NCBI GenBank assembly: GCA_025057975.1
Contig: JANWUV010000003.1
Span: 124,001 to 188,000, forward strand
Origin: Chloracidobacterium sp.
GTDB lineage: Bacteria; Acidobacteriota; Blastocatellia; Chloracidobacteriales; Chloracidobacteriaceae
Direction: 5' to 3'
DNA length: 64,000 bases
Shown here piece after piece: positions 1 to 64,000 of this stretch. The notes beneath the pieces are model-generated. The model was not told the origin of the DNA, did not search any database, and saw nothing but the letters and a program-made list of their open reading frames with translations. The stretch's first letter is position 1. Every line of letters begins with the position of its first letter. A program made the position numbers and the translations under genes.

Positions 1-781
<781 letters not shown>

Positions 782-851
782 TTACTCCTCGATACGTATT
801 CCTAGAAGATCAAAATCCCTTTGGGTTAGGGCAACTGCATCCAAACACTCA

Positions 852-884
852 AACGGGCAAGTTCAACGTGTGAACTTGCCCGTT
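852..884 (-). other. Intercistronic hairpin between groES and groEL
   Basis: Perfect 14-bp inverted repeat (852-865 with 871-884) and a 5-base loop, placed just after the groES stop codon and before groEL. No run of T follows on the minus strand, so it is not a standard intrinsic terminator. By inference it could be a partial attenuator, an RNA processing site or a 3' stabiliser that sets the groES:groEL ratio. Confidence 0.75.
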
Positions 885-896
885 GCGTCGAACCAA

Positions 897-1220
897 TCAC
901 TTGGCTGCAGCTTTCCCTTTACCCGCGCTCTCAATAATGCCCAGAATCTCATCCTCCCGCATGATGAGGAACTCTTCACCGTCAATCTTGACTTCCGAAC
1001 CAGAGTACTTACCGAACAGAACGCGGTCACCAACCTGCACGTCTAGCGGTGTCCGGCTGCCATCGTCGCGCAACTTCCCGTTGCCGACGGCAATGACTTC
1101 ACCCTCCTGTGGCTTCTCCTTGGCTGTATCAGGAATGATGATACCTCCGCGCACCTGCTCTGTTTCGGCGACACGTTTGACGATTACGCGGTCATAAAGC
1201 GGACGAATCGTCACAGCCAT
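897..1220 (-). CDS. groES: Co-chaperonin GroES
   Basis: The small chaperonin subunit forms the heptameric lid of GroEL. The product is 107 residues, slightly longer than the usual 95-100. It starts [17 protein letters not shown] and includes the mobile-loop region [19 protein letters not shown] and the conserved [13 protein letters not shown]. An upstream in-frame start at 1265 would add 15 residues unlike any GroES and would sit almost on the operator, so ATG 1218-1220 was chosen. The C-terminal tail GKGKAAAK is a small lineage-specific extension. It is first in the groES-groEL operon, with promoter and CIRCE directly upstream. Confidence 0.98.
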
Positions 1221-1271
1221 ATTCTGCTCTCCTTGCCTAAATGTTGATTCGACGTATGATAGCAACGCGGA

Positions 1272-1298
1272 TTAGCACCCGCGCTCGGTGAGTGCTAA
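1272..1298 (-). promoter_or_regulatory. CIRCE operator (HrcA binding site)
   Basis: Inverted repeat TTAGCACcC-N9-GAGTGCTAA with one mismatch to the CIRCE consensus TTAGCACTC-N9-GAGTGCTAA. It lies about 50 bp upstream of the groES start and overlaps the -10 hexamer. CIRCE is the known binding site of the heat-shock repressor HrcA, so this operon is probably HrcA-regulated. hrcA is not in the window. Confidence 0.95.
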
Positions 1299-1324
1299 TA
1301 ACACGCTCGTTGTCGGGCTGTCAA
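1296..1324 (-). promoter_or_regulatory. Sigma70-type promoter of groES-groEL
   Basis: Minus-strand -35 TTGACA (1324-1319), a 17-base spacer and -10 TTATTA (1301-1296). The -35 is a consensus match, and the -10 runs into the CIRCE arm, as expected for a repressor that occludes polymerase. Confidence 0.8.
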
Positions 1325-1348
1325 GAGGGCGGGCGCAAGGCCCGCGCG

Positions 1349-2029
1349 TCACCGGCGCGCCGCCGCGTCGGATGGCACCGAGCACGACCCGCCATGCGCC
1401 CGCCAAACAACATACGTTACGAGTAGGAAACCGGCGAAACCGAGCGTTATGCCTCCGGCGCGCGCCGCCGCCGGCGTCGTCACCAGCGTCGCCACGTCGG
1501 CCAACAACGCCGCTGGGCGCCAAAGCGCATCCCAACTGTTCCACCGCCCATAGCGGCCCAGATAGACGCCGAACCCGGCAAGCGGACAAGCCGCAATCGC
1601 TGCGAACCAACCGGCCGCAACCGAGAAGCGCGCCGCGACCCACTCGTGAACAAGATGCAGTGAAACGAGTCCCAGCCACAGCGCGACAACGGCAAACGAG
1701 GCGAGCAGTAGCACGTCGAACCAGAGCAGCGTGTGTCTGGACGGCGACAAGTGGATGAAGTCCGTTATGACGTACGGGGCGTTGGGGAAAAACAGCAGCC
1801 ATCCGGCCAGCACCGCCAGCCCAACACTTCTTCGGCGAATGCGCGACAACCACAGGGCGAACCCCAGCGGAATCGCCGCAAGCAGGAGGTTCCATGCTAG
1901 AAACAGATACTGTGGGCTGTCAGTCAGCCGCCACCGCAGGTATACCAGCCCGATGCACCAAGCCGCAGCTAAGCCTAGTGCGCCCAAGGTGAGCGACAGG
2001 CGTCCCCAGCACAGAGAGAGCGGTCGCAT
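1349..2029 (-). CDS. DUF1361 family integral membrane protein
   Basis: Polytopic membrane protein of about 226 residues with roughly six hydrophobic segments. The motif FFPNAPYVITDFIHL near residue 85 is the hallmark of DUF1361 proteins, whose function is unknown. The family normally has about 210-230 residues, so the gene looks complete. A GTG at 2050 would add seven residues; ATG 2029 is preferred because a GAGGGG stretch lies upstream of it. It follows fabF closely on the same strand (about 40 bp), so it may be cotranscribed, but no functional link is evident. Confidence 0.8.
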   Translation of the reverse strand: MRPLSLCWGRLSLTLGALGLAAAWCIGLVYLRWRLTDSPQYLFLAWNLLLAAIPLGFALWLSRIRRRSVGLAVLAGWLLFFPNAPYVITDFIHLSPSRHTLLWFDVLLLASFAVVALWLGLVSLHLVHEWVAARFSVAAGWFAAIAACPLAGFGVYLGRYGRWNSWDALWRPAALLADVATLVTTPAAARAGGITLGFAGFLLVTYVVWRAHGGSCSVPSDAAARR

Positions 2030-2068
2030 CAACGGACGCTTCCCCCTCACCGGTTTGTTCGCGCGCTG

Positions 2069-3322
2069 CTACAGGCGCTTGAACAGCAAGCCGCCGTTGG
2101 TGCCGCCGAACCCGGCTGCATTAGACAGCACATAGTTGAGCGTCGCCGGACGCGGCTCATTTGGCGTGTAATCCAGGTCGCATTCAGGATCGGGCGTCTC
2201 ATAGTTAATGGTCGGCGGAATCACCTGCCGCGCTACTGCTAGCGCACTGTAGCAGGCCTCAATCCCGCCCGCCGCGCCAAGCGTGTGACCGGTCATAGAC
2301 TTCGTGGAGCTGACGGCCAGCCGGTAGGCATGTTCCCCGAACGCCCGCTTGATGGCGATGGTTTCAAATTTGTCGTTGTACGGCGTTGAAGTGCCGTGCG
2401 CATTGATGTAATCCACTTGTTCCGGGGCGACGCCAGCGTCCCGGAGAGTAGCAAGCATCATCCGGTACAGACCGTCGCCCTCCGGCGCCGGCGCGGTAAT
2501 GTGGTAAGCGTCGCCGCTTGTGCCATAACCGACTAACTCGGCGTACATCGTCGCCCCACGCGCGATGGCATGCTCATAGGCCTCAAGCACCAAGATGCCT
2601 GCGCCTTCGCCCAGCAAAAAACCATCTCGATGCGCATCAAAGGGGCGCGAGGCGCGTTGTGGATCATCGTTGCGGGTGGACATCGCCTTTGCAGCCGAAA
2701 AGCCGCTGACGCCCATCGGCGTAATGGCGCCTTCCGTCCCACCGCACACCATGACATCGGCTTCGCCGCGCTGAATGATGCGGAACGCCTCGCCGATGGC
2801 GTGGACACCGGCCGCACAAGCCGTCGCTGTGGCGCCGTTTGGCCCCTGCAGGCCATGCCGGATCGAAATGTAACCCGCAGCCATGTTGACCAGAAAAGCA
2901 ATCATGAAGTACGGCGAGATATGCCGCGGGCCATTGTCCAGCAGGCGAGCGTGTTCACGCTCGATGACGTTGAAGCCGCCGATGCCGCTGCTGACATAAA
3001 CGCCGCACCGTCGGCGGTCAATTCGGGATAAATCCAGCCGACTGTCCGCCAACGCCTCTTCGGCGGCGGCGACAGCGTAGTGGATGTACGGAGCGGTTCG
3101 TTTGACCTCACGCGCATCGAAGTACTGGCGCGGATCAAAGTTCTTGACTTCCGCCGCGAAACGAACGTCATAACCGCTCGCGTCGAAGCGGGTGATCGGC
3201 CCGGCCCCGGAACGACCAGCCATCAACGCCTGCCAGTTTTCCTCACGTGTGTTGCCAATCGGCGTGACAAGACCAATGCCGGTCACAACGACACGTCTTT
3301 TTTTCAGGGGGGGTGTGTTCAT
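2069..3322 (-). CDS. fabF: 3-oxoacyl-[ACP] synthase II (FabF-type ketosynthase)
   Basis: Condenses malonyl-ACP with acyl-ACP in fatty acid elongation in the cytoplasm. The 417-residue product has the thiolase-fold ketosynthase features in order: RVVVTGIGLVTPIG at the N terminus, the nucleophile in TATACAAGVHAI near residue 168, NAHGTSTPYND (first His), KSMTGHTLGAAGG (second His), and the C-terminal GFGGTNGG loop. Cys-His-His is the FabF/FabB catalytic triad. Length matches FabF. No acpP, fabD or fabG lies beside it, so it is an isolated copy, and a role in a specialised lipid pathway cannot be excluded. Confidence 0.93.
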   Translation of the reverse strand: MNTPPLKKRRVVVTGIGLVTPIGNTREENWQALMAGRSGAGPITRFDASGYDVRFAAEVKNFDPRQYFDAREVKRTAPYIHYAVAAAEEALADSRLDLSRIDRRRCGVYVSSGIGGFNVIEREHARLLDNGPRHISPYFMIAFLVNMAAGYISIRHGLQGPNGATATACAAGVHAIGEAFRIIQRGEADVMVCGGTEGAITPMGVSGFSAAKAMSTRNDDPQRASRPFDAHRDGFLLGEGAGILVLEAYEHAIARGATMYAELVGYGTSGDAYHITAPAPEGDGLYRMMLATLRDAGVAPEQVDYINAHGTSTPYNDKFETIAIKRAFGEHAYRLAVSSTKSMTGHTLGAAGGIEACYSALAVARQVIPPTINYETPDPECDLDYTPNEPRPATLNYVLSNAAGFGGTNGGLLFKRL

Positions 3323-3390
3323 ACCTGCCTAAAAGGTCGAAAACAGCCGCACGCCTTACACCTTGCTTTGGCAAGGCGCGCGGGAAACGA

Positions 3391-3906
3391 CTAAAAGCCC
3401 AACAGCCGTCCCAGCGTTTGCGGACCGGGGTTGAAAAGTAGAGCAGCGTCGCCGATCCTGACCGTTGGGACGACGCGCCGGCCGCCGCTCCACCGTATGA
3501 TCTGCTCCGGTGCGCCGGCAGTGTTTTCAATATCAATCTTTTCGTAAGCCGCCCCGATGGCGTCGAGATAGCCTTCAAGGCGACGGCAATCGGGACACCA
3601 AGTCGCGCTGTAAACCGTAACAGGCTGACTAGTCAACGGCGTACCGACACCCGGCGCATAGGCCGGCGCTAACGTGTCAGGCTTCGCTCGGAAAAACAGC
3701 GCACGGATTTTTTCGCCGATGCGTACGATGGGAAACGCCTCTGAGGCTTGTTCCGTCCAGTCGGCCGTTGCGCGGCGCGCCGCTTCATCCTCGGCGACAT
3801 TAATAACCTGGCACTCAACCTGAAGTCCAAGAAAGAACGCCTGGAGTTGACCGACTTCAGCTGTGTGTGTCCCGTCGTCGTATATGTAAGCTGGTTCATC
3901 AAGCAT
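3391..3906 (-). CDS. Tandem thioredoxin-fold protein with C-terminal glutaredoxin-like domain
   Basis: About 171 residues. The C-terminal half has YSATWCPDCRRLEGYLDAIG, a glutaredoxin-like CxxC site (CPDC), followed by VPTVRIG, which carries the cis-Pro that contacts glutathione or substrate. The N-terminal half (YIYDDGTHTAEVGQLQAFFLG ... AFPIVRIGEK) has the same fold signature, including a PIVRIG cis-Pro segment, but no cysteine pair, so it looks like a degenerate duplicate domain. The start MLDEP at 3906 is chosen over 3981 because AAGGTG lies upstream and the longer version adds unstructured residues. Redox role is inferred; the substrate is unknown. Confidence 0.75.
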   Translation of the reverse strand: MLDEPAYIYDDGTHTAEVGQLQAFFLGLQVECQVINVAEDEAARRATADWTEQASEAFPIVRIGEKIRALFFRAKPDTLAPAYAPGVGTPLTSQPVTVYSATWCPDCRRLEGYLDAIGAAYEKIDIENTAGAPEQIIRWSGGRRVVPTVRIGDAALLFNPGPQTLGRLLGF

Positions 3907-4048
3907 GCCGGTTTGTTCACCTTTTGGTTGCTTGCACCACGAACGGTGGTCTCGTGATTTGAAATCGTTGACGCACAACAAGGACGAAGCCTAACATCGC
4001 AGAGCACGCTCAGCGTTTCATTCCTTTTGCGCGCCGCGAGGTTCGAGT

Positions 4049-4537
4049 ATGGCGTACTCTTCCGAAGGTCGAAAAACTGTATATACCGTCGAGACGCCAC
4101 GCGGAAAGGTTTTCATTCCCGACAAGTTGTACTTCAAAATCGGCGAAGTGTGCGAAATTGTTGGCGTTGAGCCGCATGTTCTCCGCTACTGGGAGCAGGA
4201 ATTTCCGCAACTCGCGCCGCAGAAGAGCCCCGCTGGACAGCGTTTATATCGGCGTAAAGATGTTGAAATCGCCCTGCGCATCAAGTCCCTACGAGAAGAC
4301 GAAGGCTTTACCATCGCTGGCGCTAAGAAACGGCTGTCGGCGGAACGCGCCGCCGCCAACCGACTGAAAGTTGTTCCGATGGAGCGTCCAGCCGAGGCAG
4401 GAGGCGCTGTCCCGTCCGGCGAAGCCGCAACGGAAACGCCGCCAGCGTTGCCCCCGGCTGAAGTCCTTGCGACGCTGCGGCGGGTTCGCGCCGGTTTGGA
4501 AGAGATTCTGGCGCTGCTGCGTACTGAGGCTAGTTAG
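4049..4537 (+). CDS. MerR-family transcriptional regulator
   Basis: 162 residues with an N-terminal winged helix-turn-helix: [28 protein letters not shown] (residues about 28-55), then the wing [20 protein letters not shown], and a short helix continuing into a Pro/Glu-rich linker and a C-terminal helix ([18 protein letters not shown]). The [10 protein letters not shown] form and absence of an effector cysteine cluster are typical of the MerR subgroup found widely in Acidobacteria and delta-proteobacteria, with no known ligand. It is transcribed divergently from the glutaredoxin-like gene (about 140 bp apart), which could be a target, but this is only inference. Confidence 0.85.
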
Positions 4538-4821
4538 ACCCACCCTCAGAGGCACATTGGTTGACCCCGTGCCTTACCACCGCTGGAGTCGGATGTTTCG
4601 CCTTTACAAAAAACATCAGCTTCCCATCTCGGAACAAAGTAAGGGTTGTGGTAGAGCGCGCCCCTCTTGTCGAGAGCCTGACGACAGGGCTTGACGCCGG
4701 CCGGGCGCACAGTTCGCCTCGCCCGGCAGGGCTGTGAAGCCCTTTTGAGCGCCGCTTCGTTTTTGGTTGTTTCCGAAGCAATTCCCCCTTCGCCGTCAGG
4801 CGCAAAGGACGCCCTGCCTGT
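4538..4821. other. Noncoding gap with a GC-rich hairpin
   Basis: No supported gene. A perfect 8-bp inverted repeat (4700-4707 with 4720-4727, 12-base loop) may act as a weak convergent transcription end between the MerR gene and the membrane protein gene at 4822, though it has no T run on either side. Confidence 0.4.
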
Positions 4822-5271
4822 TTACCACCGTCTGGGGTAAAGGTCGCGTCGCCAGGGGCTGATAGCGTGCGCTAGCAGCATCAGCGCTGCGTAGAGGACA
4901 ATCCCAAACGCGACGCCCACCATCAGCCCGTATCCGCCAATGACGGCGGCGTTGCGTAGGATAAACTTCCAACCAATCAGGCACAGCGCCACAAGCGGAA
5001 TGAAGCCAAGACAAATAAACCCGGTCGTTTCCCCCAGCGACCAGTTGCGTGCCTGCGGGTTGGGCGCGCTTTGTTTACGGAGAAACTTCACCCCCAGCAT
5101 GCCCAGCGTACACACCAGCGCAACGGCGACAAGGTAGAGAAACCACTTGTCGCCGACGACTTGCCACTCACTGTCGCTAGTATCGCTGACAAAGTACTGA
5201 ATGAGTACCTCCGGCAGCCCGCGCCGCAGCTGTTCCATCAACCAATCGGCTTCCAACCCTGCCATACCCAA
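4822..5271 (-). CDS. Unrecognised membrane protein, partner of VWA lipoprotein
   Basis: 149 residues with three clear hydrophobic segments (FLYLVAVALVCTLGMLGVKF, TGFICLGFIPLVALCLIGWK and GLMVGVAFGIVLYAALMLL) and a basic C terminus. No family recognised. An N-terminal soluble helix of about 40 residues precedes the first segment. It begins 33 bp after the stop of the VWA lipoprotein gene on the same strand, so the two are very likely one transcript, and the protein could anchor or work with the lipoprotein. Confidence 0.6.
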   Translation of the reverse strand: MGMAGLEADWLMEQLRRGLPEVLIQYFVSDTSDSEWQVVGDKWFLYLVAVALVCTLGMLGVKFLRKQSAPNPQARNWSLGETTGFICLGFIPLVALCLIGWKFILRNAAVIGGYGLMVGVAFGIVLYAALMLLAHAISPWRRDLYPRRW

Positions 5272-5304
5272 ACGTCCTCGCCACGACCAATGAAAGCCTC
5301 CATG

Positions 5305-6708
5305 CTACTTTGGCCCAACGGCAAGATAAACGTCGGCGACGAATTGCTTCCCAATCGGCGACCGTTCCCAAGACCCTTGCCATGTCGCCAGCAGGTTGTA
5401 TGTTCGATTCGCCTGCGCGATGGTGCGGTCGTCGCGGGTGTTCCAAGCTTCAAGCCAGGCCGGCAGCCGTTTCTTAGGATTTAAGCGCCCTGTTAGGCGA
5501 AAAATGCGCCACGCTGGTTTTTTGGTTTTGCTTTCCCACTGTGGCTGGAGTGAGGCGATCACAAGGCCATTTTTCATTGTGACCTGAAGGTCAGTCAGTA
5601 GAGGATAGCCTATGCCCGGCGCTTCCTGCGCCGGGTAAACCGGCGTAACGTCCCAATCAAGCATCTCCGCCAACTGAACAGCGTCAGCCGCGCTAAGCGC
5701 CGCTTCTGACCAAGCCGGGCGGATGGCGATGAGCAACCGGCGGTTCTTGTCGGGGCCAATCTGAATGTTGAAGGTTGGCGGCGCATCCGCCCGCTTATGC
5801 TTGACGCGCGCCACGCGCGGCCCGAGTCCTTCTCCGGCTTCATCGCCCTTCACCTCGACTTCCGGTGGGCCTGAGGTGAAACACGCCGACAACGGCAGTT
5901 CATGAACTTCCGGCTTGCTTTCCAGTTTGGTCAGCTCACGGCGTAAACGGGCGACGTTGTCGTTGTGCCGAACACCGTCGCTGGAAAAGACAATCAGGTA
6001 AAACGGCCGCCAAGTAGCTTTATCCTCTTCCGATTGGTAGGTAACAACGGTTGAGCGGTCAACTTCGGAGTACACCTTGCCGTTGAACTGACTGCGGACG
6101 CCGAAAACGGTTGCCTGCCACGGCGGACGACCGTCTGCGCCGTCGAGCAGCTTGAGGCATTCGTCCCGGAAGTTTGTGGCGAGCGTCGAGCCAAGCGACT
6201 GTACGCCGTCCGTCACAAGAATGTGCATGCGCGGCGGCGGCCCAGTGCGCTTGCCTTCAAGGTTGACGCTAAAGGTACGGACAGCCGCAGCCAAGTCGGT
6301 CTCCGGTAACGTGTAAAAGTCCTCCCTGTCGGGAGACGGCGCAAGCGCTTCCCAAGGCTTCGGCGGGTCGACTGTTCCGCCGACTTTCCGAAACTGGATG
6401 CGCATCTTTGGCTCGCACAGCGGTCCAACCTCGGTCAGCAGCCGCAGGGTCTCGCGGTAGGCGCTGGCGCCCTTAGGGTTGACGTAGCCGCGCATACTGG
6501 CGCTGCCGTCAAGATAAACAATCAGGTCATCGCTGGCAGGAGCGGCAGTGGGCGGTGAGCAGGCTGATCGGTCGAAGTCGGCGATTTCCTTTTTTTCAAT
6601 CAGTTCCGTCCAGCGTGGCGGCGGCGTGGCGCAGCCGCCGATAAGGCAACTGGCGGCGCACAGCATCAGCGTCAACGTCAGCGAGTGCCGGCGCATCCTG
6701 CCGGCCAT
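5305..6708 (-). CDS. VWA-like lipoprotein
   Basis: About 467 residues. The N terminus has a basic region, a hydrophobic stretch and the lipobox LIGGC, so the mature protein should be a lipid-anchored envelope protein. A von Willebrand A-like segment follows: DDLIVYLDGSASMRGY carries the MIDAS-type DxSxS, and MHILVTDGVQSLG resembles the later metal-site strand of VWA folds. The rest, with several beta-rich stretches, is not recognised. The longest frame starts at 6819, but that places 70 residues before the lipobox; ATG 6708 or 6696 gives a normal signal peptide. Ligand unknown. It is cotranscribed with the small membrane protein downstream. Confidence 0.72.
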   Translation of the reverse strand: MAGRMRRHSLTLTLMLCAASCLIGGCATPPPRWTELIEKKEIADFDRSACSPPTAAPASDDLIVYLDGSASMRGYVNPKGASAYRETLRLLTEVGPLCEPKMRIQFRKVGGTVDPPKPWEALAPSPDREDFYTLPETDLAAAVRTFSVNLEGKRTGPPPRMHILVTDGVQSLGSTLATNFRDECLKLLDGADGRPPWQATVFGVRSQFNGKVYSEVDRSTVVTYQSEEDKATWRPFYLIVFSSDGVRHNDNVARLRRELTKLESKPEVHELPLSACFTSGPPEVEVKGDEAGEGLGPRVARVKHKRADAPPTFNIQIGPDKNRRLLIAIRPAWSEAALSAADAVQLAEMLDWDVTPVYPAQEAPGIGYPLLTDLQVTMKNGLVIASLQPQWESKTKKPAWRIFRLTGRLNPKKRLPAWLEAWNTRDDRTIAQANRTYNLLATWQGSWERSPIGKQFVADVYLAVGPK

Positions 6709-7198
6709 GCGGTTGGAACTTCGACGCCCGTCAAACAAAACCATTCTTCCCAAATATACCCACGCTCCGGTTTTTTGCAGACACCAGCGAGACATATACC
6801 GCCCGCCCAAACGGCGCAAGGCGTTCCGTCACAAGTGGTTTGCGATACGCATGGCGCTTTGGCGCGTTCTGTCTTCCAACCCGACTCTTCCCAATCCCCA
6901 ATGAGACAACCGCCGGTCACCTGTTTTAATAGGCTGTTGCTAGGCTAGTGCGTCTTCCGGGACCCTGTAGTGAGGGGTTAGCCCGCCAAACCGTTGACGC
7001 ACTTCACACTGGGGCGTCGCCGCACTCAAGCAAGCGGAAACGCTTCAGCGGCCAGAGTCTGTGAACACGGCGCTTTGGGGTAAGGTGCAGTTGCCGCTGA
7101 GGACAACACGGCCATGACACCTAGCTTGGCGCATCGCCTGCTTCACAGGAACATCCCAACCAAAGCGCACGGCAAGCTAGCCTAGCTGACAAGCCATC
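6709..7198. other. 490-bp noncoding region
   Basis: No credible gene. It must hold the promoter for the VWA lipoprotein and the 3' end of mscL. A 10-bp inverted repeat (6939-6948 with 7177-7186) and an 8-bp inverted repeat (6947-6954 with 6996-7003) are present. The segment at 7174-7186 reads AGCTAGCCTAGCT, a palindrome about one central base. An unannotated small RNA is possible but unsupported. Confidence 0.4.
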
Positions 7199-7597
7199 TT
7201 AGCGCGACTTGAGCAGGTCACGGATTTCCGTCAGAAGTTTTTCTTCGGTGGTTGGTTCTGGCAGCGGGGCGGCTGGGACGGGACGGCGCAGGCGGTTGAC
7301 AGTTTTCACAACCGAGAAAATTGCCGTAGCCACAATGAAAAACTGAATGACCACCTGAATGAAGTTCCCGTACCTAATGGCGACGACCGGCTCACCAGCC
7401 TTTTCCGCTGCTCGGAGCACCAACTGCGCCTCAGCGAAGTTGACGCCGCTGGTCAAGAGGCCGACCGGCGGCATTATGATGTCCTCAACAAACGACGACA
7501 CAATTTTGTTGAACGCACCGCCGATGACGACGCCGACAGCCAAATCTATGACGTTGCCGCGCGAAATAAACTCCTTGAACTCTTGAAAGACGCCCAT
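7199..7597 (-). CDS. mscL: Large-conductance mechanosensitive channel MscL
   Basis: A pentameric inner-membrane channel that opens under membrane tension to release solutes during osmotic downshock. The 132-residue product has the family layout: amphipathic N-terminal helix [20 protein letters not shown], the first membrane helix [18 protein letters not shown] with the small-residue packing face, MPPVG loop, periplasmic loop, second membrane helix ([19 protein letters not shown]), and a charged C-terminal helix [13 protein letters not shown]. Length is typical. It lies 33 bp downstream of ndh on the same strand and may share its transcript. Confidence 0.97.
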
Positions 7598-7630
7598 GTT
7601 CAGAAAACGCCCCCTTCGGCCGCACGCCGG

Positions 7631-8923
7631 TCAGGATGCAACATCGTGGAGGAGTTCGTCCGTCCGCGGTGTTGTAATGATGCGTGCGCCCTGCCGGTAC
7701 GTAATGTACCGGAAAATCCACTCGGTGAGCACGCTTACCTTGTTGTTGAAGCCGACCAGCATGGCCAAGTGGACGACAAGCCAGCCAAGCCAAGCGAGAA
7801 AGCCGGTCATTCGGAGCTTGCCAATTTCCAGCACCGCCGCCGCGCGTCCAATGGTCGCCATGCTGCCCTTGTCAAAATAAACAAACGGCGGCGGCGACGG
7901 GCGTCCGCAAAGTTCCGCCGCCAGCGCCCGCGCGGCATACTTCCCCATCTGAAGCGCTGCCGGTGCCACACCCGGCACCTCGCGTCCTGCAGCGTCCGTC
8001 AAGGCGGCGATGTCCCCAATTGCAAACACTTCTGGGTGCTCCGGGAGACGAAGATCGGGCTGCACCCTGAGCCGTCCGGCGCGGTCAAGCGGTACGCCAA
8101 GCTTTCGTACCAGCGGATGGCCTTCCACGCCGGCGCACCAGATGATGTTGGCCGCCTCGATGATTTTCCCATCCGCTAATTCAACCTGCTGCGGCCCAAC
8201 CCGTGTGACGCGCGCTGAGACCCGTACGTCCACGCCAAGTTGGACGAGTTTCTGGCGCGCGTATTCCGAAAGCGTCGCATGGTAGAGCGGCAACAAGCGC
8301 GGCGCGCCCTGAATGAGATAAACGCGCGCCCGTGACGTATCGATCCGCTTGAAGTCACGCTTGAGCACGCGCCGGGTCAGTTCGCCCAACGCCCCAGCCA
8401 ACTCCACACCAGTTGGGCCGCCGCCGACTACGACAAAGGTCGTCAACCGCCGGACCTGCTCCGGGTCGGTACAGTTTTCCGCCTCCTCAAAGGCTGTCAG
8501 AACGCGGTTACGAATGTTGAGGGCGTCGTCAATCCCTTTCAGCCCACCTGCATAGCGCGCCCACTCGTCGTGACCGAAATAACTGGTACGCGCGCCGACC
8601 GCCAGAATAAGGTAGTCGTAGTCCAACGTGCGCCGCCGCATCATCACTCGCCGGGTGTGTAAGTCAATGTCGGTGACTTCATCCATTAGCACCGTCACGT
8701 CGCGTCGCCGGTCGAAAATTGTTCGAATCGGCTCGGCAATGTCGGACGGCGACAGGTCGGCCGTGGCGACTTGGTAAAGTAGCGGCTGAAACAAGTGGTA
8801 GTTGTTGCGGTCAACAAGGGTGATGTCGGCGAGACCTTCAGGAAAGTTTTGGCAAAAAGAAACGCCGCCAAATCCGGCCCCGATGACAACGATGCGTTTC
8901 CGTCGGCTGGTGGAGGTCGTCAT
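7631..8923 (-). CDS. ndh: Type II NADH dehydrogenase (NDH-2 family)
   Basis: 430 residues. NDH-2 passes electrons from NADH to quinone through FAD without pumping protons. Two dinucleotide-binding motifs are visible: IVVIGAGFGGVSFCQ (FAD) at the N terminus and VVVGGGPTGVELAGAL (NADH) near residue 170; later VFAIGDIAAL is the conserved FAD-contact motif. The C-terminal portion (GFLAWLGWLVVHLAMLVGF ... EWIFRYITYR) is the hydrophobic or amphipathic anchor typical of bacterial NDH-2. In a phototroph this enzyme could also poise the quinone pool. The start ATG 8923 gives the usual short N terminus before the GxGxxG. Confidence 0.92.
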   Translation of the reverse strand: MTTSTSRRKRIVVIGAGFGGVSFCQNFPEGLADITLVDRNNYHLFQPLLYQVATADLSPSDIAEPIRTIFDRRRDVTVLMDEVTDIDLHTRRVMMRRRTLDYDYLILAVGARTSYFGHDEWARYAGGLKGIDDALNIRNRVLTAFEEAENCTDPEQVRRLTTFVVVGGGPTGVELAGALGELTRRVLKRDFKRIDTSRARVYLIQGAPRLLPLYHATLSEYARQKLVQLGVDVRVSARVTRVGPQQVELADGKIIEAANIIWCAGVEGHPLVRKLGVPLDRAGRLRVQPDLRLPEHPEVFAIGDIAALTDAAGREVPGVAPAALQMGKYAARALAAELCGRPSPPPFVYFDKGSMATIGRAAAVLEIGKLRMTGFLAWLGWLVVHLAMLVGFNNKVSVLTEWIFRYITYRQGARIITTPRTDELLHDVAS

Positions 8924-9058
8924 CTCAAATGGCGATCATCTCCGGGGGCCGTCAGGTTGCGCGTCCTTTAGCGGCTGTGGCGACGCCGCTTGACGCCCAA
9001 CCGCCTACTTCGCCACATTCGAATGAGTGATTTCAAGAGCATAGGGCGGATTGTCGCC

Positions 9059-10093
9059 ATGGACACCCTGATGAAGGTCGCGCGCGTCTATGATTTCGAC
9101 GACATTCGGATTGAGCAGATGCCACGCCCAAAGGTGGGTCCGCGCGAACTGCTGGTGCAGGTCAAAGCCAGCGGCATCTGCTCTGGCGACGTGACGCCGT
9201 GGTACATCAAACGCAAAGCCGGTCAGGTGTTAGGCCACGAACCAGCCGGCGTCGTCGCTGAAGTCGGCGCCGAGGTGACAGAGTTCCGCGTCGGCGACCC
9301 GGTTTTTGCCCACCATCACGCCCCCTGCTTTACCTGCAAAATGTGCGCCAAAGGTGAGTACGTTCAGTGCGCGACGTGGAAGGCGTCGCGTCTTGTGCCG
9401 GGCGCTGTGGCGGAATACTTTCTCGTCCCAGAAGTCAACCTGCGTGATACGCTCCGCCTGCCGGATGGAATGTCGTTCGAGGATGGGGCGCTGGTCGAAC
9501 CGGCGGCCTGTTCGGTCAAAGCCATTCGCAAAGCGCGGCTGCACCCGCGTGATACGGTGCTCATCATCGGCTTGGGCGTGATGGGGCAGATGAACGTGCT
9601 GCTGGCGAAGGCGGCCGGCGTTGAGCGCGTCATCGGGGCGGATTTGGTCGAGTGGCGCTGCGCCAAGGCGCTGGCGTTTGGCGCGGACGCCGTGATCAAT
9701 CCCTCCCGTGAGGACCCGGTCGAGCGACTCAGCGAACTGACCGGCGGCGCGCTCGCCGATGTGGTGATTGTCGGACCAAGCAGTGTCCGTGCGATGGAAC
9801 TCGGCATCCGCTGCGCCGGTAAAGGCGCGACGGTAGTGTTCTTTATGGGGTCGTCGCCGGGCGAGATGCTGACCATCGAGCCGTTCCACTTGTATTTCAA
9901 CGAAATTGACTTGGTGATGAGTTACTCGTGCGGCCCCGACGACACTCGCGCCGCGCTCAAAGCCATTGAAGACGGCGTCATCACGGCCGAAAAGCTGGTC
10001 ACGCACCGCTACACGCTGGAGGAAACCGGCGTCGGTTTTCGGAAAATGGCCGAGGCGCAGGATGTTCTCAAAGCGCAGATCGTATTCCCGTAG
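9059..10093 (+). CDS. Zinc-dependent alcohol/polyol dehydrogenase (MDR family)
   Basis: About 344 residues, medium-chain dehydrogenase/reductase fold. SGICSGDVTPW supplies the catalytic zinc Cys, GHEPAGVV the His-Glu pair, and CFTCKMCAKGEYVQC the four-Cys structural zinc lobe. The NAD(P) fold begins at VLIIGLGVMGQMNVLLAKAAG, with an acidic residue (D of GADLVEW) at the end of the second strand that suggests NAD(H). Upstream ATGs (8990, 9023) add residues outside the family; 9059, or 9071 (MKVARVYDF), fits best. Substrate cannot be read from sequence; sorbitol- or threonine-type dehydrogenases are the nearest general match. It is shorter and more polyol-dehydrogenase-like than I would expect to be wrong for BchC, which was considered and rejected. 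Confidence 0.85.
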   Translation: MDTLMKVARVYDFDDIRIEQMPRPKVGPRELLVQVKASGICSGDVTPWYIKRKAGQVLGHEPAGVVAEVGAEVTEFRVGDPVFAHHHAPCFTCKMCAKGEYVQCATWKASRLVPGAVAEYFLVPEVNLRDTLRLPDGMSFEDGALVEPAACSVKAIRKARLHPRDTVLIIGLGVMGQMNVLLAKAAGVERVIGADLVEWRCAKALAFGADAVINPSREDPVERLSELTGGALADVVIVGPSSVRAMELGIRCAGKGATVVFFMGSSPGEMLTIEPFHLYFNEIDLVMSYSCGPDDTRAALKAIEDGVITAEKLVTHRYTLEETGVGFRKMAEAQDVLKAQIVFP

Positions 10094-10120
10094 CCTGCGG
10101 GCCGGTCATTGGTGAAACCA

Positions 10121-11284
10121 TCACTCGCAGAGGGCTGCAATCTTGCGCCGGAGCGCCGTCAGCCGCGCCGGGTCGAAGTCGCGTTCCGGCTGAAAATCAA
10201 GTTGTTCGAGCTGCCGGAAGGCTGTCTCAAATGCTTCGGCGGCGAACCGATAAGCCTGCACCGCCTCCGACCGTTTGCCCGCCGCTTCCAGTTCGGCGGC
10301 GCGGGTCTCGGCTTCGTCTCCCAACGCCAGCCACGCTACCGGAAAGAAATCATTGCGGACGCGAATGCCTTCCAGTAGGACGGCACGGACTTCGTCGCGT
10401 TGTTCCTCGTCTTCCGCAAACAAGTGCGCCAACTCAAGGTAGGCGACCGGGTCCTTGAGTCCACGTCCCAGCGTAAGGTCGCGGTACGTCGTCGGCTTGG
10501 CAAGGCAAGCATTCTCAACCGCCGTCGTCAGCGTTTGCAACGCCTCCCGCGCCTTGGCGTGGTTGGGCGGAGGCGTCCGCTGGGTACGGGCAGTCTTGAG
10601 CAACTTCAGCGCCTGCCGGGCCTCTGGGTCGCTTAGGCCGATGGCTTCAGCCAGACGCTCCAGATGCGGCAAAGCGCGCTCCCACGCGCCGAGACGGTTA
10701 TACGCCCGCGCCAAAAGCAGCCGCGCCGGAACATAATCAGGCAGGCCGGGAGCGTCCACAACCTGCGTTAGAACAAGAATGGCGTCCGCCGCGCGGTCGT
10801 TGCGCCAGTACAGTTGCGCCATCAAATACCGGCATTCAGCTGTCCGCAGCAGCAGGGCATGCCACTCGGCGAGGTCGGACGACGCCAACCGTTCCGCCGC
10901 CAGTCGCTCCCACTCGGCGGCCAACACCTGCTGCGCTTGCCGTTGGTCGGCTGAACCAACCAGACGACGGTCGTACGCCGTGCGTTCAAGCGCTTCGAGC
11001 GCCGCCCGCTTGTCAGCCGGGAGTGTTGCCTTAACGATGCGCTGCAACTCACGGCGGCGCTCCTCGGCGGCGTCCAACGCGCGGTGGAGCGCCGCCAAGG
11101 CGCGGCCAATTTGATCTTGCGCGTCAAACACCAACGCCCGTTCATAGTGCCACCGAACGCCGTTCCGCGGAATGACCGGCTCCGCCCGCAGGCTGAACAA
11201 CCCCAAACCGAGCGCCACGACAAGGCTAAACAGCCGGAGGCCGTCACGGCGGCGGACGGCGCGCGTCATGGCGGCGCGCGTCAT
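10121..11284 (-). CDS. Membrane-anchored TPR-type helical repeat protein
   Basis: 387 residues. A basic N terminus and one hydrophobic segment (LRLFSLVVALGLGLFSL) act as signal or anchor, followed by almost entirely alpha-helical sequence with TPR-like repeats: YERALVFDAQDQIGRALAALHRAL, AECRYLMAQLYWRNDRAADAILVLTQ, ARLLLARAYNRLGAWERALPHLERL, and ALGDEAETRAAELEAAGKRSEAVQAY. TPR proteins scaffold complexes; no catalytic motif is seen. The start overlaps the stop of the DUF486 gene by 4 bases (ATGA), indicating translational coupling. A second ATG at 11269 is possible. Likely last gene of the fmt-DUF309-DUF486-TPR minus-strand run. Confidence 0.7.
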   Translation of the reverse strand: MTRAAMTRAVRRRDGLRLFSLVVALGLGLFSLRAEPVIPRNGVRWHYERALVFDAQDQIGRALAALHRALDAAEERRRELQRIVKATLPADKRAALEALERTAYDRRLVGSADQRQAQQVLAAEWERLAAERLASSDLAEWHALLLRTAECRYLMAQLYWRNDRAADAILVLTQVVDAPGLPDYVPARLLLARAYNRLGAWERALPHLERLAEAIGLSDPEARQALKLLKTARTQRTPPPNHAKAREALQTLTTAVENACLAKPTTYRDLTLGRGLKDPVAYLELAHLFAEDEEQRDEVRAVLLEGIRVRNDFFPVAWLALGDEAETRAAELEAAGKRSEAVQAYRFAAEAFETAFRQLEQLDFQPERDFDPARLTALRRKIAALCE

Positions 11285-11631
11285 GGCTTCGCTGGCGTCG
11301 CCGCCGTCGGTAGAAAAGCGAAATACACCGCCGCCAGAATCAACAAGAACGCCACAGCGTAGTTCCAGCGCACCGGCTCGTGCAGGTACACCACCGCAAA
11401 CACGACGAAGACCAACAGCGTGATGATCTCCTGTAAAATCTTGAGCTGAAACGCGGTGAACTGCCCATAGCCCCAGCGGTTCGCCGGTACTTGCAGGCAG
11501 TACTCAAACAGCGCAATCCCCCAACTCATCAGGATGACCTTCCAGAGGGCGACGCCGCGATGGCGCAGGTGACCATACCAAGCAATGGTCATGAAGAGGT
11601 TGCTGGCGACAAGAAGCAGGATTGTCCGCAT
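11281..11631 (-). CDS. DUF486 family membrane protein
   Basis: 116 residues, about four hydrophobic helices, no signal peptide cleavage site. The sequence TIAWYGHLRHRG, SWGIALFEYCLQVPANRWGYG and FQLKILQEIITLLVFVVFAVVYL is the DUF486 signature; this family is related to small multidrug or metabolite transporters and has no established substrate. Length is normal for the family. It sits six bases upstream of the DUF309 gene's end and overlaps the following TPR gene by four bases. Confidence 0.88.
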   Translation of the reverse strand: MRTILLLVASNLFMTIAWYGHLRHRGVALWKVILMSWGIALFEYCLQVPANRWGYGQFTAFQLKILQEIITLLVFVVFAVVYLHEPVRWNYAVAFLLILAAVYFAFLPTAATPAKP

Positions 11632-11637
11632 AAGTCG

Positions 11638-12423
11638 TCACCGATGCTTGCGCGGTACGTCGGGATGTTCATTGACGAGCGGAATTTCCGGCGGTTGAAT
11701 GTGGGCTTCCAACGGCGCACAAACGATGGCTTCCGTTTGACGCAGAAGGCGCTCAACATCCAGCCACGGCGTCGCCGCCGCGCCAGCCAAGAGATTGGCG
11801 CGCGCTTTGTCAAGCATGGTCTTCATTGGCTCTTCGCGTCCTTTGAGCCGATGAATATGCACGCCGCAAAGCTGAATCAACCCTTGTACAACCAGTTTCT
11901 CGCCGTCGTCGGGCAGCCGCATCCACAGGGATTCCCAGTCTTCGTGTGCGGTGTAGAACTCGCCGCAATTGAACAAGTCGGCGCCGGTGACCAAGCCAAG
12001 GCGCAGATGCGGAAACCGTTCAGCGTAGCTGGCGCCGGCTGGAATTCGGTATTCGCGGTCAAGGCTTGTCTGATAGTCGCACCAGAGAGCGACAAGTTTG
12101 ACGGTTGGCAGGCTGCAGCGCAGCCAGTGCAGGATAAAGCCCGGCGAGTACGGAACAATCTGCCCCAGCTTGGGATCAGCTTCGGTGTGGGTCAGGCACT
12201 GCGCTTCCAGTCGCGCTTGCAGATGCGCCGGGGGCGTTTCCTCAAAGATCAAGCGAGTGGTGCGGTCAAGCCGCGCCGCCAGCTTTATGGCCTGCCGGTC
12301 AAGCCAGTGTAAGGCGTCGAGTGTAGGCAGAGCGAATGCTAATGACTCTGAACAACCAAATTGGGGAACGAAAGTTGGGCGCAAACGTGCGCAAAAAGCG
12401 TCCCAACTCAATGCTGAACTCAT
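11638..12423 (-). CDS. DUF309 domain protein
   Basis: 261 residues. The C-terminal third contains FNCGEFYTAHEDWESLW and VVQGLIQLCGVHIHRLKG, matching DUF309, a small helical domain with the HxxxExxW-type motif and unknown biochemical role. The N-terminal 140 residues are not recognised and are longer than in most DUF309 proteins, which are often only 120-180 residues, so this may be a fusion with a lineage-specific domain. Its start overlaps the stop of fmt by four bases, so translation is probably coupled. Confidence 0.75.
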   Translation of the reverse strand: MSSALSWDAFCARLRPTFVPQFGCSESLAFALPTLDALHWLDRQAIKLAARLDRTTRLIFEETPPAHLQARLEAQCLTHTEADPKLGQIVPYSPGFILHWLRCSLPTVKLVALWCDYQTSLDREYRIPAGASYAERFPHLRLGLVTGADLFNCGEFYTAHEDWESLWMRLPDDGEKLVVQGLIQLCGVHIHRLKGREEPMKTMLDKARANLLAGAAATPWLDVERLLRQTEAIVCAPLEAHIQPPEIPLVNEHPDVPRKHR

Positions 12424-13418
12424 CCGGGGGCGTCACCAACACCTAACTCAGAGTCGGCGCACATGGCAGTCGGCGCGGGCGAAATGAAACACGCCCCCGG
12501 CTGCAACCGCAACCCGTTGGCGAAGTCGCGCGCCGAAACGCGCGCCCGTCCTGCAAGTTGCAGTTCGCCAACCGCCAGACAGGTTGCCTCTCCGCAGGCG
12601 ACCACCAGGCGATCCGCCTCTACGCGCAGTACCGTTCCCGGCGGACGGTCATTAGTCTCTGCTCCCGCTTCAACCCACGCCCGCCAGAGCGTCACGCGCC
12701 GGTCACCCAGCAGCGTGTAGCTGCCCGGAAACGGCTGGAAAGCCCGAATCCGCGCCGCAATAACCGCTGCTGGGCGTGACCAATCAATCCAGCCGTCCTC
12801 GCGTTTGAGCAGCGGGGCGTAGGTGGCTTGAGAGGCGTCTTGCGGCCGTCGGGGCAGCGTCCCTGCTTCCAGTCGCCGCAGCGCCTCGCACAAGAGGTCG
12901 GCTCCGAGGCAGGACAGGCGTTCGCTCAGCTCGGGAGCCGTTTCGTCGCGTCCAATCCAGCATTCGGTTTGGAGCGCAATGTCGCCGGTGTCGAGACCGG
13001 CGTCCATGTACATCACCGTGACGCCGGTGACGGCTTCATCATGCGCAATCGCCCAGTTGACCGGCGCTGCGCCGCGATACTTCGGCAGCAGTGAAAAGTG
13101 GACGTTTAGGCACCCATGGCGCGGAGTCTCGAGGATGTGCGGCGGAAGGATACGTCCGTAGGCGACGACAACGCCGACATCGGCGGCAAGCGCCGCCAGC
13201 TCAGCGTGAAATTCCGGCGTCTTGATTTTGGTCGGCTGCCAAACCGGGAGACCGAGTTCCAGCGCGGCTACCTTCACCGGCGGTGGTTGTAGGCGGTGGC
13301 CGCGCCCGGCAGGGCGGTCGGGTTGTGTGACAACGGCGACGATGTCATGACCTTCCCGATGCAGCGCCCGAAGCGTTGGCACGGCTACGTCAGGCGTGCC
13401 CATGAAGATGACCCGCAC
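12420..13418 (-). CDS. fmt: Methionyl-tRNA formyltransferase
   Basis: Formylates initiator Met-tRNA using 10-formyltetrahydrofolate. The 332-residue protein starts at a GTG: VRVIFMGTPDVAVPTLRAL, and carries the folate-site motif CLNVHFSLLPKYRGAAPVNW (with the catalytic Asn/His region) and DTGDI after the formyl-transfer loop. The C-terminal OB-like domain (from about residue 210) contacts the tRNA. Length matches the family. def (peptide deformylase), often adjacent, is not beside it. It heads a tightly packed minus-strand run with DUF309, DUF486 and the TPR gene. Confidence 0.95.
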   Translation of the reverse strand: MRVIFMGTPDVAVPTLRALHREGHDIVAVVTQPDRPAGRGHRLQPPPVKVAALELGLPVWQPTKIKTPEFHAELAALAADVGVVVAYGRILPPHILETPRHGCLNVHFSLLPKYRGAAPVNWAIAHDEAVTGVTVMYMDAGLDTGDIALQTECWIGRDETAPELSERLSCLGADLLCEALRRLEAGTLPRRPQDASQATYAPLLKREDGWIDWSRPAAVIAARIRAFQPFPGSYTLLGDRRVTLWRAWVEAGAETNDRPPGTVLRVEADRLVVACGEATCLAVGELQLAGRARVSARDFANGLRLQPGACFISPAPTAMCADSELGVGDAPG

Positions 13419-13690
13419 GGCTGTTCAGCCTCCGTATGCTGCAAAAACAGCGCTCTCGCCGGATTTGTATTTGACAAGCGTGGGCATGAAGCGTAAACAA
13501 AGACACACAGTTGGAAAGCGGTTTGTCGTAGCCGATTTCAGTACGTCAAGCTATTTGTACGGAACTGAAGCTTTTGATGACGCGGCCGCCGTCACGCTGG
13601 AGTCAGTGAGCGGGGCGGTGAGTCGCACACCAGTAACCTGTTATGCCGTACACCGGCATGACCGAGTCAACTCATACGAGGGTGTATCTG

Positions 13691-16600
13691 ATGAACGACA
13701 TTTCCTCTTCATCATCAACGCCGAATGAGCGTCCGCGACGGCGGTCGGGTTGGCGACGCTTGTTGCCGCTGACGGTGGCGGCGACGGTGTTTGTCGCCTG
13801 CGTAGCGCTGACCTTCCGCGTTCCGACGACGCGCGCGGCCGGTCGGGCGCAATGGAAGGCCGGGAAGTTCACCGTGGAAACGCTGCGCGAACTGTCCATT
13901 CCCGGTAATCGCGTCAAGCTGCTGGTAGCATCCGATGCACCGGTAACCGAGAGCCTGCGCGGGTCTAAGCTCATTAGCGAATATGAGAGTTTCCGCGTCT
14001 TTGAAGTTTCTGCATCGGAAGCGGCGCGACTGGCGAATGAGCCGGGCGTGACGCAACGCAATGACTTCAACTCGATTTACCTCAACGCTGTAGAAATCAA
14101 CACAACTTCAGCCGCGGCGCAGTCTTTACGGCAGGAGCAAGCCTTGGTGGACGGCGTCGGAATGCGCTTGGTGCAGTTTGCCGGGCCCATCCAGCCCGCC
14201 TGGGTGCGCATGCTGGAAGCGACGGGCGTGCAGATTGTGACCTACGTGCCGAGTAATGCGTACTTAGTCTATGGGAACGCAAAGGCATTCGCGGCGCTCA
14301 ACAATCTGGCGCAACGGACGGAGGCGCTCCAGTGGGATGGTCCCTACTACGGGTTGTTCAAGATTCACCCGTCGGCGCTGCCAGGTAGCAAGCAGTTCAT
14401 TGACACGAACGGGGAGTACCAGATTCAGCTTTTCAACGACCAGCAAGGCAACCGAGGGACGTTTGACCTGCTGCGCAGCATCGGCGCGCGGCAGATTGGG
14501 GAGACAGAGGCGTGGGGGCCATATGTCAACCTCATCGTCAAGATGTCGCCGGACAACCTGATGGACGTGGCGAATCGTCCCGACGTGGTCTCAATTCACC
14601 CGAACGTCGAAGTCAAAAAGCTCGACGAGCGGCAGAATATGATTGTCGCGGGGAACATCACGGGCAACACCCCGAACCCCGGCAACTACTTCACGTTGCT
14701 AGCGAACTGGGGCTTCACGCAGGCGCAGTTCAATGCATCTGGATTCATTGTGGATGTGACGGATGATGGGGCTGACCGAAATCCGCCCCCCGGCGACCCC
14801 GGAACGATTCCGTTGAATTCGAACGCCGGTCCTGTCCCAACACGGCATTTCTGTTTGCGTGAGAGCGGTAACTTCACCGGCGCGTCGAGGTTTATTTACA
14901 AGGGCTTGTGGGGGACAAGCGTTGGTAGCGACGGTGGAGAGGGTCGGAGCGGCCACGGTCAGCTCAATATGAGTATTGTGGGCGGCTTTGTGCCGGATTC
15001 GTTCGATCCGGGTGGGACGCGGATTCATCGTGACCCGGACGGCTTCCGGTACGGTTTAGGCGTCGCCCCGTTTGTGCGGATGGCGAACTCGGTGATTTTC
15101 GACCCGAACTTCACGTTCCCGAACTTCAGCAACATGCTGGATGCGAGCTACGGCAGCGGGGCGCGGATTACAAGCAACAGCTGGGGCGCGGCAACTGCTG
15201 GAGCGTATAACGTCAATTCGCAGACCTACGACGCGCGGACGCGCGATGCGCAGCCGTCGGTTGCTGGCAACCAGCAGTTGGCGATGGTGTTTGCAGCTGG
15301 CAACAGCGGCCCCGGAGCACAAACAGTGGGTGCGCCAGCGACGGCGAAGAACGTCATCGCGGTCGGCGCGGCGGAGAATGTGCATTCCCATTCGAGCGCG
15401 AACGGTGGGAATAACGCCGCCGGCAATGACGGGTGCGGCATCCCGGACACCGGCGCGGATAGCGCCAACGATATGATTTCATTTTCGAGCCGTGGGCCAT
15501 GCCAAGACGGGCGGCAGAAACCCGACATTGTAGCGCCGGGGACGCACGTAACGGGGATGGCGTACATGGCCCCTGGTTCTGACCCGACGACGCCGCCGAA
15601 CAATACCGGGATACCTGATCCCGGTTTCCGAGCGGACGGTGTGTGCGCGCTGCCGGGAAGCGGGTCACCCGGCAGCCCGAACAACTACTTCCCGTTCACG
15701 ACGGGGCAGCGGTGGTGGACAACCTCGTCCGGGACGAGCCACTCCTGTCCGGCGGTGGCCGGCGGAGCGGCGCTGGTGTACCAGCAGTTCATCAACAACC
15801 CGTCGTACATTGGCGCGCACCGGACACCGCCCGGATCTGCGCCGCCGAGTCCAGCGATGCTAAAGGCGTACCTGATGAACACAACGCGATATATGACGGG
15901 CGTCGGCGCGGGCGGCACGCTCTGGTCGAACAGCCAAGGGATGGGGATGATGAACCTCAGCACGGCGTTCAACGGCGTGCAGCGAATCATTCGTGACCAA
16001 GTGCCGGCGGATCGGTTTACGGCGACCGGGCAGGAACGTGTCTTTACTGGGACGGTGGTGAATCCGGCGGCACCGTTTCGGGTGACGCTGGCGTGGACGG
16101 ACCCGCCGGGTCCGACGACAGGTAACGCTTATATCAACGACTTGGACTTGGAAGTGACGGTGGGCGGCAATACCTACCGTGGGAACGTGTTCAGCGGCGC
16201 GAACTCGGTACCGGGCGGCACAGCCGATTTCCGCAACAATGTAGAAAGCGTGTTTTTGCCGGCCGGGGTGAGTGGGAACTTCATCGTCCGAGTGCGGGCG
16301 ACCAACATCGCCGGGCAAGCCGATCCGACCATTTCGGGCAACAACCAAGACTTCGCGCTGGTGGTGCACAACGGACAACCGGCGACGATACCGGTGATTA
16401 CTGGTGTGAGCGCGGTGATTGTATCAGAGAGTTGCTCCCCGCCGAACGGACGCCCTGATCCGGGCGAGACGGTGACGGTGAACGTGACGCTGCGCAACGA
16501 CGGGACGGCGGCGACGAATGGGGACCTGATTGCGACGCTGACGCCGACGGGCGGCGTCGGTTCGATTGGCGGAACAAACCCGCAGAACTACGGGACGCTG

Positions 16601-18865
16601 GCCATCGGCGCAAGTGCGACGCGGGCGTACACCTACACGGTGAGCGCAACCTGCGGCAGCACGTTGACGATGACGCTGAACTTGGCGGACGGGAGCGGCA
16701 GCCTTGGAACGGCGGCATTCTCCTTCCAAGTCGGTGTGCCGAACAATGTTCTGACGCAGAATTTCGACACGGTGACGCCGCCGGCGCTGCCACCGGGTTG
16801 GACGGCGGCCAATGCGTCGGGGCCGGCACCGTTGTGGGTGACATCGAGCGTGACGCCGGACACGCCGCCAAACTGTGCGTTTGTAGATGACCCGAACGTG
16901 GTGAGCGACAAGCGGCTGGATACACCGCCGATTACCTTGACGACGAGTCAGGCGCAGCTGACCTTCCGCAACTCCTACAATCTTGAGAACGGGTTTGACG
17001 GCGGGGTGCTGGAAATCAGCATCAATGGCGCGCCGTTCCAAGACATTTTGTCGGCCGGCGGGAGCTTTGTGACTGGCGGCTACAATGGTACCCTCAGTAC
17101 ATGTTGCGGAAACCCGATTGGCGGGCGGCAGGCGTGGACTGGAAACTCCGGCGGGTACATCACGACGACGGTGAACCTACCGGGCAGTGGCACCCGCACG
17201 GTGGTCTTGCGCTTCCGCATGGGGAGTGACTCAAGCGTCGCAGGCGTCGGCTGGCGGATTGACACGCTGGTGGTGCAGGACGGCTTCAACTGCTGTGGCG
17301 CGGTGCTGACGCCAAACGTCATCTTCTCCAGCCAGACGACGAGTGAAGTGCCGGGAACGCTCAACAGCGACGGCGACGGTTTCTTTGAGCCGTGCGAGCG
17401 ACTGCAGTCGTCGATTACAGTAACAAACGTCGGTGGCGCGACGGCGACGACGGCGACGGTGACGATCACGACGACAACGCCGAACGTGACCATTCTGACC
17501 GGGACGACGCCGAACCTCGGACCGATTGCGCCGGGCGGTACTGCGACGGGGACGGTGACATTCCGATTGGAGCCGAACTTCGTGCCGGGTACGCCGGTGA
17601 ACATCAATGTGTCGGTGGCGTTCGGGCCGGGCGGGCCGAGTCCCAGCACGTCGAGCTACACAGTGTCGACGGGTTGCCCAGTGATACCGGGCGGTACATT
17701 CACCTTCTCCAACACGGCGCCGATTACAATCCCGTCGTCAGGCCCAGCAATACCCTATCCATCCACTATCACCGTCAGTGGCGTCACCGCCCAGATCACA
17801 AAGGTGACGGTGACGATCAATAACTTCAACCACACGTGGCCAAGTGACGTGGGCGTGCTGCTGCGTGGTCCCGGCGGTCAGATTTGCGTGCTGTTCAACA
17901 ACGCGATTGGCGGAGCAGGCGGTGTGACAGGCCGGACGTACACGTTTGACCAAACGGCTGCGTCGCCATTGCCGGCGACGGGCTTCCCGCCGAGCGGGAC
18001 ATACCGGCCGGGTGACTACGGTGGGGCGCGGAACTTCCAGCCGCCGTTGCCGCCGCCGCCCTACAACAGCAACCTGAATATCTTCAATGGTTTGTCTGGG
18101 GCGAGCGTCAACGGGACATGGGAACTCTATGTCCGTGACTTTGTCAGCGGGGACTCTGGCAGCATCAACGGCGGGTGGTCCATCACCATCGAGACAGGCA
18201 CTCCCAACTGCTTCACGACGGCGTGCTTGACGAATGTCAACCCGCAGGTGCAGTTGCTGATGTATCCGTCGGGTTATGCTGCGTTGTTGGGTTGTCCGGG
18301 CTATCCCTTCCGGTACATCCTGACCGGACAGTTGACCAACACGGGCACAAACACGCTGTCGAACATTGCCATTCAGGTGAAGGGACTTGGCTATCCTGAC
18401 CTGAGCAATCCAAACAACGTCATTCTAGCGTCGCCGAATCCGCATCGGTTGGCGTCGGCGGATGACTACGTTGGGCCGTGTGCCTTCAGCGGCGGACAAG
18501 CTGGCTCACTTCAGACGACGCTGAACGGTAAGCCGCCCATCGGCAGCGACACGCCGATTGGGACGCTGAATCCGGGGCAGATTGGATCGGTCTTCTTCCG
18601 CATCCATACGCCGAACACCCAACCGATTCGGTTCCTCGTGGATGTGTTGGCGATTGTCGGCCCCGGCCCGACATCGGCTGAAAACGCCGATGCGGAGCGG
18701 CAAGTCATCGGCACGATGGCAATAGACGTGATTCCCGATGCGAACGGGAAGCTAACGGCGCGTGTGGTCAGCTATGAACCGGCGACGCCGCAGGCGAAGG
18801 CCGCCGAGCCGACGGTTGCGCCGACTCGGACGCTTCCCGCCGCGACGCCGGGACGGCGACGCTAA
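13691..18865 (+). CDS. Very large secreted subtilase (S8 family) with multiple C-terminal beta domains
   Basis: 1724 residues. A signal or anchor segment (LLPLTVAATVFVACVALTF) is followed by a propeptide-like region, then an S8 catalytic domain: Asp in FIVDVTDDGADRNPP (about residue 350), His in GRSGHGQLNMSIVGG (about 420), oxyanion Asn in AGNSGPGAQTV and nucleophile Ser in TSSGTSHSCPAVAGGAAL (about 680). After it come a peptidase-linked beta domain, CARDB-like repeats with conserved CEP/SP segments, a jelly-roll-like segment, and a proprotein-convertase P-like domain (ITKVTVTINNFNHTWPSDVG ... GTWELYVRDFVSGDSG) near 1340-1500. Predicted role: extracellular protein degradation. The start at 13691 has GAGG nine bases upstream. 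A terminator follows directly. Confidence 0.88.
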   Translation: MNDISSSSSTPNERPRRRSGWRRLLPLTVAATVFVACVALTFRVPTTRAAGRAQWKAGKFTVETLRELSIPGNRVKLLVASDAPVTESLRGSKLISEYESFRVFEVSASEAARLANEPGVTQRNDFNSIYLNAVEINTTSAAAQSLRQEQALVDGVGMRLVQFAGPIQPAWVRMLEATGVQIVTYVPSNAYLVYGNAKAFAALNNLAQRTEALQWDGPYYGLFKIHPSALPGSKQFIDTNGEYQIQLFNDQQGNRGTFDLLRSIGARQIGETEAWGPYVNLIVKMSPDNLMDVANRPDVVSIHPNVEVKKLDERQNMIVAGNITGNTPNPGNYFTLLANWGFTQAQFNASGFIVDVTDDGADRNPPPGDPGTIPLNSNAGPVPTRHFCLRESGNFTGASRFIYKGLWGTSVGSDGGEGRSGHGQLNMSIVGGFVPDSFDPGGTRIHRDPDGFRYGLGVAPFVRMANSVIFDPNFTFPNFSNMLDASYGSGARITSNSWGAATAGAYNVNSQTYDARTRDAQPSVAGNQQLAMVFAAGNSGPGAQTVGAPATAKNVIAVGAAENVHSHSSANGGNNAAGNDGCGIPDTGADSANDMISFSSRGPCQDGRQKPDIVAPGTHVTGMAYMAPGSDPTTPPNNTGIPDPGFRADGVCALPGSGSPGSPNNYFPFTTGQRWWTTSSGTSHSCPAVAGGAALVYQQFINNPSYIGAHRTPPGSAPPSPAMLKAYLMNTTRYMTGVGAGGTLWSNSQGMGMMNLSTAFNGVQRIIRDQVPADRFTATGQERVFTGTVVNPAAPFRVTLAWTDPPGPTTGNAYINDLDLEVTVGGNTYRGNVFSGANSVPGGTADFRNNVESVFLPAGVSGNFIVRVRATNIAGQADPTISGNNQDFALVVHNGQPATIPVITGVSAVIVSESCSPPNGRPDPGETVTVNVTLRNDGTAATNGDLIATLTPTGGVGSIGGTNPQNYGTLAIGASATRAYTYTVSATCGSTLTMTLNLADGSGSLGTAAFSFQVGVPNNVLTQNFDTVTPPALPPGWTAANASGPAPLWVTSSVTPDTPPNCAFVDDPNVVSDKRLDTPPITLTTSQAQLTFRNSYNLENGFDGGVLEISINGAPFQDILSAGGSFVTGGYNGTLSTCCGNPIGGRQAWTGNSGGYITTTVNLPGSGTRTVVLRFRMGSDSSVAGVGWRIDTLVVQDGFNCCGAVLTPNVIFSSQTTSEVPGTLNSDGDGFFEPCERLQSSITVTNVGGATATTATVTITTTTPNVTILTGTTPNLGPIAPGGTATGTVTFRLEPNFVPGTPVNINVSVAFGPGGPSPSTSSYTVSTGCPVIPGGTFTFSNTAPITIPSSGPAIPYPSTITVSGVTAQITKVTVTINNFNHTWPSDVGVLLRGPGGQICVLFNNAIGGAGGVTGRTYTFDQTAASPLPATGFPPSGTYRPGDYGGARNFQPPLPPPPYNSNLNIFNGLSGASVNGTWELYVRDFVSGDSGSINGGWSITIETGTPNCFTTACLTNVNPQVQLLMYPSGYAALLGCPGYPFRYILTGQLTNTGTNTLSNIAIQVKGLGYPDLSNPNNVILASPNPHRLASADDYVGPCAFSGGQAGSLQTTLNGKPPIGSDTPIGTLNPGQIGSVFFRIHTPNTQPIRFLVDVLAIVGPGPTSAENADAERQVIGTMAIDVIPDANGKLTARVVSYEPATPQAKAAEPTVAPTRTLPAATPGRRR

Positions 18866-18900
18866 ACCTCCAATAGCCGGTGAAGTCCGGCGCAGCCTTG

Positions 18901-18935
18901 GCGGTCACGCTCTACGCGGGCGTGACCGCTTTTTT
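18901..18935 (+). terminator. Rho-independent terminator of subtilase gene
   Basis: Perfect 10-bp GC-rich stem (18901-18910 with 18920-18929), 9-base loop and a run of six T immediately after. It lies 35 bp past the subtilase stop codon. Confidence 0.95.
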
Positions 18936-19248
18936 GCCTGTGCTAACGCAGCAAGGTAAGTTGCCGCTTTGCCTCTAGGCGGCTTCATCCGGCGCGATGC
19001 GTCCGCTTTCCGCCCAAGTGTACAAAGCACAGGTTCGTCCGTGAAGCTCCAAGTTGTTCAAAGTCCTTGAGCCTCACCGGCAAGTTGTGTGGCTTGTGCC
19101 GCTCGGTGCAGCGCGCCGTTGTTACGTAGCCATCCAAAACATGCCTGCCAAGGCGTTTGCCTAACAGGATGGCTTTCGCCATACTCATCCCCGCCTTATG
19201 CCTCGCTTCGATTAACGCTGACCAGCGGCGCGGTCGCGACTCGGCACA
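18936..19248. other. 313-bp region without a supported gene
   Basis: Lies between the subtilase terminator and the TolB-like gene. A minus-strand open frame at 18985-19263 (92 codons) has no recognisable domain, no ribosome site and overlaps the next gene's start, so it is not called. Presumed to hold the promoter of the downstream gene. Confidence 0.4.
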
Positions 19249-20334
19249 ATGATGAAACGCCAAGCAAGCTTTCTCGTTGTGATTCTTCTGCTCCTGCTCG
19301 GCTTACCCACCATCGCCCATCAGCCCAAACCCAACGCGCAAGGCGCGGCTAAAGCCTACCCGCCGCCCAAGCTCGATCCCCGCGAAAAACATCTGGCTAA
19401 CCTGCGTCAACTTACCTTCGGCGGCGAAAATGCCGAAGCCTACTTTTCATTTGACGGCCGCCGCCTTGTCTTCCAGTCCACCCGTGACGGCCGCGCTTGC
19501 GACCAAATCTACGTCATGGACGTGACCGGCGCGCGCCAGCGAATGGTCAGTACGGGCTTTGGACGAACGACCTGCGCCTACTTTCTCCGGGACGGCCAGC
19601 ACATTATCTACGCTTCAACCCATCTGGCGCAGCGAGAATGCCCGCCGCGACCCGATTTCTCGCGTGGTTACGTCTGGGCGCTCTATCCGACCTACGACAT
19701 TTTCAAAGCGAGTCTGGACGGCAAACGACTGATTCGACTAACTGATTCACCCGGCTACGATGCCGAGGCCACCGTCTCGCCCGACGGCCGCCGCATTGTG
19801 TTCACCTCCGACCGCTCCGGCGATTTGGAGCTGTACGTCATGGACACCGACGGGAAAAACGTCCGCCAGTTGACCAACACGCCCGGTTACGATGGTGGAG
19901 CATTTTTCTCGCATGACGGGAAGAAAATCGTCTGGCGGGCCAGTCGTCCCGAAGGACAGGAACTTGAGGAATACCGGGCGCTGTTGAAAGAACATCTCAT
20001 TCGCCCGTCGCGGCTGGATATTTATGTGATGGATGCGGATGGCTCGAACATCCGCCGCCTAACTAATAACGGCAAGGCCAACTTCGCGCCGTTTTTCACG
20101 CCCGACGACCAAAAGGTGATTTTCGCCTCCAATATGGACGACCCACGTGGGCGCAACTTCGATCTCTACCTCATCAATCTGGACGGCACAGGGTTAGAGC
20201 GCGTCACCTATCATGAAACCTTCGATGGCTTCCCGATGTTTTCGCCGGACGGCAAGAAACTTGTTTTTGCCTCGAATCGCAACGGACGTGCGATGGGCGA
20301 AACCAACATCTTCATCGCGGACTGGATACCATAG
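19249..20334 (+). CDS. Exported TolB-like beta-propeller protein
   Basis: 361 residues with an N-terminal signal peptide (FLVVILLLLLGLPTIAHQ). The rest is a six-bladed TolB/PD40-type propeller: repeated blades of the form AYFSFDGRRLVFQSTRDG, ATVSPDGRRIVFTSDRSGDLELYVMD, AFFSHDGKKIVWRAS, FFTPDDQKVIFASN and MFSPDGKKLVFASNRNG. True TolB is periplasmic and works with Pal, but this protein lacks the TolB N-terminal domain and no tol or pal genes are near, so it is better described as a periplasmic PD40 propeller of unknown partner. Two adjacent ATGs (19249, 19252) are possible starts. Confidence 0.82.
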   Translation: MMKRQASFLVVILLLLLGLPTIAHQPKPNAQGAAKAYPPPKLDPREKHLANLRQLTFGGENAEAYFSFDGRRLVFQSTRDGRACDQIYVMDVTGARQRMVSTGFGRTTCAYFLRDGQHIIYASTHLAQRECPPRPDFSRGYVWALYPTYDIFKASLDGKRLIRLTDSPGYDAEATVSPDGRRIVFTSDRSGDLELYVMDTDGKNVRQLTNTPGYDGGAFFSHDGKKIVWRASRPEGQELEEYRALLKEHLIRPSRLDIYVMDADGSNIRRLTNNGKANFAPFFTPDDQKVIFASNMDDPRGRNFDLYLINLDGTGLERVTYHETFDGFPMFSPDGKKLVFASNRNGRAMGETNIFIADWIP

Positions 20335-20344
20335 CTGCGAACTT

Positions 20345-21577
20345 TCAACTGGTCAGACGGGCGTCAAGGGCGTCCAGCGAGGCCTGCAAACGGGAAATGT
20401 CCCGGTCGGACTTGAACGCCGGCGCACGCGGCGGCACCGGACGGTGCGCCGGAGCCGACAACGGAATACGCCGTCCCGGGCGCACCAACATGACGCCATG
20501 CCGGGCAAAAATTGGCGCGTACTCGTCGAAATGTTCCGCCAAATGCGCCATCACTGTATCGTTGCCGTGCCGGGCAATTGGGATGCGCGCCTCGTAGTCC
20601 ATGATGTTGTAGAAAAACATTCGGTAGTCATCCATGCGTGGCTCAATGATGATGATGTCCACGTCCGGGTGCAGCCGCTTATACCGCTCAAGCCCTAGTT
20701 CGATTCGCGAATGCAGCAGCACGCGCAGCATTTGCCACGCAATGTACCCGAAACCCTTCTCACGTAAGTAGCGCCCCTTGCCTTCAAACAGTGGAACAGC
20801 CTCGCGGTCAATATCGTTGCGCAGCGGTACGACCGGGTTGATGCACACAATCAGTTTTGCGCCCTTGGCGATGGCAATGTCAATGTGCAACGTTTTGCGC
20901 ATTGCGCCATCCACATAGTCGCGCCGCCCAATGCGGACAGGACGGTAAAACAACGGGATGGCGGTGGACGCCTGCACGGCTTTGGAAATCGGCACGTGGT
21001 CATGGCCCTCGTCGCCGAACACCACACGGTCGCCAGTATCCAGTTCCGTGGCGACAACGTAGAGCGTTCGGCGCAGTTGTCGGAAGTCATTCGTCCGACC
21101 GAGTTGATGGAAACTGTTGCGGAGGTAGCTTTCTACCCGATCGTTAACAAACAGGCCCGACGGCAGAACTTCATCAAAGACGCTCACATACGGGTTGCCA
21201 CCCAGCGTCGCCTTCCGCAGCTTTTTCAGAGCGTTCAGGGTCAGGGTACGCGGAAGCATCAGCGCTCGTTCAAAGAACTCTCCAAAGTTTGGGCGAAACA
21301 CATCCCACTTGGGGAATGGCGGAATTGGCGCATCTGGGTCCTGCCGTAGCGCGGCGAACATCGCTTCCGGGGTGACGCCGTTGGCAAGAAACGACCCGAC
21401 AAACGCCCCTGCCGACAAGCCGATGATCATGTCGAAGTCGGCGATGGTGAACGCTTCGCTAAGGTACTGGTCAAGCGCATGAAGCGCCCCAATCTCATAG
21501 ACGACGCCAGTGATGCCGCCGCCCGCCAAAATGAGCGCCGTCTTACTGCGATTCAACGGTGATTTGGAGTTGGGCAT
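20345..21577 (-). CDS. Patatin-like phospholipase
   Basis: 410 residues from the ATG at 21577. Patatins are lipid acyl hydrolases with a Ser-Asp dyad. Visible features: the glycine-rich oxyanion loop ALILAGGGITGVVYEIGALH, nucleophile elbow IIGLSAGAFVGSFLANG (GxSxG), and the catalytic Asp in RDYVDGAMRKTLHIDIAI (DGA). The central part between the dyad residues is long and helical, as in the larger bacterial patatins. No signal peptide, so cytoplasmic or peripheral membrane. The upstream frame to 21670 encodes a Cys/Ala-rich stretch without family match and was dropped. Substrate not inferable. Confidence 0.88.
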   Translation of the reverse strand: MPNSKSPLNRSKTALILAGGGITGVVYEIGALHALDQYLSEAFTIADFDMIIGLSAGAFVGSFLANGVTPEAMFAALRQDPDAPIPPFPKWDVFRPNFGEFFERALMLPRTLTLNALKKLRKATLGGNPYVSVFDEVLPSGLFVNDRVESYLRNSFHQLGRTNDFRQLRRTLYVVATELDTGDRVVFGDEGHDHVPISKAVQASTAIPLFYRPVRIGRRDYVDGAMRKTLHIDIAIAKGAKLIVCINPVVPLRNDIDREAVPLFEGKGRYLREKGFGYIAWQMLRVLLHSRIELGLERYKRLHPDVDIIIIEPRMDDYRMFFYNIMDYEARIPIARHGNDTVMAHLAEHFDEYAPIFARHGVMLVRPGRRIPLSAPAHRPVPPRAPAFKSDRDISRLQASLDALDARLTS

Positions 21578-21687
21578 GGCGTGTCTGTGCGAGCAAGCCA
21601 AGAAAGCGAGGGAAAACTCAGCCGGCGTGCAGCTTTTGCACAAGCAGGCGGCGGCGCTGGACAGCGCCAACCAGGCGCCGGCTTCAG

Positions 21688-22353
21688 CTAAGACAAAGCA
21701 ATCCGCTGACTGTAGAAGTCGTAAATGCGGTTTAGGCGCTTAAGTTCGCGCTCGTAGATCGTATCCGTAAGCGACTGAATGTTTTTGACCGGCCGCAAAG
21801 CGTTGTAGCCCCGCTCAAGCATGTCCACAATGTTGTCGCGTGACATTGTGAACATATGGGCTGTCAAGCGCGCCGTCTTGAGAATCATGCCGATAAAGCG
21901 GTACTGGCACAATGAATGGGTGAAATGGAAGCACTCTACGATGAGGTCAAGCTGCTCGATTCGCGCATCGTAGTTGTTGCACCGGTAGTACGCTTCATCG
22001 TACTGCTCTTGAGAAATGTTCCGCCTGACGCCCATCTTTTCGAGCGTGACCACCATCAAGTTGTCCAGCGCATCGGACAACTCATAGAGGTCAAGCAGGC
22101 GAATCAGACCGTGAAAGAACCGTTCGCCCAGCGCGTTGCGGAAATAGTTTGAAATTTGCTCAAAACTGCGGTTGCGCTCTTCAAAGTCGCGCGGCGCGTA
22201 AATGTCCTGCACGAAGAACTCACATAGCGGCCCGTATTCTTTTGAGTTATAGAGGTCACTAAAGTTGCGTTTGAGCTGTTTGACCTGAAAATCTTGGAGT
22301 TCGCGTTTGAGCGCAAGGTTGACGGCGGTTTTCGCCGAAGCTTTCTTGGGCAT
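21688..22353 (-). CDS. Helical protein resembling the FFLEELY-motif group
   Basis: 221 residues, all alpha-helical in composition, no signal peptide or membrane segment. LKRNFSDLYNSKEYGPLCEF and FVQDIYAPRDFEERN resemble the start of the loosely defined FFLEELY-motif proteins (Y-D/N-L ... FFxxDIY-x-P-x-DF), but the match is by eye and the function of that group is unknown. Ends with a helix carrying RIYDFYSQRIAL. It is 110 bp upstream of the patatin gene on the same strand and might be cotranscribed. Confidence 0.6.
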   Translation of the reverse strand: MPKKASAKTAVNLALKRELQDFQVKQLKRNFSDLYNSKEYGPLCEFFVQDIYAPRDFEERNRSFEQISNYFRNALGERFFHGLIRLLDLYELSDALDNLMVVTLEKMGVRRNISQEQYDEAYYRCNNYDARIEQLDLIVECFHFTHSLCQYRFIGMILKTARLTAHMFTMSRDNIVDMLERGYNALRPVKNIQSLTDTIYERELKRLNRIYDFYSQRIALS

Positions 22354-22515
22354 GGATGGCGTCTAGGGACGACACAGCAAAGGTGATGCGTGGCAAGCAG
22401 CCGCGCCCTACGTCATTATACTTCGTCGAAACTAAGCCGGAACAGGGTGGAACGCTTAGGCGGAACGGGTGGGGCAGAGGCTTTCCCGTGTTTTACCGCC
22501 ACGCGCCTTGTCAGA

Positions 22516-25500
22516 ATGAATCATAGACAACAAACGACGTGGGTCGGTTGCGGCGGTACGTCGTGGCGACGTTGCCGCCGCTGCGGTCTGTGGTTGGGCG
22601 TGGTTTTCCTCCTGCTAAACGGTGGATTCGCCGCCCAAGCGCCGCCGGCGACGGGCTTGACCATCAGCGGCGTGGTCGTCGCCGAGTCCGGCGCTCCGCT
22701 GGCGGACGCCAAGGTAATGTGTACGAGCCCGACCGCCCCTGTGGCCTCCCTGCTGACGGGGACGGACGGCAGATTCACCTTCACCGTTCCGCGTGTCGGC
22801 AAATACACCATCACCGCCACCGCGAATGGCTATCGGCCGCAGACACAGGCCGTCAGCTTGAGTCGTCCCGACGAGATCGTCAGCGATCTGAAGCTCCAAC
22901 TGTCCCCTAGCTCGCTGCGGGTCGTCGCGCGCAGTGAGCGCACCAATGTGAATCTCAGCGGTGCAGTCGTGACGGCGCGGCTGAAGGACACGGCGCGGCG
23001 TGAAGTCACCGCTCTGCGCGCGCTCGAAGGCCGCCGGGGTGAGTACTTCTTCGGACGCATGGAGGCGGGCGTTTACGAGGTCACGGCCGTCGTCACCGGC
23101 TACGAAGCTAAAACGGTCGAGGTCGTCGTTCCCGGCGAGCGGACGACGCTGGAAGTCACCCTTCTGTTGAACCGCGTATCCACCATTCCCATCGGCGTGC
23201 GCAGCTTGGATCGTTCATTCGTTGCGCCGCGCTTACCCTCCAATGACGTGCAGACTGTGTTTTGCGACGCCGATGGAAGCGTGTGGTTTGGGACGACCGC
23301 CGGCGTCTGCCGCTTTGACGGACAAGCGTCCCAGTCGTCTGAAACGCCGGAGTCGTTTCTTGCTCCCCTCGTCGGGAAATCCGTGACGGCGCTGGCGCGG
23401 ACAACCGACGGTGTGCTGTGGTTCGGAACGCCTGACGGACTGGCGTTTCTGCCGTCGGGAATGACGACGGTGTCGTTTCTCTCCGAATCGGCGCGTGATG
23501 TGACCTGCCTATTGGCGGGTGTAGGCGGCGAGCTTTGGGTCGGGACGGCGAGCGGGCTGTACCGCTACTGGCCGGCCTCCACTCAGTGGCAACCGGTCGC
23601 TGACATTGGCGCGACGCGGATCGCCGACCTCCACACGTTGCCTGACGGCGGCGTGGCGGCGGCGACTGCCCGCGGACTGTTCCGGTGGCGGCCAGGGCAA
23701 GGCTGGGAACGGCTGACCCCGACCGCCGTCGGCGAGGCGGCCGTACACGGCGTCGCTGCCGATCCGCAGTCGCCGACGCTCTGGTGTACGACTTCCGCTG
23801 GGCTGTGCACGGTGACCCCAGACGGCCACCTTGTCGCTGTGCCGGGCGCTTTGTCGCAACGTCCGCTGGGAGCCTGTCGAGTGGATGGGGAAGGGCGCGT
23901 CTGGTGCGCCCGCGCCGACGGGCAGGGCGTCATTGTTTATGACCCCCACCGCAACGAGGCGGCGGAATTGCTAACTGACGCCGCCGTGGTGGGTGTGACC
24001 TGCGACCTTGACCACAACCTCTGGTTCGCCACGGACAAGGGTGCTTTCCGGCACGATGTCTATAGCTTCGTCGTCTTTGACACAAGTCGTGGCTTGCCGG
24101 ACAGCGATGTGTACGCTGTAGCGCCCGCCGCTGAACCGGGCCGTCTCTGGGTTGGGACGGCGCGCGGCGTCTATGCCTTCGACGGCGTACGCTTTCAGAG
24201 TCCGCATCCCGACCTAGCCAAACTGACGGTTCGCGCGCTGCTGGCGGCGGACGATCGCCTGTGGGTTGGGGCGGAAAACGGCCTCTGGTTGTGGGACGGT
24301 GCAGCTGTTCGCGCCGTCACAGCCGACGACCGTTCCCTGACGCGGGTGCGGTCGTTGCTGCTGGACGCTGCGCGCCAAACGCTCTGGGTCGTCACAGCTA
24401 AGATGCTGTTCAAACTCAACGCCGTGACGCTAAAGCCGGACGGCGAAGCCATTCCGCTGGACGGCGAAGTGCGGACGGCGACGCTTGCCCGCTCCGGCGC
24501 GGTGTGGCTGGCCACTAACGACGGCGCGTACCGCTATGAGCCAGAAACGGCTGAACTCGTGGTCATCGGCGATACGCGCGGACTGGAGAACCTCGATGTG
24601 CGCGCCGTTGTTGAACAGCCCCAGAGCGGCCGCTTTTGGCTAGCGACGGGACGGGGGATTGAAACCTTCGACGGCGTGAACTTTGTCTCCGACAGTTTTC
24701 AGACGGCGGTGCAGGGCGGCGACGTACAAGCCCTGTACGTCGAGCAGAACGCCATGGAAGCCTTTCTGTGGGTCGCGTTGGGTGACGGCAGCCTGCGCAA
24801 ATTTCTGCTGGACGAGGAAGGTGTGGCGCAGACCTACCGGCGGGATCGGTATGATCTCGGTGGTCTGCGTCTGCGCGGCGTTGTGAAAACGCCGGACGGC
24901 GCCCTCTGGCTCGCCACCGACGCCGGGCTGGTGCGGCATCGCCCCAACCTGCGTCCGCCCGTCGTGGACATTCGCCTAGAAGCCGACGGAGCAGAGATCC
25001 CGTCGGCGAGGGAAGCGTCACTGCGCGCTGGCTTCCATCGGTTGAAATTTCGCTTTACAGCTGTCAGTCAGACCGGCCCGGTGACGTACTTTTACCGCCT
25101 CGTCGGGCGCGACGCTGACTGGCGACGCATTACGCCGGAGCGCACAGCGACGACGCCGACCGAGTACGCTGTCAGCGGCCTGCCCGCCGGCGAACACGTC
25201 TTTGAAGTGCGGGCACTGAGTCGTGACCTGTACGGGCGGACGGCCGCCGTTCGGCGCTACGTCGTGCGGATTGACGCCCCGTTTTACCTGCGGGGCTGGT
25301 TCTGGGCCGTCTGCGCTTTAGTCATGACGGGCGGCGGCACAGGCGTCTGGCTTATGCAGCGTGCGCGCAGCCGGGAATACGTCCTGCCGCCGGCGCTGCG
25401 CAAATTCACGCCCATCGGACGCAATCCCTACGTCGTCGGCAACCCGATTCGCTCCCAAGCCATGTTTTTCGGCCGCGAGGATGATTTCCAGTACGTCGTG

Positions 25501-26565
25501 CGGAAGCTCGAGGCGACGCCGCAGGGACTGGTTATCGTTTTTTGCGGCGAGCGACGTACGGGAAAAAGTTCTATCCTCTACCAGATGGCGAACGGCCGGT
25601 TGGGTGAAGCATTTACGCCGGTCTTCATAGACATGCAGGAAATGCTGGTTCGCAGCGATGGAGAATTTTTCAACCGCGTCGCCCGTCTCATCGGCGAAGC
25701 CGTGACCAAACAAACGTCTGCGCCGTGGGAACCACCTGATTTCACAGGCGAGCCGAACCCGTATGACCGTTTCCGAGCATTCATTGAAGCGACGCTCGAC
25801 CGGATCGGCGACCGGCAACTGGTGTGGCTGGTAGACGAGTATGAGTTGTTTGAGACGAAGGTGGAAGACGGCAAACTGTCGCGTGATCTCGTGCCGTTTC
25901 TGGCGAGTTTGCTGGATCGTTATGCACGTCTGTCGTTTGTGTTTACCGGCTCGCGGCGGCTGGAAGACCGAGATCGGCGCTTCTGGCGCGACTTGTTGCG
26001 GCGGTCACTGTTTCGGAAGGTGTCCTACCTGACGCCTAACGACACACGGCGGCTCATTACGGAACCGGTCAGAGACTGCGTCGTGTACGGTCGGGGCGTG
26101 GTGGATGCCATCGTGCGGTTGACGGCCGGACAGCCGTTTTACACGCAGGTGCTCTGCCAAAACATAGTTGATTTTCTCAATGAGCAGAAACGGCACTACG
26201 TGCTGCGGGCGGATGTCGTCGCCATTGTTGAGGAGGTCGTCAACAACCCGCTCCCGCAGATGATGTATTTTTGGGACGGTCTGAGTGACGATGAAAAACT
26301 GGTGCTGGCGCTGATGGCCGATGTGCTGCTGGACGAAGCCGACGTTGTCACGGCCGAACGTTTGGCCACGCGCATTGCGGAAGCGGGCTACCCTGTCACG
26401 CTGTCCGAGACGACGATTCGGCTGACGCTGGAAGAGTTGTTTCGCAACGAGGTGCTTGAAAAGTATGGCGATGACACTTTCGCTTACCGAGTGGATTTGC
26501 TGCGTCACTGGATTCGGCGCAGTCACAGCGTCTGGCAAGTCGTAGGCGAAGTGCGCTCGCGGTAG
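22516..26565 (+). CDS. Receptor-like protein: PEGA/CarboxypepD-like domains, two-component propellers, Y_Y_Y domain, TM, cytoplasmic AAA/STAND ATPase
   Basis: 1349 residues. In order: a signal or anchor segment (about 25-40); two carboxypeptidase-regulatory-like Ig domains (about 46-205; GLTISGVVVAESGAPLADAK); two-component-regulator propeller repeats from about 210 to 830 (many W-F-G-T/A-T blades such as VWFGTTAGVCRFDG, LWFGTPDGLAFL, LWVGTARGVYAFDG); a Y_Y_Y domain (FRFTAVSQTGPVTYFYRLVG); one membrane helix at about 926-945; then a cytoplasmic P-loop ATPase with FFGREDDF (985), Walker A CGERRTGKSSIL (about 1010), Walker B VWLVDEYELF (about 1101) and the sensor-like FTGSRR (about 1143). In typical hybrid two-component receptors the part after Y_Y_Y is a histidine kinase; here no kinase motifs exist and an ATPase replaces it. 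ATG 22516 chosen over the frame start at 22390 because it precedes the signal sequence. Confidence 0.82.
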   Translation: MNHRQQTTWVGCGGTSWRRCRRCGLWLGVVFLLLNGGFAAQAPPATGLTISGVVVAESGAPLADAKVMCTSPTAPVASLLTGTDGRFTFTVPRVGKYTITATANGYRPQTQAVSLSRPDEIVSDLKLQLSPSSLRVVARSERTNVNLSGAVVTARLKDTARREVTALRALEGRRGEYFFGRMEAGVYEVTAVVTGYEAKTVEVVVPGERTTLEVTLLLNRVSTIPIGVRSLDRSFVAPRLPSNDVQTVFCDADGSVWFGTTAGVCRFDGQASQSSETPESFLAPLVGKSVTALARTTDGVLWFGTPDGLAFLPSGMTTVSFLSESARDVTCLLAGVGGELWVGTASGLYRYWPASTQWQPVADIGATRIADLHTLPDGGVAAATARGLFRWRPGQGWERLTPTAVGEAAVHGVAADPQSPTLWCTTSAGLCTVTPDGHLVAVPGALSQRPLGACRVDGEGRVWCARADGQGVIVYDPHRNEAAELLTDAAVVGVTCDLDHNLWFATDKGAFRHDVYSFVVFDTSRGLPDSDVYAVAPAAEPGRLWVGTARGVYAFDGVRFQSPHPDLAKLTVRALLAADDRLWVGAENGLWLWDGAAVRAVTADDRSLTRVRSLLLDAARQTLWVVTAKMLFKLNAVTLKPDGEAIPLDGEVRTATLARSGAVWLATNDGAYRYEPETAELVVIGDTRGLENLDVRAVVEQPQSGRFWLATGRGIETFDGVNFVSDSFQTAVQGGDVQALYVEQNAMEAFLWVALGDGSLRKFLLDEEGVAQTYRRDRYDLGGLRLRGVVKTPDGALWLATDAGLVRHRPNLRPPVVDIRLEADGAEIPSAREASLRAGFHRLKFRFTAVSQTGPVTYFYRLVGRDADWRRITPERTATTPTEYAVSGLPAGEHVFEVRALSRDLYGRTAAVRRYVVRIDAPFYLRGWFWAVCALVMTGGGTGVWLMQRARSREYVLPPALRKFTPIGRNPYVVGNPIRSQAMFFGREDDFQYVVRKLEATPQGLVIVFCGERRTGKSSILYQMANGRLGEAFTPVFIDMQEMLVRSDGEFFNRVARLIGEAVTKQTSAPWEPPDFTGEPNPYDRFRAFIEATLDRIGDRQLVWLVDEYELFETKVEDGKLSRDLVPFLASLLDRYARLSFVFTGSRRLEDRDRRFWRDLLRRSLFRKVSYLTPNDTRRLITEPVRDCVVYGRGVVDAIVRLTAGQPFYTQVLCQNIVDFLNEQKRHYVLRADVVAIVEEVVNNPLPQMMYFWDGLSDDEKLVLALMADVLLDEADVVTAERLATRIAEAGYPVTLSETTIRLTLEELFRNEVLEKYGDDTFAYRVDLLRHWIRRSHSVWQVVGEVRSR

Positions 26566-26578
26566 GTTATACGGCGCG

Positions 26579-27318
26579 ATGCGGCTGTGTCTTTGGCTTG
26601 TTGTGTTTGGGGCAGCGGCTTACGCGCAGGATACCAGCGTGGCGTAGCAGGCGGAGGTGGTTTTCCCGCAGTTCGGCAAGACCGTCGTCCGCGTGCTGGA
26701 GGGAGAGGACCAAGCGCCGACGCTTGAAATTGCGTCGCCCGAAGCGCGGTGGCCAACGGCGCGTTTTGTGATGAGGCGCGACCACATAGCGATCCCATAG
26801 CAGGCTATGCATTTGGAACAACCTTCACTTTTGCGCGGTTTTGGATACTGAATGTCGCCGGCTTTCCGCAGCCCCTTATTGCCTGGGTCGCTGTCGCGCT
26901 AGGCGGCTCCGGGCATAGTTTTGAACTGGAGCTCATCGGCGTCGTCGGGGGAAAGTTTGCGCGGCTTTCCAAGAGACGCCTTGTGACCTCCAACCTTGGC
27001 GGTTTTCACGTCGGCACGCTCAGTGACGGACGGATTAAAGTTGTGGTGTGGGACTTCATCTGGGCCGACAACGAAGCACATTATGAACCGCACCGCTATG
27101 AACTTGAGTTCTACGGCGTGAACCCAAGGACAAAGCGATTGTTCCTGATACAGCGACAGCGCTCGGCCAAAAAGTATGACGAGATTGATCGTGGGAAGGG
27201 CGCGGCGCGGGAGTTCGGGCTGCAGGTGCATAACCTGCTCGATGACATACCGGAGTTCAAGGCGTTTGTTAGCCCGGATGAGAGAGACGAGGAAGACGAG
27301 CCATCCCACCAGACTTGA
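26579..27318 (+). pseudogene. Broken gene for a secreted or envelope protein of unknown function
   Basis: ATG 26579 opens a signal peptide (MRLCLWLVVFGAAAYAQDTS) that meets an in-frame TAG at 26645-26647. Past it, the same frame continues sensibly (VVFPQFGKTVVRVLEGEDQ) to another stop at 26800. The protein then appears to continue in another frame (phase shift by two) as the open frame 26749-27318: FTFARFWILNVAGFPQP ... RLFLIQRQRSAKKYDEID. So one amber codon plus one frameshift separate the pieces. Either a decaying gene, or sequencing errors. The gene starts 14 bp after the ATPase receptor stop, so it was probably in that operon. No family recognised. Confidence 0.55.
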
Positions 27319-27326
27319 TCATCACC

Positions 27327-27362
27327 AAAAAAACGCCCGGCCGCATCACTGGCGGCCGGGCG
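27327..27362 (-). terminator. Rho-independent terminator of bchN-bchB-coiled-coil operon
   Basis: On the minus strand an 11-bp perfect GC stem (27352-27362 with 27334-27344), 7-base loop, followed by seven T (27327-27333). Located just beyond the stop of the coiled-coil gene at 27389, so it closes the minus-strand operon. Confidence 0.95.
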
Positions 27363-27388
27363 CATCACGTCGGAAACAAATCGCTGAT

Positions 27389-28444
27389 TCAGGATGACGA
27401 CTGGCGGAACTTGTCCATCGGGAAGTTCACGCCAAGGACGGACGGATCGCCGTTGCACAGCGACTTGACAATGTACTCGTATAGGTAGTTGGACTCGGCC
27501 CGCACCTGCGGGTCGGCGCGCTCCTCATAGGTCTTGATGCTGTTGTCGAACTCCTTCTTGAGCAAGTCGTACAGGTTTTTCTGCGCGATACCCTGCTCGA
27601 TTTTCTGCGGATTGTAGATTTTGATGTCGCTAACAATCGTGCGCGCCACGCGCTGCGCTATCTTGTGCAGCTCTTCACTAGCTTTGAACTTGGTCGGCGG
27701 TGTGGGTGCGGGAGGCGAGCCCAGGGGCACGGTTTGGCCGCCCGGCGGTATAAAGTAAGCCGGAATTTCGGTTTCACTGGTTGCTGGCGTAGCCGGTGTC
27801 GGGTCAGGCGCATTATTGACATCAAACTCCGGCAACGGCTGCGCTTGGAGTTGAGCTTCCATAGCCCGGCGAGCTTCTTCAGCGCGACGGGCTTCTTCCG
27901 CTGCGAGGCGGGCGGCTTCCTCGGCGCGGCGCTGCTCTTCCAGTCGGCGCTGTTCCTCGGCACGCCGCCGTTCTTCAGCGCGACGGGCTTCTTCGGCCGC
28001 GAGGCGAGCGGCTTCTTCCTGAGCGCGACGTTGTTCTTCGAGTCGCCGCTGTTCTTCAGCGCGACGGGCTTCTTCCGCTGCGAGGCGGGCGGCTTCCTCA
28101 GCGCGGCGCTGCTCTTCCAGTCGGCGCTGTTCCTCAGCGCGGCGCGCTTCTTCCTCAGCCCGCCGTTGTGCCTCCAGCCGCCGCTGTTCTTCCAGACGAC
28201 GTTGTTCTTCGAGTCGCCGTTGCTCTTCAGCGCGGCGCGCTTCTTCCGCCGCTCGTTGCTGAGCTTCCGCGACACGCGCCGCTTCCTGCGCAGCGCTTGG
28301 TTTTTCCAACGCCGGCGGCGAGCCGCCCATCAGCCCCAAACCTGCGGCGTCTTCGGTTTTCTTACCTTTGAGGAAAAGGAAGGCGGCTGCGCCGACGATA
28401 CCGATGACGACGATCGCCAAGCCAATTGCAACGTAAGTGTCCAC
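27389..28444 (-). CDS. Membrane-anchored E/A/R-rich coiled-coil protein linked to bchB
   Basis: 351 residues, GTG start with AAGGAG eight bases upstream. One N-terminal membrane helix (VAIGLAIVVIGIVGAAAFLFL), then from about residue 58 to 205 a very long charged helix built of repeats of the type EEARRAEEQRRLEEQRR with AARLAA spacers, consistent with an extended coiled coil; then a Pro/Thr-rich linker and a C-terminal helical domain of about 110 residues (FKASEELHKIAQRVARTIVSD ... ESNYLYEYIVKSLCNGD) that I do not recognise. It follows bchB by 58 bp on the same strand and ends at a terminator, so it is the third gene of the bchN-bchB operon. Function unknown; a scaffold or membrane tether is plausible. 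Confidence 0.8.
   Translation of the reverse strand: MDTYVAIGLAIVVIGIVGAAAFLFLKGKKTEDAAGLGLMGGSPPALEKPSAAQEAARVAEAQQRAAEEARRAEEQRRLEEQRRLEEQRRLEAQRRAEEEARRAEEQRRLEEQRRAEEAARLAAEEARRAEEQRRLEEQRRAQEEAARLAAEEARRAEERRRAEEQRRLEEQRRAEEAARLAAEEARRAEEARRAMEAQLQAQPLPEFDVNNAPDPTPATPATSETEIPAYFIPPGGQTVPLGSPPAPTPPTKFKASEELHKIAQRVARTIVSDIKIYNPQKIEQGIAQKNLYDLLKKEFDNSIKTYEERADPQVRAESNYLYEYIVKSLCNGDPSVLGVNFPMDKFRQSSS
27859..28245 (-). repeat. Degenerate in-frame repeats coding the coiled coil
   Basis: The DNA coding for the E/A/R-rich segment repeats blocks encoding EEARRAEEQRRLEEQRR plus AEEAARLAA, with a period of about 26-32 codons and 4-5 copies that differ mainly at silent sites. Prone to copy-number change by slippage. 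Confidence 0.75.
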
Positions 28445-28502
28445 CGAACAAGCTCCTTATGGGTGTCTCTCGGTCGGTGCGGCACACACCAGCGGCGGAA
28501 AC

Positions 28503-30128
28503 TCACTTGCGTGACAGTTCATCGCGCGTAGCGTAAATCGTCTGGGGGAGAATCTCGCGGATGCCATGCTCGCGCGCGTACTTCTCGGTGTTATGCATCG
28601 CCTTCTTACGGATGAAGAAGGGGATTTTTTTCAACTCCGCCAAGGCTTCATCCGTCCATCGCGGCTCGCCGGCCGCTTCTCTGGAGGCCGCGCCCGCCGG
28701 CGTCGCTGTTGCAACAGCAGCAGGGGTTGGCGCGGCGTCCACAGCCGGTGCGGCCGCCTTGGTGACCTGGCGGGGCGTGTCCGGCAGGTCGGGTAATCTA
28801 ACCGCACCCAGAACGGAATCATGTTCAACGCCCGGCAACTCGCGGAACATATCAATCAAGTGCGATTCCAAACCAAGCGTGAGTGTGTGCGTTACCGCGT
28901 CAAAGATTACATTAGCCCCTTCCCAACCTGCAAATGGGGAATAGCGGGCCGGAAAATCCGTGACGTGGGCTGGGCAGCTAATGACCGTCGCCGGCAAGTC
29001 ATACCGCCGCGCCGTGTGACGTTCCATTTGCGTCCCAAGAACGATGTCCGGCATCAGGTCGGCGATCCGCCGCTCAACTTCCTTGAAGTCGTCCGAGTAA
29101 AAGCCCTGCCAGCCACGCCGGGCGCACTCATCGAGAAACGCCCCTGAATGTTCATAGGAAAACGTCCCGACGGCCAGCGGACGCATGCCGATTTCTTCCT
29201 CCATCATCCGGGCGACCGCCAAGGCGTGCGACGCCACACCGAACACAAAGGACCGTTTGGGCGTCAGGTAGTGGCTGTCGGCGGAACGTGAATACCACGG
29301 CATGCGGCTCATCGTTTCCGGGCGTGGATGGAAGTTGGCCGGGCGGCCGCCCAGTTCTTCAACCTTAGCCTGCACCAGCTCGATGAATTCCTGCGTCGCC
29401 TGAATCCCAATCGGCGCATGGACGAGATAGGGCTGCCCAAAGCGGTGCTCCAAGATTTTCGCCGCCCGCAGCCCAATTTCAGCGTAAGGTACAACATTGA
29501 ACCACGCCTGACCCAACCGGGCGAAGTCGGCCGCCGTACCACCAAGGGGGAGCGCCGCATTGACCCGCACGCCGCACTGGTTGAGGAGGCCGGTAATTTC
29601 CCGTAGGTCGTCGCGGTGACGGAAACCAAGGCTGGTCAACCCCAAAATGTTGACGCTGGGTTCCGGCGTCCGCTCACTCGTCCCCGTCGCCAGCTGCTCA
29701 ACCAAACCGGCGAACGTCATATCCGCCCCTTGATCCTCTTTTTCGCAGAAGGCGTTGAGCTGAAGGAAAACCAGTCGGGCGTTGCACCGTGACTGTAAGC
29801 GATTCAGCGCGCCGCCCACATCCTCCTTGAGGAGATTGGACGTGCAGGTGGGAATGACCTGAATGATGCGCGGCTTGTGTGTACGCTCAACCTGCTCCAC
29901 GACAGTGATCATTCGATCCACGCCCGTCGTAGAGACCTCTTTCCGCCCGTAGCTGACGTTAGTTACGGCTGGGAAGCCGCACTGCCGATCAATCATCGTG
30001 AACAAAACACTGGTGTAGGAATCACCGCCGGGCGCGTGGAGCACCGTATGTATGCCGGGAATCGAAGTCCCAACCCGGCATGCGCCGACATGAGCCGGGC
30101 CTTCATATGTCCAGTAGTGAAGTCGCAT
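28503..30128 (-). CDS. bchB: Light-independent protochlorophyllide reductase subunit BchB
   Basis: Forms, with BchN, the nitrogenase-like catalytic heterotetramer that reduces ring D of protochlorophyllide in the dark; BchL supplies electrons. 541 residues. Begins MRLHYWTYEGPAHVGACRV; Asp36 (in HAPGGDSYTS) aligns with the unusual Asp ligand of the [4Fe-4S] cluster shared with BchN. The middle has the substrate-pocket segments (VIPTCTSNLLKEDVGG, PLGGTAADF), and the C terminus has the PCP_red helical domain WTDEALAELKKIPFFIRKKAM preceded by an Ala/Pro/Thr-rich linker of about 35 residues. AGGAG lies nine bases before ATG 30128. It lies 74 bp after bchN in the same operon. Confidence 0.97.
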   Translation of the reverse strand: MRLHYWTYEGPAHVGACRVGTSIPGIHTVLHAPGGDSYTSVLFTMIDRQCGFPAVTNVSYGRKEVSTTGVDRMITVVEQVERTHKPRIIQVIPTCTSNLLKEDVGGALNRLQSRCNARLVFLQLNAFCEKEDQGADMTFAGLVEQLATGTSERTPEPSVNILGLTSLGFRHRDDLREITGLLNQCGVRVNAALPLGGTAADFARLGQAWFNVVPYAEIGLRAAKILEHRFGQPYLVHAPIGIQATQEFIELVQAKVEELGGRPANFHPRPETMSRMPWYSRSADSHYLTPKRSFVFGVASHALAVARMMEEEIGMRPLAVGTFSYEHSGAFLDECARRGWQGFYSDDFKEVERRIADLMPDIVLGTQMERHTARRYDLPATVISCPAHVTDFPARYSPFAGWEGANVIFDAVTHTLTLGLESHLIDMFRELPGVEHDSVLGAVRLPDLPDTPRQVTKAAAPAVDAAPTPAAVATATPAGAASREAAGEPRWTDEALAELKKIPFFIRKKAMHNTEKYAREHGIREILPQTIYATRDELSRK

Positions 30129-30202
30129 AGGTTTTTACTCCTGAGCAGAAGGAAGCGCGATAGCGTTGGAAGCCAGTCGTCATCGAACCAAAGCACTGCC
30201 GC

Positions 30203-31480
30203 TCAGACAGCGGCTGGCCCGGCGGCCGGTTGGTTAACATACCACCCGCGCTGCGCCATCAGGTTCCCACGCCGGACAGGACGTGCAATGATTTCCGCCA
30301 ATTCCTTGGCGTGCTTGAACCCGTGGATGGGCGTAAACGTGAACTCAATTGACCACTTGGTCGGCAGTCCGCGTGATTCAAACGGATTCGCCAGCCCAAG
30401 GCCGCAAATCGTTAGGTCAGGTTTGAGGGCAATGATGCGCTCAGCCTGCGCGATAACATCCGGTTTCTCATACAGCGTCAGCCCTTCCGGTAGGCAGGCC
30501 ACGTCGGCCGCCATTGCCTTGCGGTTGAAGTAAGGCGTGGAGAGTTCAACAATTTCCGCGCCCATTTCATGCAGCAGGTTAGCAATAGGGAGTTCGAGCA
30601 AGTTGTCGCCGACGATGGCAATGCGTTTGCCGATGAGCAGTTCGCGCTCCGGCCCGATTCGTTCCCAAGCTTCAGCTTCGAGCGCCGCGAGCTTGGCGGG
30701 CGGCTCCTTGCCGAAGGCGCGGCAAATGGCTTCGTAAAACTGGCGAGTCGCCGTCGGCCCAATAGGCGTCCGGCAGGAAATGACCTCGACGCCGCGCCGT
30801 TTGAGCGCGTTCATCGTCATGGAGAGATACGGCTGGAGCGCCACGGCGACGGTGTTTGGCCCAATGGCGGGCAGTCGGCGTGGGTCGCGCGCCGGGAGGA
30901 CGCCGCGTACGGGAATCTCCAGTTCGGCTAGCTGTTCGAGAATTTCATCTTCCACGAGGTCGCCCACTGCGCCGACCAACAGGAGTTCGCGCGGCGTGCC
31001 GGGCGCTTCCTCCGGCGAGATGGCCAGCAACGCCTGCAGCACGCCGTCTTCGCCCTGGGTAAACGTGTGCTCCAGACCGGAAACCGGCGCGAACATAATC
31101 GGGCGGGCGTACTTCTGCGTCAGCATCTCGCCGATGTTTTGGAGATCAATCTTGATGATCTCGGCTGGGCAAGTGCCAACAAGGAAGATAATCGTCGGGT
31201 TGTATTCTCGAACGATGTCGCCCACGATACGGTCAAGTTCAAGGTGGGCGAAGTCGGCGGTTTTCGCCGCCAAGTCGCTTTCTTCGATGATGGCAGTGGC
31301 GAAACGCGGCTCAGAAAAGATCATCACGCTGAGCGCAGACTGCATGAAATACTGGCAGGTGTGGCTGCCGACAATCAGAAAAAACGAGCCACGAATTTTG
31401 CGGTACAGCCAAGCGATGCAGCCGAGCGAACAGAAGCCTTCGGCGCAGCTTGCCTCGCGGATGACATTCAAGGACGCCAT
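30203..31480 (-). CDS. bchN: Light-independent protochlorophyllide reductase subunit BchN
   Basis: Partner of BchB in the dark protochlorophyllide reductase. About 425 residues from ATG 31480, which has GGAG eight bases upstream; a longer frame from 31507 has no such site. Three cysteines match the cluster ligands of characterised BchN: C17 (EGFCSLGC), C42 (SHTCQYF) and C104 (GTCPAEI); the fourth ligand is Asp36 of BchB. The C-terminal half has the nitrogenase-type Rossmann domains, e.g. GKRIAIVGDNLLELPIANLL. It starts the operon bchN-bchB-coiled-coil. bchL, the electron donor gene, is not in this window. Confidence 0.97.
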   Translation of the reverse strand: MASLNVIREASCAEGFCSLGCIAWLYRKIRGSFFLIVGSHTCQYFMQSALSVMIFSEPRFATAIIEESDLAAKTADFAHLELDRIVGDIVREYNPTIIFLVGTCPAEIIKIDLQNIGEMLTQKYARPIMFAPVSGLEHTFTQGEDGVLQALLAISPEEAPGTPRELLLVGAVGDLVEDEILEQLAELEIPVRGVLPARDPRRLPAIGPNTVAVALQPYLSMTMNALKRRGVEVISCRTPIGPTATRQFYEAICRAFGKEPPAKLAALEAEAWERIGPERELLIGKRIAIVGDNLLELPIANLLHEMGAEIVELSTPYFNRKAMAADVACLPEGLTLYEKPDVIAQAERIIALKPDLTICGLGLANPFESRGLPTKWSIEFTFTPIHGFKHAKELAEIIARPVRRGNLMAQRGWYVNQPAAGPAAV

Positions 31481-31559
31481 AGGGGGATCTCCAGAAAAGG
31501 TGCTCAAGACACGCCTGCCGCACCGGACGACGCAGCAGACTGCCTTGCCCCTAAGTTCG

Positions 31560-31587
31560 TTTATAAAAACACACTTCGCAACCGTAA
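31560..31587 (-). promoter_or_regulatory. Possible promoter of bchN operon
   Basis: Minus-strand TTACGG (31587-31582), 16-base spacer, TATAAA (31565-31560), about 80 bp upstream of bchN ATG in the 213-bp divergent region shared with ruvA. The match to the -35 box is moderate, and the AT-rich block could equally serve ruvA. Confidence 0.35.
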
Positions 31588-31693
31588 CATCCGCATGCCG
31601 CTGTATGCGGGGCTGTCCGGCGCAGTCGGCGGTGACGCGGTGTGGTACGGTAGGCGTTCACCCGCTGATTTTTCCAGACGAGGATGGCAACCC

Positions 31694-32293
31694 GTGATCA
31701 CCCAACTGACCGGAACCCTGTTGGAGAAAGCGTCGGCGGCGGTTGTGGTTGGCGTCGGCGGCATCGGCTTTGAAGTTGGCGTATCGCTCTACACCTACGA
31801 GCGCCTGCCCGAAGTCGGCCGCAACGTGACGCTGCACACCTACTTGCTAGTGCGCGAGGACGCGCTCGCCCTGTACGGGTTTCACGACCGCACGGAGCGG
31901 GCGTTTTTCGTCCGGCTGCTGTCGGTGTCGGGCGTCGGGGCGCGGACGGCACTGGCGCTCCTGTCGGGTTTTACCCCACCGGATTTGGCGCAGGCGATTG
32001 CGGTTGGCGACGGCCGGCGGCTGTCCGGCGTGCCGGGTATCGGAAAGAAAACCGCCGAGCGTATCATTGTTGAGCTACGCGACAAGCTCCCGGCGCTTGA
32101 TCTCCCCCCGTCAGCCACGCCTACGCCCGCCGACGGCGACGAACCGCTCAAACGGGACGTGGCTTCGGCGCTCATCAACTTTGGGTGGTCGCCGGCTCTG
32201 GTGGAGAAGGCTGTGGCTCAGACCTTTGCCGAGGAAACCAGTCGGGATTTGAGTCACCTCATCAAGCAGGCGATGAAGCGGCTTTACCGCTAA
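31694..32293 (+). CDS. ruvA: Holliday junction branch migration protein RuvA
   Basis: RuvA binds four-way junctions and loads the RuvB motor in recombinational repair. 199 residues from a GTG start: VITQLTGTLLEKASAAVVV, the OB-fold domain; then two helix-hairpin-helix motifs, SVSGVGARTALALLSGF and GVPGIGKKTAERIIVELRDKL; then a flexible linker (PPSATPTPADGDEP) and domain III (DVASALINFGWSPALVEKAV). An open frame extends 627 bp further upstream, but that part is the antisense of bchN and was not included. It is divergent from bchN. ruvB and ruvC are not beside it. Confidence 0.95.
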   Translation: MITQLTGTLLEKASAAVVVGVGGIGFEVGVSLYTYERLPEVGRNVTLHTYLLVREDALALYGFHDRTERAFFVRLLSVSGVGARTALALLSGFTPPDLAQAIAVGDGRRLSGVPGIGKKTAERIIVELRDKLPALDLPPSATPTPADGDEPLKRDVASALINFGWSPALVEKAVAQTFAEETSRDLSHLIKQAMKRLYR

Positions 32294-32311
32294 CTTTGCG
32301 TCTGTTCGGTG

Positions 32312-32812
32312 ATGAACCTGCGGAAAAACTTCTCTGTGCACACGATGTTCGGACAAGCGCCGTCATTCTCACTTGACGATCACCACGGCCGAGCGCACGT
32401 GTATCACTTTCCGCGCCCAATGGTGACGGTGCTGTGCTTCGGTGATATGGTCAGCGCTTCCCAGTTAGCGAGCTGGATCGAACCATTGTACGTGCAGTTC
32501 CGCGACCGGATTGACATCGTTGGGATTGCGGCCTTCCAGGGCGTACCGGGTATCTTTCGGGAGCTGGTTCGCACCAGTATTGAAAAACTATCCCCCAAGG
32601 AAGTGCTCATTGATTGGAATGGCGAAGTGGCGCGGGCGTATGGCCTGACGTTCGGCCGCTGCCGTGTCGTCGTCATTGCGCCGGACGGCGCGATTGTGCA
32701 GGCTGTCAACGGCGCAGCGACGCCGGAGACCTTCCGGCGCGTTACCGAGGCGATTGCGGCGCACACACCAGATGGCACAGCCTCCCATACCGAGTTGGCG
32801 GATGCTTCGTAG
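32312..32812 (+). CDS. Thioredoxin-fold (peroxiredoxin-like) protein without active-site cysteine
   Basis: About 166 residues. Overall it follows the AhpC/TSA thioredoxin-fold layout: FSLDDHHGRAHVYHFPRPMVTVLCFGD (first strand and loop), KEVLIDWNGEVARAYGLTF, then VVVIAPDGAIVQAVNG. However, the position where redox members have CxxC or the peroxidatic Cys reads FGDMVSASQLASW, with no Cys. A paralogue at 54571-55107 has the same pattern (GDRGGSKQIEPW). A start at 32309 (GTG) overlaps ATG 32312. No signal peptide, so cytoplasmic. Only 18 bp follow ruvA, so it may be cotranscribed. Confidence 0.65.
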   Translation: MNLRKNFSVHTMFGQAPSFSLDDHHGRAHVYHFPRPMVTVLCFGDMVSASQLASWIEPLYVQFRDRIDIVGIAAFQGVPGIFRELVRTSIEKLSPKEVLIDWNGEVARAYGLTFGRCRVVVIAPDGAIVQAVNGAATPETFRRVTEAIAAHTPDGTASHTELADAS

Positions 32813-32935
32813 GGTGGGGCTTGGCGACGACGCCACGGTGCGGACAACCTCACAGCCTGTTTTACCCTTGGGGAGGTATCCCGTGCCGCGCCGTCCCAGA
32901 GTTGAACACGGCGCGGTTCAACAGTGGTTCAGGAT

Positions 32936-34513
32936 ATGTCGGATGCAGCAATTTACGATGTCGCCGTGGTGGGCGCCGGGCATAACGGCCTGATTTGCGC
33001 CGCCTACTTGGCGAAGGCAGGGCGTTCTGTTTTGGTTTTGGAACGACGTCCGGTCGTGGGCGGCGCGGTATGCACGGAGGAAATCATTCCGGGCTACAAG
33101 TTTGATATCGGCTCGTCAGCCCACATTATGATTCACGGGACGCCGGTCATTGCGGAGCTTGAACTCGCCAAATACGGTCTCGAATACATTGAAATGGACC
33201 CGTGGGCGTTTTATCCCGTTCTGGGGACGCCCCACGCCATTACCTTCCACCGCGACATTGACAAAACCTGCGCCAGCATTGCGCAGTTATCGCCCGCCGA
33301 CGCGGAGCGGTATCGCCGGTTTGTCGCGCACTGGGGTGAACTCAACGAAGCAATTTTTGAGGTATTTCTCAACACGCCCAACCCGCAGAAAATTCTCTGG
33401 ACGGCGCTCAAGCGCGGCGTGACCAGCCTTCGAGCGCGCAAGGCATGGGGGTCGCTAGAAACCGCTCGCCAGTTGATGGCGCCCTACGGACAGGTCATCC
33501 GAGAGACGTTCGAGAACGAGCATCTGCGCACTGCCATGCTGTGGTTGGCGGCGCAGTCAGGGCCGGGGCCGAATGAGGTCGCCAGTGGGGACATGTTCGG
33601 CTGGAACGCCATGATTCACCAAACCGGCGCAAAGCGCGCCAAAGGCGGCTCTGGGGCGCTGACACAGGCGCTGGCCAAGTGCTTTCAGGCGCACGGCGGG
33701 ACGCTTTACCTCAACGCCGAAGTTTCAGCCATTGCGCGACTGACCGACGGAACGTTCAAAATTAAGCTGACGGGCGGCGAGGCCTTCCACGCACGCCGGG
33801 TGGTGAGCGCCTGCCACGTCCAAACGACGTTTCTCAAGCTGTTGGAAGATTGCCCCAGCGAGTTGCGGCGGCGCGTCGCCAACATTCGCGTTGGCAACGG
33901 CTTTGGGATGATTGTTCGGCATGCCGTCGAGGAACTGCCGCAGTATGAGGGCGTGACGGCGGACGAACGCGGTGTGGCGCCATGCCACAGCGCGCTGCAG
34001 TTGCTCTGCCCGTCGGCGGCCTACTTGGAAAGCAGCCTGCGGGATTTTTACCTCGGACGCCCGCCGGCGCAGCCGAGCGTGGTTGCTATGACGTTTTCGG
34101 CGATTGATCCGACGCTGGCTCCGCCGGGCAAGCATACGCTGTTTACGTGGGCGCAGTACCACCCCTATGAGCTTTCCAACGGCGAAAACTGGGACGACAT
34201 CGCCGAGCGCGAAGCCGACAAAATTTATGATGTCGTGTGCCGCTATGCGCCGAATATGAAGGGGAAAATTATTGGGCGCTACATTCAGACGCCGGTTGAA
34301 ATCGAGCGCAAGCTGGGGCTGCTGCGCGGCAACGTCATGCACGTTGAGATGTCGCTTGACCAGATGTTTTTCTTTCGTCCGCTGCCGGAACTGGCGTCCT
34401 ACAAGACGCCGATTCCGGGGCTGTATTTGACCGGCGCGAGCACGCATCCGGGCGGCGGCGTCTTCGGAGCGAGCGGCTACAATACGGCGCGGGTCGTACT
34501 GGCCGACTGGTAG
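32936..34513 (+). CDS. CrtO/PYROXD2-like FAD oxidoreductase (candidate carotenoid ketolase or desaturase)
   Basis: 525 residues from ATG 32936. N-terminal FAD motif YDVAVVGAGHNGLICAAYLAKAG and VLERRPVVGGAVCTEE place it with the phytoene desaturase superfamily. The C-terminal FAD-contact segment IPGLYLTGASTHPGGGVFGASGYNTAR is complete. The GAGHNGL variant and total length resemble CrtO-type beta-carotene ketolases and the PYROXD2 group more than CrtI. In a chlorophototroph making ketocarotenoids a CrtO role would make sense, but the same family has other oxidoreductases, so this remains a candidate. Not adjacent to the CrtH-like gene (43.6 kb). Confidence 0.75.
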   Translation: MSDAAIYDVAVVGAGHNGLICAAYLAKAGRSVLVLERRPVVGGAVCTEEIIPGYKFDIGSSAHIMIHGTPVIAELELAKYGLEYIEMDPWAFYPVLGTPHAITFHRDIDKTCASIAQLSPADAERYRRFVAHWGELNEAIFEVFLNTPNPQKILWTALKRGVTSLRARKAWGSLETARQLMAPYGQVIRETFENEHLRTAMLWLAAQSGPGPNEVASGDMFGWNAMIHQTGAKRAKGGSGALTQALAKCFQAHGGTLYLNAEVSAIARLTDGTFKIKLTGGEAFHARRVVSACHVQTTFLKLLEDCPSELRRRVANIRVGNGFGMIVRHAVEELPQYEGVTADERGVAPCHSALQLLCPSAAYLESSLRDFYLGRPPAQPSVVAMTFSAIDPTLAPPGKHTLFTWAQYHPYELSNGENWDDIAEREADKIYDVVCRYAPNMKGKIIGRYIQTPVEIERKLGLLRGNVMHVEMSLDQMFFFRPLPELASYKTPIPGLYLTGASTHPGGGVFGASGYNTARVVLADW

Positions 34514-34623
34514 GTAGGTTCTGGAGCGGCGGCGTCTCGCTTGCGGGCTTGAAAGGCCAATGGAAGCAAAGACGCCCACGCTCCCGACGTTTTCAAGCGA
34601 TTGTCGCCTTATCGTGAACGAAC

Positions 34624-35430
34624 TTAGTCGCCTAGCTTGAGACGCTTGATCACGATAACTGCAAAAAAATTTTCCGACCTTGCCGCTTGTGTTGCAATAC
34701 AAACAGGCTCGCCTTCCAGCACTCTGAAAGTCATTGAATCTTGCTCGTTTCCATATCCTTCCCCAGATAGAGCGACTGAGCAGTTTGATAGGTTGAATAT
34801 ATACCTATCGCTGCTTTTTCCAACTACATCAATCCTAGCCCTGATGGTGGATGTAAACTTTGGGATGACTGTGATGAGTCCGCTGGCAGCTTCATATTCC
34901 TTCAGGGCGGTGCTCGTAGAAATATAGCCTCCATTCGTTGTTCGGGATAATGTCGTTCCAAGATATTCATAGCCGCGAAACGGCAATGAGCTTTCGAGTT
35001 GCCTGACAACCGGCTCAATGATGGGCGGGTATCGCTTCCGGTCGGTGGGCGTCTCGGAGCTCTTCAGAAAGTAAAAGCTAACCTCAAAGTTTTCGTCCGG
35101 CAGCGCTGGGCGGTCGAGCTTCTGGAGCGCCTCTTCAACGCGGGCGAGACCTTCCGGGGTATCCCGTACGACGAGAACGTTGAACTCGTCGCCGGCGCGC
35201 ATGTAGCCCTGCGGCGTCATGAGATCACGTAACACCTCGGCCAGCACGGACGGCTTGCGGTGCTTGACCTCAAGCATTCTGACGATGATTCCCGGCGTCG
35301 CCAGCGTTTGGCGACCGCTGGCTCCAGAAGCTTCCGTTGCGGCGGCCGGCTCGGACTGCGCGGCGGCGGCGCAAGCCATGGCGGCGAGAAAGCAGAGGGC
35401 GAGCGTGAAGCGTAACGACGTGAAGCGCAT
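34624..35430 (-). CDS. Secretin-N-like exported protein lacking a pore domain
   Basis: About 268 residues from ATG 35430: signal peptide MRFTSLRFTLALCFLAAMACAA, then a segment with the secretin_N/NolW-like pattern (IIVRMLEVKHRKPSVLAEVL ... NVLVVRDTPEGLARVEEALQKLD) typical of the ring-forming modules of GspD/PilQ. No C-terminal beta-barrel is present: the remaining 150 residues form a beta-rich domain with no recognised match. So it is not a full secretin. Its promoter region contains copy 1 of the 96-bp direct repeat. The residues before MRFTS in the longer frame lack a signal pattern. Confidence 0.6.
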   Translation of the reverse strand: MRFTSLRFTLALCFLAAMACAAAAQSEPAAATEASGASGRQTLATPGIIVRMLEVKHRKPSVLAEVLRDLMTPQGYMRAGDEFNVLVVRDTPEGLARVEEALQKLDRPALPDENFEVSFYFLKSSETPTDRKRYPPIIEPVVRQLESSLPFRGYEYLGTTLSRTTNGGYISTSTALKEYEAASGLITVIPKFTSTIRARIDVVGKSSDRYIFNLSNCSVALSGEGYGNEQDSMTFRVLEGEPVCIATQAARSENFFAVIVIKRLKLGD

Positions 35431-35748
35431 CGTGGGTTCTCCTGCCATGTAAGGGTATGACCTGCTGAAGCGAACGATGTAAGACGACAACGGCGGCTTA
35501 ACGCGCGCTGGCGCAAAAGGGCGCAAAAATTTCGCAAGGAACGGGCGCTTTTGACCGTCGAACGCCCACTAGCCAACCGTCGGCGCAGCCGCTAAGATTG
35601 CGCCACTCGCAACCTAAGAACGAATAGGTGGGGAAGTGAGGCAGTGGCGCGCGCGGAGCGGAAGCCGCCGGTTCACCAGTTGTGCGAGACGCATCGGTAG
35701 TGACGACGCGGCTGGTGTGCAGGCGGATAGCTGGGATTACTCACTGCG
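35431..35748. other. 318-bp intergenic region with repeat copy
   Basis: Upstream of the secretin-N-like gene and downstream of the Uma2 gene. Contains the first copy of the 96-bp direct repeat (35521-35616); otherwise nothing supported. Confidence 0.6.
35521..35616 (+). repeat. 96-bp direct repeat, copy 1
   Basis: Begins GCGCAAAAATTTCGCAAGGA and ends CTCGCAACCTA. It matches copy 2 (36871-36966) at 91 of 96 positions in the same orientation, offset exactly 1350 bp. The pair brackets the Uma2-family gene. Confidence 0.95.
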
Positions 35749-36690
35749 TTACGCTTCCAGCGGCAACCCCATCTGCGCGCGCAAGCGGGTCAACTCTTCC
35801 AGCAGGGCTTCTTTCGCTTGCCGCTCCGCTTCCCGTGCCGCGCGTTCCGCCTCGGCGCGGGCTTCGGCTTCGAGTTTGGCTTGCCGCTCTGCCTCAGCGC
35901 GAGACTCGGCTTCTTTAGCGCGGGCTTCGGCTTTGAGCTTGGCCTGCCGTTCGGCTTCGGCACGGGCTTCGGCTTCGAGTTTGGCTTGCCGCTCCGCTTC
36001 CGCACGCGCCTCCGCTTCCTTCAACCGCGCCTCCGCCGCCTCCTTCGCCGCCTGCTCCGCCAACAACCGCTCCAACTCCGCCCGCTGCAAATCCTCCGCA
36101 AACACCCCCGCCAACACCTCCCGCACCGGCAACCGACACCCGCCCAACGCCTCCAACACCACCACTTCACCCTCTCGATACGTCTTCTCTTCCAAGTACC
36201 TCCCCGTCACTACATCCGGTCGCCCGTACACCACCATGCACCGCCGCCGCCGATCCACCACCACGTACACCGCCACCCCGCGCCGCGCATACGCCTCCCG
36301 CTTCTTCCCATGGTCGTCCCGCCAGTTCTCGCTCGCCACCTCCACCGCCAACACCACCGGCACGCCTACCCGCACCACCCCGGCTTCCTCCTCATCCGCC
36401 CCCAGCGCCGCATCCTCCCGCCGACACACCACCAGGTCGGGAATCAGCGCCATGTGCTCACTAATCTGCACCCCCAGCAGCGTCACCACGTACGGCAACC
36501 CTTTCTCACTGATGGCGCGGGTGAGATACGCGGCTAGCGCCAGTACGATGAGTTGGTGGGCTTTTTTCGGTTGGGGCATCTCGACGGGGACACCTTCGAT
36601 GAGTTCATAGCGTACGCCGGGTTCGCCGTAGTCTAAGAACTCTTCAAAGGTCATCAAGCGGGGCGGGGTGGCGGTCAACGGCGTGGACAT
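35749..36690 (-). CDS. Uma2-family PD-(D/E)XK nuclease-fold protein with C-terminal coiled coil
   Basis: 313 residues from ATG 36690 (MSTPLTATPPRLMTFEEFLDY). The first 190 residues are a Uma2/DUF820 domain: YELIEGVPVEMPQPKKAHQL, IPDLVVCR and VVLAVEVASENWRDDHGKK (the acidic and E-x-K-like positions of the restriction-endonuclease fold are present, as D...E-V-A), and the C-terminal 100 residues are an R/A/E/K coiled coil. Family members are frequent in cyanobacteria and some acidobacteria, are often repeated, and have no proven cellular role. Base composition is unusual (strong G enrichment on the coding strand at 36005-36480). Direct repeats flank the gene, which suggests recent insertion or duplication. 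Confidence 0.85.
   Translation of the reverse strand: MSTPLTATPPRLMTFEEFLDYGEPGVRYELIEGVPVEMPQPKKAHQLIVLALAAYLTRAISEKGLPYVVTLLGVQISEHMALIPDLVVCRREDAALGADEEEAGVVRVGVPVVLAVEVASENWRDDHGKKREAYARRGVAVYVVVDRRRRCMVVYGRPDVVTGRYLEEKTYREGEVVVLEALGGCRLPVREVLAGVFAEDLQRAELERLLAEQAAKEAAEARLKEAEARAEAERQAKLEAEARAEAERQAKLKAEARAKEAESRAEAERQAKLEAEARAEAERAAREAERQAKEALLEELTRLRAQMGLPLEA
35800..36020 (-). repeat. 42-bp in-frame tandem repeat in the Uma2 gene
   Basis: The coiled-coil tail consists of about four copies of a 14-residue unit EAEARAEAERQAKL (42 bp), with two shortened or extended versions. Copy-number variation by slippage is likely. Confidence 0.8.
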
Positions 36691-36993
36691 CGCGTGCGTA
36701 CCTCCAGGGTCTTCCAAGGTCGGTGTTGGGTCTGCGTCCACGGGCGGCGGCGCGCGCCTGCGGGACAAAACCATAACACAGGCAGGCTGTGACTGGCGCT
36801 GTGTGTCGTTCCGACGCCTGACCCTCTCAAATGACGCGATTTAACCGGGGCGTCACTACACCTTCAAAGAGCGCAAAAATTTCGTAAGGAACGGGCGCTT
36901 TTGACCGTCGGACGCCCACTAGCCAACCGTCGGCGCAGCCGCTAAGATCGCCCCGCTCGCAACCTACTTTCTCGCGGACAAGCCTTTACACTC
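36691..36993. other. 303-bp divergent region with repeat copy 2
   Basis: Separates the Uma2 gene (minus) and the MFS gene (plus). Contains the second copy of the direct repeat, ending 27 bp before the MFS ATG; promoters of both genes must lie here. Confidence 0.6.
36871..36966 (+). repeat. 96-bp direct repeat, copy 2
   Basis: Same orientation as copy 1 with five substitutions (for example T for C at position 15 and G for A at position 41). It lies directly upstream of the MFS start, so it probably includes the MFS promoter; the ancestral single copy may have been the MFS upstream region. Confidence 0.95.
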
Positions 36994-38364
36994 ATGGCCG
37001 CTACCGCCGCCGCGTCGCCGTCTCGGGCGATGACCTACGCCTACTTTGTATTGGCGACGCTGACGCTGCTCAACTTGCTCAACTACATTGACCGCTACAT
37101 TTTCTCGGCGCTGGTGCCCTACATCAAAGCCGACACGGGGTACACCGACGCGCAGCTTGGTCTGATTGGGAGCGCCTTCACGTGGGTTTATACGCTTTGC
37201 TCACCCTTGTTCGGCTACTTCGGCGACCGGTACCACCGCGGACGCCTGATTGCGGCCGGCATCTTTGTCTGGAGCCTCGCCACGGCCGGGGCCGGCTTTG
37301 CGCGCAACCTCTTCCAACTGCTGGTCGCCCGGGCCGCCGTCGGCGTCGGAGAAGCGAACTACGCCACGATCGCGCCGAGCCTGCTGGCGGACTACTTCCC
37401 GAAAAACCGTCGCGGTCTCGTCATGAGCATCTTTCAGGCGACCATCCCCATTGGGGCGGCGGCGGGTTTTGTGTTGGGCGGCTACCTTGGCGACCCGGCG
37501 GCGTTTGGTTGGCGGAACGCGCTGCTGATTGTCGGCGTGCCGGGTCTGCTGGCGGCGGCGACCATGGCGCTGATCCGTGAGCCGCAGCGTGGCGTCATGG
37601 ACGAACCGGCGGAAGCCGCTGCCGCTGATGAATCCACGCATTGGCTGGACGGCTACCGACGCTTACTGGTCAATCGCGGCTACTTGCTGACGTGCGCCGG
37701 ATACGCGGCGATCACCTTTGCGCTGGGCGCGCTGGTGTTCTGGGCGCCGGAATGGATGAAAACCGACAAAGGACTTAGCGAGAAAGAAGCCAACTTGGTG
37801 TTGGGCGTCTGCGCCGTCGTCGGCGGCACACTGGGCAGTCTCGTCGGCGGCTTTCTGGGCGATGCGCTCAATCGGCGGCTGCGCGGTGTGCGGGGATATT
37901 TTTTCGTTTGCGCCGTCAGCGGCGGCGTGGCGGCCATCCCCATGCTCATCGCGTTGGTCGCCGCGTCGCCGCGCGTGTATCAGGTCTGTACGTTCCTCAC
38001 CCTTTTTCTCGTCTATCTCGGCAACGGGCCGGCAAATACGCTGGTCGTCAATCTCGTCGCGCCGAACCTGCGCACCACGGCGACCGGATTTCTAGTCGTC
38101 GCCATCCATGTCCTCGGCGACGGCATTTCGCTGTCATTGGTGGGATGGATTTCCACGTACCTGCGCAAGCTGGCCGAAGCGGGACAACCGCCGCCGGCGC
38201 TGGTGTCCTCCATCGCCGCGCTCTGCGGCCTTTCGCCAACGACACAGACGCTTTCCGTCGCGTTGCTGCTGATGCCGGTCGCGTTGGCGGCGGCGGCGGT
38301 GCTCTACGGACTGGGTTTGTCGGCGCCGGAAGCCGGATCGCACGCGGACGCCGGCCGCCGGTAA
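36994..38364 (+). CDS. MFS transporter, spinster-like
   Basis: 456 residues, 12 membrane helices. LNLLNYIDRYIFSALVPYIKAD with YTDAQLGLIGSAFTWVYTL and the loop GYFGDRYHRGRLIAAG (MFS signature DRYxRGR), and GVGEANYATIAPSLLADYFPKNRRG (the spinster group's conserved EANY and FPxxRRG). Spinster-like bacterial members export sugars or other small molecules, but the substrate cannot be read from sequence. ATG 36994 is close to repeat copy 2. No partner gene; the minus-strand lipoprotein gene follows convergently. Confidence 0.88.
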   Translation: MAATAAASPSRAMTYAYFVLATLTLLNLLNYIDRYIFSALVPYIKADTGYTDAQLGLIGSAFTWVYTLCSPLFGYFGDRYHRGRLIAAGIFVWSLATAGAGFARNLFQLLVARAAVGVGEANYATIAPSLLADYFPKNRRGLVMSIFQATIPIGAAAGFVLGGYLGDPAAFGWRNALLIVGVPGLLAAATMALIREPQRGVMDEPAEAAAADESTHWLDGYRRLLVNRGYLLTCAGYAAITFALGALVFWAPEWMKTDKGLSEKEANLVLGVCAVVGGTLGSLVGGFLGDALNRRLRGVRGYFFVCAVSGGVAAIPMLIALVAASPRVYQVCTFLTLFLVYLGNGPANTLVVNLVAPNLRTTATGFLVVAIHVLGDGISLSLVGWISTYLRKLAEAGQPPPALVSSIAALCGLSPTTQTLSVALLLMPVALAAAAVLYGLGLSAPEAGSHADAGRR

Positions 38365-38389
38365 CGGGCGGCTGGAGCTTCATCATGGC

Positions 38390-39532
38390 CTACTTACTAG
38401 ACGGCGTGGTGCTGTTGGGCGGCGCGGCGCTGCTGGGCGGCCCGGCCGGCTCTGCCGGCGGCGCATCCACCGTCGCCTTCATCGCCTCGTCAATTGCCTT
38501 CTGCGCGTCCGCTACCATTTGCTCCCACCGCCGGTCGGTCGGGATGACCTTATCGAGGCTGGGCATGGAAAGCCGCATCTGGTTGAGCTTACCATCCGTT
38601 CCGTAGTAAAACCGCAGGTCGCCCAACATCTTCGTCTGCGAGAAAGCCTGCACTACCGACACGTCGTTGACCTTCTGCACTTGCAGAATCATCGCGCCGA
38701 GGTTGTTCGCCACCACCACGAGGTCAATGCCGGGCACTTTTGTCACCTTGTCGGTCTGGGCTTCCGGCCCGTACGACATCACAATCACAAAGTCCGACTT
38801 GGCGCGCAGTTCCGGCAGAACAAGTTTGAGCGCTTCGGCCGGGTCGTCAATTGTGAAGTTGAGGGTTTCCGCGCCGGGATTCGGATTCGCCATCGTGACG
38901 CCGGTAATCCCTAAGCGAATCGGCTTGGGCAACCGCTTGCCCGTGACGGTTTCGACAAGGTAGCGCGGCGGAGCGACCAAGTCAGGCTTGGTCGGCCGCA
39001 CGTTGGCCGAAACCAGCCGCGCCAGAAACGGAAACTTTTGGCGCTTGTTCTCAAACTCCGACTTGTGCAGCAACTCGGCCAGCATCTGTACGTCGTAGTA
39101 GCTAATGTTCGCCGCTGCAAAACCGGCCTCGCCGTATGCGCGCAGCATCCATTCGTTGCGCACACGGTCGTAGGGCTGGATGTAGCCGACCGAGTTGGCG
39201 AACATTCGTCCGGCGTCAAGCTGGACAATTGCAACGTCCGGGACCAACTTCTTCAAACCTTCGGCGTATCCCATCCGCCACGCCAGCCCACCCTGCGGGT
39301 GCTTTGGACAACCACAGTCTTTGAGGTTGCCCTGGACGTCCGCGCCGAACAACAGCGCCAGCGCAAAGCCGTCATCCTGCCCAAGCAGCTTGACAAACTC
39401 CGGCGGCATCGCCGCCGCGCCGGTTTTATCGGGGTCGCCCGCCGCCGAACCACCCTGACAGCCGGTGAGCGGCGACAGCCCGGCTAGCAGCACAAGCGCC
39501 GCCGCCAAGAACAATCCATTACTGCGCTTCAT
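38390..39532 (-). CDS. Lipoprotein related to 5'-nucleotidase/metallophosphoesterases
   Basis: 380 residues from ATG 39532. Lipobox LLAGLSPLTGC gives a lipid-anchored envelope protein. The segment LLFGADVQGNLKDCGCPKHPQGGLAWRMGYAE is the recognisable N-terminal part of the DxxGN(x)xxCGCxxxxxGGL pattern seen in bacterial 5'-nucleotidase-like lipoproteins. Several other expected metallophosphoesterase motifs (GNHD, GHTH) were not found, so catalytic competence is doubtful. A Pro/Ala/Ser-rich tail ends the protein. Overlaps no neighbour; its 3' end faces the MFS gene with 26 bp between them. Confidence 0.6.
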   Translation of the reverse strand: MKRSNGLFLAAALVLLAGLSPLTGCQGGSAAGDPDKTGAAAMPPEFVKLLGQDDGFALALLFGADVQGNLKDCGCPKHPQGGLAWRMGYAEGLKKLVPDVAIVQLDAGRMFANSVGYIQPYDRVRNEWMLRAYGEAGFAAANISYYDVQMLAELLHKSEFENKRQKFPFLARLVSANVRPTKPDLVAPPRYLVETVTGKRLPKPIRLGITGVTMANPNPGAETLNFTIDDPAEALKLVLPELRAKSDFVIVMSYGPEAQTDKVTKVPGIDLVVVANNLGAMILQVQKVNDVSVVQAFSQTKMLGDLRFYYGTDGKLNQMRLSMPSLDKVIPTDRRWEQMVADAQKAIDEAMKATVDAPPAEPAGPPSSAAPPNSTTPSSK

Positions 39533-39763
39533 CGGGTCGTCGTTCTCCCGTTGATGAATCAAGGTGTGGCGGTGATTATGGCCGAAACCAACACCGCCGC
39601 AAGTCGGCGTCCATACCTTTCAGTTTTTCAATCGCCGACGCGCGGCTTTCAGGGACGGCTTGCGTCGCCCTTGGACAATCAGCATAGTCTGCGGCGTACG
39701 ACCTCTTGCTAATCGTTGGAACGGCCTCGACCCGCTGCGGCGGCCGGCCGACGCCCGCTTGTC

Positions 39764-40681
39764 ATGTCCCAGCGCCCCACGCCGAGTCAGGCGGCGTTTG
39801 CACCTTCCATCCCCAAGGACGCCGACAGCTACGCCGGGCGCTTTCAAATCCATCCCAACGTCGCCTCGCGGTACTTGACGCACAAGCGGCACGTCATCGT
39901 TTACCTGCCCCCGGGCCACGGCGATGACCCGACCGTACGCTACCCCGTCCTCTACATGCAGGATGGACAGAACCTGTTCGACGGCGATACGGCCTACATT
40001 CGCGGCCACGACTGGAAAATGGCGCGGACGGCGGAACGGCTGATGCTCGAAAAGAAAATTGCGCCGCTGATCATTGTCGGCGTCTGGAATACGGGCGTTC
40101 ACCGGATAGACGAATACACCCCGACGCGCGACTCGGGCGTCAAGCAGGGTGGCTTACTGCCCCTTTACGGACGCTTTATTGTCGAAGAGCTTAAACCATT
40201 CATAGACGCTACTTACCAGACCGAGCCCGGCCGCGAACGCACCGGCATCGGCGGCTCCTCGCTAGGCGGACTGGCCGCCCTGCTGCTGGGGCTGCACTAT
40301 TCGGAGTATTTTGGGTGCATCGCCGCGCTGTCTCCCTCGCTGTGGTGGGATCACGGCGTGGCGTTTCGGCTGGTGCGTCACCTGAAACGCAAGCCCGACG
40401 TGCGCATCTGGCTGGATATGGGGACGCGCGAAATGGGCGCAGGCGTGATGCACCTGCGCCGGATGCGCGACATCCTGCTGGAATACGGCTGGACGCTTGA
40501 CGTGGACTTGTTTTACCGCGAAGTGCGCGGCGGCAAGCATACGGAAGGCGATTGGGGCAAGCGCGTTGGGACAATTCTGCGTCGGCTTTACCCGCCCAGC
40601 GGCCGAGGGACGGCGCGCAAGTCGTCCAAGCGCCGGAAAGCGCCGCCCCCAACGGATAGAGCAGACGCCAAATCACGGTGA
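39764..40681 (+). CDS. Alpha/beta-hydrolase esterase (Fes/CE1-like)
   Basis: 305 residues from ATG 39764. HVIVYLPPGHGDDPTVRYPVLYMQDGQNLFD is the putative-esterase (esterase D/enterochelin-esterase type) core, IIVGVWNTGVHRIDEYTP follows, and the nucleophile elbow is TGIGGSSLGGLAALLLG (GxSxG). The His of the triad is probably in GKHTEGDWGKR near the C terminus. No signal peptide, so likely cytoplasmic. Ends with a very basic tail (KSSKRRKAPP). Its last 9 bases overlap the convergent end of the AmpG-like gene. Substrate unknown. Confidence 0.8.
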   Translation: MSQRPTPSQAAFAPSIPKDADSYAGRFQIHPNVASRYLTHKRHVIVYLPPGHGDDPTVRYPVLYMQDGQNLFDGDTAYIRGHDWKMARTAERLMLEKKIAPLIIVGVWNTGVHRIDEYTPTRDSGVKQGGLLPLYGRFIVEELKPFIDATYQTEPGRERTGIGGSSLGGLAALLLGLHYSEYFGCIAALSPSLWWDHGVAFRLVRHLKRKPDVRIWLDMGTREMGAGVMHLRRMRDILLEYGWTLDVDLFYREVRGGKHTEGDWGKRVGTILRRLYPPSGRGTARKSSKRRKAPPPTDRADAKSR

Positions 40682-41959
40682 ACGGTTTTCCAGCCGAGTT
40701 TCCAGCCGAGCGGCGTACGCCGCCAAACCGACGGCGGGCAGTCCGAGCAGCGCCGTCCCGATGAAAAACTGCGTGTAGCCCACCGCCGCCGCAACAGCGC
40801 CCGCAAAACCCGCCGCCCACTTCGGCAACAGCAACATCACTGAACTCAGCAGGGCGTACTGCGTCGCCGAATAACCAACGTTCGTCAGCGACGACAGGTA
40901 GGCGATGAAAGCCGCCGAGGCGATGCCCGTGCTGAGATACTCCGCCGAAACGACTACGACCAGCGCTCCTGCCTGTGGTCCCGTCAGACTCAAGCCGGCG
41001 AAAAGCAGGTTGGTCGCCGCGCTCAACAACGCTCCAAGCCACAGGGTCGGCGGCAGCCCCCACCTGACGACCAGCGCCCCGCCCAAAAACGACCCAACCA
41101 GTGTCATCACAACGCCGTAGACGTTGCTAATCGCTGCAATTTGCTCCTTTCGGTATCCGGCGTCCACATAGAACGGATTGACCATCACGGCTAGGACCGT
41201 ATCGCTCAAGCGGTACGTGGCAATGAGCGCCAGCGTCAGCGCCGCCCGCCACCGGTAACGGCGTACGAAGTCGGCGAACGGCTCAAGCAGCGCCGTCCGC
41301 AGCCACGCGAGGACGCGCCGCTCGACCGGCGGACGGACAACCGCCGGCTCAGGCGCAAAAAAGACGGTGACGACGCCGATCAGCATAGAAGCCGCCATCA
41401 CCAGATACGCCGCCCGCCACCCCGCGTGCCAATAGCCCTCGCCGCCGACGCGCGCCGCAATCCAGAGCGTCCCGGCGCTGCTCCACATCATCGCCAACCG
41501 GTAGCCTGTCTGATAGGTCGCCGCCAATACGCCTTGGCGTGTCGCCTCCGCCGATTCAATGCGGTAGGCGTCCAGAGCAATGTCCTGCGTGGCGGAGGCG
41601 AAGGCGACGAAAAGCGCCAGCCCAACCGTTCGTCCGAGCGCCTGCCGGGGATCGGTCAATGCCAAACCGACAAGACCGCCCGCAACCGCCAGTTGCGCCG
41701 CCAAAAGCCATCCGCGACGTTGTCCGAGCGTCGTCGTCAAGCCCGGCAGCGGTAGCCGATCCACCAGCGGCGACCAAGACCACTTGAAGCCATAGACCAG
41801 TCCGACCCAGCCGGCGTACCCAATGGCGGACAACTCCACGCCCGCCTCACGCAACCGGAAACTCAACGTGCCGAGCGCCAACAGCAACGGCAGACCGGCG
41901 GCGAAGCCAAGCAAAAACATGCGTACTGCGGCTTCGTCGAGGTAGAGCCGCAGCGTCAT
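40673..41959 (-). CDS. AmpG-like MFS permease
   Basis: 428 residues, 12 hydrophobic helices, related to AmpG, which imports muropeptides (GlcNAc-anhydroMurNAc peptides) for peptidoglycan recycling. Diagnostic stretches: GFAAGLPLLLALGTLSFRL, AGWVGLVYGFKWSWSPLVDRL, TQDIALDAYRIE (AmpG-family TQDIAxDA). Alternative start GTG 41980 would add seven residues; ATG 41959 chosen by codon preference. No ampD or nagZ nearby, so muropeptide specificity is inferred from family only. Starts a few bases after hemF and may be cotranscribed with it. Confidence 0.82.
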   Translation of the reverse strand: MTLRLYLDEAAVRMFLLGFAAGLPLLLALGTLSFRLREAGVELSAIGYAGWVGLVYGFKWSWSPLVDRLPLPGLTTTLGQRRGWLLAAQLAVAGGLVGLALTDPRQALGRTVGLALFVAFASATQDIALDAYRIESAEATRQGVLAATYQTGYRLAMMWSSAGTLWIAARVGGEGYWHAGWRAAYLVMAASMLIGVVTVFFAPEPAVVRPPVERRVLAWLRTALLEPFADFVRRYRWRAALTLALIATYRLSDTVLAVMVNPFYVDAGYRKEQIAAISNVYGVVMTLVGSFLGGALVVRWGLPPTLWLGALLSAATNLLFAGLSLTGPQAGALVVVVSAEYLSTGIASAAFIAYLSSLTNVGYSATQYALLSSVMLLLPKWAAGFAGAVAAAVGYTQFFIGTALLGLPAVGLAAYAARLETRLENRSP

Positions 41960-41984
41960 CCGCCGTTCCGCCGTTTCCACGATT

Positions 41985-42941
41985 TCAAGGCGTCTGCGTC
42001 AGCCCCAACCAGTCCTGCGGGGTGAAAAACGTCATCGCCTCGGCTTCACGGGTGCCCGGTGCCGGCCGGTAGTCGTAAACCCACTTCGCCAACGGCGGCA
42101 GCGACATCAGGATGGATTCCGTCCGCCCGCGTGTTTCCAGCCCGAACACCGTCCCCCGGTCGTAAACCAGGTTGAACTCCACATATCGCCCGCGCCGAAT
42201 CAGTTGAAACTCGCGTTCCGCCTCACCGTACGGCTCGTTCCAACGGCGTTCGACAATCGGCACGTAGGCCGGTAGAAACGCCCGCCCGGCGGTCTGAACA
42301 AAGGCGAAAATGGCCTCCATGTCGGTGTTTTCATCCGCCTTGAGGTAGTCGAAGAAAATCCCGCTGACGCCGCGCGTCTCGTTGCGGTGCGGCAGGAAGA
42401 AATATTCGTCGCACCACTGCTTGAAGCGCGGGTAGTAGTCGGGATGATGCCGGTCACAAGCGTCCTTGAGCGTTTGGTGAAAATGAACGGCGTCCTCGCG
42501 GTACGGGTAGTAGGGTGTCAAGTCCGCGCCGCCGCCAAACCAAGCGCTACTTCCCTGTTCAAGGTAGCGAAAGTTGGCATGGACGGTCGGAACCATCGGA
42601 TTACGCGGGTGAATGACCAGCGAGACGCCGGTGGCGTAAAACGTCCGGTCTTCACCAGGCATCATCCGCGCCGCCAGCTTTTCTGACATCAGGCCATAGA
42701 CGGCCGAAAAATTCACGCCGCCCTTTTCAAAGATGCGGCCGTCTGCAATGACGCGCGTCCGCCCGCCGCCGCCTCCTTCGCGCTCCCACAGGTCCTCGCG
42801 AAACTTCGCCGCACCGTCTAGCTGCTCAAGCGCGGCGCAGATTTCGTCCTGAAGCGTCCTGAAAAACGCTTCGGCGCGTTCCCGAATCGTGGCATTAGTT
42901 GGGTTTTGGGCTTCACTTGCTTTCATTTCCGTGGCTATCAT
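41985..42941 (-). CDS. hemF: Oxygen-dependent coproporphyrinogen III oxidase
   Basis: Oxidatively decarboxylates coproporphyrinogen III to protoporphyrinogen IX using O2, in the cytoplasm; this feeds both haem and bacteriochlorophyll. 318 residues with the HemF landmarks: HPRNPMVPTVHANFRYLE, AWFGGGADLTPYYPYREDAVHFH, YYPRFKQWCDEYF and VYDRGTVFGLETRGRTESILMS. Length is typical. Use of the O2-dependent rather than the radical-SAM (HemN) enzyme indicates an organism that lives with oxygen, notable beside an oxygen-sensitive BchN-BchB reductase. Divergent from the 43061 gene with about 120 bp between. Confidence 0.97.
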   Translation of the reverse strand: MIATEMKASEAQNPTNATIRERAEAFFRTLQDEICAALEQLDGAAKFREDLWEREGGGGGRTRVIADGRIFEKGGVNFSAVYGLMSEKLAARMMPGEDRTFYATGVSLVIHPRNPMVPTVHANFRYLEQGSSAWFGGGADLTPYYPYREDAVHFHQTLKDACDRHHPDYYPRFKQWCDEYFFLPHRNETRGVSGIFFDYLKADENTDMEAIFAFVQTAGRAFLPAYVPIVERRWNEPYGEAEREFQLIRRGRYVEFNLVYDRGTVFGLETRGRTESILMSLPPLAKWVYDYRPAPGTREAEAMTFFTPQDWLGLTQTP

Positions 42942-43060
42942 GCCGATTCAATCCTTTCCTGTGAGGTACACCGCCTTCTTTCGCCAAGCTACACTACGCG
43001 CTACACCAACGGCAGACGAAATTCACCTGACCGCCCCCAACGTTGCTCTGCTCCACCGCC

Positions 43061-43597
43061 ATGCTTGAGCTGGAAATCCAACCAACTATCGCTTCCGAGT
43101 CGCCGACCAACGCGCGCCGGACGTTACTGATCATCTTGGCGGTGACTTTTGTTGTTGTCACCGCCGCCGTCGGTCTGGTCGTCTGGTGGGAAAAGTACAG
43201 CCGTGAACGCGCCGCCGCGCAGATGACCGAAGGCATGCTACGCGCCGGCGATCCAGAATTTGACGATTACATCAAGCGTGAGGGAGTTCGGCTTATTCCC
43301 GTTGATCGTCTTGTGGTCAATGGCGAACGAGGTGACCGGTACGAATACATCTGTCGGCTTGAAAACCGTGGCGACCGCACGTTGACCGGCGTGGAGTTGC
43401 GGGTCTATCTGATTGATATGGAAGAAAAAATCATCGTGGAAAAGCTCGCCTACCCGCTGGCCGCGCAGAACCTCAAACAACTAGCGCCGGGCCAGTCCAT
43501 CACCGCCCGGCCGACGCTGACCCGCGTTATGACGCCGGAAAGTGAGGTCCGCGACTTCTTTTGCGTCGTTAACGGTCTACGCTTCGCCAAGCCATGA
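43061..43597 (+). CDS. Membrane-anchored protein with FxLYD-like domain
   Basis: 178 residues from ATG 43061. One N-terminal membrane helix (LLIILAVTFVVVTAAVGLVVWW), then an extracytoplasmic beta domain: VVNGERGDRYEYICRLENRGDRTLTGVELRVYLID, with LAPGQSITARPTLTRV near the end, which resembles the small Ig-like FxLYD or DUF2393-type domains by eye only. Function unknown. Its stop overlaps the start of the CrtH-like gene by four bases (ATGA), so these two are translationally coupled. Whether the link is functional is unknown. Confidence 0.62.
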   Translation: MLELEIQPTIASESPTNARRTLLIILAVTFVVVTAAVGLVVWWEKYSRERAAAQMTEGMLRAGDPEFDDYIKREGVRLIPVDRLVVNGERGDRYEYICRLENRGDRTLTGVELRVYLIDMEEKIIVEKLAYPLAAQNLKQLAPGQSITARPTLTRVMTPESEVRDFFCVVNGLRFAKP

Positions 43598-45135
43598 CCA
43601 CGGTGCAGTCGGACGGCTGGGAGCCGGAGGTGGTCGTCATCGGCTCTGGCATCGGCGGTCTGGCGACGGCGGCCCGCTTGGCGCGGCATGGCGTTCGGGT
43701 GCTAGTTCTCGAACAGCACACCGTACCGGGCGGCAGCGCGTCGTACTTCACCCGCGCTGGCTATCGCTTTGATGTTGGCGCGTCATTGCTGTACGGCTTG
43801 GGCACGGAGGGCACGGTTAACTTCGTCGCCGAGGCGCTGGCTGAAGTCGGCGAAACGGTCGAGACGCGCCGCGATGAGGTCCAGATTCACTACCACCTGC
43901 CGGATGGTCTCGAAATACGGACGCACTACGACCGCGAGCAGTTCCTCGACGAGTTGACGCGCCACTTTCCACAGGAACGAGCCGGGATTCGCGCCTTTTA
44001 CGACGCGGTGCAGGATGCCTACCGCGTAATGGCGCGCGTGCCGCTCATTGCGTTGGACGACGTGGCCGGGTTGGTGCGCGGTGTGGCGACAGCGCCGTGG
44101 GACGCGCTGCAAATGAGCCGGGCGGCTCTGACCACACTCGGTACTCTGGCGCGGCGCTATCTTCGGGATGCCCGCCTGCGGCGCTTCATTGACATTGAGG
44201 CTTTTTGTTGGGCGCTGACTGGGGCCGACGCCACACCGCTTGTCAACGCCGCATTGGTTTTTGGCGACCGCCACGTCAACGGCGTCCGGTATCCGCTGGG
44301 TGGGTGCAGTGTCATCGCAGAGAAGCTGGCGGCCGGCATTGAGCGTCACGGTGGGCAGGTGCGCTACGGAAGCCGCGTCACAGCCGGGCTGCTTGACCGT
44401 GGGCGCGCGCGCGGCGTCAAGCTTGAATCCGGCGAGGTCATCACGGCGCGCGCCATCGTTTCCAACGCAACGTTTTGGGACACCTACGGACGGCTGTTTC
44501 GTGAGCATCCGCTGGCGGGCGTCGTGTTTCGGGAGCAATCGCTGCGTTATGCCCAGGCAGACAGCTTCACGAGCCTCTTTGGGGGCGTGGCGGCCGAGCG
44601 TCTACCGCCGGACACGGTCGTTCACCACATTGTCGTCAACGACTGGGACGCCTATGACCGACCGCGCGGAATGTTGTTTGTTTCGCTGCCGTCGTTGCAC
44701 GATCCTAGCCTTGCGCCGCCGGGCCGGCACAATGTCCATGCGTTTATGGTGGATCGCTACGACGACTGGGCGGCGCTGACGCAACCCGCTGCGAACGGCG
44801 GCGGTGTGCGCCGGACGCCGGCCTACCGCGCCGCCAAAGAAGCCGCTGCACGGCACATGCTCCGCATGCTGGAACGGGTCATTCCGGACGCCGCTGAGAC
44901 GGTTGACGTCGTGTCGGTCGGGACGCCGCTGACGAATGAACGGTACTTGGCGCGCGTACGCGGCACATATGGCCCGCTGCTCCGGCGCGGGTCCGACATT
45001 CTGCTCAAGCCACAGAGCGGTTCGCTCATCCGCGGCCTGTACTGTGCTGGCGACAGTTGTTTTCCGGGGCAGGGGGTCCCGTCGGTGGCGGCGTCGGGAC
45101 TGAGCTGCGCCGCCCGCATCTTGCGTGACTGGTAA
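43594..45135 (+). CDS. crtH: CrtH/CrtISO-like carotenoid isomerase
   Basis: 513 residues of the phytoene-desaturase superfamily. FAD motif [21 protein letters not shown] and [14 protein letters not shown], then the stretch [32 protein letters not shown] that is characteristic of prolycopene isomerase (CrtISO/CrtH); the C terminus has [29 protein letters not shown], again isomerase-type. The enzyme converts poly-cis lycopene to all-trans lycopene with FAD and quinone. In a plant or cyanobacterial-type carotenoid route it works with CrtP and CrtQ; none is present here. Could also be another CrtISO-like oxidoreductase. Confidence 0.8.
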
Positions 45136-45227
45136 TGGTTCGCCCGGCGGATTTGCATCGGCGCGGCGCAACGGGTAACGTACACGCTTTAAGCATTTTC
45201 CTGGAAGTCCGGCCCTATGAAAGCCCT

Positions 45228-45942
<715 letters not shown>

Positions 45943-45965
<23 letters not shown>

Positions 45966-46800
45966 TGTCAGCAGCCTTGACGCTGTGAGTCAACGCGCCA
46001 ACGGAAATCAGATTGGCGCCGGCTTCGGCGTAGGCGCGCACATTCTCCAGCGTGATGTTGCCCGAAACCTCTACCAGCGTTTGGCGACCCGGCGGCTCAA
46101 GTTCGCGGATGAGCTTCACGCATTCGCGGACCTGGTCGGGCGTCATATTGTCGAGCAAAATGACATCTGCTCCCCCGGCGACGGCTTCCTTCGCCTGCGC
46201 TAGGTCGCCGACTTCAATCTCAATCTTATGCAGATGGGAAGCGTTTTGCTTGGCTAGACGCAGCGCCGGCCCGATACCGCCGACCAACGCTATGTGATTG
46301 TCTTTGATAAGTACACCGTCGTCGAGACCAAACCGATGGTTGTGACCGCCGCCGACGTGAACGGCGTACTTGTCCAGCGGACGCAGGCCCGGCGCAGTTT
46401 TGCGGGTGTCGGCAATGACGGCGCCGGTGCCCTCAATTGCCTGAACGAAAGCGTGCGTCAGCGTGGCGATGCCCGACATCCGTTGCAGGAGATTAAGCGC
46501 CACACGCTCGCCAGCCAGCAGCATATGCGCCGGGCCAGTCACGCGGGCGATTTCCTTGCCGGCCGGTACAACGTCCCCGTCCAGATAGAAGGTCTGGATT
46601 TGAAGTTCAGGGTCGAACCACTGAAAAACCATTTCCGCGACTTCAATCCCAGCAAGGACGAGTTCCTGCTTAGCAAGGAAGCGTCCACGCGCGCGGATAT
46701 CTCTGGTCAAAACGGCGTCAGTCGTCACATCGCCCCGCCCAATGTCTTCGGCGAGGAATTGCGAAATGAGATTCTCAATCGCGATTGGGTCTAGTCGCAT
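45943..46800 (-). CDS. nadC: Nicotinate-nucleotide pyrophosphorylase (quinolinate PRTase)
   Basis: Converts quinolinate and PRPP to nicotinate mononucleotide in NAD synthesis. 285 residues. Motifs: [61 protein letters not shown] (PRPP/quinolinate pocket), [11 protein letters not shown]-type active strand, [12 protein letters not shown] and [20 protein letters not shown]. Length is typical. nadA and nadB are not in the window. Its start is 110 bp from dnaN's GTG, on opposite strands. Confidence 0.96.
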
Positions 46801-46909
46801 GGCGTCGGTGACATGTCCGGGCGGAATAAACCAACAGTTGCGCTGTTGCGGTATAGACGCGCATAATCGCGCACCTCACATAAAAATCAATGGAAGCGAG
46901 GTAGGGGCT

Positions 46910-48052
46910 GTGGAATTCTCCGTTACGAAGGCTGATTTACTCAAGGAGTTGACGTTTCTCAACAACGTCGTTGAGAAAAAGACCACGATCCCCATCCTGT
47001 CGAACGTGCTACTGAGCGGCGAAGCCGGGGGGACACTGACGCTGGCCGGCACTGACCTCGACGCGACGCTCAAAACCTCATGCGCGGCGAACATCAAGCA
47101 CGGTGGAACGGCGCTCCTCCCGGCGCGTCGGTTATTCGACATTGTACGCAACCTGCCTGACACCGACATCCATTTCAAGAGCGACGGCAGCGGTAACATG
47201 AATCTGACCTGTGACCGGTCGCGGTTTCGCCTCTTCAGCCCTGCGCCGGAGAACTACCCATCCCTGCCGGAAACGCCTGAAACGCCGTTTTCCATCGCGG
47301 CTGGTGTTTTGCGCACGATGATCCCGCGCGTTCTCTTCGCCACCTCGCAGGAAGAGTCGCGCTACCAGCTCAACGGTGTTCAGATGGTGGTCGGCGGTGC
47401 GACGCCCAGCGACGCCAAGCGCGGTTGGCTGCGCCTTGTCGCCACTGACGGCCACCGGTTGTCCTTCATTGAGAAGCCGGACAGTGTGGCGTTAGGAAAA
47501 GGCGCCAAACCTGTTACCTTCCTTTTGCCGAAAAAGACCATGGGGGAAATCGCCCGTCTGGCGACGGACGCCGCCGAAGCCGATGTCTTCTTTGGGCAGG
47601 ATGACAACCACGTGTTTTTCCGCATCGGCGCGCGTACCTTTGCGTCACGGCTGCTGGCCGGGCAATTCCCCAACTACGAAATGGTCATGCCTAAAAACAA
47701 CGACAAGGTCATCACGTTTGAGACGGAACGGTTGGTGGCGGCCTTCAAGCGGGTCGGCGTCGTAGCGGATGAAACCACGCATGCCGTCAAGCTGCATACG
47801 ACGGAGGGACGTGTCGAGATTACGGCGCAGTCACCCGAATCCGGCGAAGCCGCAGAGACGCTCACTGTGGACTACCCCGGACCGACGATGACGATCACCT
47901 TCAACATCGGCTACCTGATGGATTTTCTCACGGTCGCGCACAGTTCACAGACATACTTCGAGTTCAAAGATGAAATCACACAGGTCCAACTACGTCCGGT
48001 GGACGGGGACGGCTACGACTATCGTTATATTGTCATGCCGATGCGGGCTTAA
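46910..48052 (+). CDS. dnaN: DNA polymerase III beta subunit (sliding clamp)
   Basis: Dimeric ring that tethers DNA polymerase III to DNA. 380 residues from a GTG with GAGG eight bases upstream: VEFSVTKADLLKELTFLNNVVEKK, IPILSNVLL, then the three repeated clamp domains, e.g. ESRYQLNGVQMVV and PNYEMVMPKNNDK, and the C-terminal YRYIVMPMRA with the typical MPMR. The longer in-frame ORF starting 46742 is not dnaN-like before the GTG. dnaA, recF and gyrB, common neighbours, are absent, so this locus is not clearly the replication origin. Confidence 0.96.
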   Translation: MEFSVTKADLLKELTFLNNVVEKKTTIPILSNVLLSGEAGGTLTLAGTDLDATLKTSCAANIKHGGTALLPARRLFDIVRNLPDTDIHFKSDGSGNMNLTCDRSRFRLFSPAPENYPSLPETPETPFSIAAGVLRTMIPRVLFATSQEESRYQLNGVQMVVGGATPSDAKRGWLRLVATDGHRLSFIEKPDSVALGKGAKPVTFLLPKKTMGEIARLATDAAEADVFFGQDDNHVFFRIGARTFASRLLAGQFPNYEMVMPKNNDKVITFETERLVAAFKRVGVVADETTHAVKLHTTEGRVEITAQSPESGEAAETLTVDYPGPTMTITFNIGYLMDFLTVAHSSQTYFEFKDEITQVQLRPVDGDGYDYRYIVMPMRA

Positions 48053-48102
48053 GGTTGAGTGGGCGTCGCCCTTTGTAAGGCCGAGGAAGCGCGCCGGGCA
48101 TC

Positions 48103-49305
48103 TCAGTCCACGCTTAGCAGCAGGCTTTTCAAGTAGGCGCCTTCCGGGTGAAAAATGCTAATCGGGTGATCAAGCGCCTGACGATGGCGATGCAGGATGC
48201 GCACATTCCGCCCGGCCTCGCTGGCGGCTTGAAAGACGATTCGCCCGAACAGTTCTTCGTCCACAAAGTGCGAACAGGAGCAGGTCAACACCAAGCCGCC
48301 AGGCGCGACCTTAGTGATTGCCAGCCGGTTGATGTCCTTGTAGGCGCGGCCGGCGCGCAACACATCGTCCTTCTTGCGTGCGAACGCCGGCGGGTCAAGG
48401 ATAATCACGTCAAACGCGCCGGCTTCCAGCGTTCGTAGGTACGCAAACATGTCGGCTTCAAGGAAATCCTCCGCCGCCGTGGAGAAGCCGTTGAGGGCGT
48501 GGTTGCCCTGCGCCAGCCGGAGCGCGCCGGTGGAGCTGTCCACGGAGACAACCCGTGTTGCGCCGCCCCGCCGGGCGTAAACGGAAAAACCGCCAGTGTA
48601 GGCAAAGCCGTTGAGAACGCGCCGCCCGTCGACGAGGTTTTCCAGTAGGGCGCGCATCTCGCGTTGGTCGAGGAAGAAGCCGGTTTTCTGTCCGTGCTTG
48701 ATGTCCACGTGAAAGCGCAGCCCGTTTTCGACGACGACCACCGGGCCGAAGTCGCGGCCGTAGAGTAAGCCGGCGAAATCCTTGAGACCCTCCTCGTAGC
48801 GCGCTGCCACATCGGATTTCTCATAGACGGCGCGCGGCTGAACCAGCCCGACCAGTGTTTCTACAACGAAGGGCTTGAGCCGCTCCATGCCGAGCGTTGA
48901 GATTTGACACACCAGCACGTCGGCGTACTGATCTACGACGAGGCCAGGCAAGGCGTCGCCTTCGCCGTTCACCAGCCGTACTGCGTTGGTGCGCACTGGA
49001 TCGAAAAGCCTTCGGCGGAGCGCCACGGCGCGCTCAAGATTGGCCTGAAGCGCCGCATGGGGGTCAGTTTCGCCAAACGCCACCATGCGCGCAGCGATGG
49101 AGCACCGGCGGTTGACGTAAGCGTAGCCGAGTTGCTGTCCGTCAGCGGATAGGACGGCGGCAAGGCCGCCGTCTTCAAGCTCGTTAGGCCAGACGGCGAT
49201 CGCCCCGGAAAAAATCCACGGGTGGCGGTTGCGCACCGATTTCTCACGGCCAGGGTGGAGCGTGACGGCGGGCATTTGGGTGAGACGGTTGGGCGGCTTC
49301 GGCAT
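48103..49305 (-). CDS. RlmI-like class I SAM-dependent 23S rRNA (cytosine-C5) methyltransferase
   Basis: About 400 residues from ATG 49305, which has GGAG nine bases upstream. An N-terminal PUA-like domain (VTLHPGREKSVRNRHPWIFSGAI), a central EEHEE-like domain, and a Rossmann MTase domain: HGQKTGFFLDQREMRALLENL, VLNGFAYTGGFSVYARRGGA (SAM motif I), DVIILDPPAFARKKDDVL (the substrate-site motif DPP), and TCSCSHFV with the predicted nucleophilic Cys. This is the layout of RlmI, which makes m5C1962. Assigned specificity is by family. Confidence 0.85.
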   Translation of the reverse strand: MPKPPNRLTQMPAVTLHPGREKSVRNRHPWIFSGAIAVWPNELEDGGLAAVLSADGQQLGYAYVNRRCSIAARMVAFGETDPHAALQANLERAVALRRRLFDPVRTNAVRLVNGEGDALPGLVVDQYADVLVCQISTLGMERLKPFVVETLVGLVQPRAVYEKSDVAARYEEGLKDFAGLLYGRDFGPVVVVENGLRFHVDIKHGQKTGFFLDQREMRALLENLVDGRRVLNGFAYTGGFSVYARRGGATRVVSVDSSTGALRLAQGNHALNGFSTAAEDFLEADMFAYLRTLEAGAFDVIILDPPAFARKKDDVLRAGRAYKDINRLAITKVAPGGLVLTCSCSHFVDEELFGRIVFQAASEAGRNVRILHRHRQALDHPISIFHPEGAYLKSLLLSVD

Positions 49306-49449
49306 TTGGCGTTGCTCCACAGGAACCTCTGGCAGGGTTCGGCGTTTCTCGGTTAGCATACCGAAAGCCGGCACGCCTTGTGGAAACGTCCGTGCGGGAC
49401 AAGGTGGCGGCCAAGGTCAACGACAGCGCATCTGTTGGGAGGAAAAGCA

Positions 49450-50172
49450 ATGAACGACTATCGCTATGATCAACTCAACCGCCAGTCGTCTGCGGCGTAC
49501 GGCTGGGGCGGCGAGCTAACCGTGGCTGATGCGTCTTTGGCCGCGCGGATGGGCTTTATCCGCAAGGTGTACGCCCTGTTTCTGGTCGGTATTTTCTGCG
49601 CCATTGCCGGCGTGGGGGTGAGCCTTGCCACCGGCATCTATATGGCGATTGTCCGGTACTACTGGTTGGCATTGCTGCTGCTTATCGGCTCGGTGTTCGC
49701 TGTGAACGCCGTACGGCGCGTCAAGGGCGTCAATCTGGCGGCGCTTTTCGCTTTTACCTTCTTTGAAGGATTACTTGTCTCGCCGCTTGTCCTGTTCGCC
49801 CTAGGAAAGAACCCGTTGTCGCTCGTGGCGGCGGGCGGATTGACGGTGGCGACGTTTGGTGGGCTGACGGCTTATACGTTCGTCACGCGCAAGGATTTTA
49901 GTTTCTTGAGCGGCTTTTTATTTACCGGGCTGATCGTCATCTTGGTCGCCTCGCTGATTGGGATTTTCGTTGGGTCAAGCGTTCTGTCACTGGCGATTTC
50001 CTCAGCGGCGGTACTGCTGTTCGCTGGGTATGTGCTTTACGACACGTCAAATATCATGCGTGACTTGCCGACCGACGAGTATGTCGCCGGTGCATTGAGC
50101 CTGTTCCTAGATTTCTTCGGGCTGTTCATTCACCTGCTCAACATTCTGAACATTTTGGGCAGCGACGAATAG
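49450..50172 (+). CDS. Bax inhibitor-1 / YccA family membrane protein
   Basis: 240 residues, seven hydrophobic helices, with GGAGG before ATG 49450. Conserved stretches: LAARMGFIRKVYALFLVGIFCAIAGVG, LLVSPLVLFALGKNPLS and a C-terminal NIMRDLPTDEYVAGALSLFLDFFGLFIHLLNIL, which ends with the family's acidic residues. The BI-1/YccA/LFG family includes pH-dependent Ca2+ leak channels and protease modulators; the role here is unknown. A strong terminator follows. Confidence 0.92.
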   Translation: MNDYRYDQLNRQSSAAYGWGGELTVADASLAARMGFIRKVYALFLVGIFCAIAGVGVSLATGIYMAIVRYYWLALLLLIGSVFAVNAVRRVKGVNLAALFAFTFFEGLLVSPLVLFALGKNPLSLVAAGGLTVATFGGLTAYTFVTRKDFSFLSGFLFTGLIVILVASLIGIFVGSSVLSLAISSAAVLLFAGYVLYDTSNIMRDLPTDEYVAGALSLFLDFFGLFIHLLNILNILGSDE

Positions 50173-50201
50173 CCGTTTGGCTTGCGACGCAGGGCTTGTG
50201 T

Positions 50202-50242
50202 AAGACCGAGGCGGATACTGAACGCCTCGGTCTTGTTGTTTT
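50202..50242 (+). terminator. Rho-independent terminator after BI-1 gene
   Basis: Perfect 12-bp stem (50202-50213 with 50223-50234), 9-base loop and a T-rich tail GTTGTTTT. About 30 bp after the BI-1 stop. Confidence 0.9.
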
Positions 50243-50296
50243 GAGTTCATTCGGTATGGGTTGCCGCGCGCAGTTCAGTGTCCCTCCGGCCGGGAC

Positions 50297-52012
50297 TCAC
50301 GGGAGAAGCTCCGGGGTGGGAAGCCGCCGGATCAGGACTAACGTCAAATCATCGGCGGTTGGAGCGCGCCCGACGAAGCGGCCGACGGCTTCCTCAACGC
50401 AATCCCGTAGACGCAAGGCGCTTCGTTTCCGGTATTTGACGAGCGTCTGAACCAGACGTTCAAGTCCGAAGGCCTCGCCCTGCTCATTGGCGCTTTCGGT
50501 CAGCCCGTCCGTGTAGATTGCCAGAATGTCGCCGGGCGCAAGCCGCTCGTAACCCACCGGCGGCGCAAAGCCCGGCAGAATCCCGATGGGAATGCCTTGG
50601 GCCGGCAAGATGACGTGGTCGCCGGCGGCGCGGACGAGCACCGCTGGGTCGTGACCAGCGCTGGTGTAGCACAGGTCGCCGGTCGCCGGATTGAGCTCGG
50701 CGCAAAACAGCGTGAGAAATTTGTTCTCTGGCGAGTTCTCAACCACATAGTCGTTTACGGCAGCGACAATGTCCGGCAGCGGCCGTCCCGTCTGCGCCTG
50801 GGCGCGCAGCGCCGCATGGACGCTCGACATCATTAGGGCCGCGCCCATCCCTTTGCCTGCGACATCGCCCACGGCGATGAGGAGCTTGCCGTCGCCGCGC
50901 GGAATGAAGTCGTAGTAGTCGCCCCCAATCTCACGGCAGGGAAAACTCAATCCGGCAATGTCGTAGCCGTCCAGTCGCGGTGGGTGCGCCGGGTGCAGGC
51001 GGAGTTGGATTTCGCTCGCCACCTTGAGTTCTTCTTCAAGGCGACGGGTTTCGAGTCGCGCTTCAAGCAACCGGGTGTTTTCAATCTTGACGGCGGCGAT
51101 GCGGGCAATCGTCGTTAGCAGGTCAAGGTCATCTTGGCGAAAGCAGTGTGGGGCGAAAGGGCTGTCCATGTAGAGCAGACCAAACACCTCCCCGCTTCCG
51201 GTAAGCGGCGCAGCAATGAGCGACATCGCTGAAGCGTCTCCGCCGACCTGTTCATCACTTCGCGCATCCTGAATCAAAAGCGGCGCGCGCTGGTTGATGA
51301 CGCGCTCATAGATTGACCACGGCAACGTCACTTCCAACTGGGCCGCTTGCTTCGTTGCGCGATGCGCCTGCGGACGCAGTTGTCCACGCTCGTCTATGAG
51401 CAACAAGTAAGCCCGTTCAAAAGGAATGGCGGCGCAGGCGAGACCAAGGATGGCGTCCAAGGTTTCCTCCAGCGGCTGGTTGACCAGCAATGTTTCAATG
51501 ACTTGCTGGAAAAGCTCAAGCCAGTCGCGGGAGAGCCGCCGCTCGCGCGCTGGGACGGTTGGCGCTTCCGTAGACACCGTGGGCAGCGGCTGGAGCGCAA
51601 GCGGCGTGATCCGCTGGCCGCTCAGGATTTCTGTTGGGGCGGCATGGTCGCTTTTGGTGAAGCGAAACGCTGGCGGAGCTATGTGAGAGCCGGAGGCGGA
51701 GGTCGTCGCATCGGCGATGCGCAGTTCTGTTGCACCGATACGAATGACGTCGCCCGGCCTCAGCAGGGTGCTGGTTTCGATGCGTTGTCCGTTGTGGTAG
51801 GTCCCGTTGGCGCTGCCACTGTCATGAAGCACAAAGTCCTCGCCGTCCCGGCGGATTTCGGCATGAAGCCGCGAAACAAACGGGTCATTGAGGCAGAGAT
51901 CGTTGCGCGACGAACGTCCGATGGTCAGACGGACGCCCTTGAGCAACACTTCAAACGAGGCTCCCGATGGCGGAGAAACCTGAATCGCCGGGGGTAGCTT
52001 ACGTGAGACCAT
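50297..52012 (-). CDS. FHA-GAF-SpoIIE-type protein phosphatase (PP2C)
   Basis: 571 residues. FHA domain at about 20-105 (LTIGRSSRNDLCLNDPFVSRLHAEI ... SGSANGTYHNG), a GAF-like domain (about 165-320; ILGLACAAIPFERAYLLLID), and a C-terminal SpoIIE/RsbU-type serine phosphatase (from about 355): SFPCREIGGDYYDFIPRGDG, LIAVGDVAGKGMGAALMMSS and YTDGLTESANEQG, keeping the metal-binding Asp residues. It should bind phosphothreonine by FHA and remove phosphates from serine or threonine, perhaps on an anti-sigma antagonist or on the neighbouring kinase's substrates. It is 55 bp downstream of the kinase gene on the same strand. Confidence 0.93.
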   Translation of the reverse strand: MVSRKLPPAIQVSPPSGASFEVLLKGVRLTIGRSSRNDLCLNDPFVSRLHAEIRRDGEDFVLHDSGSANGTYHNGQRIETSTLLRPGDVIRIGATELRIADATTSASGSHIAPPAFRFTKSDHAAPTEILSGQRITPLALQPLPTVSTEAPTVPARERRLSRDWLELFQQVIETLLVNQPLEETLDAILGLACAAIPFERAYLLLIDERGQLRPQAHRATKQAAQLEVTLPWSIYERVINQRAPLLIQDARSDEQVGGDASAMSLIAAPLTGSGEVFGLLYMDSPFAPHCFRQDDLDLLTTIARIAAVKIENTRLLEARLETRRLEEELKVASEIQLRLHPAHPPRLDGYDIAGLSFPCREIGGDYYDFIPRGDGKLLIAVGDVAGKGMGAALMMSSVHAALRAQAQTGRPLPDIVAAVNDYVVENSPENKFLTLFCAELNPATGDLCYTSAGHDPAVLVRAAGDHVILPAQGIPIGILPGFAPPVGYERLAPGDILAIYTDGLTESANEQGEAFGLERLVQTLVKYRKRSALRLRDCVEEAVGRFVGRAPTADDLTLVLIRRLPTPELLP

Positions 52013-52066
52013 GGAGCGTCGCTTGTCCTGCCCGACGGGGTGGTTGAGCCGCCTGACAGTGTACTG

Positions 52067-53395
52067 TCACCGAAGCGTAAACCGAAGGCGCGTTTCGCCG
52101 AGCTTGAGTTCGTCGCCGTCTTGCAAGGGATGAGGCTTTTTGGGTGCCAGTCGCGTGTGTCCGTTGAGGAAAGTGCCGTTGACGCTTGACAAATCCTCAA
52201 TGAAAAAGCGCCCGCCTTCTTGAAACAGCCGCGCATGGCGGCGCGACACTTTCGTTTCAGAGTCGTGCAGCGTCAGGTCAATCTCCGGGAAGTTGCCCGT
52301 ATGCGGGTCGGTGCGCCCAAGCAGCAGAGTGCTCTTAGCGAGCTCGTAAACCGCCTTCGGGTTGCCACTCGCATCAAGGACCTGTAGGTGCGCCACAGGG
52401 CGGCCGCTGGCCGCGCGTCCACCAGCGTGGGGCTGGGCTGCGCCACAGTAGGGGCAGAAGGCGTCGTCCGGGTCAATCTTTTCACCGCATGCTACACAGA
52501 AGGTCGATGCAAGGGCAGGCTGTGGCGGGTTGTCAAGTCGCCGCAGATGTTCCTCTAACATCCGCTTCATCTCGGCCGCTGAAGCCGGGCGATCCTGTAT
52601 CTTGTGGGCGACCGCCTTAATGATGATCGCCTCAATGCCTTGCGTCAGTTTGGGGTTAATGGCTCGTGGACGCGGGTTGCGATCGAAGTCAAAGATCAGC
52701 AGCGGGTTATCCTGCGGATCAGCGCCGGTCAGCAGGTGAAACATCGTTGCGCCGAGCGAATACAAGTCTGACCGTGGCTCGACCTGCCCTGCAAACAGTT
52801 CAGGCGGCGCGTACCCCATGGTCCCAATGGCGGTAACGCCCTTCTGAGTGGGCGAAACAAAGCGGGCGATGCCGAAGTCAATCAGCATGACGCGCGGCGG
52901 CGTCCGTGTATCGTCCAGCATCAGGTTGGCCGGTTTCAGATCGCGGTAGATCACCGGCGGATTTTGGCTGTGGAGGTAATCCAGTACATCGCAAATCTGA
53001 ATGGCCCACTCCGTCACCGTTCGCTCGTCAATGTAGCCCTGCTTACTTTCCTTGAGTTTCTTGGCCAAGTCACCGCCCGGCACGTACTTCATCACTAAGT
53101 AGTACTTGCCGTCGTTGACGAAGTAATCGTAAACGGTGGGGATTGAGGGGTGTTCAAGGCTGGCCAAAAGCTGCCCCTCGCGTTGAAAGTCCTCAATGGC
53201 TTTCTGGCGCTGTGCAGGATCGGTGAAGAAATCAAACATCTCCTTGACGGCGCGGCGCGTCTTGTCGTTCGGCGGCCCGAATTTTTGGTCATAAGCCAGA
53301 TAGACGCTGCCCATACCGCCGCCGCCAATGCGCTTGACAATGCGATAGCGTCCTTCGAGCAACGTCTCCGGGGCAAGATGTTTTTGGTTCACCAT
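52067..53395 (-). CDS. Ser/Thr protein kinase with zinc ribbon and C-terminal FHA domain
   Basis: 442 residues from ATG 53395 (a GTG 12 bases upstream lacks a ribosome site). Hanks-type kinase domain (about 14-270): glycine loop IGGGGMGSVYLAYD, VAIK-type Lys in RRAVKEMFDF, catalytic IYRDLKPANLMLDD (HRD replaced by YRD), LIDFGIARF, APE-like APPELF. Then a zinc ribbon (CVACGEK ... CPYCG) near 305-325 and an FHA domain (RHARLFQEGGRFFIEDLSSVNGTFLNG) near 345-440. No transmembrane segment, so cytosolic. It shares its FHA and ribbon with the gene upstream and its FHA with the phosphatase downstream. Confidence 0.93.
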   Translation of the reverse strand: MVNQKHLAPETLLEGRYRIVKRIGGGGMGSVYLAYDQKFGPPNDKTRRAVKEMFDFFTDPAQRQKAIEDFQREGQLLASLEHPSIPTVYDYFVNDGKYYLVMKYVPGGDLAKKLKESKQGYIDERTVTEWAIQICDVLDYLHSQNPPVIYRDLKPANLMLDDTRTPPRVMLIDFGIARFVSPTQKGVTAIGTMGYAPPELFAGQVEPRSDLYSLGATMFHLLTGADPQDNPLLIFDFDRNPRPRAINPKLTQGIEAIIIKAVAHKIQDRPASAAEMKRMLEEHLRRLDNPPQPALASTFCVACGEKIDPDDAFCPYCGAAQPHAGGRAASGRPVAHLQVLDASGNPKAVYELAKSTLLLGRTDPHTGNFPEIDLTLHDSETKVSRRHARLFQEGGRFFIEDLSSVNGTFLNGHTRLAPKKPHPLQDGDELKLGETRLRFTLR

Positions 53396-53451
53396 GGAGT
53401 TGGCCACACAGGCGTAGACAAGCCGCTTCGCCTAAGTTCCGACTGCAGCCC

Positions 53452-54288
53452 CTAGCGGATGTACTGAAACTTCAAGAAGGTCTTACCAACAATAATTTCG
53501 TCACCGTCATTGAGTGGATAGCGGTTACCGGGCAACAGCCGCCGCCCGCGATTGACGAAGGTACCATTCGTACTGCCGAGGTCTTCTAGAACGTATTGCC
53601 CATCCTGACAAATAATCCGCGCATGCCGCCGTGAAACCTTTGCTTCTGGATCGTCTTGGTCAAGATCAATGTCTGGAAAGATGCCCCCGTCGGCATCCCA
53701 GCGACCAATGTTGGATTCGGTTTCTGTCAGTAAAAACTCCTTGCCAACCGTCCCCCCGCGTTGAATGACCAGTTTGGCGCGTGGCACGCCAGGTGTCGTA
53801 GGCTTCGGCGGCGAAGCTGGGGCGCCAGCTTGCGGCGGCTGGCCGGCGGCGCTTGTTGGTTGGGCGCTGAGTGGTAGTGGAGCGGAAACAGGCTGGGGCG
53901 GCGGAACAGTGGACGGCGGCGCAACCGCAAAAACATCCCCCACCGGTGGGGTCGCGGAGGTTGTCGGTTGCGGCGCAGGTATCATTGGAACGGATGGGAC
54001 ATTCGGCGGCGGCGGAGCAAAGCCAGCAGCGTGCGCCCCCCCAGAAGCTTGTCGCCCCGGAACTGAAGCCTGCCCACCAACCGGCCCATGTCCGCCGACA
54101 GCAGGAACAACGCCATATGAGACAGACCCCTGCGGCGGGAAACTCCCAGAAGGCAGCGGCGTTACCGGAGCAGCGCTCGGCGGCGCAACCGGCGGCGCGC
54201 TAAGTACGGCGTGCAGTTGGTAGCCGCACTCATCGCAGTACTCAGAACCATCGAGATTATCCGTACCACACTGCGGGCAACGTATCAT
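53452..54288 (-). CDS. Zinc-ribbon, Pro-rich linker, FHA protein
   Basis: 278 residues. Zinc ribbon at the N terminus with Cys4, Cys7, Cys18, Cys21 (MIRCPQCGTDN), a long Pro/Ala/Ser/Gln-rich linker, and a C-terminal FHA domain (RHARIICQDGQYVLEDLGSTNGTFVNR). The start is set at ATG 54288, since the first Cys pair immediately follows. FHA domains bind phosphothreonine; the kinase 57 bp downstream in the same direction is the likely source. Similar FHA sequence in the kinase C terminus shows the two share ancestry. Role: adaptor, probably assembling kinase substrates. Confidence 0.9.
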   Translation of the reverse strand: MIRCPQCGTDNLDGSEYCDECGYQLHAVLSAPPVAPPSAAPVTPLPSGSFPPQGSVSYGVVPAVGGHGPVGGQASVPGRQASGGAHAAGFAPPPPNVPSVPMIPAPQPTTSATPPVGDVFAVAPPSTVPPPQPVSAPLPLSAQPTSAAGQPPQAGAPASPPKPTTPGVPRAKLVIQRGGTVGKEFLLTETESNIGRWDADGGIFPDIDLDQDDPEAKVSRRHARIICQDGQYVLEDLGSTNGTFVNRGRRLLPGNRYPLNDGDEIIVGKTFLKFQYIR

Positions 54289-54570
54289 CGCACGTAACCT
54301 CGTCCTGACTGCGGATGACTTTGAGAGCCAAGGCAATAGACAATTATAGCCAAAACCTTGCTTCCGGCAAGCCGCTGCCGGTCAGGCACAAGGACACTGG
54401 CGGCTTGGGGCGCGCCGACAATTGCCCCCTAGGGAACTTTGCCGGCGAGTAGGCGCTTCGTAAGCTTACGTCCATTGCGCCGGGATGACTTCCCCTAACC
54501 TTACCCGGCGAATGACGAAAACCGGCCGTAGTGACCGGTCAAGTCAGCTCGAGGAGGTTATCAGTGAACA
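54289..54570. other. 282-bp divergent intergenic region
   Basis: Between the FHA gene (minus) and the thioredoxin-fold gene (plus). No gene supported. GAGGAGG at 54551-54557, 13 bases before ATG 54571, is a strong but distant ribosome site. Confidence 0.5.
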
Positions 54571-55107
54571 ATGGCTCGCAAAGCAGTGGCTTGGGCTGTG
54601 AGGCTTGCGCTCATTCTTTCCGCATCGTTCCTCGCCATTCCCACGCTGACCCGTGCCGGCGTTCATTCAGCAGAGAGTCTGGTTGGTGCACAGTCCAAAA
54701 CCTTCACACTCACCGATCAGTACAACCGCCCCCACACAATTGCCTTCCCAATGAGCAAGCCGCTAGTGCTGATGCTTGGCGACCGTGGCGGCTCGAAGCA
54801 AATCGAGCCGTGGGTGCGCGAACTGTACCAACGCTACGGTGACAGCATCGAAATACAGGGCGTCGCCATTTTGCGCGGCGTACCGCCCCTGATTCGACCT
54901 ATGATTCGAAGCCAACTCCGCAGCCGCGCTCCCAAAAGTGTCCTGTTGGACTGGAGCGGTAACGTCGCTGACATGTACCACTGCCGGAGCGACGTGTGTA
55001 ACGTAGTGGTAATTGACCGGCAAGGACGCATCGCCACGATTGTGCGCGGCGGCGTCTCCGCTGAGCGCAGTCGGTTAGTCTGTCAGGCTCTCGACCGGAT
55101 TCGTTAG
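54571..55107 (+). CDS. Exported thioredoxin-fold protein without active-site cysteines
   Basis: 178 residues. Signal peptide (AWAVRLALILSASFLAIPTLTRAG), then a thioredoxin-like fold: SKTFTLTDQYNRPHTIAFP, MLGDRGGSKQIEPWVRELYQ at the position of the active-site helix, but without the CxxC; later LLDWSGNVADMYHC and VVVIDRQGRIATIVRGG. Paralogous to 32312-32812, sharing LLDWSGNVAxxY-type and V-V-I-D-x-x-G-x-I segments and both lacking CxxC. This copy is exported whereas the other is cytoplasmic. Function unknown; a non-redox binding or scaffold role is likely. Two Cys remain (in HCRSDVC), not in a redox motif. Confidence 0.68.
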   Translation: MARKAVAWAVRLALILSASFLAIPTLTRAGVHSAESLVGAQSKTFTLTDQYNRPHTIAFPMSKPLVLMLGDRGGSKQIEPWVRELYQRYGDSIEIQGVAILRGVPPLIRPMIRSQLRSRAPKSVLLDWSGNVADMYHCRSDVCNVVVIDRQGRIATIVRGGVSAERSRLVCQALDRIR

Positions 55108-55204
55108 CGCCCTGTTCCGGGCGGGAGATGCTGTAAGGCAGCGTGGCGCACGCCACTCCAGACGAGGCGACGCACGCCACGCGACACTCTAAGCCGTTGG
55201 CGCA

Positions 55205-55750
55205 CTACACGGCGATGACCGTGATTTCGGGGTTGAACTCGTCGCGGAGGATGCTCTGAATGCCGTAGAGCGTTCCGGAAATCGAGCTTGGACAACTGCC
55301 GCACGCGCCCTGATAGCGTACCGCCAGTATGTTGTCCTTGTAGCTCACCACTTCCAGCCCTCCGCCGTCGCCGGCTAAACCCGGTCGGATGCGGGCGTCA
55401 AGAATGTCGTTAATACGGTCAAGGTCGGGATTTTCACCGCGCTTGGGAGTAGCAGTCGCCGCCGGCGCCGTTGCGCCGACCGGCTCGGCGGCCCGGATGG
55501 GAACCGCCACCTGCCGCAGTAGTTCATCCCACTCCACCTCGTTGTCCTTAGTGATGGTGATAAAGCGATCCATCATGAAAACGCTTTTGACGTGCGGAAT
55601 GGCAAAGAGAGCCTCCGCCAGCGGGTGCGACGCCGCCTCCTGCGCGTTTGAAAAACTCAATGACACGCCGGGAGCAGTGATTGGTTCCTTGAGAACAATT
55701 TTTCGAGCCGCCGGATTGGGCGTGTACTCAATATCGTAAATCTTCGGCAT
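55205..55750 (-). CDS. Nfu-type iron-sulfur cluster carrier
   Basis: 181 residues from ATG 55750. N-terminal Nfu_N domain (IYDIEYTPNPAARKIVLKEP) and a C-terminal NifU-like domain with the cluster-binding GACGSCPSS (CxxC) near residue 150; between them an Ala-rich linker. Nfu proteins accept and deliver [4Fe-4S] clusters; BchN and BchB would be among clients in this organism (inference). Longer frame to 55828 adds residues without match. Length matches the mitochondrial/bacterial Nfu1 type with both domains. Confidence 0.92.
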   Translation of the reverse strand: MPKIYDIEYTPNPAARKIVLKEPITAPGVSLSFSNAQEAASHPLAEALFAIPHVKSVFMMDRFITITKDNEVEWDELLRQVAVPIRAAEPVGATAPAATATPKRGENPDLDRINDILDARIRPGLAGDGGGLEVVSYKDNILAVRYQGACGSCPSSISGTLYGIQSILRDEFNPEITVIAV

Positions 55751-56117
55751 AAGAAACCTTCCTACCGACGCAACGAAATCCGTGCGCGCCGCTGTCGGTT
55801 CAAGACACGGGCGCGCCGCCCTCATCATAGGAAACAGTCGGCGGTTGGGTAGTCCGCCTTCCGCGCCTTCGGCGTACGGAAAAAATCTCAGTGGAGGTCG
55901 GCTGCCGGTCTCCCCACAAGGCGCTTGCTGGAGATTACGAAAAAATTATGGCAGCTTTTCCGTCTTGCCGGAGGCAGCAGGCGGAAGTCGTGCATCGCTT
56001 GTGAGACGGTCAGTGATGTCTTGCCGCAGTGCAAGCCTATGGACCTAGCAAGGCGACCTAACCCAGCGCTGCTCTGGGGGCTACGACGACTTTCCCATCC
56101 ACAGAGAGAAGTTTTCC
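55751..56117. other. 367-bp intergenic region
   Basis: Divergent between the Nfu gene (minus) and the DUF1570 gene (plus). Two short open frames here have no domain, no ribosome site and no composition bias; nothing supported. Presumed promoter region for both neighbours. Confidence 0.5.
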
Positions 56118-58022
56118 ATGCCGAGTCGTTTACGCATCCTCACGTTTGGCTTTCTGGCGCTGTTGGGACTTTTCCAGTCAGTTCGGGCAGGAGCACCTGC
56201 CGCCAAGGATGAGTGGATAAAAATCAAGTCAAAGCACTTCCTATTTATTGGGAATGCCAAAGAAAAAGAGATTCGAGTCGTTGCCTCAAAGCTTGAACAG
56301 TTCCGGAGTGTCTTTTCCCAGCTTTTTCCCAGAGCAAAGTTCAATGACTCAGTTCCAATTGTGGTCATTGTTTTCAAAGACGACAATGCCTACAAACCAT
56401 ACAGACCGACATACCAAGGCAAACCCGTCAGTGTTGGAGGCTATTTCATTCCGGGACGTGACCGAAACTACATTACGCTGATTCCCAACCTGCCCGGTAT
56501 CTTCCCATACGCGGTCATCTATCACGAACTCACACACCTCATTGTCAACGCCACCTTGAAACCTATCCCAACGTGGGCCAACGAAGGTTTGGCGGAGTAC
56601 TACGAGACCATCAACATCAGCGAAGACGGCAAAACGGTTGAACTGGGTAACGCCAATCCTTACCACATCGCCAACCTACGTAAGCGGAAGCTCATCCCAT
56701 TTCAGGAGTTTTTTAGGATCAATACAAAGTCCCCTGAGTACAATGAAAGAAATAAGCAAACGATATTCTATGCCCAATCTTGGGCGTTGACGCACTACTT
56801 CATGATTGGCGACGGCGGCATAAGACGACAGAAGTTCGCCAAGCTTCTATCACTTCTTGAAAACGAAACGCCAATTGAAGATGCGCTGAGAGAAGCCTTC
56901 CAGACCAACTTTGCGGAGCTTCAGAAAGCTCTGGAGAATTACGTCAGAAGCGACAAGTTCTATGTCGAGACATTGCGTTCGTCAACAAAGCTCGTCGAAG
57001 AGAGCGCATATCAAAGGCTGCCCATCAGTGAGGCGGAAGTTTTTGTTTTCCTCGGTGATCTGCTGTCACGGACGCCGGATAAGGCGTCTGAAGCAGAAGC
57101 GCATCTCAGCAAGGCTATTGCGCTGGCGCCGGATATGGCCGACGCCTACGCCGTGCTTGGGCTTCTCCGGTTACGACAGGGACGCGAGGCCGAGGCGGAG
57201 GAAGCCCTCAAGCGCGCCGCCTCTGCGCCTACTTCCTCGCCGTTGGCGTCTTACTACTACGCGCATTTCCTAATCCGGCGGGGACTGTCGTCGCCTGAAA
57301 CCATCGCCGCCGCACGTTCCGCCCTGACCAACGCCTTGGCGCAAATGCCGGACTTCGCCGAAGGTTATTCGGCGTCAGCCTACGTTGCGTTGGCCGCCGG
57401 CGATCTCGACAAAGCTCTCGCCGACATCAAACGCGCCGGCGCTTTGCTGCCCGGCCGCCGCGACTTCATCGTGCTTCAAGCGCGCATTTACATCCAGCGG
57501 CGCGAATGGTCGGAAGCGAAACGGTTGCTCAAACCACTGGCGCAGCTCGCGGATGACCCCATCAACGCGGCTCATGCGTCCGAGTTGCTGACGTTGGTCA
57601 ACCAGTATGAGCAAGCGGCTGAAAGCGGCCGTCAAGCGGCGCTCCCGGAGCCGACCAAGAGCGTCTACGTTTCCGATGACATCAGCCCAGCCGGACACCA
57701 GCCGAAGGATACCGTCACCCCGATAATCCCGTACCTCCAGCGCAGACCCGGCACACAACGCATTGAGGGCTTTATTGAACGCTTTGCGTGCGTTCAGGGT
57801 CGCGCCTTTGCGTACGTTCGTACGGACGCCGGTCTCATCAAGCTGTTGCTGGACTTCACCAAAGCGGAGCTTGTCGCCCACACGGATGATGTCGGCGATG
57901 TCATCGGCTGCGACTCAAAAATTCCCAATCCGGTCATTGTGATGTACCGCCCAACCACGCAACCTGTCGCCGACGAAGCCGGCGAGGTTGTTTCGCTGGA
58001 GTTTCTTCCGCGTCCCAAGTGA
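56118..58022 (+). CDS. DUF1570-like peptidase (gluzincin) with TPR repeats
   Basis: 634 residues. Signal peptide (LTFGFLALLGLFQSVRAG). The domain at about 35-290 contains YAVIYHELTHLIVNATLKP and PTWANEGLAEYYE, i.e. HELTH (HExxH) plus the downstream NEGLAEY Glu of gluzincin-like metallopeptidases (DUF1570/ MA-like). Then from about 300 to 510 tetratricopeptide repeats, e.g. EAEAHLSKAIALAPDMADAYAVLGLLRL, and a C-terminal domain not recognised. Predicted exported peptidase-scaffold. The gene has lower GC content in its 5' third (e.g. 56200-56350) than neighbours, without a clear reason. Confidence 0.8.
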   Translation: MPSRLRILTFGFLALLGLFQSVRAGAPAAKDEWIKIKSKHFLFIGNAKEKEIRVVASKLEQFRSVFSQLFPRAKFNDSVPIVVIVFKDDNAYKPYRPTYQGKPVSVGGYFIPGRDRNYITLIPNLPGIFPYAVIYHELTHLIVNATLKPIPTWANEGLAEYYETINISEDGKTVELGNANPYHIANLRKRKLIPFQEFFRINTKSPEYNERNKQTIFYAQSWALTHYFMIGDGGIRRQKFAKLLSLLENETPIEDALREAFQTNFAELQKALENYVRSDKFYVETLRSSTKLVEESAYQRLPISEAEVFVFLGDLLSRTPDKASEAEAHLSKAIALAPDMADAYAVLGLLRLRQGREAEAEEALKRAASAPTSSPLASYYYAHFLIRRGLSSPETIAAARSALTNALAQMPDFAEGYSASAYVALAAGDLDKALADIKRAGALLPGRRDFIVLQARIYIQRREWSEAKRLLKPLAQLADDPINAAHASELLTLVNQYEQAAESGRQAALPEPTKSVYVSDDISPAGHQPKDTVTPIIPYLQRRPGTQRIEGFIERFACVQGRAFAYVRTDAGLIKLLLDFTKAELVAHTDDVGDVIGCDSKIPNPVIVMYRPTTQPVADEAGEVVSLEFLPRPK

Positions 58023-58076
58023 ACGCGCCAAGCCGCTCGCGCTGAACAACCGCGCCGTTCTGAACCGCCCCTGCTA

Positions 58077-58694
58077 ATGCAACGCTATCTCATCACCGAT
58101 CGCCGCCGACTTTTCCGGGCCGGCGAGGCCTACGATGAAGCCGTCGCCCGGCGGCGACTCATCGCGCTCGCGCGCTTTGCCGCCGTACAGGGGATTGACT
58201 ACATCCAACTGCGTGAAAAAGACCTGCCGACCCGCGCTCTGACGGCGACGGCGGCTGCGATGGTCGCGGCGCTCGCCGGTTCGCGGACGCGCTTGTTGGT
58301 CAATGATCGCTTTGACGTGGCGCTGGCGGCGGGCGCGCATGGCGTTCACCTGACGACGCGCTCATTGCCGGCGGCGGTCGTCCGGCGCTGTACGCCTGAC
58401 GGCTTTCTCATCGCCGTCTCAACGCACAACCGGGAGGAAATCGCCGCAGCGGAGGGATTCGCCGATTTTGCAGTGTGCGGCCCCGTTTTCCCTTCGGGCG
58501 ACAAGCCCATTCTCGGTTTGGGGTCCTTTGCGTCACTTGCCTACAGCACGCCTCTGCCGCTTTTCGCACTGGGCGGCGTTACGGAAGAAAATGCGCCGCT
58601 TGTGGTGAAAGCCGGCGCCGTCGGTTTTGCGGCTATTCGCGCCTTCGCTGAAGCTTTTCTTTCGTCGGTCGTCATGCAGAATGAACCGGCATGA
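58077..58694 (+). CDS. thiE: Thiamine phosphate synthase-like protein
   Basis: 205 residues. ThiE joins HMP-PP and thiazole phosphate to thiamine phosphate. Visible: YLITDRRRLF at the N terminus, DYIQLREKDLPTRAL (LREKD signature), RLLVNDRFDVALAAGAHGVHLTTRSL, VCGPVFPSGDKP and LFALGGVTEENAPLVVKAGAVGFAAIRAF. Slightly shorter than many ThiE proteins but all active-site segments are present. The stop overlaps the start of the restriction-modification gene by four bases (ATGA), an unusual coupling. Confidence 0.88.
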   Translation: MQRYLITDRRRLFRAGEAYDEAVARRRLIALARFAAVQGIDYIQLREKDLPTRALTATAAAMVAALAGSRTRLLVNDRFDVALAAGAHGVHLTTRSLPAAVVRRCTPDGFLIAVSTHNREEIAAAEGFADFAVCGPVFPSGDKPILGLGSFASLAYSTPLPLFALGGVTEENAPLVVKAGAVGFAAIRAFAEAFLSSVVMQNEPA

Positions 58695-61600
58695 GCCTTG
58701 ATCCGGTCGTCACCTACTTTTGTGACTTAGGTGAAATTCGCCGTTCCGGCGCGGCGACGCCGGAAATGTCGTTCTACCCTGCGCTCAAACGACTCCTTGA
58801 CGCCGTTGGCGCAACGCTGCGCCCACAGGTGCAGTGCCTTCTGCACCCCAAAGGCGGCGAGTCCGGCCTGCCCGACGGCGGTCTTTTCACCGTTGACCAA
58901 CTTCCACAGGAGACGCCGCCCACGGATCTTCGCGCCGTGTCTCCGGCGCGCGGCGTCATTGAAGTCAAAAGCGCCGACCAAGACATCGCCGACGTGATCG
59001 AGAGCGAGCAGGTGCGTCGGTACGTCGCCGCCTACGGTCAAGTCCTGGCGACGACTCTGCGCGAGTTTGCCACGGTCGGGCGCGACGCGGACGGGCGACC
59101 CCAGGTGTACGAGTCGTACCGCTTGGCGGAGCGCGAAGACGCCTTTTGGCGCGGCGTCGCCGCCCCGGACGCCTTCGCCGAAAAACACAGTGCGCCGCTG
59201 ACCGAGTTCCTCAGACGCGCGTTGCTCGCCGCCGTCCCGCTGACCAACCCGGCCGATGTCGCGTGGTTTCTGGCTTCCTACGCGCGCGACGCTCGTACGC
59301 GCGTGGCGGCGGCGCAGTCCCCGGCGTTGCAAACGGCGCTCGCGGAACTGCGGACGGCGCTGGAAGAGACGCTGGGCATCCGCTTTGACGCCCAGCGCGG
59401 CGACCGCTTCTTCCGCTCGACGCTCGTGCAGACGCTGTTCTACGGCGTCTTCGCCGCATGGGTGCTCTGGCATCACGAGCGCCCGGAGCGCGCCGACCGC
59501 TTCGACTGGCGCACGGCGACGTTTTATCTGCACGTACCCGTCCTTCAAGCGTTGTTCAGCCGCTTGGCGCTGCCGTTGCGCCTGCAACCGCTGGGCTTGA
59601 TGACGCCGCTTGACCGCGCCGGCGACCTGCTGAACCGTGTTGACCGCGCCGCCTTCTTCCAGCGGTTCGACACTGGACAGGCGGTGCAGTACTTCTACGA
59701 GCCGTTTCTGGAGGCGTTCGATCCGCAGTTGCGCCGGGAGTTGGGCGTCTGGTACACGCCGCCGGAGGTCGTCCGCTACATGGTCGCGCGCGTGGATGCG
59801 GTTCTGCGCGACGAGTTGGGCGTCGCCGACGGGTTGGCCGATCCGAACGTGTACGTTCTCGATCCCTGTACCGGAACCGGCGCTTATTTGGTTGAAACGC
59901 TGCGCGTCATCGAGGCGACGCTGCGCCGTCGCGCCGCCGATGCGCTGCTCGGACAAGACATCAAACGCGCCGCGCTGACGCGCATTGTCGGTTTTGAGTT
60001 GCTGCCCGCGCCGTTCGTCATCGCTCACTTGCAGATTGGGTTGTTGCTCCAGCAGCTTGGGGCGCCGTTGGCGGAACAGGAGCGGGTCGGCGTCTATTTG
60101 ACCAACGCCCTGACCGGCTGGCTCGCCGCCGACAACAACGGCAAACCGGTGCAACTGCCGTTGAGCGGTTTGCCGGAACTGGCGCAGGAGCGCGACGCCG
60201 CCGGGCACGTCAAGCGCAACGCGCCCATCCTCGTTGTTTTGGGGAATCCGCCCTACTCCGGCTACGCCGGCATCGCCCGTATGGACGAAGAGCGCGACCT
60301 CTCCCTCGCGTACCGGCTGACCCACCGCGCGCCAAAACCACAGGGGCAGGGGTTGAACGACCTTTACGTACGCTTTTTCCGTATGGCGGAGCGCCAAGTC
60401 GTCGAACGCAGCCAACGGGGTGTCGTTTGTTTCATCACCAACTACGCTTGGCTGGACGGCCGCTCGCACACCGGGATGCGCGAACGGTACTTCGAGGTGT
60501 TTGATCGCATCTGGATTGACTCGCTCAACGGCGACAAGTACCGAACGGGCAAGACGACGCCCGACGGTCGTCCCGATCCGAGCGTGTTTTCCACTGAACT
60601 CAATCCCGAAGGCATTCAGGTGGGCACGGCGATTACGCTGTTGGTTCGTCGTCAGCGCGGCGCGTCCCACCGGAAGCCGGCCCGCGTCGCCTTCCGAGAC
60701 TTCTGGGGGCAAAGCAAGCGCGCCGACCTCCTCGCGGCGCTGAACCATCCCAGACGCCATCCGTACCGAACGCTCACGCCGCCGCTGAGTTTGGGATTGC
60801 CGTTCTCACCCGCGCAGGTTTCTAGAGACTACCTGAGTTGGCCTCGCCTTCCCGACCTGCTGCCGACTTCGTTTCCGGGCGTCAAGACCAGCCGCGACGA
60901 GGCGCTGGTTGATGTTGACCGCGAGCGCCTGATTGAACGCATGAGGAAGTATTTCGACCCGACGATCGGCGATGATGCTATCAAGAAGCTCGCGCCGTCC
61001 CTGATGCAAGAAACGGCGCGGTTTGATCCGATTGAAACTCGTCGCTTCCTTCGGCAGCGCGGCTTCCGTGAGGAACACGTCCGGCGCTACTGCTACCGCC
61101 CCTTTGATGTGCGCTGGCTCTACTGGGAGCCGGAAACAAAGTTGTTGGACGAAAAGCGCGCGGAGTACGTCCCGCACATTTTCGAGGGGAATGTTTGGCT
61201 GGCTGCGGCTCAGCACAATCGTAGGGCGTTTGATCCGCCGCCGGTGACGGCGAATCTGGCGTCGCTGCATCTTATCGAGCGCGGCGCTAATCTCTTTCCC
61301 CTGTATCTGCGCGCCAATGGACAGCAAAACGGGATGTTCGAGGCGAACGCCAACCGGCGGTTGAACCTGAGTCCGGCGGCGCTGAAGCGTCTGCGCGATA
61401 TTGAAGCGGTGGATGAAGCCGATGCTCTGTTTCACCACATCGTCGCCGTGCTGCATGCGCCGGCGTACCGCAGTGAGAACGCGGCTGCGTTGCGGCGGGA
61501 CTGGCCGCGCGTTCCATGGCCGACAACGCGCGAGGCGCTGCTCAATTCGGCGCAACTGGGGCGGCGCGTGGCGGCGTTGCTTGACGGCGAACGCCCTGTG

Positions 61601-62068
61601 CCCGGCGTCACCACAGGCGACATTGACGCTTCTCTGCGCTCCATTGCCGTGTTGAGCGTCACCGACGGCGGAACGATCAATCCGGCGGCCGGCGACCTTG
61701 ACGTGACCGCCGGATGGGGCTACGCCGGGCGGGGCGGCGTTGTGATGCCCGGTAAGGGACGCATCATCGAGCGAGTCGCCCAAGCAAGTGAGATCAACCG
61801 GGCGCTGGGGATTGACGGCGGCGGCGCTACGCTTGATGTCCACCTCAACGCGCGTGTCTACTGGCGCAACGTCCCGCCGCGCGTCTGGGCGTACACCGTC
61901 GGCGGCTACCAAGTTCTGAAGAAGTGGCTGAGTTACCGCGAAAAACCGATTCTGGGACGCGGGTTGACGATTGACGAGGCGCGCGAAGTCACCGCCGTCG
62001 CCCGCCGCATCGCTGCGCTGCTGCTTTTGTCGGAAGCGCTCGATGCAAACTATCGGAAAAATGCCTAA
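58691..62068 (+). CDS. Single-chain restriction-modification enzyme (Type IIG/ISP-like): PD-(D/E)XK nuclease plus N6-adenine methyltransferase
   Basis: 1125 residues. N-terminal nuclease candidate: P-D62-G-G and G-V-I-E91-V-K93 form a PD-(D/E)xK pattern. Middle N6-adenine MTase: SAM motif LDPCTGTGAYLVETLR at about 391 and catalytic NPPY at 519-522 (VVLGNPPYSGYAG). C-terminal half resembles the ISP-type target-recognition region, with YRPFDVRWLYWEPETKLLDEKRAEY near residue 800. No DEAD-box or helicase motifs were found, unlike true Type ISP enzymes, so it is closer to Type IIG. Would modify and cut its own target. No separate specificity subunit or second MTase nearby. Starts inside the end of thiE. 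Confidence 0.85.
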   Translation: MSLDPVVTYFCDLGEIRRSGAATPEMSFYPALKRLLDAVGATLRPQVQCLLHPKGGESGLPDGGLFTVDQLPQETPPTDLRAVSPARGVIEVKSADQDIADVIESEQVRRYVAAYGQVLATTLREFATVGRDADGRPQVYESYRLAEREDAFWRGVAAPDAFAEKHSAPLTEFLRRALLAAVPLTNPADVAWFLASYARDARTRVAAAQSPALQTALAELRTALEETLGIRFDAQRGDRFFRSTLVQTLFYGVFAAWVLWHHERPERADRFDWRTATFYLHVPVLQALFSRLALPLRLQPLGLMTPLDRAGDLLNRVDRAAFFQRFDTGQAVQYFYEPFLEAFDPQLRRELGVWYTPPEVVRYMVARVDAVLRDELGVADGLADPNVYVLDPCTGTGAYLVETLRVIEATLRRRAADALLGQDIKRAALTRIVGFELLPAPFVIAHLQIGLLLQQLGAPLAEQERVGVYLTNALTGWLAADNNGKPVQLPLSGLPELAQERDAAGHVKRNAPILVVLGNPPYSGYAGIARMDEERDLSLAYRLTHRAPKPQGQGLNDLYVRFFRMAERQVVERSQRGVVCFITNYAWLDGRSHTGMRERYFEVFDRIWIDSLNGDKYRTGKTTPDGRPDPSVFSTELNPEGIQVGTAITLLVRRQRGASHRKPARVAFRDFWGQSKRADLLAALNHPRRHPYRTLTPPLSLGLPFSPAQVSRDYLSWPRLPDLLPTSFPGVKTSRDEALVDVDRERLIERMRKYFDPTIGDDAIKKLAPSLMQETARFDPIETRRFLRQRGFREEHVRRYCYRPFDVRWLYWEPETKLLDEKRAEYVPHIFEGNVWLAAAQHNRRAFDPPPVTANLASLHLIERGANLFPLYLRANGQQNGMFEANANRRLNLSPAALKRLRDIEAVDEADALFHHIVAVLHAPAYRSENAAALRRDWPRVPWPTTREALLNSAQLGRRVAALLDGERPVPGVTTGDIDASLRSIAVLSVTDGGTINPAAGDLDVTAGWGYAGRGGVVMPGKGRIIERVAQASEINRALGIDGGGATLDVHLNARVYWRNVPPRVWAYTVGGYQVLKKWLSYREKPILGRGLTIDEAREVTAVARRIAALLLLSEALDANYRKNA

Positions 62069-62143
62069 TCGAGCCAGTGCGCTTCTCGGAATCGGTGCGC
62101 CACTCGAAAAACGATGTGGCTGCGGCGTGGCGTCACTCTTGGT

Positions 62144-62559
62144 TCAAGCCGGACGCAACGCCGCCCATCCGTAAATGACCGTAAAGAAGACAAACAAAAC
62201 GGTCAGTCCGTGATACCCCAGCCGCAACCACCACGCCGTCAGATACGCCTCAACATCGAACACTGCCTGAAGGCCTACCCGCACGCCCCAAAACACCGCT
62301 ACGTAGCCCAAAAGGCGCGCGCCAAACCGCCGCCGGCGGCCAAGTCGCGGGCGTAAAACACAGTGATCAGCCCGAAGGCGATAATCGAAAGCACGATGTA
62401 GCCGCCGTACACCCAGTACATTTGTCGGTGCAGCCGTGACAGGCACGCCAACTCCTTGCGCCAGTCCAACTGGAACGGTACCAACGCCGACGCCGCCAAC
62501 ACCCCAAAGTGACCAAGACCACCCGCCGTCAGTAGGTGGGTCAGCAGCTCTTCCGACAT
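62144..62559 (-). pseudogene. Frameshifted small membrane protein, partner of the MBOAT gene
   Basis: One reading frame (62299-62559) encodes MSEELLTHLLTAGGLGHFGV, two hydrophobic segments and GGYIVLSIIAFGLITVFYAR ... LARAF, then stops; the continuing sequence RLLGYVAVFWGVRVGLQAVF and GLTVLFVFFTVIYGWAAL lies in another frame down to 62144. The join is at the homopolymer block 62307-62313 (CCCAAAA on plus): one missing base would give LARAF-x-GYVAVFW. Together they make a normal-looking protein of about 140 residues with four membrane helices. True frameshift or sequencing error. It overlaps the stop of the MBOAT gene (TGATG), so was translationally coupled. Confidence 0.65.
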
Positions 62560-63156
62560 CAAACCGCTCCCAGCGCTTCAAGGAAGGGGACAATCACCCC
62601 TACGACAAACGGACGGTGGAACAACCACCCCACCGGCGCAAGCAGCGTCGCCATCGTAAACAACCATCCGCGCCGACCGCCGCCAAGACCAAACGACCGC
62701 CCGACGCGGCTTCGCTCCACGAGAATCCCGATGCTTTGGAGCAGGAAGAACACCCTTGGGCCGCCGTACCCACCGCCCGCCGGCCACGAAATCACCACAT
62801 CGTGGACAATCCCGCTAAACGCAAAACCGATGAGCAACGCCCACTGCGCCCCGACACGCGGCGTCAACGGACGGAACAAAAATCGGTGCGTCAGGTCGCG
62901 GAACGCGGCGTTCCAGCGCCGTCCCCAAAACTCCGCCAGACTGGTCGCCGTCAGCGGACGATCCATCAACGACTTTACCGCAACGCCCGCCGACCACCGG
63001 CGTTCGCCGCCAAGTCAGCCACTTACAGCCGCAGAAGATCACAAAGGCAAGCAACCACATGACAGCCCACCGGGGCCAGTCGCCGGGCGTCAGCAGCAGA
63101 ACAAGCCCCGGAGCGAGGAGAAGCGGCCCCCCAACCATGCCGCCGCTTAACCACAT
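62559..63156 (-). pseudogene. Wax-synthase/MBOAT-type O-acyltransferase, broken
   Basis: C-terminal part (62559 to about 63010): KSLMDRPLTATSLAEFWGRRWN, then FSGIVHDVVISWPAGGGYGG, matching the wax-synthase-like MBOAT pattern with the conserved His (IVHD). N-terminal part (to ATG 63156) lies in another frame: MWLSGGMVGGPLLLAPGL, AVMWLLAFVIFCGCKWLTW. The join is at about 62975-63012. In families I know, about 100-120 residues lie between KWLTW and the FWGRRWN motif, so more than a single base seems lost. If so the gene is inactivated. Confidence 0.6.
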
Positions 63157-63280
63157 GATGGGCGCACCGCGCGCCTGAAGCGGCCGACTTGTGCGCGACA
63201 GGTCCAACCTGAGCCGTCCCCGGCATCTTGTGCCTCGCAGTGTCGCTAATATGGAGCGGCCGATCGTGCCGCGCTTATTC

Positions 63281-63790
63281 TCACAAATGGAGCGGTTCAA
63301 AGCGTCCCCGTTCGCGGTTCTTGCGGACATTGCGCCAATCAAAAACCGTGCCGTTCATGGCGATATACACGCCCGGCGGCAACAGTCGGGCGGACGCCAA
63401 CGCAAACCCTAGATTGAACAGCGCGTCTGAGCCGCCGAACGAGTAGGGGATCATTGCGCCGACGAAAACCACCGTCTTGTCGGTGATGTGTTCGGCCAGA
63501 CAACGCGCCGTCTCCGTCATCGTGTCCGTGCCGTGCGTCACAATGAGACGCGCTTCCGGCGCGCGTTGCGCCGCCGCGCAGATCAGCATCCGGTCAGCCT
63601 CCGTCATGTCGAGGCTGTCTTTGAGCATGACCGGCTCAATGGCGATGTCGGCCAAGTAGCACCGCGCCTGATCAAGCATGTCGAACAGGTGCGTTCGGGA
63701 AAAAACCAGCGTGCCGGTACGTTCGTCGTACACTTTGTCAAGCGTACCGCCGGTCAACAAAATGCGCAGCGGGAGCGAAGTTGGGGACAT
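63281..63790 (-). CDS. Short asparaginase-like protein
   Basis: 169 residues. Matches the N-terminal domain of type I/II asparaginases: ILLTGGTLDKVYDERTGTL (first catalytic Thr region TGGT), IVTHGTDTMTETARCLAE (second catalytic TD motif), and VVFVGAMIPYSFGGSDALFNLGFAL. It lacks the C-terminal domain of the 330-residue enzyme, but short stand-alone versions are seen in databases I know, so this is not necessarily truncated. Cys and Thr residues expected for activity are present; whether it hydrolyses asparagine is untested. It follows coaX with 58 bp between. Confidence 0.8.
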   Translation of the reverse strand: MSPTSLPLRILLTGGTLDKVYDERTGTLVFSRTHLFDMLDQARCYLADIAIEPVMLKDSLDMTEADRMLICAAAQRAPEARLIVTHGTDTMTETARCLAEHITDKTVVFVGAMIPYSFGGSDALFNLGFALASARLLPPGVYIAMNGTVFDWRNVRKNRERGRFEPLHL

Positions 63791-63848
63791 ACCACATTCG
63801 TGAAGCCGTCCGGCGGACGGCGCAACAGTTCACGCGACAGTTCAAGCC

Positions 63849-64000
63849 TCACGCCCGCGTCGCCCGCTCGTAAATCAACCGCAACCCTTCGAGGGTGAGG
63901 TTTTCATCAATTTCCGTGATGAGCTGCGACCCCTTGCCGATTAAGCGCGCCAAACCGCCGGTCGCAATCACCGCCCGCAACCCGCCCATCTCCGCCTGCA
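63849..64000 (-). CDS. coaX: Type III pantothenate kinase, C-terminal part (runs off window)
   Basis: Only the last 50 codons are visible: [20 protein letters not shown] and [20 protein letters not shown]. The ATGGLA and LTLEGLR(L)IYER stretches are the C-terminal signature of CoaX, which phosphorylates pantothenate, the first step to CoA. The start and most of the ATP site lie outside the window. It is transcribed toward the asparaginase-like gene and may share its transcript. Confidence 0.88.

Follow-up and report, generated by a model that had tools for sequence, protein, structure and literature searches.

The window analysed here, a whole stretch of 64,000 nucleotides of DNA, belongs to a 3.5 Mb genome whose closest named relatives are Chloracidobacterium and other Blastocatellia. 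It contains an uninterrupted open reading frame on the forward strand, which runs from an ATG at 22516 to a stop codon at 26563-26565 and encodes a protein of 1349 residues, hereafter called the receptor. The following features were assigned to it.

22516..26565, + strand: whole receptor open reading frame, 1349 residues plus stop; 17 proteins aligned
22516..22647, + strand: signal peptide-like N terminus, residues 1-44, with hydrophobic CGLWLGVVFLLLNGGFAAQ at residues 23-41 followed by AQAPP; inferred from sequence
22660..22878, + strand: first CarboxypepD_reg domain, residues 49-121; Pfam PF13620, present in 17/17 proteins
22909..23175, + strand: second CarboxypepD_reg-like domain, approximately residues 132-220; second Pfam stretch, boundaries estimated from the alignment
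23227..24960, + strand: propeller region, approximately residues 238-815; Reg_prop in 17/17 proteins, blade motifs such as LWFGT..GL
24961..25275, + strand: Y_Y_Y-like domain, approximately residues 816-920; sub-cut-off Pfam stretch at 856-904
25300..25356, + strand: membrane helix, residues 929-947; hydrophobic at the same position in orthologues
25465..25479, + strand: FFGRE entry motif, residues 984-988; motif reading and alignment
25546..25572, + strand: Walker A motif GERRTGKSS, residues 1011-1019; found in 27/27 receptors examined
25825..25845, + strand: Walker B motif WLVDEYE, residues 1104-1110; found in 27/27 receptors examined
26005..26022, + strand: SLFRKV, residues 1164-1169; possible arginine-finger motif, R1167 invariant in 17 proteins
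26128..26148, + strand: GQPFYTQ, a STAND-type GxP motif, residues 1205-1211; alignment and pattern match
26266..26562, + strand: C-terminal probable winged helix, residues 1251-1349; conserved up to the final residues in the 17-protein alignment

The earlier note, which was made from the sequence alone, had described a hybrid-type receptor in which an ATPase replaces the histidine kinase. This claim held, as both Walker motifs are intact and the receptor gave no Pfam match to HisKA, HATPase_c, Response_reg, or GGDEF at E 0.01. The two carboxypeptidase-regulatory-like domains placed ahead of the propellers were recovered as two stretches of PF13620 (72.7 bits), and the propellers themselves were confirmed by Reg_prop at 74 bits and by ten strict blade motifs in a pattern count. 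The Y_Y_Y domain said to follow them stayed below the cut-off in the receptor, at 20.1 versus 26.6 bits, and scored better in orthologues, with a best E of 2e-8. The single membrane helix also held, with a modest hydropathy of 1.48 in the receptor and values above 1.6 at the corresponding position in most orthologues. The sites given for Walker A (about residue 1010), Walker B (about 1101), and FFGRE were correct to within a few residues.

The cytoplasmic part meets the hallmarks of STAND NTPases, namely Walker A, an hhhhDE Walker B, and a GxP motif. A Pfam scan of the whole receptor gave AAA_22/nSTAND1 matches at residues 981-1206. When the ATPase domain was searched alone, AAA_22 was the sole family passed (30.3 bits, cut-off 27), and nSTAND1 (23.6, cut-off 27.1), ATPase_2 (18.1, cut-off 33.2), and nSTAND2 (14.9, cut-off 24) were not; the receptor protein passed none of the named STAND families of Pfam at cut-off. 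Scans with PADLOC and NCBIfam yielded weak or partial matches at most, and no convincing PDB chain emerged when solved structures were searched with the receptor sequence and its profile. AlphaFold2 models, with five rows each, were poor, with pLDDT values of 59 and 53 for the Y_Y_Y-helix-ATPase part and the ATPase alone. In the first model the helix and strand pattern of the C terminus fits a winged helix, with a block pLDDT of mostly 76-92, but confidence in this part was low in the second. The chain stops after the GxP motif and this conserved C-terminal stretch without any effector domain beyond; the receptor itself therefore lacks an output domain.

A first homologue search covered 162 genomes of the class Blastocatellia and identified full-length or near full-length relatives in four families (f1, f2, f8, and f9). 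Seventeen proteins including the receptor could be aligned end to end, and all of them show the complete domain order, the others being 37-79% identical to the receptor. No histidine kinase domain occurs among the 25 Pfam families listed for these 17 members. Invariant or near-invariant positions include the G-R-E of the entry motif and almost every residue of Walker A, Walker B, and the GxP motif, and because they are kept at such levels of divergence, chance occurrence of the motifs can be ruled out. Mean pairwise identity, computed over the members outside the genus plus the receptor of this genome, is 0.34-0.41 for the ectodomain and 0.33 for the membrane helix, versus 0.61-0.67 for the linker, ATPase core, lid, and C terminus. 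Such a distribution is what a variable sensor attached to a conserved transmitter would show. The prediction that Y_Y_Y, membrane helix, and ATPase recur without kinase domains in related genomes was thus supported, and nothing named in advance as a refutation was found, be it a histidine kinase, GGDEF, or known STAND family in the C-terminal part or a lack of homologues sharing the full order. The layout had been suspected not to be a described class, and no description of a propeller-Y_Y_Y-membrane helix-ATPase protein was found in the open-licence literature searched.

Genomic neighbours were then compared. Those seen at genus level (a patatin, two unknowns, and bchB/bchN-like genes) were rejected as partners, as they are not kept beside the receptor in other families. 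The comparison revealed a soluble protein of approximately 640-690 residues adjoining many receptors, a partner that lay beyond what the earlier note could see. In the copy of this genome, an nSTAND2 ATPase (PF20702, 395 bits) is fused to a Hanks-type kinase (Pkinase, 168 bits). The catalytic VAIK, HRD, and DFG motifs matched strict patterns in nearly all of 27 partners, and the VAIK lysine K409, H501-R502-D503, and D521-F522-G523 are invariant in 15 aligned partners. This kinase is the sole nSTAND2 protein of the source genome (G000, contig 5:8768-9739) and is encoded on a different contig from the receptor.

The two genes are adjacent or within two genes of each other in 6 of 11 families (f2, f9, f24, f36, f40, and f65). 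The partner directly adjoins the receptor in f2, f24, f36, f40, and several f9 genomes, and lies one gene away in f65 (G400). It is distant or on another contig in f1, the family of this genome, as well as in f8, f17, f34, f75, and the f9 genome G158. Genes for an EcoRV-type endonuclease and a D12 methylase sit between receptor and kinase in the f9 genome G155, and the single intervening gene in G161 clusters with that D12 methylase. These restriction genes of f9 were considered as a partner and rejected, as they appear to be an insertion.

Across 396 Acidobacteriota genomes, 24 encode both proteins, one the receptor only, one the kinase only, and 370 neither (Fisher 3.6e-36). The gene of the receptor-only genome (G317) lies close to a contig end, the kinase-only genome (G310) is 82% complete, and G442, among the 24, is counted on the strength of a 111-codon partner fragment. 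The corresponding counts at class level are 20, 0, 1, and 141, with a lone exception that is 85% complete. All four genomes of family f24 carry both genes. In family f34 the receptor is present in 1 of 15 genomes, and the kinase is found in that same genome (G456, 8% contaminated). The counts and the Fisher value are uncorrected for shared ancestry, without a species-tree control. With this reservation, the nSTAND2-kinase looks like an obligate partner of the receptor. Evolutionary distances of the two proteins are correlated (r 0.89), a result set aside as proof of pairing because shared ancestry alone can yield it. Since the receptor and a fusion of ATPase and Ser/Thr kinase are found together with hardly an exception, the output of the receptor is probably phosphorylation via the partner and not ATPase activity by itself.

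The ATPases of receptor and partner are homologous, with a probability of 99.65% and an E of 4.7e-25 in a profile comparison. Walker motifs are present in both proteins of 27 pairs, including the G013 partner, which missed the strict pattern and reads GERKIGKSS. The partner ATPase profile also matches PDB 2fna (E 2.9e-7), which we take to be SSO1545, an archaeal-type STAND ATPase, although the similarity is remote. After the sensor-1 region most receptors carry SL(F/Y)R, and partners carry SPFFNIF where 2fna has SPLFGR. It is conceivable that the receptor supplies an arginine finger absent from the partner. This is an inference, and the assignment of SLFRKV as a putative finger was made by analogy to SPLFGR of 2fna; some receptors (G213, G225, and G379) deviate from SL(F/Y)R, and the local alignment is uncertain by a residue or two.

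A profile of the Y_Y_Y-membrane helix-ATPase part was searched over the 396 Acidobacteriota genomes and detected receptor-type ATPases in further families at about 250-450 bits. There a Peripla_BP_6 domain plus a membrane helix accompanies the ATPase in some proteins (L072 and L082 by domain scan; L071, L073, L076, and L083 similar by reading), and a polytopic N terminus does so in others (L075 and L077-L081). In L074 the order is inverted, with the ATPase joined to a membrane helix and PEGA domains, and in the partner beside it (L092) the kinase precedes the ATPase, a mirror of this inversion. In a tree of the ATPases, the propeller, periplasmic-binding-protein, and polytopic types each form one clade with a support of 99-100. 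Because the same ATPase bears other inputs elsewhere in the phylum, the receptor ATPase behaves as an exchangeable transmitter.

The likely reading, with a probability of roughly 0.74, is that the receptor serves as the sensing member of a pair of ATPase signalling proteins by which a Ser/Thr kinase is switched. The two proteins, their domains and intact motifs, the exchange of inputs, the near-perfect co-occurrence, and the adjacency or proximity in six families are shown; the contact between the proteins, the direction of the signal, the activation of the kinase, the ligand, and the substrates are inferred. In the proposed mechanism, the propeller, Y_Y_Y, and Ig-like domains would bind a ligand or the cell envelope on the outside, and the single helix would relay binding into an altered nucleotide state of the cytoplasmic STAND-type ATPase. 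The receptor ATPase would then form or dissolve a mixed assembly with the soluble nSTAND2 ATPase-Hanks kinase, and this change may activate or inhibit the kinase. Propeller proteins in the same genome end in histidine kinases (L157 and L159) or in a Hanks kinase (L158), and since propeller inputs lead to either type of phosphorylation in this genome, it is plausible that the ATPase receptor has a kinase output too.

Some observations speak against the pair reading. The genes are unlinked in five families, and the co-occurrence partly reflects shared ancestry. Moreover, the receptor falls short of every named STAND family of Pfam, and its single-protein models are poor.

Three other explanations were considered. 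According to the first, which is unlikely, the pair is an anti-invader system in which disturbance of the envelope would lead to ATPase assembly and kinase activation and thereby to growth arrest or cell death. In its favour, a counter-invader role has been predicted for two-gene nSTAND2 operons (Kaur, Burroughs, Iyer, Aravind 2021, PMC8195603), and distantly related versions of the two ATPases are found side by side, paired with caspase/CHAT (L148), HEAT-like repeats (L149), or an N6-methylase (L150 and L151), with small multi-helix membrane segments (L152, L153, and L155), or with a nucleotide cyclase on the second protein (L154). In these distant pairs, domains without a Pfam mark were named by reading. 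One distant relative is plasmid-borne and neighbours a type I restriction subunit. However, the receptor is present in one copy per genome and is mostly stable within families, its ATPase is strongly conserved and the kinase catalytic residues are intact, the inputs are of the extracytoplasmic ligand-binding type, and the PADLOC matches are weak. Searches of plasmids returned a distant methylase-ATPase but no close receptor from outside Acidobacteriota, and the listed plasmid matches to the partner covered the kinase part only.

Still less probable is that the receptor acts alone, its winged helix or ATPase acting on DNA or an envelope machine while the kinase co-occurs for another reason. The probable winged helix at the end of the protein and the unlinked genes of the source genome would agree with this, but the 24/1/1 co-occurrence and the repeated adjacency do not, and STAND ATPases normally include a winged helix. 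A degenerate or chimeric hybrid histidine kinase, a functionless accident of recombination, might be suggested by the ectodomain, which looks like that of hybrid two-component receptors, and by the real propeller histidine kinases in the same genome, but is practically excluded by the invariant catalytic motifs in the seventeen aligned proteins from four families.

The preferred reading of a receptor and kinase paired in eleven families thus suggests a little-noticed bacterial route by which outside signals are carried inward. If it is correct, a STAND ATPase, a type best known from immunity and cell death, would serve as the transmitter of ordinary-looking membrane receptors, inputs would be swapped on it as they are on histidine kinases, and bacterial ATPase pairs would be linked to Ser/Thr phosphorylation. 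The pair would also offer a small, genetically simple model of sensor-helper ATPase signalling in which the sensor is defined and the kinase output can be measured. A bolder reading, about as likely as not, is that Acidobacteriota possess, in addition to two-component systems and receptor kinases, another general type of signalling across the membrane, in which exchangeable extracytoplasmic sensors on a STAND ATPase would act through a mixed assembly on a STAND-fused Ser/Thr kinase, and which would be related to the conflict-type ATPase pairs.

Several known systems resemble parts of this arrangement. The remote relative 2fna, matched by the partner ATPase profile, has neither receptor nor kinase. 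The propeller histidine kinases and hybrid two-component proteins, including the two in this genome, share the propeller, the single membrane helix, and, with a sub-cut-off match in the receptor, the Y_Y_Y domain, whereas the receptor has an ATPase transmitter and no HisKA, HATPase_c, or receiver. Receptor Ser/Thr kinases, among them the propeller-Hanks fusion L158, likewise tie an outside sensor to Ser/Thr phosphorylation, but do so in one chain, whereas two chains are proposed here to be joined by their ATPases. In plant sensor-helper NLR pairs and mammalian NAIP-NLRC4, the sensing STAND protein calls in another STAND member, which provides the output; both cases involve soluble proteins of immunity, unlike a bacterial membrane receptor with a Ser/Thr kinase output, and the comparison is an analogy only. 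Closest are the nSTAND2 operons (PMC8195603), in which two genes each encode a STAND-type ATPase, both nSTAND2, and a heteromeric assembly has been proposed; the kinase partner is itself an nSTAND2 member. There, erosion affects one of the two ATPases and most effectors are GT4 or HEPN, whereas both Walker motifs are intact in the receptor-kinase pair, the effector is an intact Hanks kinase, and one member is a transmembrane receptor. Two further traits of those systems are a single operon and an arginine finger in each protein; here the genes lie close together in six families and apart in five, and most receptors show SL(F/Y)R where the partners show SPFFNIF. The pair thus fits the general plan of the nSTAND2 operons, but not their defining erosion or effectors.

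The genes on either side of the receptor gene, at window positions 21688-22353 and 27389-28444, are both conserved in the genus, and neither gave any Pfam match. Elsewhere in the window, positions 28503-31507 hold two genes with Oxidored_nitro domains, one of which also carries PCP_red according to Pfam. This gene pair fits bchB and bchN of a phototroph. A subtilase of 1740 aa is encoded at 13643-18865, with weak Pfam matches to P-domain, CARDB and InhA-type MAM.

Among the receptor/kinase loci of other Acidobacteriota genomes, the genes for an EcoRV endonuclease (340 bits) and a D12 methylase lie between the receptor and kinase genes in G155 (L050:7072-8957). In G225 (L092:575-4653) the domain order is inverted in both partners, the receptor reading ATPase-TM-PEGA and the kinase reading kinase-ATPase.

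Distant relatives of the receptor ATPase (first ATPase) and of the partner ATPase (second ATPase) are also encoded by neighbouring genes. In three loci (L150:4618-10349, L151:4774-10408 and L161:3310-8836) the first ATPase is fused to an N6-methylase/specificity-like protein and is followed by the second ATPase gene. An Acinetobacter plasmid carries a type I restriction subunit gene and then a pair resembling the methylase-ATPase and second ATPase genes. The first ATPase of L148:5033-13418 lies within a 2178-aa caspase-like/TPR/CHAT-type protein, and the second ATPase, encoded next to it, shares its chain with a caspase domain (PF00656). At L154:5687-9328, an ATPase with a membrane segment adjoins a nucleotide-cyclase-ATPase fusion (Guanylate_cyc 27.6 bits).

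The window's own genome encodes on contig 2 (L158:2455-6000) a propeller protein whose C-terminal domain is a Hanks Ser/Thr kinase (172 bits to Pkinase); it is a single-chain counterpart to the proposed receptor/kinase pair.
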